A stretch of DNA of 48,814 bases from Burkholderiaceae bacterium (GTDB lineage: Bacteria > Pseudomonadota > Gammaproteobacteria > Burkholderiales > Burkholderiaceae_C). The translations under genes were made by a program, and so were the position numbers. Positions 1 to 48,814 of this stretch are shown here, piece by piece. A model generated the notes under the pieces. The model did not search any database. It saw only the letters and a program-made list of their open reading frames with translations, and was not told where the DNA came from. Positions within the stretch are counted from its first letter, which is position 1; each line of letters opens with the position of its first letter. The stretch is taken from the NCBI GenBank assembly GCA_023954035.1, contig JAMLIT010000029.1, positions 1 through 48,814 on the forward strand, given 5' to 3'.

Positions 1-491
1 CGCGTCACCGGGCAATTGACCACCACCTCGGTCTGTTCCAACGCCACATCGCCGCGCTCTTCAGCAGCCAGCAGCTCCTCTTCCGATTTCAGCACGCGCC
101 CCATCACAGGCACCCGCCAACGCACCACCACCAGCCGCCACAGGGGGCTGTAGGCTGCCACGGTGTTGGTCGCGCCGGTAGGCAGTGGCGCCGACTGAAA
201 AATATTGATTTGCTCGCCCCCGGGAAACATGTACACCCGCTCCAGGATGGAGGCCTTTCCGGTAATGCCCACAGCACCTGCGAGGCGCGGTGCATAGTTC
301 GCGCCTTCGGCACGCGCCATCACGGCATCGGAGATATCAGTGGTGATGTAGTCCACTGTTCGGCCATCCACCCAGGCGCGCTTGAGCGGCAATACGGTCT
401 CGGCTCGATTGACATCGAAGCCCTGGCCGGCGCACCCTGCCAGCAGGGAGGCGGTGAGCATCAAGGCAAAGGCGGAAGCGAACGCATTCAT
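1..491 (-). CDS. Putative lipoprotein, cut by the left edge
   Basis: The reading frame starts at the ATG at 491 and runs leftwards off the window without a stop, so only about 163 N-terminal residues are visible. The first 20 residues are a hydrophobic signal peptide ending in a lipobox (Leu-Leu-Ala-Gly-Cys, Cys at residue 20), so the mature protein should be lipid-anchored and exported. The rest looks soluble, with stretches such as DYITTDISDAVMA and MFPGGEQINIFQ. I do not recognise the family. It lies downstream of icd on the same strand with a gap of about 105 bp. The lipobox and the unbroken frame make it convincing as a gene; its function is unknown. Confidence 0.8.
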   Translation of the reverse strand, partial: MNAFASAFALMLTASLLAGCAGQGFDVNRAETVLPLKRAWVDGRTVDYITTDISDAVMARAEGANYAPRLAGAVGITGKASILERVYMFPGGEQINIFQSAPLPTGATNTVAAYSPLWRLVVVRWRVPVMGRVLKSEEELLAAEERGDVALEQTEVVVNCPVT

Positions 492-597
492 TGGCGGATA
501 CCAGGTGCGGGATGCAGTAGGGAAAAAAATCCCCGCTCCATGGTTTCACAGGGCGGGGACAGGCTTCAAGGCACTCCGGCGAGGCCCTGGAACGCGT

Positions 598-1857
598 TCA
601 CATGTTGTCAATCATGACCTGGCCAAAGCCCGAGCAGCTCACCTGCGTGGCGCCGTCCATCAGGCGGGCGAAGTCATAGGTCACCTTTTTGCTGGCAATC
701 GACTTCTTCATCGAACTGATGATGAGGTCGGCTGCTTCGATCCAGCCCATGTGGCGCAGCATCATTTCGGCGGAGAGGATTTCGGAACCTGGATTCACGT
801 AGTCCTTGCCGGCATACTTGGGCGCCGTGCCGTGCGTGGCTTCGAACATGGCGATGGTGTCCGAAAGGTTGGCGCCAGGGGCAATGCCGATGCCGCCCAC
901 TTGCGCGGCCAGGGCGTCAGACACATAGTCGCCGTTGAGGTTGAGCGTGGCGATCACCGAGTATTCAGCCGGACGCAGCAGAATCTGCTGCAGGAAGGCG
1001 TCGGCAATGCTGTCCTTGATGGTGATTTCCTTGCCCGTCTTGGGGTTCTTGAACTTCATCCAGGGGCCGCCGTCGATCAGCTCGGCGCCGAATTCCTTGG
1101 CGGCCAGGCCATAGGCCCAGTCACGGAAGCCCCCTTCGGTGAACTTCATGATGTTGCCCTTGTGCACGATGGTCACGCTGGGCTTGTCGTTGTCGATGGC
1201 GTACTGAATGGCCTTGCGCACCAGGCGCTCGGTGCCTTCCCGCGAGACGGGCTTGATGCCGATGCCGGACGTGGCGGGGAAACGGATTTTCTTGACACCG
1301 AATTCGTCCTGCAGGATCTTGATGAGCTTCTTGGCCTTGTCGGATTCAGCTTCGAACTCGATGCCGGCGTAGATGTCTTCCGAGTTCTCACGGAAAATGA
1401 CCATGTTGGTCTTCTGCGGCTCTTTCACGGGCGAAGGCACGCCGTCGAAGTACTGGATGGGGCGCAGGCAGACATACAGGTCCAGCTCCTGGCGCAGGGC
1501 GACGTTGAGCGAGCGGATGCCGCCGCCTACGGGGGTGGTCAGCGGGCCCTTGATGGAGACGACGTAGTCCTTGACGGCGGCCAGCGTTTCCTCGGGCAGC
1601 CACACATCGGGGCCGTAGACCTTGGTCGATTTTTCGCCGGCGTACACCTCCATCCAGTGGATCTTTTTCTTGCCGCCATAGGCCTTGGCCACCGCCGCAT
1701 CGACCACCTTGAGCATCACCGGGGTGATGTCCGCGCCCGTACCGTCGCCTTCGATGAAGGGGATGATGGGCTGGTCCGGCACGTTCAGCGACATGTCGGC
1801 GTTGACGGTGATTTTCGTGCCTTCGGCGGGCACCTTGATGTGCTGGTAGCTGGTCAT
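598..1857 (-). CDS. icd: NADP-dependent isocitrate dehydrogenase
   Basis: This 419-residue enzyme oxidatively decarboxylates isocitrate to 2-oxoglutarate in the TCA cycle, making NADPH in the cytoplasm. Length and sequence match the E. coli Icd type. Substrate-binding residues are visible: Ser116 and Asn118 with Arg122 and Arg132 (segment [19 protein letters not shown]), then Arg156 in [12 protein letters not shown]. Ser116 is the position phosphorylated by AceK in E. coli. Further on are [14 protein letters not shown] and the conserved [12 protein letters not shown]. The start ATG at 1857 has a GGAG about 10 bases upstream. The gene stands alone with its own upstream region (1858-2049), divergent from the small protein at 2050. 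Confidence 0.97.
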
Positions 1858-2049
1858 GTACGCAAGACTCCAATGGGGCTGAAAGGCTTTCAGCAGGTTA
1901 GGCGAGACGCTCTAAATCGTTCGATTCTACCGACAAAAGAATTCACCAAGCCCTGTCAACGGAGCGCTTTGGCCGCCGTTGTGGGCTGGCTGCGCAAGCT
2001 TTGCGGAGCATCAAAACAACCGGCATCTCTGCCCTTCTCGAAAGTTCTC

Positions 2050-2292
2050 ATGAACAAACTTCTTGCCACCCTCGCAGCGTCCTTGTTCCTTGTTGCTGCC
2101 CATGCCCAGACCGCCGCTCCTGCGGCCCCGGCCGTGGCTCCGGCGCCCGTGGCCGCTGCCGCGCCTGAGGCGGCTGCGGCGCCCCAGGCCACCGCAGCGG
2201 CACCCAAGGCCTCCAAAACCCACAAAGCGGCCAAGTCCAGCCACAAGAAGGTCGCGAAAAAGAAGGCCCACAAGACCCGCAAGGCCGTTTGA
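2050..2292 (+). CDS. Small secreted Ala/Pro/Lys-rich protein
   Basis: An 80-residue protein. Residues 1-20 form a signal peptide (MNKLLATLAASLFLVAAHAQ, predicted cut after Ala-His-Ala). It is followed by an Ala/Pro low-complexity stretch and a strongly basic tail of Lys-Ala-Lys-His repeats (KASKTHKAAKSSHKKVAKKK). The design suggests an exported polycationic protein that might bind polyanions at the envelope; this is inference. The ATG at 2050 was chosen because it begins the signal peptide; the same frame is open far upstream, but only as antisense to icd. A strong hairpin terminator follows at 2348. Family unknown; similar small basic proteins occur in Comamonadaceae. Confidence 0.7.
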   Translation: MNKLLATLAASLFLVAAHAQTAAPAAPAVAPAPVAAAAPEAAAAPQATAAAPKASKTHKAAKSSHKKVAKKKAHKTRKAV

Positions 2293-2347
2293 ACGCCTGC
2301 GCAGGGCGCGGCGCGACCGAGGCGCACCGCCGCCGATGAACGAAAAT

Positions 2348-2370
2348 GGCCCGCTGTACGCGGGCCTTTT
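2348..2370 (+). terminator. Rho-independent terminator
   Basis: A perfect 7-bp stem, GGCCCGC (2348-2354) and GCGGGCC (2360-2366), with a 5-base loop TGTAC, followed by TTTT. It lies 55 bp past the stop of the small basic protein gene and before the DUF192 gene, so it should end transcription of the former. Confidence 0.8.
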
Positions 2371-2414
2371 CGTGCCCGCCCCGATCAAAGCGATCCAATT
2401 TTCGAAAGGGCTTC

Positions 2415-2888
2415 ATGCGCGCGCCTCTCCTGCTCTTGCGGTTCTTGCTGCCCATGGCGCTGGCCGTTGCCGCCCTTCCCTTGGCCCAGGCCCAGAACGC
2501 GCCGCAGCTGGATCTGGCGCGGGTGGAGCTGTCCGCCGGGATGCACCGCATCGATGCGCAAGTGGCCCGAACGCCAGGCGAGCGCCAGACCGGGCTGATG
2601 CATCGCAAGACCATGCCGCCGCAGGAAGGCATGCTGTTCGTCTTCGACCAGCCGGGCGTGCAGTGCTTCTGGATGAAAAACACCTTGCTGCCGCTGACCG
2701 CAGCGTTTGTCGCCGACGACGGCACCGTGGTGAACCTGGCCGACATGCAGCCCGAAACCACCGACTCGCATTGCAGCGCCAAGCCGGTGCGCTACGTGCT
2801 GGAGATGAACCAGGGTTGGTTCAAGTCGCGCGGCATCAAAGCGGGGTTCAAGCTTTCCGGGCCGATGTTCGCCTCCGCTCGACGCTAA
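2415..2888 (+). CDS. DUF192 family exported protein
   Basis: A 157-residue protein. The start at 2415 opens a signal peptide (hydrophobic residues 5-25, ending LAQAQ), so it should be periplasmic. The remainder is a DUF192 domain: the family core appears as RTPGERQTGLMHRKTM, then EGMLFVF, CFWMKNTLLPL, a TTDSHCSA segment and YVLEMNQGWF near the end. The biochemical function of DUF192 is not established. Its terminator is shared with sodB, which converges on it. An in-frame start 69 bp upstream would destroy the signal peptide and was rejected. Confidence 0.88.
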   Translation: MRAPLLLLRFLLPMALAVAALPLAQAQNAPQLDLARVELSAGMHRIDAQVARTPGERQTGLMHRKTMPPQEGMLFVFDQPGVQCFWMKNTLLPLTAAFVADDGTVVNLADMQPETTDSHCSAKPVRYVLEMNQGWFKSRGIKAGFKLSGPMFASARR

Positions 2889-2960
2889 GGCGGCGGCGCT
2901 ACGAAATGAATAGCTCTCGACGCTTGTTCAACCTTCGCTAGGCGCCAAAGGGATCATAAA

Positions 2961-2985
2961 AAAGCGGCCCGCTCAGGCCGCTTTT
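2961..2985. terminator. Bidirectional terminator between the DUF192 gene and sodB
   Basis: Hairpin AAAGCGGCC (2961-2969) with GGCCGCTTT (2976-2984) around the loop CGCTCA. Poly-A on the left and poly-T on the right make it usable on both strands. It sits between the two converging genes. Confidence 0.85.
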
Positions 2986-3004
2986 GCTGGCGCTAGCGCG
3001 CAGA

Positions 3005-3586
3005 TCAATCGAAGTTGCTTTCAGCGAATTGCCAATTCACCAGGTGCTCAAGATAGGCCTCCAGGAACTTGGGGCGGGCATTGCGGTAGTCGATGTAATA
3101 GGCGTGCTCCCAGACGTCGACGGTGAGCAAAGCCTTGTCGGTACCAGTGAGCGGCGTGCCGGCGGCGCCGGTGTTGACGATGTCCACGCTGCCGTCGGGC
3201 TTCTTCACCAGCCAGGTCCAGCCCGAGCCAAAGTTGCCTGCGGCCGACTTGGCAAACGCTTCCTTGAACGCTGCGTAGGAGCCGAACTTGGCGTCGATGG
3301 CGGCGGCCAGAGCGCCAGACGGCGCGCCACCGCCCTGCGGTTTCATGCAGTTCCAGAAGAAGCTGTGGTTCCAGATCTGCGCGGCGTTGTTGTAAATGCT
3401 GCCGTTGGCGGTCTTGATGATTTTCTCCAGCGGCATGTCGGCGTATTCCGTGCCTTCCTGCAACTTGTTGAGGTTGTCGACATAGGCCTTGTGGTGCTTG
3501 CCATGGTGGTATTCCAGCGTTTCCTGGCTGTAGTGGGGTGCCAGGGAATCGATCGGATATGGCAAGGGAGGAAGCGTGTGTTGCAT
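3005..3586 (-). CDS. sodB: Iron superoxide dismutase
   Basis: A 193-residue cytoplasmic enzyme that dismutates superoxide to oxygen and hydrogen peroxide. The four metal ligands are in canonical positions: His27 (HHGKHH), His74 (IWNHSFFW), Asp157 and His161 (DVWEHAYYIDY). Gln70 in NNAAQIWNH is the active-site glutamine typical of the Fe form rather than the Mn form. Length equals E. coli SodB. There is no signal peptide. The start ATG at 3586 has the purine-rich GAGAACCCC upstream. It is monocistronic, between the bidirectional terminator and the end of xseA. Confidence 0.97.
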   Translation of the reverse strand: MQHTLPPLPYPIDSLAPHYSQETLEYHHGKHHKAYVDNLNKLQEGTEYADMPLEKIIKTANGSIYNNAAQIWNHSFFWNCMKPQGGGAPSGALAAAIDAKFGSYAAFKEAFAKSAAGNFGSGWTWLVKKPDGSVDIVNTGAAGTPLTGTDKALLTVDVWEHAYYIDYRNARPKFLEAYLEHLVNWQFAESNFD

Positions 3587-3735
3587 GGGGTTCTCCTGTT
3601 TATCAGTGGTTTGAAGGCGTTGGTGGCGCGCGCGCCCGGTGCGCCGACCTCACGGGACATTCTAGAAAGATCGTGCGCCCTCTGCCGGCCGCTGCCGAGA
3701 AGTCCTTGCTCCGGGGCGCAGATGCCGGGTTTGTC

Positions 3736-5043
3736 CTACAACAGACGTGGCGGAACGACGGTCAGGTCGATCTCGCCGTCGGCCAGCCGGGCACGCAGCG
3801 GCGTGGCCGGGGGCGCCTGGTGCACACTGCGCACAAGTTCGCCCGCGGGTGTTTGCAGCAAGGCGTAGCCTCGCTGCAGCACCAAGGCGGGGTCCAGCAA
3901 CTGCAGGCGCAGCGCCGCCCGGTCCAGGCGCTGGCGCCGGGCATCCAGCGCGGACTGGATTTTCTGAGGAAAATCACTCTCTAGCGCTTTGTACGCCTGC
4001 GATTTCCGCTCACTTGTTGATAGCATCGCCTGGCGCAAGCGCGCAGCCATTGCGGACAGGCGCATGCCCTCGCGCTGCGCCAGCAGCGAGGGTCGGGCCA
4101 GGCGGGCGCCTGCCTGGTCCAGGCGCAAGTGGCACTCATCCAACTGCCGCTGCACCGCATCGCCAAGGCGCAGCTCCAGCCGCTGCAATGCGTCCAGCCA
4201 GGTCTCGCGCGGGGCGCAGACCAGTTCGGCGGCGGCCGTCGGCGTGGCCGCGCGCAGGTCGGCGCAGAAATCGGCAATGCTGAAGTCCGTTTCGTGGCCG
4301 ACGCCGCAAATCAGCGGCACGGGGCTTTGCACCACGGTGCGCGCCAGGGTTTCGTCGTTGAAGGCCCACAGATCTTCCAGCGAGCCGCCCCCACGCACCA
4401 GCACGATCACGTCGATCGCCGGTGCGCCTTCGGTGGGCGCCTGGGTCAGGGCGTAGAGCTGCAGGAGCGCACGCACCAGCGCCGCGGGCGCCTGCGCGCC
4501 CTGCACCGGTGCGGGCACCAGCAGAACCGGAATGTGGGGCACGCGCCGCCGCAAAGCGGTGACCACGTCGTGCAGGGCAGCGGCGCCCGGCGAGGTCACG
4601 AGCCCAATGCCGCGCGGCGCGACGGGAAGCGCCCGCTTGCGCGCGGGGTCAAACAGGCCCTCGGCCTCCAGCCGTTCCTTGAGCCGCAAAAACTGCTCGA
4701 ACAAGGCCCCCTGGCCGGCGCGCTGCAGGTGTTCCACCACCAACTGGAGATCGCCCCGCTGCTCATAGACGCCCAGGCGTCCGCGCAGTTCGACGCTGTC
4801 GCCATCGCGCGGGGTGAAGCCGAGCAGGCCGGCGGCGCGGCGGAACATGGCGCAGCGAATCTGACCGCCAGCGTCCTTGATCGAGAAATAGCAATGCCCG
4901 CTGGCTGCGCGCGAGAACCCGGAAATCTCGCCGCGCACGGCCACGGGATTGAAGCGCGCGGCCAGCGTGTCGCCCACGGCCAGGCACAGCGCGCCGACCC
5001 CCCAGATGCGTTCGGCTCCCCCGCCGGGTGCTGTCTCAAACAT
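3736..5043 (-). CDS. xseA: Exodeoxyribonuclease VII large subunit
   Basis: A 435-residue catalytic subunit of ExoVII, which degrades single-stranded DNA with XseB (not in this window). The N-terminal OB-fold spans about residues 15-110 (VRGEISGFSRAASGHCYFSIKD). The nuclease core carries GLVTSPGAAALHDV, the signature VRGGGSLEDLWAFND and CGVGHETDFSIADF. A long helical region follows, then the C-terminal segment ALVLQRGYALL. Within the helical part, 3977-4026 resembles the dispersed palindromic repeats of this genome. The gene is divergent from exbB, as usual in Burkholderiales. Confidence 0.95.
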   Translation of the reverse strand: MFETAPGGGAERIWGVGALCLAVGDTLAARFNPVAVRGEISGFSRAASGHCYFSIKDAGGQIRCAMFRRAAGLLGFTPRDGDSVELRGRLGVYEQRGDLQLVVEHLQRAGQGALFEQFLRLKERLEAEGLFDPARKRALPVAPRGIGLVTSPGAAALHDVVTALRRRVPHIPVLLVPAPVQGAQAPAALVRALLQLYALTQAPTEGAPAIDVIVLVRGGGSLEDLWAFNDETLARTVVQSPVPLICGVGHETDFSIADFCADLRAATPTAAAELVCAPRETWLDALQRLELRLGDAVQRQLDECHLRLDQAGARLARPSLLAQREGMRLSAMAARLRQAMLSTSERKSQAYKALESDFPQKIQSALDARRQRLDRAALRLQLLDPALVLQRGYALLQTPAGELVRSVHQAPPATPLRARLADGEIDLTVVPPRLL

Positions 5044-5395
5044 GAGCGCAAAAACCAGCGTGGATGCGGCTTTCGCCGCCTTGCTGCGCTGCAGTACTCC
5101 ACAGCGCCAGCCGAGCGGAGCGCGAGTAACAAACTTTTTCGAAATCCCGTGAAACTCCGCGAAAGTACGTGCAAGGCATTGATTTATATGACTTTTAATC
5201 TGCGCAAAATTTCATCAATCTGTTGCATCGACCTTGTGGCGCCATTTTGCAGGCCTTGCCTACGCGCTTATGCACAAAGTTATCCACAGCTTCTGTGGGT
5301 GGGGCCAGGGGCGCTGCGTGAGCCCGGCGTCCCGAGAAAGCGGCAAAAAAGCTGGTTCATAATGCCCGTTTGCCCAACCCCGCGCGGAGAGAGAA
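5044..5395. other. Divergent xseA/exbB intergenic region
   Basis: A 352-bp stretch with no convincing gene between the starts of xseA (leftward) and exbB (rightward). It should hold both promoters; a CATAAT hexamer at 5358-5363 could be a -10 for exbB, but I see no good -35. The main structure is a pair of DnaA-box-like sites at 5268-5288, described separately. Confidence 0.6.
5268..5288 (+). promoter_or_regulatory. Tandem DnaA-box-like sites
   Basis: TTATGCACA (5268-5276) and a perfect consensus TTATCCACA (5280-5288) lie in the same orientation 12 bp apart; a partial inverted site (TGTGGGT) follows at about 5294. DnaA could bind here and influence xseA or exbB. There is no AT-rich unwinding region or further cluster, so this is not called an origin. 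Confidence 0.5.
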
Positions 5396-6025
5396 TTGCT
5401 GTCCATCATACAAGCCGCAGGCTGGCCGATCTGGCCCTTGGTCGCCTGCTCGGTGCTGGCCCTGGCGCTCGTGATCGAGCGTTTCATCGCCCTCAAGACG
5501 GCGCGCATCGCCCCCCCCAAACTGCTCGACGAAGCCATTTCGGTCTCGTCGGTCACCCTGCCCGGCCCGGACGTGGTGGCTCAACTGGCACTCAACTCCG
5601 CCCAGGGCGAAGTGCTGGCGGCGGGCTTGCGTGCACTCAACAGCAACCCCCGCTGCAGCGAGGCGGACCTGCGCGCCGCAATGGAAGGCATGGGCAGGCG
5701 AGTGGCGCACCGGCTGGAGAAATCCCTCAGCGCCCTGGCCACCATTGCTTCGGCAGCGCCGCTGTTGGGTCTGCTCGGCACGGTGATTGGCATGATCGAG
5801 ATTTTTGGCTCGCAAGGCTCTACAGGCGCTGTGGGTTCAGGCAACCCCGCGCAGCTGGCGCACGGGATTTCGGTGGCCTTGTACAACACAGCCTTCGGCT
5901 TGATCGTGGCCATTCCCTCGCTGATCTTCTGGCGCTACTTTCGCGCCCGGGTCGACGCCTATCTGCTGACGCTGGAGCTCTCCGCCGAGCAGTTCGTGCG
6001 CCACCTGCTGCGGATGCAGAAATGA
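5396..6025 (+). CDS. exbB: MotA/TolQ/ExbB proton channel protein
   Basis: A 209-residue inner-membrane protein. Hydrophobic segments at about residues 9-30, 108-130 and 150-175 give the three-helix topology of the ExbB/TolQ family. The long cytoplasmic part after helix 1 and the motif APLLGLLGTVIGMIEIF in helix 2 are diagnostic. With ExbD it forms a proton-driven motor that energises an outer-membrane partner. The start is TTG at 5396, supported by the GGAGAGAG just upstream. It is followed 37 bp later by exbD. TonB or TolA/B genes are not adjacent, so ExbB versus TolQ cannot be settled; the neighbouring lpxK and kdsB match the usual Burkholderiales exbB locus. Confidence 0.92.
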   Translation: MLSIIQAAGWPIWPLVACSVLALALVIERFIALKTARIAPPKLLDEAISVSSVTLPGPDVVAQLALNSAQGEVLAAGLRALNSNPRCSEADLRAAMEGMGRRVAHRLEKSLSALATIASAAPLLGLLGTVIGMIEIFGSQGSTGAVGSGNPAQLAHGISVALYNTAFGLIVAIPSLIFWRYFRARVDAYLLTLELSAEQFVRHLLRMQK

Positions 6026-6062
6026 GCGCGGCGCACTGCGGGCCGCTCGAAAGGCGGCGCCC

Positions 6063-6497
6063 ATGAACTTTCGCTCGCGCGATCGGGAAGAGCCCGAGAT
6101 CAACCTCATTCCTTTCATCGACGTGCTCCTGGTGATCCTCATCTTCCTGATGCTGACCACCACCTACAGCAAGTTCACGCAATTGCAGCTGACGCTGCCG
6201 GTGGCCGATGCAGAGCAGATGCGCGACCGCCCCAAGGAGGTGATCGTATCGGTCGCAGCCGACGGCCGCTACGCAGTGAACAAGGCCACGCTGGAGGGGC
6301 GCGGCGTGGATGTGCTGGCTTCGGCGCTGCGGGCTGCAGCCAGCGCCGGGCCCGAGAGCATCGTCATCATCAGCGCCGACGCCACCGCGCCGCACCAGTC
6401 CGTGATCACGGTCATGGAGGCGGCACGCCGCGCCGGCCTCACGCAGATCACGTTCGCTACGCAGTCGGCAGCCAGCGCCGGCGCGCAGCCACGCTGA
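6063..6497 (+). CDS. exbD: ExbD/TolR family biopolymer transport protein
   Basis: A 144-residue protein with a single N-terminal transmembrane helix (about residues 16-36) and a periplasmic domain. The hallmark INLIPFIDVLLVILIFLML contains Asp20, the family's proton-path aspartate. It partners the ExbB protein encoded immediately upstream. The C-terminal half (VIVSVAADGRYAVN, VIISADATAPHQSVI) matches the ExbD periplasmic fold. Only 6 bp separate it from lpxK, so the genes are probably co-transcribed. Confidence 0.93.
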   Translation: MNFRSRDREEPEINLIPFIDVLLVILIFLMLTTTYSKFTQLQLTLPVADAEQMRDRPKEVIVSVAADGRYAVNKATLEGRGVDVLASALRAAASAGPESIVIISADATAPHQSVITVMEAARRAGLTQITFATQSAASAGAQPR

Positions 6498-6503
6498 CCC
6501 GCC

Positions 6504-7523
6504 ATGCCGCCGCCAGCCGCGCAGGCGTGGCCACAAGGCATTTGGCAGCGCCGGGGCGCAACGGCCTGGCTGCTTTGGCCGGTCTCCGTGGTCTACGGCA
6601 GCCTGGTGCGGCTGCGGCGGCGACTGTACCGCCTGCGCTGGCTTCGAAGCACGCGCGTCCGCGCGCCGGTCGTCGTGGTCGGCAACGTCGTTGCCGGCGG
6701 CGCCGGGAAGACCCCCTTGGTCATGGCACTGGTGCAGCACCTGCTGGCGCGCGGCCGGCGGCCGGGCGTGGTCTCGCGCGGCTATGGACGCAGCACACGG
6801 GGCACGCGCTTTGCTGGACCCGAAACCCAGGCCCACGAGGTGGGCGACGAGCCCGCGCTGATCGCCCGCCGCTGCCGCGTTCCGGTGGCGGTGTCCGAGC
6901 GGCGCAGTGACGCCGCAAAGGGGCTTTTGGCGCAGCATCCCGACATCGACATCATCGTCTGCGACGACGGCCTGCAGCACCTGGCGCTGGCGCGGGACCT
7001 GGAAATCTGCGTGTTTGGCGCGCAAGGCGTCGGCAACGGCTGGTTGTTGCCCGCCGGTCCGCTGCGTGAGCCTTGGCCGCGACCGGTCGATGCAGTGCTG
7101 TACGCTGGCTCGCCGCCACCAGGCTGCACGACAGCGTGCTTTGAAATCGTTCGCCGCCTGGGTGCGACAGCCCGAAGCGCCCACGGGCGCGCCGTGGCCT
7201 TGTCCGAACTGGCTGCAAGCCCGGTGATCGCGCTCGCAGGCACCGCCCGCCCGGAAGACTTCTTTGCCATGCTGCGCGATCGCGGTCTGGTGCTTTCCCA
7301 GGCTCTTGCGTTCCCAGATCACTTCGATTTTGATAGCTGGAAACCCAATTTAGATAAGCGCCAGAGCCTTGTTTGCACCGAAAAGGACGCCGTCAAGTTG
7401 TGGCCCCGTTTTCCGGACGCGCTGGCTATTGCCCTGGAGGTGGTGATTGACCCCGCATTTTTTGCTGCGCTGGACGAGCGCCTCGACCGGCTCGCGTGCG
7501 CATCGCTATCATCGCCCTCCTGA
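6504..7523 (+). CDS. lpxK: Tetraacyldisaccharide 4'-kinase
   Basis: A 339-residue inner-membrane-associated kinase that phosphorylates the 4' position of the tetraacyldisaccharide lipid A precursor. Residues 60-70 form the Walker A loop ([11 protein letters not shown]); [10 protein letters not shown] and [11 protein letters not shown] follow, the latter with the catalytic Asp pair, and the family motif [10 protein letters not shown] comes near the C-terminus. A hydrophobic segment at residues 20-33 fits the N-terminal membrane helix. The sequence 7329-7370 resembles this genome's dispersed palindromic repeats but keeps the frame and normal length. Confidence 0.95.
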
Positions 7524-7551
7524 TTGCCAACGCGCTGTGCCGCCTGCTGCC

Positions 7552-7730
7552 ATGGACCCCCGACTGCTAGAACTGCTTGTCTGCCCCGTTACCAAAGGCC
7601 CCCTGACCTACAACCGCGAGCGCCAGGAATTGGTCTCGCGCAGCGCGCGGCTGGCCTACCCGGTGCGCGACGGCATTCCCGTGCTGCTGGAAACCGAGGC
7701 GCGCACGCTGAGCGACGAGGAACTCGAGCA

Positions 7731-7734
<4 letters not shown>
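7552..7734 (+). CDS. Trm112 family small protein (YcaR-like)
   Basis: A 60-residue protein of the Trm112/UPF0434 family: [18 protein letters not shown] at the N-terminus, then [13 protein letters not shown], the family's most conserved segment. It lacks the full zinc-binding cysteine set; only the CP at residues 11-12 remains. The molecular role in bacteria is not firmly known; it is routinely found between lpxK and kdsB, as here. Its stop overlaps the proposed GTG start of kdsB (GTGA at 7731-7734), pointing to coupled translation. Confidence 0.9.
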
Positions 7735-9367
<1,633 letters not shown>

Positions 9368-9394
9368 GAAGACGCACGCGACGCCACCCACAAG

Positions 9395-9415
9395 ACGCCC
9401 CGCAAGGGGCGTTTC
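9395..9415. terminator. Terminator between adk and the asparaginase gene
   Basis: Perfect 7-bp stem ACGCCCC (9395-9401) and GGGGCGT (9406-9412) with a GCAA tetraloop, then TTC. It sits between the convergent ends of adk and the asparaginase gene and may serve both strands, though the T-tract is short. Confidence 0.7.
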
Positions 9416-10384
9416 TCATGGAGCAGGTGCTGTCTGCATCAGTTCGAGCATCAGCGAGATGCGCGCCTTCACCGGCGAGAGGCCATCGGCCAAGGGCAGC
9501 CCGTGCGCGGGCATCCCAACGACCACGCCCAGCGGGCAGCGCGTGCTCACGCGCACTTGCACACCCGCTCGTTGAGCACGGAGCAAGGCCGTCTCCAGCG
9601 CGTGGTGCAGAGTTCCGTTGCCGGTACCCGCCACCACGATGCCGCGAACGCCCGCAGCAACCAGTGCCTCCACCTGCCTGCCATTGGCACCGGCGCCGCT
9701 GAGAACGATCTCCACCCAGGGCCAGGCGCCGTTGTCTGCGGCAAGCGCCTGGGCGAGCGAGCCAGGATCGGAACGAAGCCCAGGCCAGGGATGCACCAGA
9801 CGCAGCCGCCCCTCTTCCACCCAGCCGATCGGGCCTGCGTCTCCCGAAGCAAAGGCATCGACGCGGTAAGGGGACATCTTTTGCAGATGGCGGGGCGCGT
9901 GCACTGCTCCGGCGCAAACCACGCTCACGCCCAGGGCCCGCGCATCGGACGCCAGCGCGATCGCATCGCGCAGGTTCTGCGGCCCGTCCGGCGAAACGGC
10001 CGTCGCCGGGCGCATTGCACAGGTCAGGACCAGCGGCTTGTCGCACGCAAGCGTTTGCGAGAGCAGCCAGGCGGTTTCTTCCAGCGTATCGGTACCATGG
10101 GTGACGACGATGCCGCGGACCCTCTCGTCCTGCAGGTGGGCGAGGCAGCGGGCATGCAAGCGCGACCAGAAGGCGGCGTCCGCGTCCTTGCTGTCGATCT
10201 GGGCCACTTCCTCGGCCACGAGCGCCGGTGCCTGCGGGCCCCCGGCCACGACGAGTCCGTCGAGCAAGGACTGCACCGTGCGCTCGCCAGCGCGGTAGCC
10301 CACGTTGTCACCCGCCAGAGCGGAGCCACCGGCAATCGTGCCGCCGGTGCCCAAAACAACGATTCTGTCGTCCATCGCTTGCAT
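9416..10384 (-). CDS. Asparaginase family protein
   Basis: A 322-residue enzyme of the bacterial type I/II asparaginase fold, hydrolysing L-asparagine to aspartate and ammonia. The catalytic threonine (Thr16) lies in GTGGTIAGG, and the second signature VVTHGTDTLEETAWLL carries Thr98 and Asp99. No signal peptide is visible, so it should act in the cytoplasm. A later segment, GIVVAGTGNGTLHHALE, is also typical. Its start lies 11 bp from a LexA-type box, shared with the divergent lexA. Related amidohydrolases (glutaminase-asparaginase) cannot be excluded from sequence alone. Confidence 0.9.
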   Translation of the reverse strand: MQAMDDRIVVLGTGGTIAGGSALAGDNVGYRAGERTVQSLLDGLVVAGGPQAPALVAEEVAQIDSKDADAAFWSRLHARCLAHLQDERVRGIVVTHGTDTLEETAWLLSQTLACDKPLVLTCAMRPATAVSPDGPQNLRDAIALASDARALGVSVVCAGAVHAPRHLQKMSPYRVDAFASGDAGPIGWVEEGRLRLVHPWPGLRSDPGSLAQALAADNGAWPWVEIVLSGAGANGRQVEALVAAGVRGIVVAGTGNGTLHHALETALLRAQRAGVQVRVSTRCPLGVVVGMPAHGLPLADGLSPVKARISLMLELMQTAPAP

Positions 10385-10395
10385 CCCTGGAAAAA

Positions 10396-10411
10396 CTGGT
10401 TAAAAATACAG
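10396..10411 (+). promoter_or_regulatory. LexA (SOS) box upstream of lexA
   Basis: CTGGTTAAAAATACAG matches the gamma/betaproteobacterial SOS consensus CTGT-N8-ACAG with one mismatch and an AT-rich spacer. It lies 44 bp before the lexA start, as expected for autoregulation, and also just upstream of the divergent asparaginase gene. Confidence 0.8.
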
Positions 10412-10454
10412 TGACTGCAATTTCATACAGCCGCGCAGCCCGCGGCGCACCTCC

Positions 10455-11129
10455 ATGTTCAACGGGCCCAAACTCACCGCCAGGCAACAGCAGATTCTCG
10501 ATCTGATTCAAAACGCCATGGCCCAAACCGGCGCTCCGCCGACCCGTGCCGAGATTGCCAAGCAGCTGGGCTTCAAGTCCGCCAACGCTGCGGAGGAACA
10601 TCTGCAAGCGCTGGCACGCAAGGGCGTCATCGAACTGGTCAGCGGCACTTCGCGCGGCATCCGGCTGCGCGGCGAAACCGTCCGCAATCTCAACGCGGCT
10701 CGGGGCACGCAATTTCATCTGCCCATTGCCAGCCTGGCGCAACTGGCCCTCCCCCTGGTGGGGCGCGTGGCCGCCGGGTCCCCCATTCTGGCGCAGGAAC
10801 ACGTGGAACAAACCTATTGTGTAGAAAGCAGCCTCTTTCAGCGCAAGCCCGACTATCTTCTGAAGGTGCGCGGCATGTCGATGCGCGACGTAGGCATCAT
10901 GGACGGTGACCTGCTGGCGGTACAGCAGACGCGGGAAGCGCGCAACGGCCAGATCATCGTCGCGCGCCTGGGCGACGATGTCACCGTCAAACGCCTACGG
11001 CGCACCGCCCGCGCCATAGAGCTGCTGCCAGAAAACCCGGACTTCCCGGTCATCGTGGTTCAACCTGGCGAACCCTTCGAGATTGAAGGTCTTGCAGTGG
11101 GCCTCATTCGCAACTCGATCATGAATTGA
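10455..11129 (+). CDS. lexA: LexA repressor
   Basis: A 224-residue SOS master repressor. Residues 1-70 form the winged helix ([38 protein letters not shown]). The self-cleavage site Ala107-Gly108 (RVAAGSP) and the catalytic dyad Ser142 (GMSMRD) and Lys179 (VTVKRLR) are all present, so it should be RecA-cleavable. A candidate operator lies at 10396-10411. At 224 residues it is longer than E. coli LexA (202), as in other Burkholderiales, because of an insertion between the domains. Confidence 0.97.
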
Positions 11130-11269
11130 TCGCTTCTCCGCGTACTGCAGGTGGCGGGCGTTTGGCGGACGGAAGTTCGCCATCCCTGCGGTGCGTGCGG
11201 GTCCGGGTTCCCGGGTCCTCCGTGTTTTGAATCCTGCCTGTGTTCCACCCCTTCCCCTGGGAGCTTCAC

Positions 11270-11656
11270 ATGCAAAACCCGTTGTCACACCTCTCTCGCC
11301 TGTCCTCGTCGCTGGTCACGTTCTGTCGTTTTTTTGCCGGCAAAGCGCTGCGGGGGCCCAGCGGTTCGCCCCAGGCAGCCTTTGGCTCTGCCGCGTGCAA
11401 TGCGCAACGGACGCGCGCGGCATTCGAGCCGTGCGTGGCCAGCCCTATGCGCAGCGCTGCGCCGACCCCCGTGCATGGCGCGTCGCTGCGGCGCCCGCGA
11501 GCCGCAAGCTCCGCACGGCCAGCCGGCCAACCGCTGCGTGCGGTGCGCGTCCTGCGCCATCGCGAGGGCGCAGCCGAGCATCTGGCCATCGTCGGCCGCA
11601 TGGGCGACGTGTGCGCAGAACTCGATCGCCTCGCAGCGCGCGAGCGTCTCTGCTGA
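11270..11656 (+). CDS. Hypothetical protein with GRMxDVCAELDRLA motif
   Basis: The ATG at 11270 has GGGAG 8 bases upstream and gives 128 residues. An alternative GTG at 11240 lacks a ribosome site. The middle is low-complexity Ala/Arg/Pro. The C-terminus (LRAVRVLRHREGAAEHLAIV, then GRMGDVCAELDRLAARE) resembles short conserved proteins in Comamonadaceae whose function is unknown to me. It lies 140 bp after lexA in the same orientation; whether it is SOS-linked is open. Two overlapping frames are also open here, so the choice rests on the recognisable C-terminus. Confidence 0.6.
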   Translation: MQNPLSHLSRLSSSLVTFCRFFAGKALRGPSGSPQAAFGSAACNAQRTRAAFEPCVASPMRSAAPTPVHGASLRRPRAASSARPAGQPLRAVRVLRHREGAAEHLAIVGRMGDVCAELDRLAARERLC

Positions 11657-11717
11657 TCTTGGGCGTCTGCCGCGAAGCGTGCGCTACGCCCCCGTTCCCA
11701 AATTCTGATGGAAAACC

Positions 11718-11758
11718 GCTGCTAGCGCTTATCCTGTAAGCGTATTCAGCTATTTTTT
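11718..11758. repeat. Dispersed palindromic repeat, copy 1
   Basis: The segment begins GCTGCTAGCGCTTAT and ends AAGCGTATTCAGCTATTTTTT. AGCGCTT and AAGCG form an imperfect hairpin, flanked by AGCTATT and a T-run. The same pattern recurs at 26231, 27757 and 42513. It is intergenic, after the hypothetical gene, and could act as a terminator. Confidence 0.6.
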
Positions 11759-11879
11759 CGGGAGCAACCTGCCTATTTTTCCAGATGCGAATACCAGGTG
11801 GGGGTGGCGCAGTTGCGGGCCTGCGGCCGGCGCTTGGGTCGAGGGCCAGCGGCGCTGGCGTGCAAGGCACAATCGGACC

Positions 11880-12887
11880 ATGAACATCGTGATTCTTGAC
11901 GACTACCAGGATGCAGTTCGCAAGCTCCACTGCGCCGAACGCTTGGAGGCCCACACGGCCAAGGTCTATACCAACACGGTCAAAGGCATTGGACAGTTGT
12001 CGGTGCGGCTGAAGGACGCAGACATCATTGTTTTGGTGCGGGAGCGCACACACATGACGCGGCAACTCATTGAGAAGCTCCCGCGCCTGAAAATGATTTC
12101 TCAAACCGGGAAGATTGGCGAGCACGTCGACGTTGCTGCCTGCACCGAGCGAGGCATTGCCATTGCCGAGGGGGTAGGTTCGCCCGTGGCGCCCGCGGAA
12201 CTGACCTGGGCCTTGGTACTGGCAGCCATGCGGCGACTGCCGCAATATATTTCCAATCTCAAGCATGGCGCGTGGCAGCAGGCGGGCCTCAAGGCGGCGT
12301 CCATGCCCGCCAATTTTGGGATTGGCAGCGTGCTGCGCGGCAAAACGCTGGGTATCTGGGGCTACGGGCGCATTGGCCAGATCGTGGCCGGCTATGGCCG
12401 TGCTTTTGGCATGAACGTGCACATTTGGGGCAGCGAATCTTCGCGTGCACAGGCGCTCTCCGATGGCTATCAGGCCGCGGTGACACAGCAGGACTTTTTC
12501 GAGCAGTGCGACGTGATTTCCCTGCATTTGCGACTCACCCCGCAAACCAAGGGCCTCATTACGCTGGAGACGCTGTCCTGCATGAAACCCACCTCGCTGC
12601 TGGTCAACACTTCGCGCGCCGAGCTGATCGAGCCCGACGCCCTGCTCGCAGGCCTCAACCGCGGCCGCCCTGGCATGGCGGCCATCGACGTGTTCGAGAG
12701 CGAACCCATTCTTCAGGGGCACGCCTTGCTGCGCCTGGAAAACTGCATCTGTACGCCGCACATTGGCTACGTGGAGCAGGACAGCTATGAGCTGTACTTC
12801 AGTTCCGCGTTCGACAACGTGCTGAACTTCATGCGCGGCACACCGACCAACATCGTCAATCCCGGCGCGCTGCAGGTGCGCCGCTGA
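11880..12887 (+). CDS. D-isomer-specific 2-hydroxyacid dehydrogenase family protein
   Basis: A 335-residue NAD(P)-dependent dehydrogenase. The Rossmann motif GYGRIG is at residues 161-166. The three catalytic residues typical of the family are visible: Arg246 (NTSRAELIE), Glu275 (DVFESEP) and His294 (CTPHIGY). The substrate is not deducible; the sequence resembles the phosphoglycerate dehydrogenase-like group, but no serine biosynthesis gene is nearby. It stands alone, with a terminator for the convergent neighbour 30 bp downstream. Confidence 0.92.
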   Translation: MNIVILDDYQDAVRKLHCAERLEAHTAKVYTNTVKGIGQLSVRLKDADIIVLVRERTHMTRQLIEKLPRLKMISQTGKIGEHVDVAACTERGIAIAEGVGSPVAPAELTWALVLAAMRRLPQYISNLKHGAWQQAGLKAASMPANFGIGSVLRGKTLGIWGYGRIGQIVAGYGRAFGMNVHIWGSESSRAQALSDGYQAAVTQQDFFEQCDVISLHLRLTPQTKGLITLETLSCMKPTSLLVNTSRAELIEPDALLAGLNRGRPGMAAIDVFESEPILQGHALLRLENCICTPHIGYVEQDSYELYFSSAFDNVLNFMRGTPTNIVNPGALQVRR

Positions 12888-12912
12888 GCGCGGACGACGC
12901 GGACCAGAACGC

Positions 12913-12939
12913 AAAAAGGGGCTTCCCGAAGGAAGCCCC
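12913..12939 (-). terminator. Terminator of the amino-acid binding protein gene
   Basis: Perfect 9-bp stem GGGGCTTCC (12918-12926) and GGAAGCCCC (12931-12939), loop CGAA, preceded on the + strand by AAAAA, which is the U-tract when read leftwards. It terminates the minus-strand gene at 12983. Confidence 0.88.
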
Positions 12940-12982
12940 TGTGCAGTGGCCCAGGCTCCGGAGAGCCTGAATCGAGCGCTGC

Positions 12983-14113
12983 TTAGTTCAATGGCACTTT
13001 CTTGCCATCGATGTAGTGGTACAGCGTGATGGCAGGGTTCTTCATTTCGCCAGTGGGTTCAAAAGCGATCGTGGAAGTCACACCCTTGAAGTTCGACTTG
13101 GCCAGTTCGTTCACATAGACCTTGGGGTCGACGGAGTTGGCACGCTTCATAGCGTCCACCAGCAGCATGGTCGCGTCGTAGGTATAGGGGCTGTAGACCT
13201 GGAACTGGCCTGGGTACTTGGCGTCGTAACGCTCTTTCCATGCCTTGCCGCCCGGCATCTTGGCCAGCGAGGAACCGCCTTCCGCACAAATCACGTTCGA
13301 CAGTGTCTTGGCGCCGGCTGCGAGTTTGGCAATTTCGCTGGTGCAAACGCCATCGCCGCCGAAGTACTTGACGTTGGCCATGCCAAGCTGCTCCATCTGG
13401 CGCAGCATGGGGCCGGCCTGGGGATCCATGCCGCCAAAGAAAATGGCGTCCGGATTCTTGGACTTGATGGAGGTCAAAATAGCCATGAAGTCCGTGGCCT
13501 TGTCGGTGGTGAACTGCTGATCCACCTGATTCATGCCCAGTTCTTTGGCCACCTTGGCGAATACGTCGGCCACGCCTTGGCCGTAGGCCGTGCGGTCATC
13601 GATGACAGCGAACGACTTGAGCTTGAGGTTGTCGTGCGCATAGTGCGCCAGGCCCGCGCCCAGGGCCAGATCATTGGCAATGATGCGGAAGGTGGTTTTG
13701 TAGCCAGGCTTGGTCAGCGCGGGGTTGGTGGCCGCGCCGGTCACCATCGGAATGCCGCACTTGTTGTACACGGTGGAAGCAGGAATCGTGGTGCCCGAAT
13801 TCAAGTGACCGACGACGCCGGCAACTTTGGAGTCGCACAACTTTTGTGCAGCGGCCGTGCCTTGCTTGGGATCCGATGCGTCGTCTTCCGCCTGCAATTC
13901 GAATTTGATCTTCTTTCCGCCAATCGTCACGCCCTGGGCGTTCAGGTCCTCGATGGCCATGCGGGCGCCATTTTCGTTGTCCTTGCCGTAATGGGCCTGC
14001 GCACCCGAAACCGGGGCGACGTGACCAATCTTGACCACTTGCTCCTGGGCCAGTGCCATGCCGGCCACAGCGGCAAAGGCTGCGGCTACGGTCAGTTTCA
14101 ACTTCAATTGCAT
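12983..14113 (-). CDS. Branched-chain amino acid ABC transporter substrate-binding protein
   Basis: A 376-residue periplasmic binding protein of the LivJ/LivK family. A signal peptide (residues 1-22, ending GMALA) is followed by VVKIGHVAPVSGAQAHYGKDNENGA-type family sequence with conserved DDASDPKQGTAAAQ and GVVGHLNSGTT. It should deliver Leu/Ile/Val or similar amino acids to a permease encoded elsewhere; no permease gene is adjacent. The ATG at 14113 was chosen because it begins the signal peptide and has GGAGATCT before it; an earlier in-frame ATG at 14149 does not. A strong terminator follows the gene. Confidence 0.93.
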   Translation of the reverse strand: MQLKLKLTVAAAFAAVAGMALAQEQVVKIGHVAPVSGAQAHYGKDNENGARMAIEDLNAQGVTIGGKKIKFELQAEDDASDPKQGTAAAQKLCDSKVAGVVGHLNSGTTIPASTVYNKCGIPMVTGAATNPALTKPGYKTTFRIIANDLALGAGLAHYAHDNLKLKSFAVIDDRTAYGQGVADVFAKVAKELGMNQVDQQFTTDKATDFMAILTSIKSKNPDAIFFGGMDPQAGPMLRQMEQLGMANVKYFGGDGVCTSEIAKLAAGAKTLSNVICAEGGSSLAKMPGGKAWKERYDAKYPGQFQVYSPYTYDATMLLVDAMKRANSVDPKVYVNELAKSNFKGVTSTIAFEPTGEMKNPAITLYHYIDGKKVPLN

Positions 14114-14177
14114 AGAGATCTCCAGTAAAGATAAAACGCTGAGCATCATTTTTTTGTCTCAACGCGGCGGAAGATAG

Positions 14178-14196
14178 CGCAATTTTTCAAATTGCG
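14178..14196. repeat. Short perfect inverted repeat
   Basis: CGCAATTT (14178-14185) and AAATTGCG (14189-14196) around TTC. It lies between the start of the binding-protein gene and the end of the holC operon, so it may be an operator for the first or a weak terminator for the second. Confidence 0.45.
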
Positions 14197-14264
14197 GCAT
14201 TAGGGAACACGCGCAATCAGTGCAAGACGCAGCAGAAAAGCGTCACTTATGGAGCCCCCGCAAG

Positions 14265-14786
14265 CTATTGATTTGGCTTGAATGCCAGTTCCTGCGCGAC
14301 CGCCTCGTAGACCGCGTCGCGAACCACCGATTCGACCTCCTCGCGCAGCCTGGGCAGCATGGATCGCGTCTGTTCCTGCACCACCGAGGCAATCGTCTCG
14401 CGCAGGCGGTGGTCCAACGAAACGTCGACCCGCTGCATGACCCGGTGCACCAGGAGTTCCTCGAATTCGTCGTCAAGCAGCTCGCGCACTGGCGTGGGGT
14501 TAGCCGTCGTCACGCGGGCGCGCGCCGGGACCATTTGCGCCTGCTGCGTGATCGGCATCACCCCGAGCGGGCTCGCCAACGGCGGGGGCGCCGCTGCGCC
14601 GGCAGAGTCGCGCTTGTTCGTCAAGGGCGAAAAACTGTGCGTGGGTGGGGCCGGCGCTTCGACGCGCTCCTTCGGGGCAGAGGGCTGCGGCCTTGGCGCA
14701 TCCCGCTGCGGCGCTTCCCGGTCCGTCTGGACCACTTCGGTCAAGGTGGGGACGAATCGCGGCGGTATCCGCGGCGTGGTGGCCAT
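14265..14786 (-). CDS. Hypothetical protein, last gene of the pepA-holC group
   Basis: A 173-residue protein with two parts. Residues 1-95 are Pro/Ala-rich and probably disordered; residues 97-173 are acidic and helical, with a DDEFEELLVHRVMQRV segment then two similar amphipathic helices (LRETIASVVQEQ and LREEVESVVRDAVYEAV). I do not recognise a function; a protein of this kind commonly follows holC in Burkholderiales. The ATG at 14786 overlaps the holC stop (TGATG), which implies coupled translation and decides the start over a TTG three bases upstream. Confidence 0.7.
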   Translation of the reverse strand: MATTPRIPPRFVPTLTEVVQTDREAPQRDAPRPQPSAPKERVEAPAPPTHSFSPLTNKRDSAGAAAPPPLASPLGVMPITQQAQMVPARARVTTANPTPVRELLDDEFEELLVHRVMQRVDVSLDHRLRETIASVVQEQTRSMLPRLREEVESVVRDAVYEAVAQELAFKPNQ

Positions 14787-15220
14787 CAATCTTTCCTTGC
14801 CACCAGATCGTGGCGATCCAGGGCGTAGCCGCGTTGCTGGTAGTGCTTCCAGCGCTGGCGCGCAGCGGCGCGGTCCTCGGCGTCGGCGGCACTGACGACT
14901 TCGATCAGGCGGTCAAAGCGTCCAAAGCCTTCGGGCACGTCCGGACCGAGGTTGAGAAGCACCTCGTGGTGCGCCGCAAGTTGCGCATCGTGCGTGAGCA
15001 GGATGGGCGATGCTTCGACGCACTCCGCGGCGTCGCCAACCCGGCAGTGTGCGACGAAATCGTGCGGCGACATGTTCCAGAGCATGGCGTCCACGGTCTC
15101 CAGCACGGCGGGGCCGGCCTGAATGACCAGCCGCCGATCCTGGCGCAACAATTTGCGCGCGACCCGGCAAGCGTGGACGAGCTTGTCGGGCGCGTTGAAG
15201 TGAAATGCGATTTCGGTCAT
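14786..15220 (-). CDS. holC: DNA polymerase III chi subunit
   Basis: A 144-residue protein of the HolC family, which links the clamp loader to SSB at the replication fork. The N-terminus (TEIAFHFNAPDKLVHACRVARK) and the segments VDAMLWNMSPHDFVAHC and PILLTHD are characteristic. Its ATG overlaps the pepA stop by four bases (ATGA at 15217-15220); the pepA-holC adjacency is conserved across proteobacteria and supports the call. Confidence 0.9.
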   Translation of the reverse strand: MTEIAFHFNAPDKLVHACRVARKLLRQDRRLVIQAGPAVLETVDAMLWNMSPHDFVAHCRVGDAAECVEASPILLTHDAQLAAHHEVLLNLGPDVPEGFGRFDRLIEVVSAADAEDRAAARQRWKHYQQRGYALDRHDLVARKD

Positions 15221-16740
15221 GGGAGTGCGCGCGGCGCACGACTCTTGCGCTGCGCCCCTTTGCCACGCGCGGGCGCCTTGGCATCGGGCGCCTTAGCATG
15301 GGCCTCGGCCCGGGCCAGGAGCCAATGCGTCAGCAAGGCCACGGGGCGGCCCGTGGCCCCCTTGGCTGCGCCGCCCTTCCAGGCGGTGCCGGCAATGTCC
15401 AGGTGCGCCCAAGGCAGATCGCCGACAAAAGCCTGGAGAAATTTGGCCGCGGTGACGGACCCTGCCGGGCGTCCGCCAACGTTGCCCAGGTCGGCGAAAG
15501 GGCTTTTGAGTCCTTCGGCGTATTCCTCATCCAGTGGCATGCGCCATGCGAGGTCGCCGGAGGCTTCGCCAGCGGCCATCAGCCCCTCCCCCAGGGCGTC
15601 GTCCGAGGCAAACAATCCTGAGCGCACGCCGCCCAGCGCAATGACGCAGGCGCCGGTCAGCGTGGCCACATCGACCACAGCCTCGGGCTTGTGGCGCTGA
15701 CAGTAGCTCAACGCGTCGCACAAGACCAGGCGACCCTCGGCGTCGGTGTTGAGCACCTCAATGGTCTGCCCACTCATGCTCGTCACCACGTCGCCCGGCT
15801 TGACGGCACGACCATCGGGCATGTTTTCGCACGCCGGAATCAGACCGACGACGTTGATTGCAGGCTGCAACTGCGCCAGCGCGCGGAATACCCCGAGCAC
15901 GCTGGCAGCGCCGCACATGTCGAACTTCATCTCGTCCATTTCCGCAGCCGGCTTGATCGAAATCCCGCCGGTATCGAAGGTGATGCCCTTGCCCACCAGC
16001 ACCAGCGGCGCCAGCCCCCGCGCTGCGCCGCTATAACGCAGCTCGATGAAACGCAGCGGCTCCGCCGAACCCCGAGCCACAGCCAGAAACGCGCCCATGC
16101 CCAGGCGCTCGACTTCGGCGGGACCCATCACCTTGCACTGGACATTGGGATGCTTGGCCAGCGCCTTGGCAGCCGCGGCGAGCATGCTGGGCGTGGCGTG
16201 GTTGGCAGGCCGGTTGCCCCATTCGCGCGCCAATTCCACGCCCAGGGCGATTGCCTGGCCGGTTTCGAACCCCTGCTCGACCTCCTTGGGCTCGGGCACG
16301 CCGATGACCACCCGGGTAAGCTGAGACGCTTCTGCCTTGGGCTTGGTCAGCGTGTAGACGTAGCGCCCCTGGGCCACAGCCTGCACGGCCGCGGACACTG
16401 CCTCGGGCGTCGCCTGCCAGGCCAGGCAGACGACGGCACGCTTGACGCCAGGCGCGCGCCACGCGGGCGCGATGCCAGCGAGCGCCTGGCGCACGGCCCG
16501 CGCATCGCCCGAACCCGCGCCAACGAGCAGCAGGCGCCGCGCGGCAACGCCGGGGGCGCGGTACAAGGCCAAGGATTTGCCTGGCTTGGCTTGAAGGTCC
16601 TTTTCCTTGAGTGCCTGGGCGATCAAGCGCGACAGCGGGTCGCCGCCCGCGGCGAAATCGTCGCCCACGAGGACCACCAGTTGGTCGCACTTTTCTGCAG
16701 CAGCCAAGCGCACATCCAGCGTTTTGAGATCAAAGTTCAT
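15217..16740 (-). CDS. pepA: Leucyl aminopeptidase
   Basis: A 507-residue M17 metallopeptidase that removes N-terminal residues from peptides in the cytoplasm; in E. coli PepA also binds DNA in Xer recombination. Metal and catalytic residues are seen in LVGKGITFDTGGISIKP (first Lys and Asp) and the family signature NTDAEGRLVL. The ATG at 16740 starts the conserved N-terminus MNFDLKTLDV; an upstream extension has no support. It is divergent from lptF with only 23 bp between the starts, so the two promoters must overlap neighbouring coding DNA. Confidence 0.95.
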   Translation of the reverse strand: MNFDLKTLDVRLAAAEKCDQLVVLVGDDFAAGGDPLSRLIAQALKEKDLQAKPGKSLALYRAPGVAARRLLLVGAGSGDARAVRQALAGIAPAWRAPGVKRAVVCLAWQATPEAVSAAVQAVAQGRYVYTLTKPKAEASQLTRVVIGVPEPKEVEQGFETGQAIALGVELAREWGNRPANHATPSMLAAAAKALAKHPNVQCKVMGPAEVERLGMGAFLAVARGSAEPLRFIELRYSGAARGLAPLVLVGKGITFDTGGISIKPAAEMDEMKFDMCGAASVLGVFRALAQLQPAINVVGLIPACENMPDGRAVKPGDVVTSMSGQTIEVLNTDAEGRLVLCDALSYCQRHKPEAVVDVATLTGACVIALGGVRSGLFASDDALGEGLMAAGEASGDLAWRMPLDEEYAEGLKSPFADLGNVGGRPAGSVTAAKFLQAFVGDLPWAHLDIAGTAWKGGAAKGATGRPVALLTHWLLARAEAHAKAPDAKAPARGKGAQRKSRAPRALP

Positions 16741-16763
16741 AATTGCCTTTTTCCTTCGCTTCC

Positions 16764-17858
16764 ATGTTATTCGATTCATCTCTGCGCAAGGAGCTGGGCC
16801 GCAGCTTCGGCGCGACGCTCGTGGTTTTGGTGACGGTCGTCATGACCATGATGCTCATTCGCACGTTGGGCCAGGCCTCGCGTGGCAACGTCAGCCCCTC
16901 GGATGTGATGCTCGTCATGGGCTACACGGTGCTGGGTCAGTTGCCTACGATCCTGAGCTTGAGCCTCTTCGTTGCCACCGTCGGCAGCCTCTCGCGCATG
17001 TACCGCGACAGCGAGATGGTGATCTGGTTTTCCAGTGGCAAGGGCCTGGCCAGCCTGTTGCCCTCGCTGCTGCGTTTCGCCTGGCCGGTCTGGCTGGTGG
17101 TGGCGGTGCTGTCGCTGCTGGTCTGGCCCTGGGCCAACCAGCAGATAGTGCAACTGCGCGCGCAGTACGAGCAGCGCGGCGACGTCGACCGCGTCGCGCC
17201 GGGCGAGTTTCAGGAATCGGCCAGCGGAAAACGGGTGTTCTTCATCGACAAGGACAGCCCCGAACCCAATTCGGCGAGCAATGTGTTCATCGCAGCCAAC
17301 GAGCACGATGGGCAGGCCATCACCTCGGCGCGCAGTGCCCGCATCGAAATGCGGGGCGCCGATCGGTTCGCGCTGCTGAGCAACGGCCAGCGCCTCGAAA
17401 CCACCGCCGGCAAGCCCGAACTCAAGCTGAGCGAATTCGAGTTGTATGGAACCCGCGTGGGCTCGGTGCGGACCGATTTTGGAACCGGTGGCGCTGCCAA
17501 GACGCGCAGCACGCGCGAGCTGCTGGCGCAACCGGCCTTGCCTTATCAGGCGGAACTGGCCTGGCGCATTGGACTGGCCTTCACGGCATTCAACCTGGTG
17601 GTTCTGGGACTCGCGCTGGCCAGCGTCAATCCGCGTGCCAGCCGCAGCGGCAATCTGCTTTTTTCCCTGTTTGCCTTTATCGTGTACTACAACTTCATGA
17701 CGCTGGGCCAAAGCTGGGTGGGCTCGGGGCGCTTCGGGCTGGGCCCCTACATGGGACTTCTGCACGGCGGAGTTCTGCTGTTCGCGCTGGCGCTCATTGG
17801 CATTCGGCATAACCGCTGGGCCGTCTCCAGCCTCTGGCGCGGCCGGGGGACGGCATGA
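16764..17858 (+). CDS. lptF: LPS export ABC permease LptF
   Basis: A 364-residue inner-membrane protein of the YjgP/YjgQ family. Membrane helices lie at about residues 15-35, 50-75 and 95-120, then a periplasmic beta-jellyroll-like domain (about 125-265), then three helices at the C-terminus. With LptG and LptB it extracts LPS from the inner membrane. The start MLFDSSLRKEL at 16764 gives the standard N-terminus. The stop overlaps the lptG start by four bases (ATGA), showing coupling. Confidence 0.95.
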   Translation: MLFDSSLRKELGRSFGATLVVLVTVVMTMMLIRTLGQASRGNVSPSDVMLVMGYTVLGQLPTILSLSLFVATVGSLSRMYRDSEMVIWFSSGKGLASLLPSLLRFAWPVWLVVAVLSLLVWPWANQQIVQLRAQYEQRGDVDRVAPGEFQESASGKRVFFIDKDSPEPNSASNVFIAANEHDGQAITSARSARIEMRGADRFALLSNGQRLETTAGKPELKLSEFELYGTRVGSVRTDFGTGGAAKTRSTRELLAQPALPYQAELAWRIGLAFTAFNLVVLGLALASVNPRASRSGNLLFSLFAFIVYYNFMTLGQSWVGSGRFGLGPYMGLLHGGVLLFALALIGIRHNRWAVSSLWRGRGTA

Positions 17859-18964
17859 GGACCATTCGCTGGATGGTCTACCGCGAAGTGCTCGCGGCCA
17901 TCGTGCTCGTCACACTCGGTTTTCTGGCGCTGTTTTTCTTTTTCGACCTGATCGACGAGCTGCGCTCCGTAGGCCAATCTGCGGAACTCTATCCTGTATC
18001 CCAGGCCGTGCTGTATGTGCTGCTGGGAATCCCCAGCCATTTGTACGAACTGCTGCCTATCACCGTGCTGATCGGCACCATTTTCGTCATGGCCCGGTTT
18101 GCGCAAAGCTCCGAATTCACCATTTTGCGCACCAGCGGTCTGGGGCCCGGCCGCGCGCTGTCCATGCTGTTGTTGCTGGGCTGCGCTTTTGTCGCCCTCA
18201 CGTTTGCGTTGGGCGACTACGTCGCTCCGGCGAGCGAGCGGGCGGCCCAGGTGCTCAAGTCCCGGGGTCTGGCGCGGTTGACCAGCGGCGGGACCGGCGC
18301 CTGGCTCAAGGAGCGCCAGGCAGACGATTCTGTCGCCGTCAATGTGCGCACGATCCGCTCCGACGGACTGATGGAGGAAGTCCGCATCTTCCGCTTTGAC
18401 GCCAACGGCCGGCTGTCGTCACAAACGCTGGCGCAGACGGCCCGGGTTGCGCCCCAGGGCGGCGCCTGGGTGCTCGAATCCGTGCGCAGCAGCCGCTTCG
18501 TGCGCGACGCTGCTGGCGAAACGGTGCGCGCCGAGCGCCTGGAACTTGCCCAGTGGCAGTGGCCCACGGCAATTTCGGCCGACATGGTTTCGGCGGCTGT
18601 CCTCAAACCCGACCGCATGGCGACCATCGATCTGTTTCAGTACGTTCGCCACCTGCAAGCCAACGGCCAATCGGCCCAGCGCTACGAGATCGAATTCTGG
18701 CGCAAGGTGTTCTATCCACTGAGTTGTCTGGTCATGGTCGTCTTGGCGCTGCCCTTTGCCTACATGCACTTTCGCGCCGGTTCGACCACCGGTTACGTGT
18801 TTGGCGGCGTGATGGCCGGCATCAGCTTCTTCTTGCTCAACAACGTCTTTGGCTTTGCCGGCAACCTGCAGCAGTGGTCGCCCTGGCTGACCGCGGCCGC
18901 GCCGGGGCTGATCTATACCTTTGCATCACTGGCCGCCTTTGGCTGGCTGGTGCTCAGGCGCTGA
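17855..18964 (+). CDS. lptG: LPS export ABC permease LptG
   Basis: A 369-residue partner of LptF with the same architecture: N-terminal helices (about residues 10-30, 50-80 and 100-120), a periplasmic domain, and C-terminal helices that include the FYPLSCLVMVVLALPFAY segment. The N-terminal MRTIRWMVYREVL is typical. It is translated in overlap with lptF. The ATPase LptB and the bridge protein LptC are not in this window. Confidence 0.95.
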   Translation: MRTIRWMVYREVLAAIVLVTLGFLALFFFFDLIDELRSVGQSAELYPVSQAVLYVLLGIPSHLYELLPITVLIGTIFVMARFAQSSEFTILRTSGLGPGRALSMLLLLGCAFVALTFALGDYVAPASERAAQVLKSRGLARLTSGGTGAWLKERQADDSVAVNVRTIRSDGLMEEVRIFRFDANGRLSSQTLAQTARVAPQGGAWVLESVRSSRFVRDAAGETVRAERLELAQWQWPTAISADMVSAAVLKPDRMATIDLFQYVRHLQANGQSAQRYEIEFWRKVFYPLSCLVMVVLALPFAYMHFRAGSTTGYVFGGVMAGISFFLLNNVFGFAGNLQQWSPWLTAAAPGLIYTFASLAAFGWLVLRR

Positions 18965-18978
18965 CAAGGAGGGCGGCC

Positions 18979-19359
18979 ATGGCCAGTCGCTCGGGCATCA
19001 TCCTGTTCGCGCACGGCTCGCGCGATCCGCTCTGGCGTGCCCCAATCGAAGCCGTGCAGAGCCAGATTGAGCGCCAGCATCCCGGGGCGCAGGTGCGCTG
19101 CGCCTACCTTGAACTCTGCGCGCCCGACCTGTACCAGGCCACGCAATCGCTGCATGCGGCCGGCGTGCGCCGCATTTCCATCGTTCCCATGTTCCTCGGA
19201 ACCGGGCGCCATGCGCGCGAAGACCTGCCTGGACTGGTCACCCAACTGCGCCAGATGCATCCGGATCTGGAGATTGCCGTGCAGCAGGCCATTGGCGAGG
19301 ATGCGCGCATGACGGCGTTGATGGCGCAGATTGCCATCGGTTCAGGGGCTGGACGGTAA
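18979..19359 (+). CDS. cbiX: Sirohydrochlorin chelatase (CbiX family)
   Basis: A 126-residue single-domain chelatase (CbiX-S/SirB type). The metal-binding histidines are His12 in LFAHGSRDPLW and His78 in MFLGTGRHAREDLP. It inserts cobalt or iron (nickel is also possible) into sirohydrochlorin for cobalamin or siroheme. The ATG at 18979 follows AAGGAGGG, a strong ribosome site, 14 bp after lptG. Its neighbour CysB controls sulfate assimilation, which needs siroheme for sulfite reductase, so an iron-inserting role is plausible but inferred. Confidence 0.88.
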   Translation: MASRSGIILFAHGSRDPLWRAPIEAVQSQIERQHPGAQVRCAYLELCAPDLYQATQSLHAAGVRRISIVPMFLGTGRHAREDLPGLVTQLRQMHPDLEIAVQQAIGEDARMTALMAQIAIGSGAGR

Positions 19360-19422
19360 GAGCGCAAGCGTCTGCAGCAATTGCGTATCGCATAATGATG
19401 CGATTCTTTAGCTTCGATTCGC

Positions 19423-20364
19423 ATGAACCTCCACCAATTTCGCTTTGTTCAGGAAGCTGCGCGCCGCAACCTGAACCTGACCGAGGCGGCCAAGGCGCTG
19501 CACACCTCGCAGCCCGGCGTGTCCAAGGCCATCATCGAACTCGAAGGCGAATTGGGCGTGGACATTTTTGCCCGCCACGGCAAGCGGCTCAAACGCATCA
19601 CCGAGCCAGGCCAACATGTGCTCAAGAGCATCGAGCTGATCATGCGCGAGGTCGGCAACTTGAAACGCATTGGCGAGCAGTACAGTGCCCAGGACACCGG
19701 CACCTTCAGCATCGCCACCACGCACACCCAGGCGCGCTATGTGCTGCCGCCTGCCGTGGCCAAGCTGCGCGACGCCTATCCCAAGGTCAACATCAGTCTG
19801 CACCAGGCCACCCCCGACCAGGTGGCCCGCATGCTGATCGACGAAGTGGCCGAGATCGGCGTCGCCACCGAGTCGCTGGCCGACTATCCGGACCTGGTCA
19901 CCCTGCCCTGCTACGAGTGGCAGCATGTGCTGGTGATGCCGCAAGGCCACCCCTTGGCGCAAAAGGAGCGCATCGGCCTGGAGGACATTGCCCACGAACC
20001 CCTGATCACCTACCACCCCTCCTTCACTGGACGCACCAAGATCGACCAGGCCTTTGCCGCGCGGCGCCTGCAGCCGCGCATCGCGCTCGAAGCCATTGAT
20101 TCGGACGTCATCAAAACCTATGTGCGCCTGGGCCTCGGCCTGGGCATCGTCGCCGAAATGGCAATGCGCGACGACCCGCTGGGCGACCTGGTGGTGCGCC
20201 CCATCGGGCATCTCATCGGGCAAAGCGTGGCGCGCGTGGCTTTCAAGCGGGGGGCCTATTTGCGCCACTTCGTCTACCGTTTTGCCGAACTGCTCAGCGA
20301 CCGCCTCAGCCGCGAGCTGGTCATGCGCGCCATGACCGGCCAGGTGAACGACTACGAGCTTTGA
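19423..20364 (+). CDS. cysB: CysB family LysR-type transcriptional regulator
   Basis: A 313-residue regulator. Residues 1-60 are the LysR helix-turn-helix (MNLHQFRFVQEA, then LTEAAKALHTSQPGVSKAI); the rest is the effector domain, with ATTHTQARYVLPPAV and ESLADYPDLVTLPCYEW, typical of CysB/Cbl, which sense N-acetylserine or sulfate. It should activate genes of sulfate uptake and cysteine synthesis. Its stop overlaps an in-frame TTG of the next gene. Confidence 0.9.
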   Translation: MNLHQFRFVQEAARRNLNLTEAAKALHTSQPGVSKAIIELEGELGVDIFARHGKRLKRITEPGQHVLKSIELIMREVGNLKRIGEQYSAQDTGTFSIATTHTQARYVLPPAVAKLRDAYPKVNISLHQATPDQVARMLIDEVAEIGVATESLADYPDLVTLPCYEWQHVLVMPQGHPLAQKERIGLEDIAHEPLITYHPSFTGRTKIDQAFAARRLQPRIALEAIDSDVIKTYVRLGLGLGIVAEMAMRDDPLGDLVVRPIGHLIGQSVARVAFKRGAYLRHFVYRFAELLSDRLSRELVMRAMTGQVNDYEL

Positions 20365-20378
20365 ATCCGCCCCTCGCC

Positions 20379-21554
20379 ATGGACACCGCCACCGCACCCC
20401 ATACCCCCGCCCTTGCCAGCCGCCTGCCGCAAGTGGGCACGACCATCTTCACCGTCATGTCGGCGCTGGCAGCCGAGCACGGCGCCGTCAACCTGGGCCA
20501 GGGGTTTCCGGATTTCGACTGCGACCCGCGCTTGCTGGACGCAGTGAACGCCGCCATGCGCGCCGGCCACAACCAGTACCCACCCATGCCGGGTGTGCCC
20601 GTGCTGCGAAACGCCGTTGCTACGAAAATAGAAGCGCTCCACGCTCGCAGGTATTGCCCTGGGGCCGAAATAACCATCACAGCCGGTGCGACCCAGGCAA
20701 TATTTACCGCGCTGCTGGCCATCGTGCACCCCGGCGACGAGGTGATCGTGCTCGACCCCTGCTACGACAGCTACGTGCCCAATATCGCATTGGCAGGCGG
20801 CGTGGCGGTACGCGTGCCGCTGACGCCAGGGAGCTTTCGCCCGGACTTCGACAAGATCAGCGCGGCCATCACGCAGCGCACCCGCGCCATCGTCATCAAC
20901 AGTCCACACAACCCGAGCGCCACGGTGTGGAGCGCGCAGGAGATGCGCCAACTCGACGACCTGCTTGCGCCCACCGACATCTTGCTCATCAGCGACGAGG
21001 TGTACGAACACATGGTTTTCGACGGCGCCGAGCACCAAAGCGCAGCGCGCTTTCCAGGCCTGGCTGCGCGGGCGTTCATCGTCTCGAGCTTTGGCAAGAC
21101 CTTTCACGTCACCGGCTGGAAGGTCGGCACCGTTGCCGCGCCCGCCGCCTTGACCGCCGAGTTCCGCAAGGTGCACCAGTTCAACGTGTTCACCGTGAAC
21201 ACGCCCATGCAGGTCGGCCTGGCCGACTACCTGCAAGAGCCGGCGCCGTACCTGCAACTGCCAGCGTTCTACCAGGCCAAGCGGGATCTGTTCCGGCGCG
21301 GCTTGGAGGGTTCCCGCCTGCGGCTGCTGCCCGGCAGCGGCGCAGGCAGCTATTTCCAGTGCGTGGATTTCTCAGCCGTGAGCGACTTGAACGAATCCGA
21401 TTTCTGCCAGTGGCTCACGCGCGAAATCGGTGTCGCGGCAATCCCGCTTTCGGCGTTCTATGGCGATGGATTCGACCAGCGCGTGGTGCGGTTTTGCTAT
21501 GCCAAGCGGGACGAAACCTTGCGCGCAGGGATCGAAAAACTCCGTCGCATCTAG
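20379..21554 (+). CDS. PLP-dependent aminotransferase, methionine aminotransferase-like
   Basis: A 391-residue fold-type I class I/II aminotransferase. The PLP lysine is Lys240 in SSFGKTFHVTGWKVG; NLGQGFPDFDCDP near residue 40, NSPHNPS (175-180) and SDEVYEH complete the family pattern. It most resembles the YbdL/MtnE-type methionine aminotransferases (2-oxo-acid transamination), fitting the nearby sulfur regulator CysB, but substrate cannot be fixed by sequence. I prefer ATG 20379 to the TTG at 20361 that overlaps the cysB stop. Its TAG stop abuts the palindromic element at 21555. Confidence 0.9.
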   Translation: MDTATAPHTPALASRLPQVGTTIFTVMSALAAEHGAVNLGQGFPDFDCDPRLLDAVNAAMRAGHNQYPPMPGVPVLRNAVATKIEALHARRYCPGAEITITAGATQAIFTALLAIVHPGDEVIVLDPCYDSYVPNIALAGGVAVRVPLTPGSFRPDFDKISAAITQRTRAIVINSPHNPSATVWSAQEMRQLDDLLAPTDILLISDEVYEHMVFDGAEHQSAARFPGLAARAFIVSSFGKTFHVTGWKVGTVAAPAALTAEFRKVHQFNVFTVNTPMQVGLADYLQEPAPYLQLPAFYQAKRDLFRRGLEGSRLRLLPGSGAGSYFQCVDFSAVSDLNESDFCQWLTREIGVAAIPLSAFYGDGFDQRVVRFCYAKRDETLRAGIEKLRRI

Positions 21555-21733
21555 GAGGCTGTCGGACTTGGAGCGTCGAAAGCGAAAACCGAAGGTTTCA
21601 CCAAAATCGGCCCCAGCGAGGACAGTTTTTGCCGGATTTGCAGCCTCATAGCCCCGCTATGGGGCAAAAAGACGGTGAGAAATGGACCGCTGCGGTCGAT
21701 TTGCAGCCGACGATTTCCAAGTCCGACAGCCTC
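21555..21733. repeat. 179-bp MITE-like element with perfect 18-bp terminal inverted repeats
   Basis: The ends are GAGGCTGTCGGACTTGGA (21555-21572) and its exact reverse complement (21716-21733). Including flanks, CTA on the left and TAG on the right extend the symmetry with one mismatch. Inside are two direct copies of GATTTGCAGCC (21635 and 21698) and a small hairpin GCCCC/GGGGC (21651-21665). There is no open frame of a transposase. It lies between converging genes, so it might also fold as a terminator. Non-autonomous transposable element is the best reading. Confidence 0.7.
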
Positions 21734-21766
21734 ATAGGGCCTACTTCAGTGGCAGGACGCGTCCAG

Positions 21767-22744
21767 CTACAACTGCTCAGCACGCAGTTGCTCGGCGCTC
21801 TTTGCCGAGAGCAGGCCGGGCGGTACGTCAAACACGGTCTTGGCCCCAAACTGGCCCATTTGCTGCAGTCGGTGCACGGCACGGGCGTAGGCGACCAGCA
21901 CGCTGGCCGTGAATTCCGGGTTGCTCTCGAGCTTCAGACCGTATTCGATCACCTGGGTATGCGCGCCTGACGTGTTGCCGCTGCGAATGACAAATCCGCC
22001 GTGCGGCATGGCGCTGTGGTTTTGCCGCAGTTCTTCTGCAGTGATGAAGTTCACCGCAGTGTCGTATTCGTCAAAGTAATGCGGCATGGTCACGATCGCT
22101 TGGCGCACGGCCTGCGCATCGGCGCCAGCGTCGAGCACCACGAAGCACTCGCGCGTGTGTTTTTCGCGTGTGGCGAGGCTGGGACGCGCGCCGCTGCGCA
22201 CCTTGTCTACCGCTTGCGGCACCGGCAAGGTGTATTGCACGCCGGCAGCCACCCCAGGCACCCGGCGAATCGCATCCGAATGTCCCTGGCTCAAGCCTCG
22301 GCCCCAGAACGTGTAGGTAGCGCCATCCGGCAGCAATGCCTCGCCCATGACCCGGTTGACGGAAAACATGCCTGGGTCCCAGCCAGCCGAAATCAGCGCC
22401 GTCTTGCGATGGGCGAGCGCCGGGGCATTCACGGCAGCAAAGTATTCCGGGATGCGCGCATGCGTGTCGAAGCTGTCCACCGTATTGAACAGGGCCGCAA
22501 GCTGGGGGCCTTGCTCTGGCAGGTCCTCTTTCGAGCCGCCGCACAAGATCAGCACATCGATGCGATCTGTGTGCCCCACAAGCGTCTCCATGGCATGAAT
22601 GGCCGTGCCAGCGTGCAACGGCTGGATTTGCTCTGGCGCTCTGCGGCTGTAGATGCCGACGAGTTGCATGTCAGGGTTCTTGGCGATAGCGGCTTCAACA
22701 CCGCGGCCCAGGTTGCCATGGCCAGCAATGGCGACTCGAATCAT
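21767..22744 (-). CDS. ddh: meso-Diaminopimelate D-dehydrogenase
   Basis: A 325-residue NADPH enzyme that makes meso-diaminopimelate from tetrahydrodipicolinate in one step, bypassing the succinylase route to lysine and peptidoglycan. The Rossmann loop AGHGNLGRG is at residues 7-15; TALISAGWDPGMFSVNR, WGRGLSQGHSDAIRR and HGGFVIRSGNTS are diagnostic for Ddh. The start at 22744 leaves GGGA at proper spacing; an ATG two codons earlier is too close. This pathway is found in a limited set of bacteria, so its presence beside a mobile-like element is of interest. Confidence 0.9.
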   Translation of the reverse strand: MIRVAIAGHGNLGRGVEAAIAKNPDMQLVGIYSRRAPEQIQPLHAGTAIHAMETLVGHTDRIDVLILCGGSKEDLPEQGPQLAALFNTVDSFDTHARIPEYFAAVNAPALAHRKTALISAGWDPGMFSVNRVMGEALLPDGATYTFWGRGLSQGHSDAIRRVPGVAAGVQYTLPVPQAVDKVRSGARPSLATREKHTRECFVVLDAGADAQAVRQAIVTMPHYFDEYDTAVNFITAEELRQNHSAMPHGGFVIRSGNTSGAHTQVIEYGLKLESNPEFTASVLVAYARAVHRLQQMGQFGAKTVFDVPPGLLSAKSAEQLRAEQL

Positions 22745-22822
22745 TTGCATTTTCCCGGTTCTCCCTGGATCAATGGTTGTGAACCCACTCATGCGGGCGG
22801 GACTTGAGATAGCGGTGTCAGA

Positions 22823-24064
<1,242 letters not shown>

Positions 24065-24088
24065 AGGCAGCAAAAGGGAGCAACGCGC

Positions 24089-25576
24089 TCAGAGCAGCAC
24101 GATGTCGTACTGCTCCTGGCCCATGGCGGCCTCGGTCTGCAGCGAAATGGGTTTACCGATGAAGTCCGACAGACCGGCCAGGTGGGCGCTTTCTTCGTCA
24201 AGGAACAGCTCCACCACCGCAGCCGATGCAATGACCCGGAACTCGCGCGGGTTGAACTGGCGGGCTTCACGCAGGATCTCGCGCAGGATGTCGTAGCAGA
24301 CGCTGCGCGCGGTTTTTACAATGCCCTTGCCCTGGCAGCTGGCGCAGGGCTCGCACAGCATGTGGGCCAGCGATTCGCGCGTGCGCTTGCGCGTCATCTC
24401 CACCAGGCCCAGATGCGAAAACCCTCCGGCCATGGTTTTGACGCGGTCCCGGGCCAGGTGCTTGCGGAACTCGGCGAGCACCGCACTCTGGTGCTCTTCG
24501 CGCAGCATGTCGATGAAGTCCACGATGACGATGCCGCCCAGGTTGCGCAGGCGCAGCTGGCGGGCTATCGAGCCGGCGGCCTCCAGATTGGTCTTGAAAA
24601 TCGTGTCGTCGAAATTGCGCGCGCCCACGTAGCCGCCCGTGTTGACGTCCACCGTGGTCAGCGCCTCGGTCTGGTCAATGATCAGGTACCCGCCCGATTT
24701 GAGGTCCACACGCCGTCCCAGCGCACGGGCGATTTCCTCGTCGATGGAATACAGGTCGAAGATCGGCCGCTCGCCCTTGTAGTGCTGCAGCTTGCCCGCC
24801 GCCGCCGGCATGAATTCCAGCCCGAAGGCGCGCAGCCGCTGGAACTGCTCCAGCGAATCGATGCGAATGCTTTGCGTGTGCTCGCCCACCAGGTCGCGCA
24901 GCACGCGCTGCAGCAGATCCAGATCCTGATGCAAAAGCGAGAGCGGCGGCTGGCGCAGCGCGGCGTCCTTGATGCGCGCCCAGGTCTTGCGCAGATAAGC
25001 GATATCGTCGGCCAGCTCGGCGTCGGTGGCGTCTTCGCCATTGGTGCGCAGGATGAAGCCGCCCCCACCGCCCGAAGCCTTGTCACCCACCAAGGCCTGC
25101 AGCCGCGCGCGCAGGGCTTCGCGCTCGCCCAAAGGGATCTTTTGAGAGACGCCCACATGCTCGTCCTGCGGCAGAAAGACGAGCAAACGCCCGGCCACGC
25201 TGATTTGCGTGGACAGCCGCGCACCCTTGCTGCCGATCGGGTCCTTGATGACTTGCACCGTCAGCGCCTGGCCCTCGAAGACCTTTTTTTCGATCGGCAC
25301 CTGCGGCTCGCTTCTGCGCGCCAAGACGCCCGCATCGCCCTCCGGGTGACGCTGCCAGACGTCGGCTACGTGCAAAAACGCCGCTCGCTCCAGGCCAATG
25401 TCGATAAAGGCCGACTGCATGCCTGGCAAGACGCGCGCCACCTTGCCCAGATACACGTTGCCTACCAGGCCGCGCTCGAGCGTGCGCTCGACATGCAACT
25501 CCTGCACCGCGCCATGCTCGACCACGGCGACGCGGGTTTCCTGGGGTGACCAGTTGATCAGGATGTCTTGTTGCAT
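24089..25576 (-). CDS. rng: Ribonuclease G
   Basis: A 495-residue endoribonuclease of the RNase E/G family, which trims the 5' end of 16S rRNA and degrades mRNA. The S1 domain lies at about residues 38-130 (GNVYLGKVARVLPGMQSAFID). The Mg2+ ligands are Asp310 (TEALTTVDVNTG) and Asp353 (GGIVIVDFIDM), and the zinc-link cysteines are Cys411 and Cys414. The scaffold tail of RNase E is absent, which favours Rng. A run of Gly residues near 169-173 marks a loop. Confidence 0.95.
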   Translation of the reverse strand: MQQDILINWSPQETRVAVVEHGAVQELHVERTLERGLVGNVYLGKVARVLPGMQSAFIDIGLERAAFLHVADVWQRHPEGDAGVLARRSEPQVPIEKKVFEGQALTVQVIKDPIGSKGARLSTQISVAGRLLVFLPQDEHVGVSQKIPLGEREALRARLQALVGDKASGGGGGFILRTNGEDATDAELADDIAYLRKTWARIKDAALRQPPLSLLHQDLDLLQRVLRDLVGEHTQSIRIDSLEQFQRLRAFGLEFMPAAAGKLQHYKGERPIFDLYSIDEEIARALGRRVDLKSGGYLIIDQTEALTTVDVNTGGYVGARNFDDTIFKTNLEAAGSIARQLRLRNLGGIVIVDFIDMLREEHQSAVLAEFRKHLARDRVKTMAGGFSHLGLVEMTRKRTRESLAHMLCEPCASCQGKGIVKTARSVCYDILREILREARQFNPREFRVIASAAVVELFLDEESAHLAGLSDFIGKPISLQTEAAMGQEQYDIVLL

Positions 25577-25591
25577 AGGGGCGAGAAGGAT

Positions 25592-26206
25592 TTAGACTGC
25601 GAACCCGGCGGCGCGCAGCAATTGTGCGGTCTCGAAGAGGGGCAGACCCATGATGCCCGAATAACTGCCGCGAATCAGCGAGATGAACGCCCCCGCCCTC
25701 CCCTGAATGGCGTAGGCCCCGGCCTTGCCCAGCGGCTCGCCGGTGGCCACATAGGCTGCGATCTGATCGGGCGTCAGAGCGGCAAACTGCACGCTGGACA
25801 CCGACAACGCCACCAGCCGCCTGGCGCCCACCTGCAGCGCCACGGCCGTCAGCACGCGGTGGCTGTGGCCAGCCAACTCGCTCAGCATGTGCGCTGCATC
25901 CACCGCGTCTTCGGGCTTGCCATAGATACGCCGGCCCAGCGCCACGGTGGTGTCCGAGCACAGGATGGGCGCGGCAGGCAGGCCCCGGCGGGCATGGCGC
26001 TGCACCGCTGCATCGAGCTTGAGGCCGGTGACGCGTTCCACATAGGCTTTGGGCGCCTCGCCGGGCAGCAGCTGCTCGATGGCTTCGGCGTCCTCAAAGC
26101 TGTCGCCCTCGGCGTTGGGCAGCAGCAAGGCATGGCGCACGCCCAACTGATCCAGCAGCTGGCTACGGCGCGGACTTTGCGAGGCAAGGTAGAGAAAGTC
26201 TGGCAT
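25592..26206 (-). CDS. maf: Maf-like nucleoside triphosphate pyrophosphatase
   Basis: A 204-residue protein of the Maf/HAM1 superfamily that hydrolyses non-canonical or canonical NTPs to NMP. The signature [14 protein letters not shown] is at the N-terminus; [18 protein letters not shown] and [26 protein letters not shown] are the other family blocks. It sits 15 bp upstream of rng in transcription order, forming the usual rsfS-rlmH-maf-rng run. The exact substrate class (dTTP/UTP or m7GTP) is not certain. Confidence 0.94.
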
Positions 26207-26230
26207 GAAAATTTAAGGTCAAACTGCCCG

Positions 26231-26262
26231 CCAGCGCTTATTCCACAAGCGCTGGAAGCTAT
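26231..26262. repeat. Dispersed palindromic repeat, copy 2
   Basis: Perfect 9-bp stem CCAGCGCTT (26231-26239) and AAGCGCTGG (26247-26255) with a 7-base loop, then AAGCTAT. It lies between maf and rlmH, and is the clearest copy of the family also seen at 11718, 27757 and 42513. Confidence 0.7.
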
Positions 26263-26316
26263 TGAAAGAATAGTATTTTGCACCGCCCTGCAACGGTATG
26301 CAGCGGCGCGCCCACC

Positions 26317-26784
26317 CTATTCCCGATGGTAGGGGTGGCCGGCGTTGACCGACCAGGCGCGGTAGAGCTGCTCGATCAGCAGCACGCGCACCATGGCGTG
26401 CGGCAGCGTCAGGTCCGACAGGCGAATGCGCTCGTGCGCGGCCTGGCGAAACGCAGGTTCGAGCCCGTCGGGCCCGCCAATGACCAGCGCCACGTCGTCG
26501 CCGCTCAGTTGCCAGCGCGTCAGCCGCTCGGCCAGGGCCTTGGTGGTGAGGCTGATGCCGCGCTCATCGAGCACCACCACGCGCGTGCCTTTGGGGATGG
26601 CTGCCGTGACGCGCTCGCGTTCGGCGGCGTAGAGCGTGTCCAGCGTTTTCGACCCACGCGGCTCGGTCTTGACCGCCTTGAGTTCGACCTTGATCTCAGG
26701 CGGAAAGCGCTTGGCGTAGTCGTCGTAGGCGGTCTGCGCCCAATCGGGCACGCGCTGACCCACGGCCACGATCAGCAGGCGCAT
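26317..26784 (-). CDS. rlmH: 23S rRNA pseudouridine-1915 N3-methyltransferase RlmH
   Basis: A 155-residue SPOUT methyltransferase acting on helix 69 of 23S rRNA in the assembled 70S ribosome. The N-terminus [13 protein letters not shown], the SAM-binding knot [16 protein letters not shown] and the highly conserved tail [18 protein letters not shown] with AGHPYHRE are all present, and the length is standard. It is 16 bp downstream of rsfS, matching the common rsfS-rlmH pair. Confidence 0.96.
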
Positions 26785-26800
26785 GGGCTACGCAACGGGG

Positions 26801-27640
26801 TCAAGCCTTGCGGCCGGGGGCTTTGCGGGCGGGAGACTTGCCGGTCGCCGACTTCGCCGCAGGCGCCGCCTTGGCGGACGCAGCGCCGCGCTTGAGCGCA
26901 GCCGACTTTTTCGCCGGTGCGGCTGCGCTGCGCGGCTTGACGACCACGGTTTTCACCGCCGTCGGTTTTGCAACGGGCGATTTCGCAGCAGGCGATTTCG
27001 CAGCGGTTTTGGCCGTCGCCTTGGCAGCGGGCTTCGCGGCCGATTTCACCGCCGGCTTTACAGCAGCCTTTGGCGCTGCCTTTGTAGCTGCCTTGCGCGC
27101 TGGCGCGGGGCTGGCAGGCGCTGCCGCAGCGCTCTTGCGTGCCGGGGCTTTCTTTGCCGAAACTTTTGCCGGAGAACCGCCTTGGGCTTCTGCCGCCTTG
27201 GCCGCGCGGCGGGCGGCCGTCTTCACGGGCACTTTGGCTTCTGGCGCCACGGGCTTGGCCGCGCCCAGCTTGAGTCGCACGGGCATCTCGCCCCACAACT
27301 CTTCCAACCGGTAATACTGGCGAATACCGGGCTGCATGATGTGCGCCACGGCGGCGCCGCAATCCACGATGATCCATTCGCCGTTGTCCTCGCCCTCGGT
27401 GCGCGGCTTGGGAAAACCGGCATCCTTTACCGCATCGCGCACGCTGGCGGCCAGCGCCTTGGTCTGGCGGTTGGACGTGCCAGAGGCCACGATGACACGC
27501 TCGAACAGCGGAGAGAGGTGCTCGGTGTTGAACACCTGAATGTCCTGCGCCTTTACGTCTTCCAGGCCATCGACAATGGCACGTTGGAGCTTGGCGACGT
27601 CTTTCTTGGCAGCGGATTCCGAAGTTTTGGCAGTGGTCAT
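26801..27640 (-). CDS. rsfS: Ribosome silencing factor RsfS with a long basic C-terminal tail
   Basis: The first 115 or so residues are a normal RsfS/Iojap domain (LQRAIVDGLEDVKAQDI, VIVASGTSNRQTKALA, EDNGEWIIVDCG, VVAHIMQPGIR-like segment and YYRLEELWG), which binds ribosomal protein uL14 and blocks subunit joining in slow growth. The following 160 residues are Lys/Ala/Pro repeats (KAAPKAAVKPAVKSAAKP type) resembling a histone H1 tail. Standard RsfS is only 105-130 residues, so the 279-residue length is unusual. The ATG at 27640 begins the conserved domain; a longer frame to 27688 has no support. Confidence 0.93.
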   Translation of the reverse strand: MTTAKTSESAAKKDVAKLQRAIVDGLEDVKAQDIQVFNTEHLSPLFERVIVASGTSNRQTKALAASVRDAVKDAGFPKPRTEGEDNGEWIIVDCGAAVAHIMQPGIRQYYRLEELWGEMPVRLKLGAAKPVAPEAKVPVKTAARRAAKAAEAQGGSPAKVSAKKAPARKSAAAAPASPAPARKAATKAAPKAAVKPAVKSAAKPAAKATAKTAAKSPAAKSPVAKPTAVKTVVVKPRSAAAPAKKSAALKRGAASAKAAPAAKSATGKSPARKAPGRKA

Positions 27641-27756
27641 CGAAGGTTGGATTGGATTGGCAGAGTGAAAGCAATATAGCGTGACCACGCCCGCGCGGCC
27701 AGCACGGATGCCAACGCGAGCGCAGGTTCAAGCAAGAATTAAAGCAGCATTACCCG

Positions 27757-27790
27757 TCAGCGCTTGCTGCGTATGCACTTGAAGCTACTG
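27757..27790. repeat. Dispersed palindromic repeat, copy 3 (degenerate)
   Basis: TCAGCGCTTGCTG followed after a few bases by CACTTGAAGCTACTG. It keeps the AGCGCTT and AAGCTA blocks seen at 26231 but the stem is imperfect. It forms part of the untranslated leader of rsfS if the nearby promoter is used. Confidence 0.45.
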
Positions 27791-27792
27791 AA

Positions 27793-27801
27793 ATTATAGC
27801 A
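27793..27801 (-). promoter_or_regulatory. Extended -10 promoter element for rsfS-rlmH-maf-rng
   Basis: Read leftwards, the sequence is TGCTATAAT, a perfect -10 hexamer with the TG extension. It lies about 150 bp before rsfS, in the right orientation. A -35 match at normal spacing is poor, as often with extended -10 promoters. It would serve the four-gene run now that nadD no longer lies upstream. Confidence 0.5.
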
Positions 27802-28237
27802 CACCACCGCAACGGGCCGTAGGCAGTCTGAAGTTCAATGCAACAAAGCAATACACTGACTCAGGCTAAACAATTGTCACAGTCAAATGTCTGCGCCGCA
27901 ATGGATTTGCGCCAGGCCGGCGTCATCCTGGGACGGGCTTTTGCCCGTGTGGTTCGGCAACAAAGCCGCGACCAGAGCCACAAGCGCGAGGTACGTCGGA
28001 ATAAGGACACCATGGCAAATTGGGCTCCCTTATCGGCCAGACACTTAAATCAATCAGAAACGTTCAGTCGGCAGCAATATAACGATCATAAATAATGAAG
28101 CCACTTCATAGGCTTTGCCATAGTCTATTCAACAACTAATAAGTTGCGTTCTCATCTCACTCCTGACCGACTTTCGGATCATTCTATGAGTACAATTGAC
28201 CAAACGCCCTTCCCGCTGCCCACTGTTGCCCACGTTC

Positions 28238-29098
28238 ATGTTTAATGCCCTTCAGCGTGTCGTTGGCACGACCAAAAAGAACACCTTGCCCAGAGCAACA
28301 CCCCTGTTCCTAGTATTTAGCATCTGGCGGAACCGCCATCTCATAGTCAACCTGACAAAACGCGAGGTAGTTGGTCGATACCGAGGTTCGGCCATGGGTT
28401 TGCTGTGGTCAATGCTCAACCCAGTGCTAATGTTGGCTGTCTATACATTTGTGTTCAGTGTCGTGTTCCAGTCCCGATGGCCAGGAGGCAGTAACTCCAA
28501 GGTAGAATTCGCACTTATTTTATTTTCTGGTCTAATTGTATATACGCTTTTTAGCGAGTGCTTTACGCGCTCCCCCGATTTGATTACAAGTAACGTGAAT
28601 TATGTAAAACGGGTCGTCTTCCCGATCGAGGTGCTTCCAGTAGTTGTTCTAGGGACTGCGTTGTTTCATACCGCCATCAGTTTATTTGTATGGCTTTGTT
28701 TCTACTTTGCTTTCATTGGAATTCCGAGTCTGAGCACGCTATTGGTTCCCGTTGCGTTAATCCCTCTTATGCTTATGACTCTAGGTGTATCATGGATCAT
28801 AGCGTCCCTAGGAGTCTATCTCCGGGACATTGCCCAAGTGGTGGCAATAGTCAATATGATACTGATGTTTTTATCGCCTATTTTTTATCCCATTAGTGCC
28901 CTGCCAGAAAAGTATAGATTTCTTGTATTGGCCAATCCATTGGCGTTTACAATCGAACAAATACGAAATGTCTTGATCTGGGGACAGAGCATATCTTGGG
29001 TCAGCTGGGCTCTTCAACTCATCACTGGATTGCTGGTCACTTCAGTTGGTTTTTATTGGTTTCAAAAAACCAGAAGAGGTTTTTCTGATGTCCTCTAA
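28238..29098 (+). CDS. ABC transporter permease for polysaccharide export (Wzm-like)
   Basis: A 286-residue ABC-2 type membrane protein with six hydrophobic segments, starting at about residue 55 (LLWSMLNPVLMLAVYTFVFS). The early amphipathic KREVVGRYRGSAMGLLW and the late LSPIFYPISALPEKYRFL with NPLAFTIEQIRNVLIWG are typical of Wzm/TagG/KpsM exporters, which move lipid-linked polysaccharide across the inner membrane. The start is not certain: ATG 28238 lacks a good ribosome site. The gene overlaps the ATPase gene by 11 bp. Confidence 0.9.
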   Translation: MFNALQRVVGTTKKNTLPRATPLFLVFSIWRNRHLIVNLTKREVVGRYRGSAMGLLWSMLNPVLMLAVYTFVFSVVFQSRWPGGSNSKVEFALILFSGLIVYTLFSECFTRSPDLITSNVNYVKRVVFPIEVLPVVVLGTALFHTAISLFVWLCFYFAFIGIPSLSTLLVPVALIPLMLMTLGVSWIIASLGVYLRDIAQVVAIVNMILMFLSPIFYPISALPEKYRFLVLANPLAFTIEQIRNVLIWGQSISWVSWALQLITGLLVTSVGFYWFQKTRRGFSDVL

Positions 29099-30344
29099 AT
29101 TTATTATTGAAGTGAGACAGCTTTCCAAGCGTTACGAGATCTATAACACGCCTCGCGATCGATTACTTCAGTTTTTCAGTTTTGGCCAGCAGAAATATTA
29201 TCAAGAGTTTACAGCCCTGGATTCGCTTTCCTTCACCGTCCAAAGAGGTGAAACGGTTGGAATCATTGGTCGCAATGGATCGGGAAAATCTACACTGCTA
29301 CAAATAATAGCTGGTGTTCTTGCACCGACCAGCGGAGACATTGCGGTACGCGGAAAAGTTGCAGCTTTGTTAGAACTTGGCTCTGGATTCAATCAAAATT
29401 TCACAGGGATAGAAAATGTTCGACTCTATGCATCCATCTTGGGCATGAGTCCCGATGAAATTGATCGGCGACTACCTGATATTCTGAAATTTGCAGATAT
29501 TGGCGATTTTATAAATCAACCAATCAAATTTTATTCAAGCGGGATGGTTGTTCGATTGGCTTTTGCCGCAGCTATTCACGTAGATCCGGATATTTTAATT
29601 GTCGACGAGGCTCTATCCGTTGGTGATACGGCCTTTCAGCAAAAATGCCTTAACCGGATTCGGCAGATGCAGAAATCCGGAGTTTCCATTTTATTGGTGA
29701 CACACTCCTCAAATACGATCATTGAGTTTTGTGATCGTGCTCTCTTTCTCAAGCATGGGCAGCTGGTTCTGGATGGCGCGTGTCGCGATGTCGCGCGAGC
29801 CTATGCTGACGACATCGTAACTTCTGAAGGCGGCAATTCGTGCGAATCAATCATTGAGCCATCAGCCAGAATTGCGGCCAGCGCCGCCGAGCAATTACAG
29901 CATGGCGCGCAAATGACACCTGCAACGCTGATTATAAAAAAGGTTGAATTGCGCAATGCACAGAATGACCTATGCGCGTCTGTGCAGTTTGGTGAAGCGA
30001 TATTCATTGATTTTCAAATTGAATTGTTTCAGCCACTGCAATTTCCATGCTTTGGGATCCAGATATCCAGCCCCGACGGAATAGCGCTTTGGAGTGCCAA
30101 TACCATGAACATGGATGTCTCCCCGCCTTCGATGCAGCCCGGAAGTGTAAATCTGCGTTGGTGCATAAAAGCCAATTTCGGTGGCAATCGCTATGTAATT
30201 TCACTTGGCGCTGGAGAAATCTCCGAGGGCGAATATAGGCGCCACCATCGTCTCGGCTATGCAGGCCATATCGACGTAATACAGATGCGAGCGGCGGGCA
30301 CTGGTTGGCTCGCACCAGATCCAAGATTCTTCATAAATCAATAG
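29088..30344 (+). CDS. ABC transporter ATP-binding protein with C-terminal extension (Wzt-like)
   Basis: A 418-residue protein. The ATPase domain (about 1-245) has Walker A GRNGSGKS at 61-68, the signature region YSSGMVVRLAFA, and Walker B ILIVDEALSVGD; the Wzt-type segment GSGFNQNFTGIENV is present. Residues about 255-418 form a separate domain that, in Wzt proteins with such extensions, binds the modified non-reducing end of the O-antigen and makes export depend on it; that role is inferred here. AGAAGAGG precedes the ATG at good spacing, and the start lies inside the permease gene. Confidence 0.92.
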   Translation: MSSKFIIEVRQLSKRYEIYNTPRDRLLQFFSFGQQKYYQEFTALDSLSFTVQRGETVGIIGRNGSGKSTLLQIIAGVLAPTSGDIAVRGKVAALLELGSGFNQNFTGIENVRLYASILGMSPDEIDRRLPDILKFADIGDFINQPIKFYSSGMVVRLAFAAAIHVDPDILIVDEALSVGDTAFQQKCLNRIRQMQKSGVSILLVTHSSNTIIEFCDRALFLKHGQLVLDGACRDVARAYADDIVTSEGGNSCESIIEPSARIAASAAEQLQHGAQMTPATLIIKKVELRNAQNDLCASVQFGEAIFIDFQIELFQPLQFPCFGIQISSPDGIALWSANTMNMDVSPPSMQPGSVNLRWCIKANFGGNRYVISLGAGEISEGEYRRHHRLGYAGHIDVIQMRAAGTGWLAPDPRFFINQ

Positions 30345-30468
30345 ATCTCTCTAAAGTTCAAAAATCGAGCCCAACGATTGATCTCATAGAGCCGATCTTG
30401 CGAAAGTGACATCTTTAGAAGCGCCCGATCGATTTCAGCTATTTCGATACAATGACTAGTTGATTTTT

Positions 30469-32061
30469 ATGACATCAGCAACGAATAAAATAATCTCCAA
30501 ATACCCGAGCCCTAAGATTGTACTCGTCGGTTGGTATGGTGCTGGAAATCTTGGTGATGAGCTATTACTAAGCACAATGATACGAGAAGTGCATTCGCGC
30601 GGCATGGAGCCCATCATCGTTTCCTTGGATCCAACATATACGACCAATTATCACTGCGTGCAATCCATAGATTTTGAAGACCTAGATGCGTTGCAATTAG
30701 CAATTGACGGCGCATATGCTTGCGTACTAGGCGGCGGCGGATTATTTCAGACTTATTCCCCTTTTGAATATTCCAGCTTATTTGAATTCAGTCTTGGCGA
30801 CGTTGCGAGTTATGCACGACCAGTTTTGCTAGCTCAGCAACTCGGAGTGCCAACTGCCCTGCTCGCACAAGGTGTTGGCCCCTTAGATACTTCAGCCGCT
30901 CAAGGAATTGTCGCGCTCTTGTTTTCTGGTGCTTCATGTGTGAGCGTTCGAGATGTTGCTTCTCGTGACTTGCTGAATGCTATTGGTGTTGAGCGCGATA
31001 TTACTGTTGCACCGGACCCCAGCTGGGCGTGGGAAATGCCCGAGTTGCCCCAACCAAGTCGTGCGCAGTCTCACATGAAAATCGTACTAGTAGTTCGAGA
31101 CTGGTCATTTGTATCCGGCTGGGAGGATCGTCTTTTATCAGCATTGCGGCAGACCTTCGATCCCGCGGTGCACGAATTGGTGTGGGTTCCATTTCAAGCC
31201 CGTAACGTGCCTGAACGGTCGAGCTCGGATACGGATCTACTACACCGACTCATGACTGGCCTCGGAGATTATTGGAATCAAAGATTGTTTGAATGGACGA
31301 ACATTCCGCAGGCTGTAGAAATGATTGCTTCCGCCGACGCCGTGATCGCCATGCGTATGCATGCGCAAATACTGGCTTTGAAGCTGAATAAACCAACCCT
31401 ATGCCTTGAATATGACGAAAAAATGACTCAGGTATCTATTCAAGCTGAAGTTCCACTTCAACGCCGCTTACGGTTGACTTCCGATCAGGATATCTGGCTT
31501 CAAGCCGTCAGGTCGCTTTTAGTCGATAGCTCTGCCAATCATGTGCAAAAAGAGAACATTCAAAGACTCGCGTCAAGCGCGGGCGCTCATTTTGCTTTAT
31601 TGTGGGAAACTCTAGGAATGTCAACAGGAGAGAGACCCCCCTCTCTCACACAAAATGGACAACACCTAGACTGGCTATCTTTTTGGCGCACCTGGGAAAA
31701 GACAAAAAATATTACACGCTACCCTGCTTCTAGAATACGAGAAATGGATTTTTTTATAGGAAAATCATCTGAGGAGAATAAAAACGTTGAACAACCGAAA
31801 TTCTATAATGCTTCTATCGCATTTCAAATAGGAATGCGAGCGCGTGAATCCAATTATTTAGAATTGCATCGGGCTTTCGAGCAAAAGGCGCAAGAAGCCG
31901 AAGAAGAACGAAATCGAAATCAGCTTCTTGAAGCCGATCGCGCACGTTCTATAGAATTACTGCAGACACAAATTGCTCGATCAGAGCTTTTAGAAGATCA
32001 GCTACAACAAATCCAATCCGCTAAACTGTGGAAGTTGCTGCATTGGCTGAAGATTCTCTAA
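30469..32061 (+). CDS. Polysaccharide pyruvyl transferase family protein with C-terminal coiled coil
   Basis: A 530-residue protein. Residues 15-350 resemble the CsaB/pyruvyl transferase family: GNLGDE at 26-31, VLGGGGLFQ at 87-94, LLAQGVGPLD and RMHAQILALKLNKPTL at 296-311. Such enzymes transfer pyruvate from PEP as a ketal to a sugar. From about 461 to 515 is a heptad-rich helical stretch (many Glu, Gln, Arg, Leu), ending in SAKLWKLLHWLK, like the membrane-proximal tails of large O-antigen enzymes. It lies 124 bp after the Wzt gene on the same strand. Role in chain capping is a hypothesis. Confidence 0.82.
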   Translation: MTSATNKIISKYPSPKIVLVGWYGAGNLGDELLLSTMIREVHSRGMEPIIVSLDPTYTTNYHCVQSIDFEDLDALQLAIDGAYACVLGGGGLFQTYSPFEYSSLFEFSLGDVASYARPVLLAQQLGVPTALLAQGVGPLDTSAAQGIVALLFSGASCVSVRDVASRDLLNAIGVERDITVAPDPSWAWEMPELPQPSRAQSHMKIVLVVRDWSFVSGWEDRLLSALRQTFDPAVHELVWVPFQARNVPERSSSDTDLLHRLMTGLGDYWNQRLFEWTNIPQAVEMIASADAVIAMRMHAQILALKLNKPTLCLEYDEKMTQVSIQAEVPLQRRLRLTSDQDIWLQAVRSLLVDSSANHVQKENIQRLASSAGAHFALLWETLGMSTGERPPSLTQNGQHLDWLSFWRTWEKTKNITRYPASRIREMDFFIGKSSEENKNVEQPKFYNASIAFQIGMRARESNYLELHRAFEQKAQEAEEERNRNQLLEADRARSIELLQTQIARSELLEDQLQQIQSAKLWKLLHWLKIL

Positions 32062-32287
32062 TTTTCTTTAAATATTTCTACACCTTTCATCTTGATCGAA
32101 ATTGAAGACGATGTTCTGAAAATATCCTTGATGCAGTTACGACCACCAACATTTCTGGTACGTACGCTTTTATCCGTGGGGCTCACGGTTACTTTAATTC
32201 GTCACACTTTCCAGCTATGCTTGCGGATCCAATGGCGCATTCCAAAAAATCCGCGTGCAAGAATCGCAGCAAAACCGGCCGAACTTG

Positions 32288-33469
32288 TCAACACCACGGA
32301 TTGGTGGCGTGATCGTCCGAGGTACTACGGGACTTGAAGGAGTGCAGGTCAGAGGAAGAATTTTTTACAGTTTCCCCAAAAAGGATAGAGCGTATACGCT
32401 CAACGAACCGTTCTGTCGTAAATCGCTGAGCTTGAGCAATGCAGGCGGCAGACATGGAAGCACCTCGGAAGCGTTCCGTTTTAATTACTGCAGCAATAAT
32501 TGCTTCGACGCTCAGCGGGCCGTTGACCAAAAATCCCGTCACGTCGTCCACGACAGTTTCCAATAATCCACCCTCTGCAACGCCAATAACTGGCTTTCCC
32601 GCCGCCATCGCTTCTACCGGAGAAATTCCAAAATCTTCATCCACCGGCACATAGATCACCGCCCGTGCCTGACCAACCCACGTCCGAACCTGCAAGTCTG
32701 TCTGCCATCCCGTGAAAGTAATGTTGCTTGCGGACGCAGCTAAGGCTTTGAGTCGACCCAATTCGGGGCCACCCGACAAAACAACCAACTTGTGCCGCGG
32801 CATTCTTAAAAATGCGCGAACAATCATGTCTACTCGTTTAGTTGGAACTAAGCGGGCTGTAGATAGATAGTAACCACCGTCTCCTAGTTGCTGAAAGTCC
32901 CGAGTGTCTACTGGCGGATAAACCACTTCCGCGTCCAACCCTGTAAAGTTTTTAAGGCGCTGACGCACATTTTCAGAATTTACCAGAATTTTATCCATCC
33001 TGCTAATTGCAGATTTGTAATATTTTCTAAAACAAAGAATAAATACCGCGTACATCGGACGCACAGGGAGCGGCATTCTGGACAGCGTTATTTCATATAG
33101 ATCGTATGCATAGCGTGGAATGGTGTGGCAATAATAGACTCGCTGCCCGCCGCGCTGAATGTAAACAGCGAACGGTGCATAGAATCCGCTATAAATCACT
33201 TGCTTCGCATCCCGCAAACATTGCGCCCGCAATCGAAAGCACCACATACTCTCCAGAATGCGGGGTAAACATACAGACCATCCGCCGCGAAGTTCCTCTA
33301 CGCTAGCAGACGAACTTTCGAGAAGTGGCTGTGCTGCTGCATAGCAACGACTCACCAGCACCTGAAATCCAGGCAACGCTTCAGCCAGAGTCAAAGTGAC
33401 GCGCTCAGCCCCTCCTGCAATCTGCATGAAATCGTACAGTATGAAATTGTTCGCCGCCAATTTCTTCAT
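32288..33469 (-). CDS. Glycosyltransferase family 4
   Basis: A 393-residue GT-B enzyme. The acceptor half begins near LYDFMQIAGGAERVTLTLAEAL, a typical GT4 start with the GGAE motif; the donor-binding half has STARLVPTKRVDMIVRAF, LVVLSGGPELGRL and the EX7E motif EDFGISPVEAMAAGKPVIG. The sugar is not deducible. The ATG at 33469 has AGAGG 8 bases upstream, preferred over a GTG at 33478. It is the most downstream of the four leftward genes of the island and converges on the pyruvyl transferase gene. Confidence 0.9.
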   Translation of the reverse strand: MKKLAANNFILYDFMQIAGGAERVTLTLAEALPGFQVLVSRCYAAAQPLLESSSASVEELRGGWSVCLPRILESMWCFRLRAQCLRDAKQVIYSGFYAPFAVYIQRGGQRVYYCHTIPRYAYDLYEITLSRMPLPVRPMYAVFILCFRKYYKSAISRMDKILVNSENVRQRLKNFTGLDAEVVYPPVDTRDFQQLGDGGYYLSTARLVPTKRVDMIVRAFLRMPRHKLVVLSGGPELGRLKALAASASNITFTGWQTDLQVRTWVGQARAVIYVPVDEDFGISPVEAMAAGKPVIGVAEGGLLETVVDDVTGFLVNGPLSVEAIIAAVIKTERFRGASMSAACIAQAQRFTTERFVERIRSILFGETVKNSSSDLHSFKSRSTSDDHATNPWC

Positions 33470-33546
33470 CAATGACACCTCTCAGCAATCGGTGCGCCAA
33501 AAATCTGCAGCGCATGGCACAATGAATAGGCGATCAACTCATTAAA

Positions 33547-34827
33547 TCAAGTGCTCCTAGAGGCACTCAGATCCTCCAAGATTTTTTTCAAGCTATTTGA
33601 CCGAGCAGACCATCCGTGCCGGCCCTTGATCTCCGCTACATCAAACTCATTCAGCCCCATTTCTCCGTGACTCCAAAGCCGAATCAGCTGCATCAGAATA
33701 TCAGCGATCGACTTATAGGAATTGTCGGAGATAAATGACAAAGGAAAATTCCTCAATACTTCCTCTGAAGGATCTGATTCGGAGCCACGAAGATGCAAAA
33801 TAGCCTTGCCTGTCACTAGATATTCGAAAATCTTTCCAGGTATCTGATAATCCTGAGTGTTTCCAATGTTCAACAAAACATCCGCAGCCCCTTGTAATGC
33901 GAGACATTCAAAATGTTCCAACCGATTTAAGAATGTAACATCGGGAACATCCGAAAAAAGATGTGCAAAATGAATATTTTCACCTGCAATAGTAACTGCA
34001 ATCTCTGGACTATTCAAAAGACGAAGTGCCTTCGCAAACTCATCCGGATTACGAAATTTTCTATAGAAATTTCCTGTAAAAACGATATGGAGCTTCCCAG
34101 GCTTAGACCAAAGTGCGCCAGCAGAGGCAGGAGGTGCATCCGGCGCACCCTGTGCAACAGTGGCAAACTTTTCAAAATTTAACCCTCTGTGCCGCCGTAA
34201 TAATACGTCCCGCAGCGCATCCGTAGTTAGGATCACTCTATCTGCACGGCGAAGCACCAGACCCTCAAACCACACATCTAGCCACCGGCGCCAGCGGGGC
34301 GCATAAGGCGCGCACAAAGGATCCGCCATATCAACGACCCAAGGGAGAGATCCAGATTTTTGCGCCCATAATCCTAATAGTAAATCCACGCCGGGCTCAT
34401 GGGAGCTAATGATGACGTCAAACGAATGCTCACGCAACAACCGCCCAAGCCTGCGCCGGGCAAATGGATACCACTCGGTACGAACGTCGGGATAAATTAT
34501 CTTGTCAAGCAGTTGACGAACTGCTGTATATACACGCATCAGGTACGATCGGGCGATATTTTTCTGACCCGGCGAAGCCCCTTCACCAGGTCTAAGTAGG
34601 ATGCCGGAAAGCGCCTGGGCCAACCCAATAAAAGGCCCCGGCCAGACCCTGTGCTCGACTACATTTGGGTGACTATTTACTAAATACGGGGGCAACGAGG
34701 TGATATCAGGGCAAAGAACATGAACTAATACGCCACGGCTGGCCAGCCCATTTGCCAGGTAATACCATCGCAGCGCCTGCGCAGCAGAGATTGGTGGCCA
34801 TTCGTAAGCTAGCAACAATACCTTCAC
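33547..34827 (-). CDS. Glycosyltransferase (GT4-like)
   Basis: A 426-residue GT-B type protein. The N-terminus KVLLLAYEWPPISAAQALRW is a typical acceptor-domain start; a donor-domain region shows LHIVFTGNFYRKFRNP and then KIFEYLVTGKAILHLRGSES, the position of the conserved Glu near the nucleotide sugar. Sugar and linkage cannot be read. It starts 12 bp after the wecB stop, so the two are almost certainly co-transcribed. Confidence 0.85.
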   Translation of the reverse strand: MKVLLLAYEWPPISAAQALRWYYLANGLASRGVLVHVLCPDITSLPPYLVNSHPNVVEHRVWPGPFIGLAQALSGILLRPGEGASPGQKNIARSYLMRVYTAVRQLLDKIIYPDVRTEWYPFARRRLGRLLREHSFDVIISSHEPGVDLLLGLWAQKSGSLPWVVDMADPLCAPYAPRWRRWLDVWFEGLVLRRADRVILTTDALRDVLLRRHRGLNFEKFATVAQGAPDAPPASAGALWSKPGKLHIVFTGNFYRKFRNPDEFAKALRLLNSPEIAVTIAGENIHFAHLFSDVPDVTFLNRLEHFECLALQGAADVLLNIGNTQDYQIPGKIFEYLVTGKAILHLRGSESDPSEEVLRNFPLSFISDNSYKSIADILMQLIRLWSHGEMGLNEFDVAEIKGRHGWSARSNSLKKILEDLSASRST

Positions 34828-34839
34828 TGCTTGCTGCCT

Positions 34840-35940
34840 TTATCTTAAGAAGTGTGCTCGCAGTACGTCTACAATACGTCCTGCAGCCTGCCCATCACCG
34901 TATGGTGATATCCCTCGTGCCATTTTTTTGTAGGCTAGCGCGTTATCGAGCAAATTTTGCGTCTCATGCACAATCCGCTCGTAATGCGGGCCCACGAGCT
35001 TCACAACACCCTGCTCGATAGCCTCCGGCCGCTCAGTTTCATCGCGCAATACCAGAACTGGCTTACCTAATGCTGGAGCCTCTTCTTGTACGCCGCCAGA
35101 GTCCGTCAAAATTATGTATGCACGCTTCATCGCTGCAATAAAGGGAGCGTAATCAAGTGGATCGCACAGAATGAAGTTCGGCACTCCTCCTAAAAACCTA
35201 TGTACCATTTCTTTGACGTTAGGGTTGGGGTGCACGGGATAGAGAAACTGGACTTCGGGATTGTCCTCAGCCAGGGTCTTCAGTGCACGACAGATATTAT
35301 GCAAAGGTTCGCCAAAATTTTCTCTGCGATGAGCCGTAACCAAAATTAATCGCTTAGCCGGTTCCAGCGGGATGGTAAGCTTCAGTTCCTTAGACGCTGT
35401 TATCAACAAGGCATCAATGACCGTATTTCCCGTAACGGTTATGTCAGCATCCAGAATCTTTTCCTTAAGCAAATTCTGCCGCGAACCCTCAGTGGGGGAA
35501 AAGTGCCACTTTGCAAGCTTGCCTGTAATGACCCGATTCGCTTCCTCCGGAAATGGGTTGAGCATATCCCATGTGCGTAATCCGGCTTCTATGTGCCCAA
35601 TGGGGATGCGATGATAGAAGGAGGTCAAAGCAACGGACATAACTGTGGTTGTATCACCTTGAACTAATACCGCGTCCGGCTTTTCCCGCAGCAGTACATC
35701 GTCGAGTTCAAGCAATAGCCGAGCAGTCAGAGTCGTGAGCGCTTGGTTTGGACGCATGATATCCAAATCAATATCAGGAGTGACCCCAAAAAACCGGTTT
35801 ACTTGATCCAGCATGCTTCTATGTTGAGCCGTGGCAAGGACCACTACGTTCACCCAAGGCTCGGCTCTAAGCGCAAGGATGACGGGTGCCATTTTGATAG
35901 CTTCGGGTCGCGTTCCGATTATACATAGAATCTTCTTCAT
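34840..35940 (-). CDS. wecB: UDP-N-acetylglucosamine 2-epimerase (non-hydrolysing)
   Basis: A 366-residue enzyme that interconverts UDP-GlcNAc and UDP-ManNAc. Family blocks are clear: GTRPEAIKMAPVI, TAQHRSMLDQV, VQGDTTTVM, HIEAGLRTWDMLNPFPEE, VTAHRRENFGEP and DSGGVQEEAPALGKPVLVLRDETERPE. It should supply ManNAc units (or ManNAcA precursors) to the island's polysaccharide; no dehydrogenase WecC is in the window. Its upstream region holds the 9-bp tandem repeat. Confidence 0.95.
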   Translation of the reverse strand: MKKILCIIGTRPEAIKMAPVILALRAEPWVNVVVLATAQHRSMLDQVNRFFGVTPDIDLDIMRPNQALTTLTARLLLELDDVLLREKPDAVLVQGDTTTVMSVALTSFYHRIPIGHIEAGLRTWDMLNPFPEEANRVITGKLAKWHFSPTEGSRQNLLKEKILDADITVTGNTVIDALLITASKELKLTIPLEPAKRLILVTAHRRENFGEPLHNICRALKTLAEDNPEVQFLYPVHPNPNVKEMVHRFLGGVPNFILCDPLDYAPFIAAMKRAYIILTDSGGVQEEAPALGKPVLVLRDETERPEAIEQGVVKLVGPHYERIVHETQNLLDNALAYKKMARGISPYGDGQAAGRIVDVLRAHFLR

Positions 35941-36054
35941 ATTCCCTGATCATTCTAATGCTTGGCACCCATGACGGAGATCGGGTCAAGACATTTAAAA
36001 AGCATTTATTTACTAACTCTGCTTCTCTGCCTTCAATAATTTACGGACAACCGT

Positions 36055-36117
36055 TTTATTGACTTTATTGACTTTATTGACTTTATTGACTTTATTGACT
36101 TTATTGACTTTATTGAT
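36055..36117. repeat. 9-bp tandem repeat, seven copies
   Basis: Six exact copies of TTTATTGAC in a row (36055-36108) and a seventh with one change, TTTATTGAT (36109-36117). It lies in the 283-bp gap between the glycosyltransferase at 36224 and wecB, upstream of wecB. Each unit boundary makes TTGACT on the + strand, close to a -35 hexamer. Confidence 0.95.
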
Positions 36118-36223
36118 GTTTAATAGATTATTACAGAAGAATAGCATCGAAAACCCCGCAACAAATTAAAGATTTTCAATTTGATCTTCCGTTTATTCCC
36201 AAATCGCTCCAAATATCTATTTA

Positions 36224-37567
36224 CTATACTTTGCGGAAGCAAATTTCATAAGACTTGGCCCGCTGTAGCCAGTCGTTCTCGTCGGCAAGATTTCTCAGCC
36301 GTTCTTTATAATATCTCTGGTCTTTTACCTTTATGGCCTCATCAATTGCCGTGCTGAGCTCGACGGCAGACCCCCCCTTAAAGACCTCTTCATATACTAT
36401 GCATTCATTCATATCCGCGGTCACAACCACAGGCTTCTCCATCGCAAAGTACTCGAATAATTTTAATGGCGACGTAGATTTTGCAATTTCACCTGGCTTG
36501 AATGGAATAAAGCAGACGTCAAATTCTCGAGCGTAGAGAGGCAGAATTTTGTAATTTACAGCATCGAGTCGTAATACATTGCTTTGTTTTGGCAATTTCT
36601 CTGCACCCCCAAAATAATCCGGACCAATAAAAATAAACCCTATGTCCGCCCGCATAATGGCTAGTTCTTTTATGCACTCATACCATAACCACGGCGCAAG
36701 CGCCCCGAAGTATCCTACAATTACTCTAAATCGTTGCCCAAATTCAAGAAATTTTTTTGGCAATTCAATCTGATGACTCATCGAGCTTCTGTAATGATTC
36801 GTATCGACCCCATTAGGAATTAAAATTACCTTTTCCTCGCCCACCGCTTGTACAGCTTCTTGATAGAGGTTCTTTGCAGAAGCAACAATGAAGTCAGCAC
36901 CTCCAGTAAATGCATACTTCTTTATATCAGCTAAGCGCTTTATGTTTTCCGCTTCCCCACTTATTTCTGGATGAATATGATCGATATATTCATAAATCAA
37001 AACCCCTCGCTGCCCACCTTCTTCTATTGATTTCGGTGAATTTGCATATGCAGTTGAATATATTGATCGAACAACTGAAGGAATGCGATCTACGTTTCTA
37101 TTGTTTGTTATCCATACATTTTTCGCGACTTCTCGAAACCCCTCTACATCATCTCCCGCCCAATTATCAGTTCGATATATGACCAAATAACCCAATTTTC
37201 CTAATGCTGATGCTATGTGCTGAGGCCTCTGATATAAAGGCACATTCCAGTCAATAACCAGCTCCTGGATAAAAACGCCTTTAAAATTATGTCTATTTGA
37301 AAGAATATTTCCCTCGAATTCACTCCAGGAAATATCTAAGGGGTTCGAGTTTTTTGCGAGGTCTTTTTTCTTCAAATGGTTATCACCAATCTGAGCAACT
37401 AAAACATCTACAGGGCGCTTTATTTTCTCCCTAACACCATACGGCAGCTTAAAAAATACAAATCGAAGGATTCGGTAGAGTTTTCCTTTCGGTGACAGAA
37501 TATTTGCCCTCAAGATATACGCAGCAAAACTGGCAGGCAATAATCTGAACTTCGCTAAAATAGACAT
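36224..37567 (-). CDS. Glycosyltransferase (TuaH-like)
   Basis: A 447-residue protein, the most AT-rich gene of the window with many AAA/ATA codons, unlike the flanks. After about 90 residues of helical N-terminus comes FIQELVIDWNVPLYQRPQHIA, a motif of TuaH-type glycosyltransferases; then VILIPNGVDTNHY, VIVGYFGALAPWLWYE, GPDYFGGAEKLPKQSNV and the donor-site SPLKLFEYFAMEKPVVVT. It should add one sugar of the polysaccharide. The base composition points to transfer from another lineage. It is the first gene of the leftward set. Confidence 0.88.
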   Translation of the reverse strand: MSILAKFRLLPASFAAYILRANILSPKGKLYRILRFVFFKLPYGVREKIKRPVDVLVAQIGDNHLKKKDLAKNSNPLDISWSEFEGNILSNRHNFKGVFIQELVIDWNVPLYQRPQHIASALGKLGYLVIYRTDNWAGDDVEGFREVAKNVWITNNRNVDRIPSVVRSIYSTAYANSPKSIEEGGQRGVLIYEYIDHIHPEISGEAENIKRLADIKKYAFTGGADFIVASAKNLYQEAVQAVGEEKVILIPNGVDTNHYRSSMSHQIELPKKFLEFGQRFRVIVGYFGALAPWLWYECIKELAIMRADIGFIFIGPDYFGGAEKLPKQSNVLRLDAVNYKILPLYAREFDVCFIPFKPGEIAKSTSPLKLFEYFAMEKPVVVTADMNECIVYEEVFKGGSAVELSTAIDEAIKVKDQRYYKERLRNLADENDWLQRAKSYEICFRKV

Positions 37568-37844
37568 ATTTATTTTTATATAAAGACTTGCAACAAGTTA
37601 ACCACCACTAGTTTTTGGCCGGGAGGGAAATCGCACGGAGCACGACGACCGGGTAAACCGCAATTGTCAGATTCCGCTGAAACGCTGTAGACCGGTCGAG
37701 CGAACTGGATGCACACAGCCGATTCACAGAACAACGATTTTCAATGGATCCACCAGAGTTTGGGTCCCGCGGTTCTTGCGCGATGGATCGGCGAAAAGGT
37801 GGATATTGAAGGCGTTACCTGCCGCAAGCGTACTCATGAGAGCG
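37568..37844. other. Right border of the polysaccharide island
   Basis: A 277-bp stretch between the TuaH-like gene and the hemF stop. The base composition is intermediate. An open + frame from 37709 runs over the hemF end but shows no recognisable family. No nadD fragment is visible on either strand. The junction with ancestral DNA is probably just inside the annotated hemF end, at about 37862. Confidence 0.55.
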
Positions 37845-38810
37845 CTAGAGAAGGGTGCGAATTGAAACCCAATCGCGTGGCACAAGAAAATGCTCGGTCA
37901 AGTTCGCCTCGGGCGAGCCCGCTGCCGGCGTTCGTCGATAGGCCCAACTGGCCAGGGGCGGCATGGACAGCAGGATGGATTCGGTGCGCCCGCCCGACTG
38001 CAGACCAAAGTGCGTTCCCCGGTCCCACACCAGATTGAATTCCACGTAGCGGCCGCGCCGGTAAAGCTGGAAATCGCGCTCGCGTTCGCTGTAGGGCGTG
38101 TTCTGGCGTTTCTGAGCGATGGGCAGGTAGGCGGGCAGAAAAGCATCGCCCACCGCCTGGGTCATGGCCATGCTTTGCGCCGGGCCCAGCTCAGAGAAAT
38201 CATCGAAAAAAACGCCCCCCACGCCGCGCTGTTCGCCCCGGTGCTTGAGGCGGAAATACTCGTCGCACCACTGCTTGAAACGGGGGTACTTGTCTTCGCC
38301 GAAAGGTGCCAGAGCACTCTGACAGGTGCGATGGAAATGCACCACGTCTTCGTCAAAGCCGTAGTACGGCGTCAGGTCCATGCCGCCACCAAACCAGCAA
38401 ACGGGCGCCTCGCCAGGATGGGCGGCTGCAATCATGCGCACGTTCATGTGCACCGTGGGCACATAGGGATTGCGCGGATGGAAAACGAGCGAGACACCCA
38501 TAGCCTCAAACGGAGCGCCGGCCAGGCCGGGCCGGTGCTGGGTGGCAGACGGCGGCAAGCGCGGCCCGCGCACGTGCGAGAAGCCGCAGCCGGCGCGCTC
38601 GAAGACGCGCCCACCTTCGATGATTTGGGTGATTCCGTCGCCCTGCAACTGGTCGCCCTCGGCCTTTTGCCAAGGGTCCACCACCGCCTGGGCGCCGGAC
38701 TCGCCCTCGTCTTCCATGTCCTGAAGCGCACCGACGATGCGGTTCTGCAGCCCCAGCAAATAGCCACGCATGCCTTGGGTGCCTGCGCCGTCGACAAACA
38801 CGCGGCTCAT
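37845..38810 (-). CDS. hemF: Oxygen-dependent coproporphyrinogen III oxidase
   Basis: A 321-residue enzyme that oxidatively decarboxylates coproporphyrinogen III to protoporphyrinogen IX in heme synthesis, using O2. Conserved blocks: [77 protein letters not shown] and MPPLASWAY. HemF proteins usually end just after PRDW; here the frame continues Val-Ser-Ile-Arg-Thr-Leu-Leu, as if the original stop had been lost at the island junction. The start at 38810 fits the family; a longer frame to 38957 covers the purD end. Confidence 0.95.
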
Positions 38811-38871
38811 GCGCAAGCCTTTGGGCGCTGCACTGCGGCGCGCGCCTGCCGCAGGTGGTGTGGACCGGCGC

Positions 38872-40155
38872 TCATGGGTTGCGGATGGCGCGGTAGCCGA
38901 TGTCGCGGCGGTACTGCGCGCCGTCGAAATGGATGGCGCGCACCACGTCATAGGCACGTTGCTGCGCTTGGCGCACGTTGTCGCCCAGCGCGGTGACGCA
39001 CAGCACGCGCCCGCCGCTGGTGCGAAGCACGCCAGCGTCCTCCGCCGTTGCGGCGTGAAACACCATGGCGTCTTCGCCGTCCGCGGGCAGCCCGTGGATG
39101 GCGTCGCCCTTGCGCGGCGCCTCGGGATAGCCGTGGGCAGCCATCACCACTCCCAGCGCGGTGCGCCGGTCCCACTGCAGTTCGGTCTGGCCAAGCTTGC
39201 CGTCGATGGCGGCGCCCAGCACGTCGAACAAATCGCTCTTGAGCCGCATCATGATGGGTTGGGTCTCCGGGTCGCCCAAGCGGCAGTTGAATTCCAGGGT
39301 CTTGGGATGGCCCTCGGCGTCGATCATCAGGCCCGCGTACAGGAAGCCAGTATAGGGAATGCCGTCTTTCTCCATGCCGCGCACCGTCGGCAGGATGATT
39401 TCGCGCATGGCGCGCGCGTGCACGTCGGCCGTGACGACTGGCGCGGGCGAATACGCTCCCATGCCACCGGTATTCGGGCCCTGGTCGCCGTCCTGCAGGC
39501 GCTTGTGGTCCTGGCTGGTGGCCAGTGCGGCGACGTTCTTGCCGTCGCACAGCACGATGAAGCTGGCTTCTTCGCCTTCGAGAAACGCTTCGATGACTAC
39601 ACGCGCCCCGCCATTGTTGTGGCTTGCGCCGTACCGGTTGTCCACCAGCATGAAGTCCACCGCGTCGTGCGCCTCCTGGAGCGTGGTGGCGACGACCACG
39701 CCCTTGCCCGCCGCCAGGCCATCGGCCTTGACCACGATGGGCGCGCCCAGGCGCTCGACAAAGGCGTGGGCCGCTGCCGGGTCGGTAAAGGTGTCGTAGT
39801 CGGCTGTGGGAATGCCGTGGCGGCGCATGAAGGCCTTGGAGAAGGCCTTGGAACTCTCCAACTGCGCAGCGGCTTTGGTGGGACCGAAGATGCGCAAGCC
39901 ATGGGCGCGGAACTCATCCACCACGCCCGCCGCCAACGGCGCTTCGGGGCCGACCACGGTGAGACCCACCTTGCTCTCCTGCGCCCAAGCGCGCAATGCA
40001 CGCGCGTCGGTGATGGCGATGTTCTCCATATCTGGCGAGCGCGCCGTGCCACCGTTGCCTGGCGCCACATAGACCTTGGTGACCTTGGGGGACTGCGCGA
40101 GCTTCCAGGCGATGGCGTGTTCGCGGCCACCGCCGCCAATGACGAGTACTTTCAT
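38872..40155 (-). CDS. purD: Phosphoribosylamine-glycine ligase
   Basis: A 427-residue ATP-grasp enzyme, second step of purine synthesis (GAR synthetase). The N-terminus [32 protein letters not shown], the ATP-grasp loop [32 protein letters not shown] and [13 protein letters not shown] are diagnostic. It is 61 bp upstream of hemF in transcription order and 23 bp after yebC, so yebC-purD-hemF is probably one transcript. Confidence 0.97.
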
Positions 40156-40178
40156 TCGGGGAGATCCAGTAAAGCCTG

Positions 40179-40898
40179 TCAGAGCGCCGCGTTGTGAAAG
40201 ACTTCCTGCACGTCGTCGAGGTCTTCGAGCACGTCCAGAAGCTTTTGCATGCGTTCCGCATCCTCGCCGGAAAGCTCTATCGTGACGTCTGGTCGCATGG
40301 TGACGCCCGCATCTGCGGCCTCCAGTCCTGCGGCGTGCAGCGCGTCTCTGATGGCCTCGAATTGCGCTGGCGCGGTCAGCACCTCGATGGCGCCATCGTC
40401 GCCTGTGACCACGTCATCGGCGCCGGCCTCCAGCGCCACTTCCATCACCTTGTCTTCGTCGGTGCCTGGCGCAAACACCATCTGACCCACGTGCTTGAAC
40501 TGGAAGGACACTGAACCCTCTGTGCCCATGTTGCCGCCGTACTTGCTGAAGGCGTGGCGCACCTCCGCCACCGTGCGTACGCGGTTGTCCGTCATCGTGT
40601 CCACGATGATGGCCGCGCCGCCGATGCCGTAGCCCTCGTAGCGGATTTCCTCGTAGTTCATGCCTTCGAGCGTGCCCGAGGCCTTGTCGATGTTGTATTT
40701 GATGCGGTCGGCCGGCATGTTGGCCGCCTTGGCCTTGTCCACCGCCAGGCGCAGGCGCGGGTTGGCCGACAGATCGCCGCCACCGGCGCGCGCCGCCACC
40801 GTGATTTCACGGATGATGCGCGTCCAGATCTTGCCGCGCTTTTCGTCCTGGCGCCCCTTGCGGTGCTGAATGTTCGCCCACTTGCTGTGTCCGGCCAC
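40179..40898 (-). CDS. yebC: YebC/PmpR family regulatory protein
   Basis: A 239-residue protein of the YebC/TACO1 family. The N-terminus [23 protein letters not shown] is nearly invariant in the family; [18 protein letters not shown] and [24 protein letters not shown] follow. Members act as translation factors at proline-rich stretches or as DNA-binding regulators; which applies here is open. It begins the purD/hemF group. Confidence 0.95.
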
Positions 40899-40961
40899 TG
40901 GGAGTTCCTCGTTCGATACTGATTTAAGCTATCAGTTGATTCTACTTTTCGCTCACACACC

Positions 40962-42486
40962 ATGGCTGACCCTCTGCTGATCGCGAAAAACGGCGCCACC
41001 GAGTGCTTTCTGTTGCCCGGCCTGGCCAACCGGCACGGCCTGATCACTGGCGCCACCGGCACCGGCAAGACGGTGACGCTGCAAAAGCTGGCCGAACAGT
41101 TCTCATCCATTGGCGTGCCGGTGTTCATGGCCGACGTCAAGGGCGACCTGACCGGCATCAGCCAGCAGGGCAGCGTGCCCGAGAAGCTCGCAGGCGTGTT
41201 GCAAAGCCGCGGCCTGGACCTGCCCGAACCCGTCGCCTGCCCGACCACCCTGTGGGACGTGTTTGGCGAGCAAGGCCACCCGGTGCGCGCCACCATCACC
41301 GACATGGGCCCGCTGCTGCTCGGGCGCATGCTCGATTTGAACGAGACCCAGCTCGGCGTGCTGAACCTGGTGTTCAAGGTGGCCGACGACAACGGCCTGC
41401 TGCTGCTGGACTTGAAAGACCTGCGCGCCATGCTGCAGCTACGTGGGGGAGAACGCCAAGCAGTTCACCACCGACTACGGCAACGTGAGCGCGGCCAGCA
41501 TTGGCGCCATCCAGCGCGGGCTGCTGCAGATTGAAAGCCAGGGCGGCGAGCAATTTTTTGGCGAGCCGATGCTGGCCATCGACGACCTGCTGCAAACGGT
41601 AGGTGGCCGTGGCGTCGTCAATATCCTCGCCGCCGACAAACTGATGAACGCGCCGCGCCTGTACGCGACCTTTCTGCTGTGGATGCTGTCGGAATTGTTC
41701 GAGCAGCTGCCGGAAATCGGCGACCCCGAGAAGCCCAAGCTCGTCTTTTTCTTTGACGAAGCGCATTTGCTGTTCAACGAGGCGCCCAAGGTGCTTGTCG
41801 AGCGCATCGAACTCGTCGTGCGGCTGGTGCGCTCCAAAGGCGTGGGCGTGTATTTCGTCACGCAGAACCCGCTGGACATTCCGGACAGCGTGCTGGCGCA
41901 ACTGGGCAACCGCGTGCAGCATGCGCTGCGCGCCTTCACCCCGCGCGACCAGAAGGCCGTGAAGGCCACCGCCACCACCATGCGCCAGAAGCCCGGCCTG
42001 GACATTGAAGCCGCCATCACCGAGCTGGCAGTCGGCGAGGCGCTGGTCAGCCTGCTGGACGCCAAGGGCCGCCCGAGCATCACCGAGCGGGTCTACGTGC
42101 TGCTGCCCGGCAGCCAGCTCGGCCCCATTTCGCCGCAGCAGCGCCGCGCGCTGCTGAACCAATCGCTGGTGGCGGGCGTATACGAAAAGGTGGTGGACCG
42201 CGAATCGGCCTACGAGAAGCTCAAGGCGCGCACCAACGAGACGGCAGCACAAGCACAAGCGCAGGTGCCCGCAGCCAAAGGTGGCGCTGCACCCGCCCAG
42301 GATGGCGGTGGTCTGCTCGGCGGTTTGAACGACGTGCTGTTTGGCAGCACCGGCCCGCGCGGCGGAAAGCGCGATGGCCTGGCGCAGACCATGGCCAAGT
42401 CGGCCGTGCGCACCATGGGAACCAGCCTGGGGCGCGAGATATTGCGCGGCGTGCTGGGCAGTGTGTTTGGCGGGCGCAAGCGCTGA
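40962..42486 (+). pseudogene. HerA-like ATPase (DUF853, YjgR family) broken by a frameshift
   Basis: Two overlapping frames together make one DUF853 protein of about 507 residues. The first (from ATG 40962) holds Walker A GATGTGKT and runs to ...DLRAMLQ; the second resumes at TYR-Val-Gly-Glu-Asn-Ala (TAC at 41440) and holds Walker [22 protein letters not shown] and the Gly/Arg-rich tail. An extra C at 41439 (CAG-C-TAC) separates them; removing it restores the family reading. Past the shift the first frame ends at 41534. It could be a true mutation or an assembly error. Family function is poorly known; it resembles HerA helicases. Confidence 0.88.
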
Positions 42487-42512
42487 GCATTTGCCAAAAT
42501 ACTATGAATTTC

Positions 42513-42555
42513 GTAGCTGCTAACGCATATAAATAGAGCGCTGGAGGCACTTTTC
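42513..42555. repeat. Dispersed palindromic repeat, copy 4 (degenerate)
   Basis: GTAGCTGCTAACGCAT, then AGAGCGCTGGAGGCACTTTT. It shares the TAGCTGCTA(A/G)CGC and AGCGCTgGA blocks of copies 1 and 2 but with mismatched arms. It lies between the DUF853 gene and the dehydratase gene. Confidence 0.5.
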
Positions 42556-42590
42556 ATGCATATTTCAACGCCCTGCGGTCGGAGCGCACC

Positions 42591-43568
42591 ATGAGTTGGC
42601 CCGACCTCGACTTGCCCACGGCCCAAGACGTGCACGCCGCCGCCGAGCGCCTGCGCGGCATTGCGCACCGCACGCCGGTGCTGCGCTCCAGCACGGCCGA
42701 CGCGATGCTGGGCGCGCAAGTATTTTTCAAGTGTGAAAGCCTGCAGCGCAGCGGCTCCTTCAAGTTCCGTGGCGCCTACAACGCCTTGGCGCAGCTCTCG
42801 CCCGAGCAGCGCGAGCGCGGCGTGCTCACGTTTTCGGCCGGCAACCACGCACAGGCGATTGCCCTGGCGGCGCGCATGCTGGATATGCCAGCGCTGGTCG
42901 TTATGCCGCACGACGCGCTCTCGTCCAAGATGGCTGCGGCCCGTGCCTACGGCGCCCAAGTTGTCACCTACGACCCACTGACCGAAGACCGCGAAGCGAT
43001 CAGCCACAAATTGTCGAAAGAACGTGGCATGGTGCTGGTGCCGCCGTCCGATCATTTCGACGTCATCGCCGGCCAAGGCACGGCCGCGCTGGAACTCATT
43101 GACGAAGTGCCGCGCCTGGATGTGCTCTTTGTCGGCGTCGGCGGCGGCGGATTGCTGGCCGGCAGCCTGCTCGCCACCAAAGACGCCTTGCCGCTGTGCC
43201 GCGTCTACGGCGTGGAGCCCGAGGTGGCCAACGACGGCCAGCAGTCGCTCGCCAGCGGGGAAATCGTGGAAATCGCGCTGCCGCGCAGCACCATTGCCGA
43301 CGGCGCCCGCGCCACCGCCCTCTCGCCGATGGCATTCGACATCATCCAGCAGAGCGTCGAAGGCATCGTCACCGCCAGCGACCCGCAACTGATGGAAGCC
43401 ATGCGCTTCTTTGCCGAGCGCATGAAAATCGTCGTCGAACCCACCGGCGCGCTGGCACTGGCCGGCGCCCGCCACAGTGGCTGCGACATTCGCGGCACAC
43501 GCGTGGGCATCATCGTCAGCGGCGGCAACGTCGACCTGGCGCGCTACGCCCGCTTCCTGGCTGATTGA
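42591..43568 (+). CDS. Threonine/serine dehydratase family PLP enzyme
   Basis: A 325-residue fold-type II PLP enzyme. The lysine that binds PLP is Lys58 in SGSFKFRGAYNAL; FSAGNHAQAIALAA and the phosphate-binding loop GVGGGGLLAG follow. It lacks the C-terminal ACT domains of biosynthetic IlvA, so it is a short-type threonine/serine dehydratase, or possibly a threo-3-hydroxyaspartate ammonia-lyase or serine racemase-like enzyme; the sequence does not decide. It stands alone, with a palindromic region after it. Confidence 0.9.
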   Translation: MSWPDLDLPTAQDVHAAAERLRGIAHRTPVLRSSTADAMLGAQVFFKCESLQRSGSFKFRGAYNALAQLSPEQRERGVLTFSAGNHAQAIALAARMLDMPALVVMPHDALSSKMAAARAYGAQVVTYDPLTEDREAISHKLSKERGMVLVPPSDHFDVIAGQGTAALELIDEVPRLDVLFVGVGGGGLLAGSLLATKDALPLCRVYGVEPEVANDGQQSLASGEIVEIALPRSTIADGARATALSPMAFDIIQQSVEGIVTASDPQLMEAMRFFAERMKIVVEPTGALALAGARHSGCDIRGTRVGIIVSGGNVDLARYARFLAD

Positions 43569-43573
43569 ATGAA

Positions 43574-43636
43574 CTCCTCCCTGAGTCGCTTCGCGCCTTC
43601 CCCCCTCTCTCGAATCGCTGCGCGATTCGGGAGGAG
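43574..43636. repeat. Nested inverted repeat, possible terminator
   Basis: Outer arms CTCCTCCC (43574-43581) and GGGAGGAG (43629-43636); inner hairpin CGAATCG (43611-43617) and CGATTCG (43623-43629) with the loop CTGCG. It follows the dehydratase stop by 5 bp. There is no T-tract. The rest of the 211-bp gap to upp shows nothing else. Confidence 0.5.
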
Positions 43637-43779
43637 TGACGCTCCCAGCGCGGCGGGGCGGCGCGGCCGGCTTGGGCCCTTGCGCGGGAGCCCTGGCTGG
43701 TGCCGCGCCTGCGTCATAGGTAGCGGGTCCTCAAGAACGTGAAATCCATCACTTAACGTCCCTATTCCTCCCATATCCC

Positions 43780-44409
<630 letters not shown>

Positions 44410-44438
44410 GCGGTGCCCACTCGGCACGGGTCCGAAAA

Positions 44439-45281
44439 TCAGATGTTCGTCAGCAACTCCGAGCAAAGTGCATCAATGATTCTGCGGGCGTGCTCCAGCG
44501 CCACGCCTGACTGCTTGGCCAGCAAGAGCGGGCCTTGCGCGTCTGCTTCGGGCTGCAATATCGCAACGATGCGCCGGGTCGCGGGCGCGTCCATCAGTTG
44601 CAGCATGTCACGGCCCAGCAGTCGTGCGCTTACCTCCTCGTGATCGAAATTCTCGACGTCAAACAAATCGGCATGGTGGCTGGCCGCGTATTCGTAGCCA
44701 ACGCAATCGAAGTACTGCCGCAGGTACAGCAGCAAATCGGGCGCATCACGCCCTGGAAAGGTCAACCGGCGGTCGTGCCAGGCGGTGATCTTGAGCAAAG
44801 CCAGTGCAGGAATACTCGCTACCTTGACCCATACATCTTCGGGTAAGCGCACCTGGTGGCTGGCTTGCATCGCCTCCTGCATGCCAAAACAGTTAAACAC
44901 CGTGTGCTCGCTTGGCGGCCATGCCAGGGTGCGGTCGGCCCGCTCCACGCCCCCAAAGGGAACGATGTCCAGCGGATACGTCGATTTTTGATGGCGCAGC
45001 TTGTGGACAGCGTCGTTGGACACTGCCTCAAACTCGCCACCCTTTATGAGTGCGTGGCGCAAAGCCTCGAAGGTGGCCCAGTCGCGCACCATCACACCGA
45101 AGTCCATGTCCTGGGTTTTGCGCTTGGTATCGACACCATGCACGTGCAGCAGCATCACATCGCGCGCTGCGGCCCCCATCAGAAAGAACTCGGCTCCCAT
45201 CGGCATTGCCATTGCATGCAGCGGGCGCACCACCTGCGCCAACGGCAGCAGATCAAACTTGGCGGACAAGTCGAGCAACAT
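44439..45281 (-). CDS. Nucleotidyltransferase, AbiEii-type toxin
   Basis: A 280-residue protein. The nucleotidyltransferase core shows FFLMGAAARDVMLL then TQDMDFGVMV, with the paired Asp (DMDF) typical of this superfamily; LDIVPFGGVER and LLKITAWHDRR follow, as in AbiEii/AbiGii-type proteins. As the toxin of a type IV pair it would modify a cellular target with a nucleotide and stop growth; known relatives act on tRNA. The ATG at 45281 lies inside the antitoxin gene (29-bp overlap), so translation is coupled. A longer frame to 45500 is antitoxin shadow. Confidence 0.82.
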   Translation of the reverse strand: MLLDLSAKFDLLPLAQVVRPLHAMAMPMGAEFFLMGAAARDVMLLHVHGVDTKRKTQDMDFGVMVRDWATFEALRHALIKGGEFEAVSNDAVHKLRHQKSTYPLDIVPFGGVERADRTLAWPPSEHTVFNCFGMQEAMQASHQVRLPEDVWVKVASIPALALLKITAWHDRRLTFPGRDAPDLLLYLRQYFDCVGYEYAASHHADLFDVENFDHEEVSARLLGRDMLQLMDAPATRRIVAILQPEADAQGPLLLAKQSGVALEHARRIIDALCSELLTNI

Positions 45282-46320
45282 GGTCTTCGTACAAGCGTTT
45301 GGCAGTTTCAATGCAGCGTGCATCGCCGGTGGCCAGCAAATCGGCGTACACCAGCACCGGGGGCACGCAAGGCGCAGCCATTTCGTCCTCTGGGAAATGC
45401 CAAAACCGATGGCGCACTTCCACCACGGCTTTGTGGCCCATGTCCGCCTCTTTGGCGAAGCGGTAGCGTGCGGCCAGTGGGCCCGGCAGCTTGTCGGCAT
45501 ACAGCGTCAGCTCACCGGGGGTCAGGTAGTTGGTAAGCAGCGCGCCGGCGGGCTCGCCACCCCATTGCGCGCCGTATTGGCCCAGTGGCCACTCCTCCCA
45601 ACCTGCAAGCGCAGGCACGTAGTAGCGGCCCATCAAGGTGCGGGGCCGCAACTGGCGCGCATAGGCGTCTGCCCACAGCGCCAGCAAGCGCTCACCTTCA
45701 AACAGTCGGCGGGTGCCGCGCTTGCCCTTGAGGTCCGCCACAAAACCTTGGCGCTGCAGGTCGGGCATGACCCAGCCCACCGTGCCGTGCGCCACGCCAG
45801 CCCGGGCGGCCAGCTCGCGGTAAGGCAAAGTGACCCACTCGGGATGGCACAACAGCGCAAACAGCACTTGCAAACCGGTGGGCTGAAAGGCCCGCCCTGC
45901 CTGCGGCGCCTCGGTCTTCGCTACGGGCTTGCGGCCTGTGGCCCAGATCAACACGTTGGGTTGCTCAATGTACGCATTGCCAGCGGCGTCCAAAAACGCA
46001 CGCCCTTGCTTGCGCAAAGCGTCTGCCATGTCCTGGTTGATGTAGTCGGCCACCAACAACCCCGGCATGTCATGCACCGCCGCTTGCAGGTCCAGTTGGT
46101 GCAGGGTCGCACCCAAATTGGCCGGCCGCAGCAGGCGGCGCACTTCTGCCACGTACTGCTGGCCCTTGCCCCTGCGGCCAATGCGCACCACGGCACCTGC
46201 GCGAGCCGCAGCCCGCTTGGGTTCACGCTGCTCCAGTTGCGCGTCCAGCCCCAAGTCGCGCGCGGCTTGCAAGGCGGCGTTCAGGAGAACAGCTTCGGGT
46301 TGCAGTGGTTTTTTGTCCAT
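45253..46320 (-). CDS. AbiEi-type antitoxin/transcriptional regulator
   Basis: A 355-residue protein. It is larger than the classical AbiEi (about 200 residues). A winged-helix region lies at about residues 145-200 (GLQVLFALLCHPEWVTLPYRELAARAGVAHGTVGWVM), and the C-terminal part (PVLVYADLLATGDARCIETAKRLYE) resembles AbiEi antitoxin domains. It should repress its own operon and block the toxin without binding to it, as known for type IV pairs. The start codon at 46320 lies within the operator (46313-46367). Partner call rests on both genes together. Confidence 0.8.
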   Translation of the reverse strand: MDKKPLQPEAVLLNAALQAARDLGLDAQLEQREPKRAAARAGAVVRIGRRGKGQQYVAEVRRLLRPANLGATLHQLDLQAAVHDMPGLLVADYINQDMADALRKQGRAFLDAAGNAYIEQPNVLIWATGRKPVAKTEAPQAGRAFQPTGLQVLFALLCHPEWVTLPYRELAARAGVAHGTVGWVMPDLQRQGFVADLKGKRGTRRLFEGERLLALWADAYARQLRPRTLMGRYYVPALAGWEEWPLGQYGAQWGGEPAGALLTNYLTPGELTLYADKLPGPLAARYRFAKEADMGHKAVVEVRHRFWHFPEDEMAAPCVPPVLVYADLLATGDARCIETAKRLYEDHVARLVRQV

Positions 46321-46367
46321 TTATCCGTATTGTCCATGATTATTGGACAAGAAAAAATATTGGACAA
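46313..46367 (-). promoter_or_regulatory. Four-site palindromic operator with embedded promoter of the toxin-antitoxin operon
   Basis: TTGTCCA occurs at 46313 and 46330, and its complement TGGACAA at 46344 and 46361; the spacing within each half is 17 bp and the whole is symmetrical about 46340. Read leftwards, TTGTCC (46367-46362) is a -35 and AATAAT (46344-46339) a -10 with exactly 17 bp between. The last copy overlaps the start codon of the antitoxin gene, so the transcript would have almost no leader. Confidence 0.85.
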
Positions 46368-46419
46368 AAAAGGGGGCGTGATTCTCGCAACGATGCGATG
46401 ACGAAGGAGACAGACACGC

Positions 46420-48306
46420 TCACACCGTCGGCCCGGGCCAGAGTCGCACCGCGTGCGCGAACAGCGTTTCAGCTCGTATCTGGATTGCACTTTCATCCCA
46501 GGATTGCGCAGCTGTCAGCGACCGGTTGAGTTGCAAGTTCGAATGGTCGAATAGCGCCTGCCGCTTCACCGAGAACTCTTTGTTCTGTACTGACCGATTT
46601 ACACCGTAATGCACCATCGTGAGATTGCCGAGCACGGGCACGGCAGCTTGTCGTCGAGCAATGGCCTTGGCCTTGTCGGTCAATTCGGTTGTTGTAAGCG
46701 CCAACAAAGTGGCGTCGGCAACGTCCTGGCCGGTCACAGTGCTTCCGTCCGCGAGTGACCAGTAACTGACCCACGCCTGAGGAAGTATGTGGTCGATATC
46801 CAGATCATCCAATGAAAGAACGACGCGCTCTTCTGACTTCAATGAACGCATCGCCATTTCAAGCCGATGGAACATGAAACGGAGCTTTGCGGCATCAAGC
46901 CGACCAGGGAAGACAGCACCACTGAGCCATTGCTTTTTGAACTCTTCATCGCTGGGCCAACGAGAAGCCTCACCGGCGAGCTCCGTCAGATAGCGCCGGA
47001 AGGCTTTGGCATCTGCACCAGTGTCGGCCAGCTTCTTGAGCAGTTGCGCAAAAACCTTGTTGTAATTTTTGCGTGACATTCCACAAACTGCACGGCGAAC
47101 CAGATAGGACTCGATGGTTTCAAAAATCGAGACTTGGTCCTCTTGAGACCATGCGCCCGCCGCAACCTTCAGTGCTATGGGATGCGTCGGCGACGCATCC
47201 CATGCGGCCATGCGGCGGCCGAACTCTGCTATCGGTGTGGCACCAGTTCCCGTGACCAATGCCTTGTAATGTTCGGCGTAACGGTTCAAGAAATTCAGTT
47301 GAGCCCCGGCAGAGCGAAGTACGGCATCGTCATCAACGCATCGCCGATAGCCGGCATACAAGCGACCCACATCGATCTCTTCGCCGGTTTGCGCCTGCAC
47401 TGCTGTCTGAACGAACCATTCCAGCCGAGGGCGATTCAAACGACCGCGCTTCTGCTGTTCTGACCATAAGGGCGCCTCAAACTGACTCCATAGAGTCGAA
47501 TACAACTCGTCTGCATCGGTCCCTGCCCGCATAAAAATGAAGTTCCGGATCAGGTCCGTGGCGTGCAACTCGGCACCGCGGCCGTTCAGTGTCTCGAATA
47601 TCACCTGCGCGTCGTCATCCTCCCCCAAGGAGATGCACACGATCGCCAAGTCTGTTAACACAGCTGACACCAACGCCGACACGCGTTCGGTCAATTGGTC
47701 CTCATTGGGCTCTCGCACCCAATCCAACATAGATTTCCGGAAGAAGCAAATGGCCTCCAGTGCAGGCGGATGATCCGCCCCTATCTTCTTGAGCGTCCCG
47801 CTGCGCGTGAAACTGTCCGGGAACCGTTCCTTGAGCTTCTCAATGTCCACGGCCGTCATGGCCTTGACGTATTGCTCTCGGTCTCGGAATGTCGGCCACA
47901 GCTTGAATCGCTCAACGTCCTTGTCCTCCATCGTCTCAGGGTTGGCATTCATCAGACAGTTCTCGACCAAGGGAAGCAGCGCCTTCTTATCCAGTTCACG
48001 CAAAACGAAACAAAGCGCTGTGGAGACGTACTGCAACGTCGTCAAACGCTGCTGCCCGTCGATGATGTGATGGCGCTCTACCCCCAGCAAGCCCGGTTTT
48101 TTCTGGGGCTCCAGAACGACAGCGCCCATGAAATGCGGCACCGGCTTGCCGCCTTGCAGGCGGATTTCCGCCTTATCCTGGACGTCCTCCCACAACGGCT
48201 CCCATTGCTCTTCAAGATTCCAGACGTACGCGCGCTGATAGAACGGCACTCGGTACTGGCGGCGGTCCTGGTAAATCTGGTGAACGGTGTATGTTCGCGA
48301 ATCCAT
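46420..48306 (-). CDS. DUF262/DUF1524 protein, GmrSD-like (type IV restriction-type)
   Basis: A 628-residue protein. The N-terminal DUF262 domain has VPFYQRAYVW (20-29) and the ParB-like DGQQR at 83-87, which in GmrS-like proteins binds and hydrolyses nucleotides. The C-terminal DUF1524 domain is an HNH-type nuclease: DIDHILPQAW (His506), GNLT (Asn561) and SVQNKEFSVKR with Asn575. This is the single-chain GmrSD architecture, which cuts modified (for example glucosylated) phage DNA; the target here is unknown. GAGGG precedes the ATG at 48306. It is upstream of the toxin-antitoxin pair on the same strand. Confidence 0.9.
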   Translation of the reverse strand: MDSRTYTVHQIYQDRRQYRVPFYQRAYVWNLEEQWEPLWEDVQDKAEIRLQGGKPVPHFMGAVVLEPQKKPGLLGVERHHIIDGQQRLTTLQYVSTALCFVLRELDKKALLPLVENCLMNANPETMEDKDVERFKLWPTFRDREQYVKAMTAVDIEKLKERFPDSFTRSGTLKKIGADHPPALEAICFFRKSMLDWVREPNEDQLTERVSALVSAVLTDLAIVCISLGEDDDAQVIFETLNGRGAELHATDLIRNFIFMRAGTDADELYSTLWSQFEAPLWSEQQKRGRLNRPRLEWFVQTAVQAQTGEEIDVGRLYAGYRRCVDDDAVLRSAGAQLNFLNRYAEHYKALVTGTGATPIAEFGRRMAAWDASPTHPIALKVAAGAWSQEDQVSIFETIESYLVRRAVCGMSRKNYNKVFAQLLKKLADTGADAKAFRRYLTELAGEASRWPSDEEFKKQWLSGAVFPGRLDAAKLRFMFHRLEMAMRSLKSEERVVLSLDDLDIDHILPQAWVSYWSLADGSTVTGQDVADATLLALTTTELTDKAKAIARRQAAVPVLGNLTMVHYGVNRSVQNKEFSVKRQALFDHSNLQLNRSLTAAQSWDESAIQIRAETLFAHAVRLWPGPTV

Positions 48307-48616
48307 ATTTTCCCTCTGATGTTGTTGAATAGCCGTGACTAGTTAGTAAGCCTTTTGCCAGACCAGATCTCTGTAGGGTTTGAGCACGCCGGAAGTTGGT
48401 GATGGCGCCCTCTTTCTTGGCCTCGATAACACAACAGGCTTTCCCGTTGACATACAGCAGGTAGTCGGCATAGCCAAAACCAGGGTTGAGCGGGAACTCG
48501 CGGATGGCGACGCCAACGGCTGCATGGATGTTCGCATCGGCCACACCGCAGACATGCCAGCCCGCTGACAGCAAGCGTGCGTCTATCGTTTTCCGGGCTT
48601 TTGCCTCTGGCGTCAT
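48212..48616 (-). pseudogene. Remnant of a type I restriction HsdR nuclease domain
   Basis: The frame from ATG 48616 (GGGGAG 7 bases upstream) reads like the start of HsdR: TPEAKARKTIDARLLSAGW, AVGVAIREFPL, YADYLLYVNGKACCVIEAKKEG, with the PD-(D/E)xK elements Asp and Glu-Ala-Lys. After about residue 70 (near 48408) the likeness stops, and the frame runs on over the DUF262 start to 48212 without meaning; shifted frames end at 48343 or 48339. The helicase part of HsdR, HsdM and HsdS are missing. It is best read as a decayed fragment, possibly cut when the DUF262 gene came in. Confidence 0.7.
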
Positions 48617-48814
48617 GCTCAATCTCCCCTGCGAGGGATTCTAGGCATGCAAGTTGATCCCAAGGCATTTGAGATACACGCACCCATCCGGCCCGCAATA
48701 GAGCTAGACAGGGCGAGACCATTCAACAAGTGGCGGGTGCGAGAGCGACACCCACCGCATCAAACATTCAATCCGTGAAGCTTGGCGTCTGCTTGCTCAT
48801 GCTGGCCGTCATCG
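48617..48814. other. Right edge of the window, no firm gene
   Basis: Two weak possibilities. Leftwards, the last 55 bases read as a C-terminus ...QHEQADAKLHGLNV with a stop at 48760-48762, perhaps the end of a gene cut by the edge. Rightwards, GTG 48776 opens a hydrophobic stretch (KLGVCLLMLAVI) that could be a signal peptide, but has no ribosome site. Neither is supported enough to call. Confidence 0.3.

Follow-up and report, generated by a model that had tools for sequence, protein, structure and literature searches.

A coil-bearing pyruvyl transferase beside wzm and wzt as a candidate capping terminator of an exported glycan

How might a chain be finished and admitted to an ABC exporter when the enzyme encoded beside the exporter is a pyruvyl transferase with a long C-terminal helix? 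The question is raised by a locus in the window, the whole 48,814-nucleotide stretch of contig JAMLIT010000029.1 from a Burkholderiaceae bacterium. The initial annotation described a row of three genes for a permease, an ATPase with an extra C-terminal domain and a pyruvyl-transferase-like enzyme. Our genes, order, strand and Pfam matches agree with it. The features of the locus are as follows.

28238..29098, + strand: wzm, ABC-2 exporter permease, 286 aa (PF01061, 89 bits)
29088..30344, + strand: wzt, ATPase, 418 aa, with a C-terminal domain of carbohydrate-binding type (ABC_tran 82.7 bits, Wzt_C 53.4 bits)
29850..30341, + strand: C-terminal part of Wzt (residues 255-418), a domain of cap-binding type that belongs to a distinct subclass (6o14 and 5hno matches; profile gap)
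30228..30269, + strand: GEYRRHHRLGYAGH, motif of this Wzt-domain subclass (invariance in four pyruvyl-linked Wzts)
30469..32061, + strand: pyruvyl transferase with C-terminal helix, 530 aa (PF04230, 113 bits; CsaB model, 175 bits)
31801..32055, + strand: long helix, residues 445-529, with a COILS-type coil at 456-515 inside it (COILS-type score, AlphaFold2)
32017..32058, + strand: tail SAKLWKLLHWLKIL, residues 517-530 (by-eye comparison with the post-coil S-x-S-W-R of relatives)
32288..33478, - strand: GT4-type glycosyltransferase, 396 aa (PF00534, 81 bits)
33547..34827, - strand: GT4-type glycosyltransferase, 426 aa (PF13579, 58.7 bits)
34840..35940, - strand: wecB, UDP-GlcNAc 2-epimerase (TIGR00236, 472.9 bits)
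36224..37567, - strand: TuaH-like glycosyltransferase, 447 aa (TuaH model, 79.8 bits, below the cut-off of 550)

The three genes lie on a low-GC stretch together with the three glycosyltransferases and wecB, the product of which would supply UDP-ManNAc. This wecB is 76% identical to that of a Pseudomonas plasmid cluster, and the Wzm shares 52% and 53% identity with its counterparts at two relative loci, L010 and L011. In both of these a TuaH-type glycosyltransferase is fused to the enzyme, the C-terminal parts scoring 35.9 and 51.1 bits (cut-off 550).

The head of the 530-residue protein matches the polysaccharide pyruvyl transferases as first annotated (PF04230, 113.2 bits against a gathering cut-off of 25.3). 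Its closest named NCBIfam model is the CsaB equivalog TIGR03609, at 175.1 bits and thus below the curated cut-off of 213.1. Scores in the window and the four coil-bearing relatives tested span 161-199 bits, and the Paenibacillus CsaB of locus L057 is over the cut-off at 264. According to PMC10435577, R148, R207, H308 and K328 of CsaB are required for, or contribute to, activity. They match by motif R161, R210, H298 and K318 here, which are invariant across six aligned proteins including that Paenibacillus CsaB, so that the PEP-binding residues of CsaB are, by alignment, kept. The motifs given by Kelly et al. 2023 are also present: NxGD as N27-L-G29-D30, RxxxS/T as R161-D-V-A-S165 and the His motif as H298. 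A head that no longer transfers pyruvate and serves as a structural domain only would fit the CsaB scores, all below 213, but the retained PEP-binding residues and NxGD, along with a PF04230 score far above its cut-off, make it highly improbable. AlphaFold2 predicts a GT-B-type head, and GT-B-fold enzymes fill the best 50 matches of both Foldseek and VIA-align. Neither 5ax7 nor 6x1l is among those best 50 in either search; by sequence profile they are matched weakly (E 0.0053 and 0.054).

For the C-terminal region, AlphaFold2 gives a single helix over residues 445-529. Its block means are 72-88 for 471-530 and 45-59 for 441-470; with confidence low before residue 471, the helix is sound from about that point. 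A COILS-type calculation (28-residue window) places a coil at 456-515 with P 0.88, ranking second of 68 open reading frames of at least 250 residues from five sources. A plain heptad-hydrophobicity test of the helix stretch is not significant (p 0.64). The coil is therefore moderately supported, with the COILS-type score and the predicted helix for it and plain heptad periodicity against, and the earlier wording of a heptad-rich coil is fair rather than strong. The heptad test is also not significant for the relatives L013 (p 0.08) and L011 (p 0.73). The 14-residue repeats of the L010 coil pass it, yet their COILS-type P is just 0.16, and the E. coli plasmid coil has no segment scoring above 0.5. 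As the two measures conflict among these coils, no single one backs every coil. Some relatives carry an S-x-S-W-R element after the coil; at this place the window protein has a Trp/Lys tail, of which SAKLWKLLHWLK (residues 517-528) is the basic/aromatic stretch noted before.

The ATPase matches Wzt_C (PF14524) at residues 283-400 with 53.4 bits, above the gathering cut-off of 30.4. Residues 255-418 make up 164 residues, in accord with the roughly 160 first estimated. Its AlphaFold2 model is poor overall (mean pLDDT 54.7) and was therefore used for the C-terminal domain only, where block means are 71-87 over 281-380 and 53 over 381-390, the motif region. The model of residues 255-418 matches the beta-sandwich fold of solved Wzt domains (6o14, TM by target 0.74, rmsd 2.2; 5hno, 0.65 and 2.4), and Wzt of A. 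aeolicus takes the first seven Foldseek places.

We found that GEY, R385, R388, L389 and YAGH are invariant among four pyruvyl-linked Wzts, giving the motif R..RL.YAGH. The pattern R[LI].YAGH occurs in 2 of the 23 loci matched in a 399-genome sample and, among ten loci from 369 class genomes, in the window's own only. In the first sample a profile of the domain gives 268 and 257 bits for the pair of genomes that carry the enzyme and 42.7 for the next match; in the class genomes the next after the window is 50.9 bits. All 21 other matches in the 399 genomes exceed the cut-offs of ABC_tran and Wzt_C, so the score gap falls within true Wzts. Because the profile includes its own high scorers, and at most 9-10 candidates were scored per genome, this gap speaks for scarcity elsewhere in the samples and not for pyruvate binding. 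In these two samples the subclass was seen only with a coil-bearing pyruvyl transferase. The YAGH region did not align with the cap-binding loop of A. aeolicus Wzt; the profile match stops at A. aeolicus residue 349, just before His350, and YAGH would therefore be placed at that loop conjecturally.

Are the fusion and the exporter partners elsewhere? In the tree, a single branch sets the five coil-bearing heads apart from the others (support 93/91), and the four paired with the Wzt domain form a branch supported at 99/98. After the catalytic R-x-H they continue for 171-906 residues, against 56-101 in 12 coil-less pyruvyl transferases, the motif search having missed three coil-less proteins. 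An ABC exporter adjoins all five coil-bearing loci and none of the 15 coil-less loci examined (Fisher p 6e-5, from counts that are not independent because the coil-bearing loci are one clade). In four of the five the Wzt domain is of one subclass; the fifth, genome G467 (L025), combines a coil enzyme with a 249-residue Wzt that has no C-terminal domain. Likewise, wecB is near four of the five and 1 of the 15 coil-less loci, and was not found within the 21 kb examined at L011. An alignment-profile search of 398 genomes of the phylum sample gave no further coil-bearing member. Nothing was found in a scan of genome contigs with the single 530-residue protein, in viral contigs by alignment profile or in a phage search. 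The plasmid search gave 11 records; neighbours were examined in two, and another is the sister plasmid of one of these.

Two near-identical Pseudomonas-type loci differ in coil length by whole 14-residue units, with 7 blocks at L012 against 12, though an assembly error is possible. The records retrieved for repeat-number variation were the E. coli plasmid and two BYT plasmids only. Such variation, if real, argues against a reading in which terminal pyruvate is a decoration or export tag and the helix anchors the enzyme to the membrane or recruits glycosyltransferases, measuring nothing; so do the exporter beside all five enzymes and the matched Wzt domain in four. The short coil with weak heptads and the domain-less Wzt of G467 speak for that reading, as does WbbZ of Klebsiella O1, which adds terminal pyruvate without length control (PMC10629545), although coupling of length and export is not described for that system (PMC10629545). 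On balance we regard it as rather unlikely.

A Pfam methyltransferase with a coil stands in the flank of 6 of the 21 other Wzt_C genes, and five of these proteins carry S-x-S-W-[RK]; at 13 of the 21 no coil was seen within the 1.5 kb flank examined. The source genome itself has such a methyltransferase-coil locus (coil P 0.99). Since such proteins occur beside some Wzt_C genes, the locus looks like a known ruler with an exchanged cap-making head.

The catalytic residues, the exporter-adjoining coil clade, the Wzt subclass in four of five and these methyltransferase parallels favour the WbdD-like scheme of the initial annotation, of which we infer the terminal position, the length setting and the cap reading. 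We consider it probable that the 530-residue protein is a pyruvate-capping terminator whose coil sets length and whose cap is read by Wzt. By the capped route, the locus would make a surface glycan (O antigen or capsule) that leaves through the ABC exporter. In the cytoplasm, glycosyltransferases would lengthen a chain carried on a lipid, and the head would transfer pyruvate from PEP to the growing-end sugar as a ketal, stopping extension. The helix, probably an oligomeric coil, would keep the head roughly 9-13 nm away from a tail bound to the membrane or the polymerase, and by this spacing, we propose, only sufficiently long chains would be capped. The Wzt domain would then bind the pyruvylated end and admit the chain to Wzm. 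Because wecB is in the cluster, ManNAc may be the sugar that receives the cap, as it does with CsaB.

The same wecB, with CsaB as the closest named model, would also suit an enzyme that pyruvylates a sugar, for example ManNAc, of every repeat, the coil being a scaffold. According to PMC6801904, pyruvate is present on each repeat in P. alvei and on the terminal ManNAc only in B. anthracis, so the family does both, and the latter case tells against an every-repeat role. The Wzt C-terminal domain and the coil are moreover marks of end-capping systems (PMC10629545, PMC11231755), and the L057 CsaB, outside the coil-bearing clade, has no coil extension. Pyruvylation of every repeat therefore seems improbable to us.

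In the literature consulted, the caps described with coil rulers are methyl, methylphosphate and Kdo; pyruvate has been proposed in print, unproven. With the capping reading, a broader scheme is conceivable, which we offer tentatively and with some doubt. Methyl-, pyruvyl- and sulfuryl-transferase heads would form an exchangeable cap cassette on one coil and S-x-S-W-R element, each with a matching Wzt domain. In plasmid-borne forms the coil would be a 42-base tandem repeat of changeable copy number, in which slippage could retune chain length. The window would hold a chromosomal pyruvyl form, its coil short and degenerate and its glycosyltransferase split off. Together with its four relatives this locus makes a compact set for separate tests of cap, reader domain and ruler. 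R..RL.YAGH gives a specific prediction for the recognition of a carboxylate cap by an exporter, and the Pseudomonas-type plasmid form gives a near-identical pair differing in ruler length, if the shorter is no assembly error.

Contrary to the initial annotation, which knew of no description of a pyruvyl-transferase ruler, Kelly et al. 2023 name unvalidated candidates in two other bacteria, P. protegens and B. vietnamiensis, with pyruvate as terminator and length regulator; the proposal is the same. Two papers on the P. protegens O antigen (PMC10715155, PMC9213528) do not mention pyruvate, Wzt, an ABC transporter, chain length or a coil. CsaB of Paenibacillus and Bacillus shares the PEP-binding residues and, through wecB, a plausible ManNAc acceptor, but acts on a Gram-positive wall polymer, and L057 has no Wzt match within 6.9 kb. 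WbbZ likewise is a pyruvyl transferase placing terminal pyruvate on an ABC-exported O antigen; it differs in having no coil described and an exporter of relaxed specificity (PMC10629545). WbbB of Klebsiella O12 and the O4/O7 terminators are also coil proteins with the terminator at the distal end and with variable fusion to polymerase modules (PMC11231755), but their caps are Kdo or methylphosphate. The 1020-residue protein of plasmid pBYT5-5 of Pseudomonas sp. BYT-5 has a 41% identical head, the same wzm-wzt-enzyme order and wecB nearby, and differs in its coil of 14-residue repeats and fused glycosyltransferase. WbdD of E. coli O9a, a kinase-methyltransferase with a coil ruler, shares the plan of a cap-making N-terminal head and a C-terminal helix, and like the window enzyme goes with Wzm and a Wzt bearing a C-terminal domain. 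Its head is a methyltransferase-kinase where the window has a pyruvyl transferase, and its C-terminal region spans 249 residues (460-708) against about 85 in the window protein.

The initial annotation placed a permease, an ATPase with a C-terminal domain and a pyruvyl-transferase-like enzyme in consecutive genes, an arrangement confirmed by gene order and Pfam domains, with an 11-base overlap of wzm and wzt. Downstream, the minus strand encodes two GT4-type glycosyltransferases, WecB and a TuaH-like glycosyltransferase.

Genes of the export trio and the separate TuaH-like gene in the window
28238–29098, plus strand, wzm, ABC2_membrane (Pfam, over cut-off)
29088–30344, plus strand, wzt, ABC_tran and Wzt_C (Pfam, both over cut-off)
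30469–32061, plus strand, 530-residue protein, PS_pyruv_trans (Pfam, over cut-off)
36224–37567, minus strand, TuaH-like glycosyltransferase, separate gene

The GC content is 43–50% in the five 2-kb blocks of 28–38 kb (28001–38000) versus 57–68% in the other 19 blocks shown, and the glycan cluster is therefore probably foreign. A nine-base tandem repeat, TTTATTGAC, lies between wecB and the TuaH-like gene (36055–36116, 6.9 perfect copies), and its length could be variable.

The NCBIfam model nearest to the enzyme domain, or head, of the 530-residue protein is CsaB, with 175 bits against a cut-off of 213. In P. alvei CsaB, changes of R148 and R207 and two of four changes of H308 abolished activity, while K328R altered the affinity for PEP (PMC10435577). 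R161, R210, H298 and K318 of the window stand in the motifs of these four residues, the two numberings being equated by motif only. They are invariant in all six aligned rows (the window, four coil-bearing relatives and L057, a coil-less Paenibacillus enzyme over the CsaB cut-off with 264 bits), as are Y23, N27, G29 and D30.

A COILS-type score places a coil at residues 456–515 (P 0.88), second highest among 68 ORFs. AlphaFold2 with an eight-row alignment predicted a GT-B-like head followed by a single helix at 445–529, confident only from about residue 471; a straight helix of 60 to 85 residues would span a computed 8.9–12.6 nm. A plain heptad-hydrophobicity test did not reach significance in the window (p 0.64) or in the relatives L013 (betaproteobacterium, p 0.08) and L011 (Rhodocyclaceae, p 0.73). 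It was significant for L010, a Pseudomonas sp. BYT-5 plasmid locus (p 0.0015), and its near-copy L012 (p 0.004); the COILS-type score runs the other way, with a P for L010 of only 0.16 in a 28-residue window and 0.82 with 21. Taken together, these results make the C-terminal helix well supported and the coiled coil proposed earlier fairly supported.

On the BYT-5 plasmid, wzm and a wzt that includes the C-terminal domain are accompanied by a 1020-residue pyruvyl transferase–coil–glycosyltransferase fusion, a GT4 gene and wecB (identity to the window 76% for WecB and 41% for the head). In L011 the fusion is 1200 residues long and contains two glycosyltransferase domains. As the last glycosyltransferase in both fusions is TuaH-like, the type encoded separately in the window, the window looks, by sequence, like a split form of the fusion. 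L013, the same contig as C36 of genome G396 judging by its length and protein, encodes the enzyme with a coil and a tail reading GSRSYR. Another large protein of L011 (1–2353, minus strand), upstream of the cluster, has a coil-like stretch and then STSWVVTRPLR. L025, a locus of genome G467, is a natural uncoupled variant, in which a coil-bearing pyruvyl transferase (1188–3356) has wecB and ABC exporter genes as neighbours; the Wzt of this exporter, of 249 residues, lacks the cap-reading domain.

The head tree covers 19 of 21 heads (L033 was left out for length, L012 as a copy of L010), and several coil-less rows have long branches. The five coil-bearing heads form one side of a branch (support 93/91); the four heads with a Wzt domain group at 99/98, and the window with BYT-5 at 96/92. 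Among 20 pyruvyl-transferase loci (6 to 25 kb of DNA each, more for the window), matches to the window Wzm and Wzt are present at 5/5 coil-bearing versus 0/15 coil-less loci (Fisher p 6e-5) and wecB at 4/5 versus 1/15 (Fisher p 0.005), p-values that overstate the evidence because the coil-bearing loci are of single origin, some coil-less loci are close kin, DNA per locus is uneven and eight further plasmid records were left out.

The length of the coil, the putative ruler, differs between the near-identical pyruvyl-transferase genes of L010 (13333–13671) and L012 (1–1276) by exactly 210 bases, or five 42-base units, giving 12 versus seven fourteen-residue coil blocks. The first 1216 bases of L012 are identical to BYT-5, as are 927 of 928 after the coil. 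The shorter coil may be a repeat collapsed in short-read assembly. L012 is labelled Streptomyces and carries Pseudomonas-plasmid-like genes; the contig is possibly mislabelled or contaminated. A transposase-like gene abuts its shortened glycosyltransferase part and shortened wzt.

Common to the Wzt domains of the four pyruvyl-linked loci are PCFGIQ, GxRY (serine in one) and GEYxRxxRLxYAGHxDV...GxGWLxP. A profile built from them scored 268 and 257 bits in the window's genome and G396 (that of L013), both of which it includes, and at most 42.7 bits in the other 21 matched genomes of 399, where every match exceeds the cut-offs for both ABC_tran and Wzt_C; just two of these 23 loci contain R[LI].YAGH. 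Across 369 class genomes, some also in the 399, the window scored 268 and the next 50.9 bits, and the motif is absent from all nine loci checked of the ten other matches. Since the profile contains its two high scorers, the result speaks to scarcity of the subclass elsewhere, consistent with one reader domain per cap. The structure check proposed for this domain gave a fold resembling two solved Wzt structures, 6o14 of A. aeolicus and the Kdo-reading 5hno. In A. aeolicus Wzt, His350, a loop at 354–355 and Trp362 concern cap binding (PMC9445017); the YAGH motif of the window lies just past the last aligned residue, 349, and its part in cap binding is putative.

Other heads occupy the same place. 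In eight of the 21 other Wzt_C loci, the coil score of a flanking frame exceeds 1.4; in the other 13, no coil was found within the 1.5 kb examined. Six of the eight frames contain a Pfam methyltransferase, five of these with S-x-S-W-[RK] after the coil. The window's own genome has a second such locus, L023 (contig C5, 5258–9157), with wzm, wzt with Wzt_C and a methyltransferase with a coil (COILS-type P 0.99) ending in DRSWSARWRRFWGAM, a Trp/Arg tail, less than 2 kb from the genome's only PF00953 match (E 0.001 or better). On E. coli plasmid pKTa005_1 (L067, NZ_CP147085.1, 6038–11401), beside wzm, wzt with Wzt_C, cysD, cysN and cysC, a protein of 1787 residues combines a sulfotransferase head with a coil, S-x-S-W-R and three glycosyltransferase domains. 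Its coil, encoded by 13.8 copies of a 42-base repeat, is likewise built of 14-residue repeats (43.7% identity over the coil and S-x-S-W-R element) and scores below 0.5 by the COILS-type measure. This protein is a candidate sulfate-capping ruler, of which the entries listed by a literature search gave no account.

A pyruvate cap at the chain end, with the coil as ruler and a cap-reading Wzt, is the likeliest reading of the window locus and a reasonably probable one, if unproven. The C-terminal region of WbdD is tied to trimer formation and polymerase recruitment (Hagelueken et al. 2012, PMC3482155). In Klebsiella O1, WbbZ adds a terminal pyruvate with no marked effect on length (Kelly et al. 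2023, PMC10629545). The initial annotation knew of no pyruvyl-transferase ruler, but one sentence of that paper already names B. vietnamiensis G4 and P. protegens as unvalidated candidates in which pyruvate would terminate the chain and regulate its length. The window locus belongs to this pyruvate variant of the coil-ruler systems, which has been proposed but not validated. To it the present analysis adds the Wzt motif matched to the enzyme, the pattern of swapped heads and the difference in coil length by whole repeat units. Kelly et al. 2024 (PMC11231755) describe the coil protein as a marker of this capping route, in which the terminator sits distally and fusion to polymerase modules varies; the window and its relatives match this pattern.
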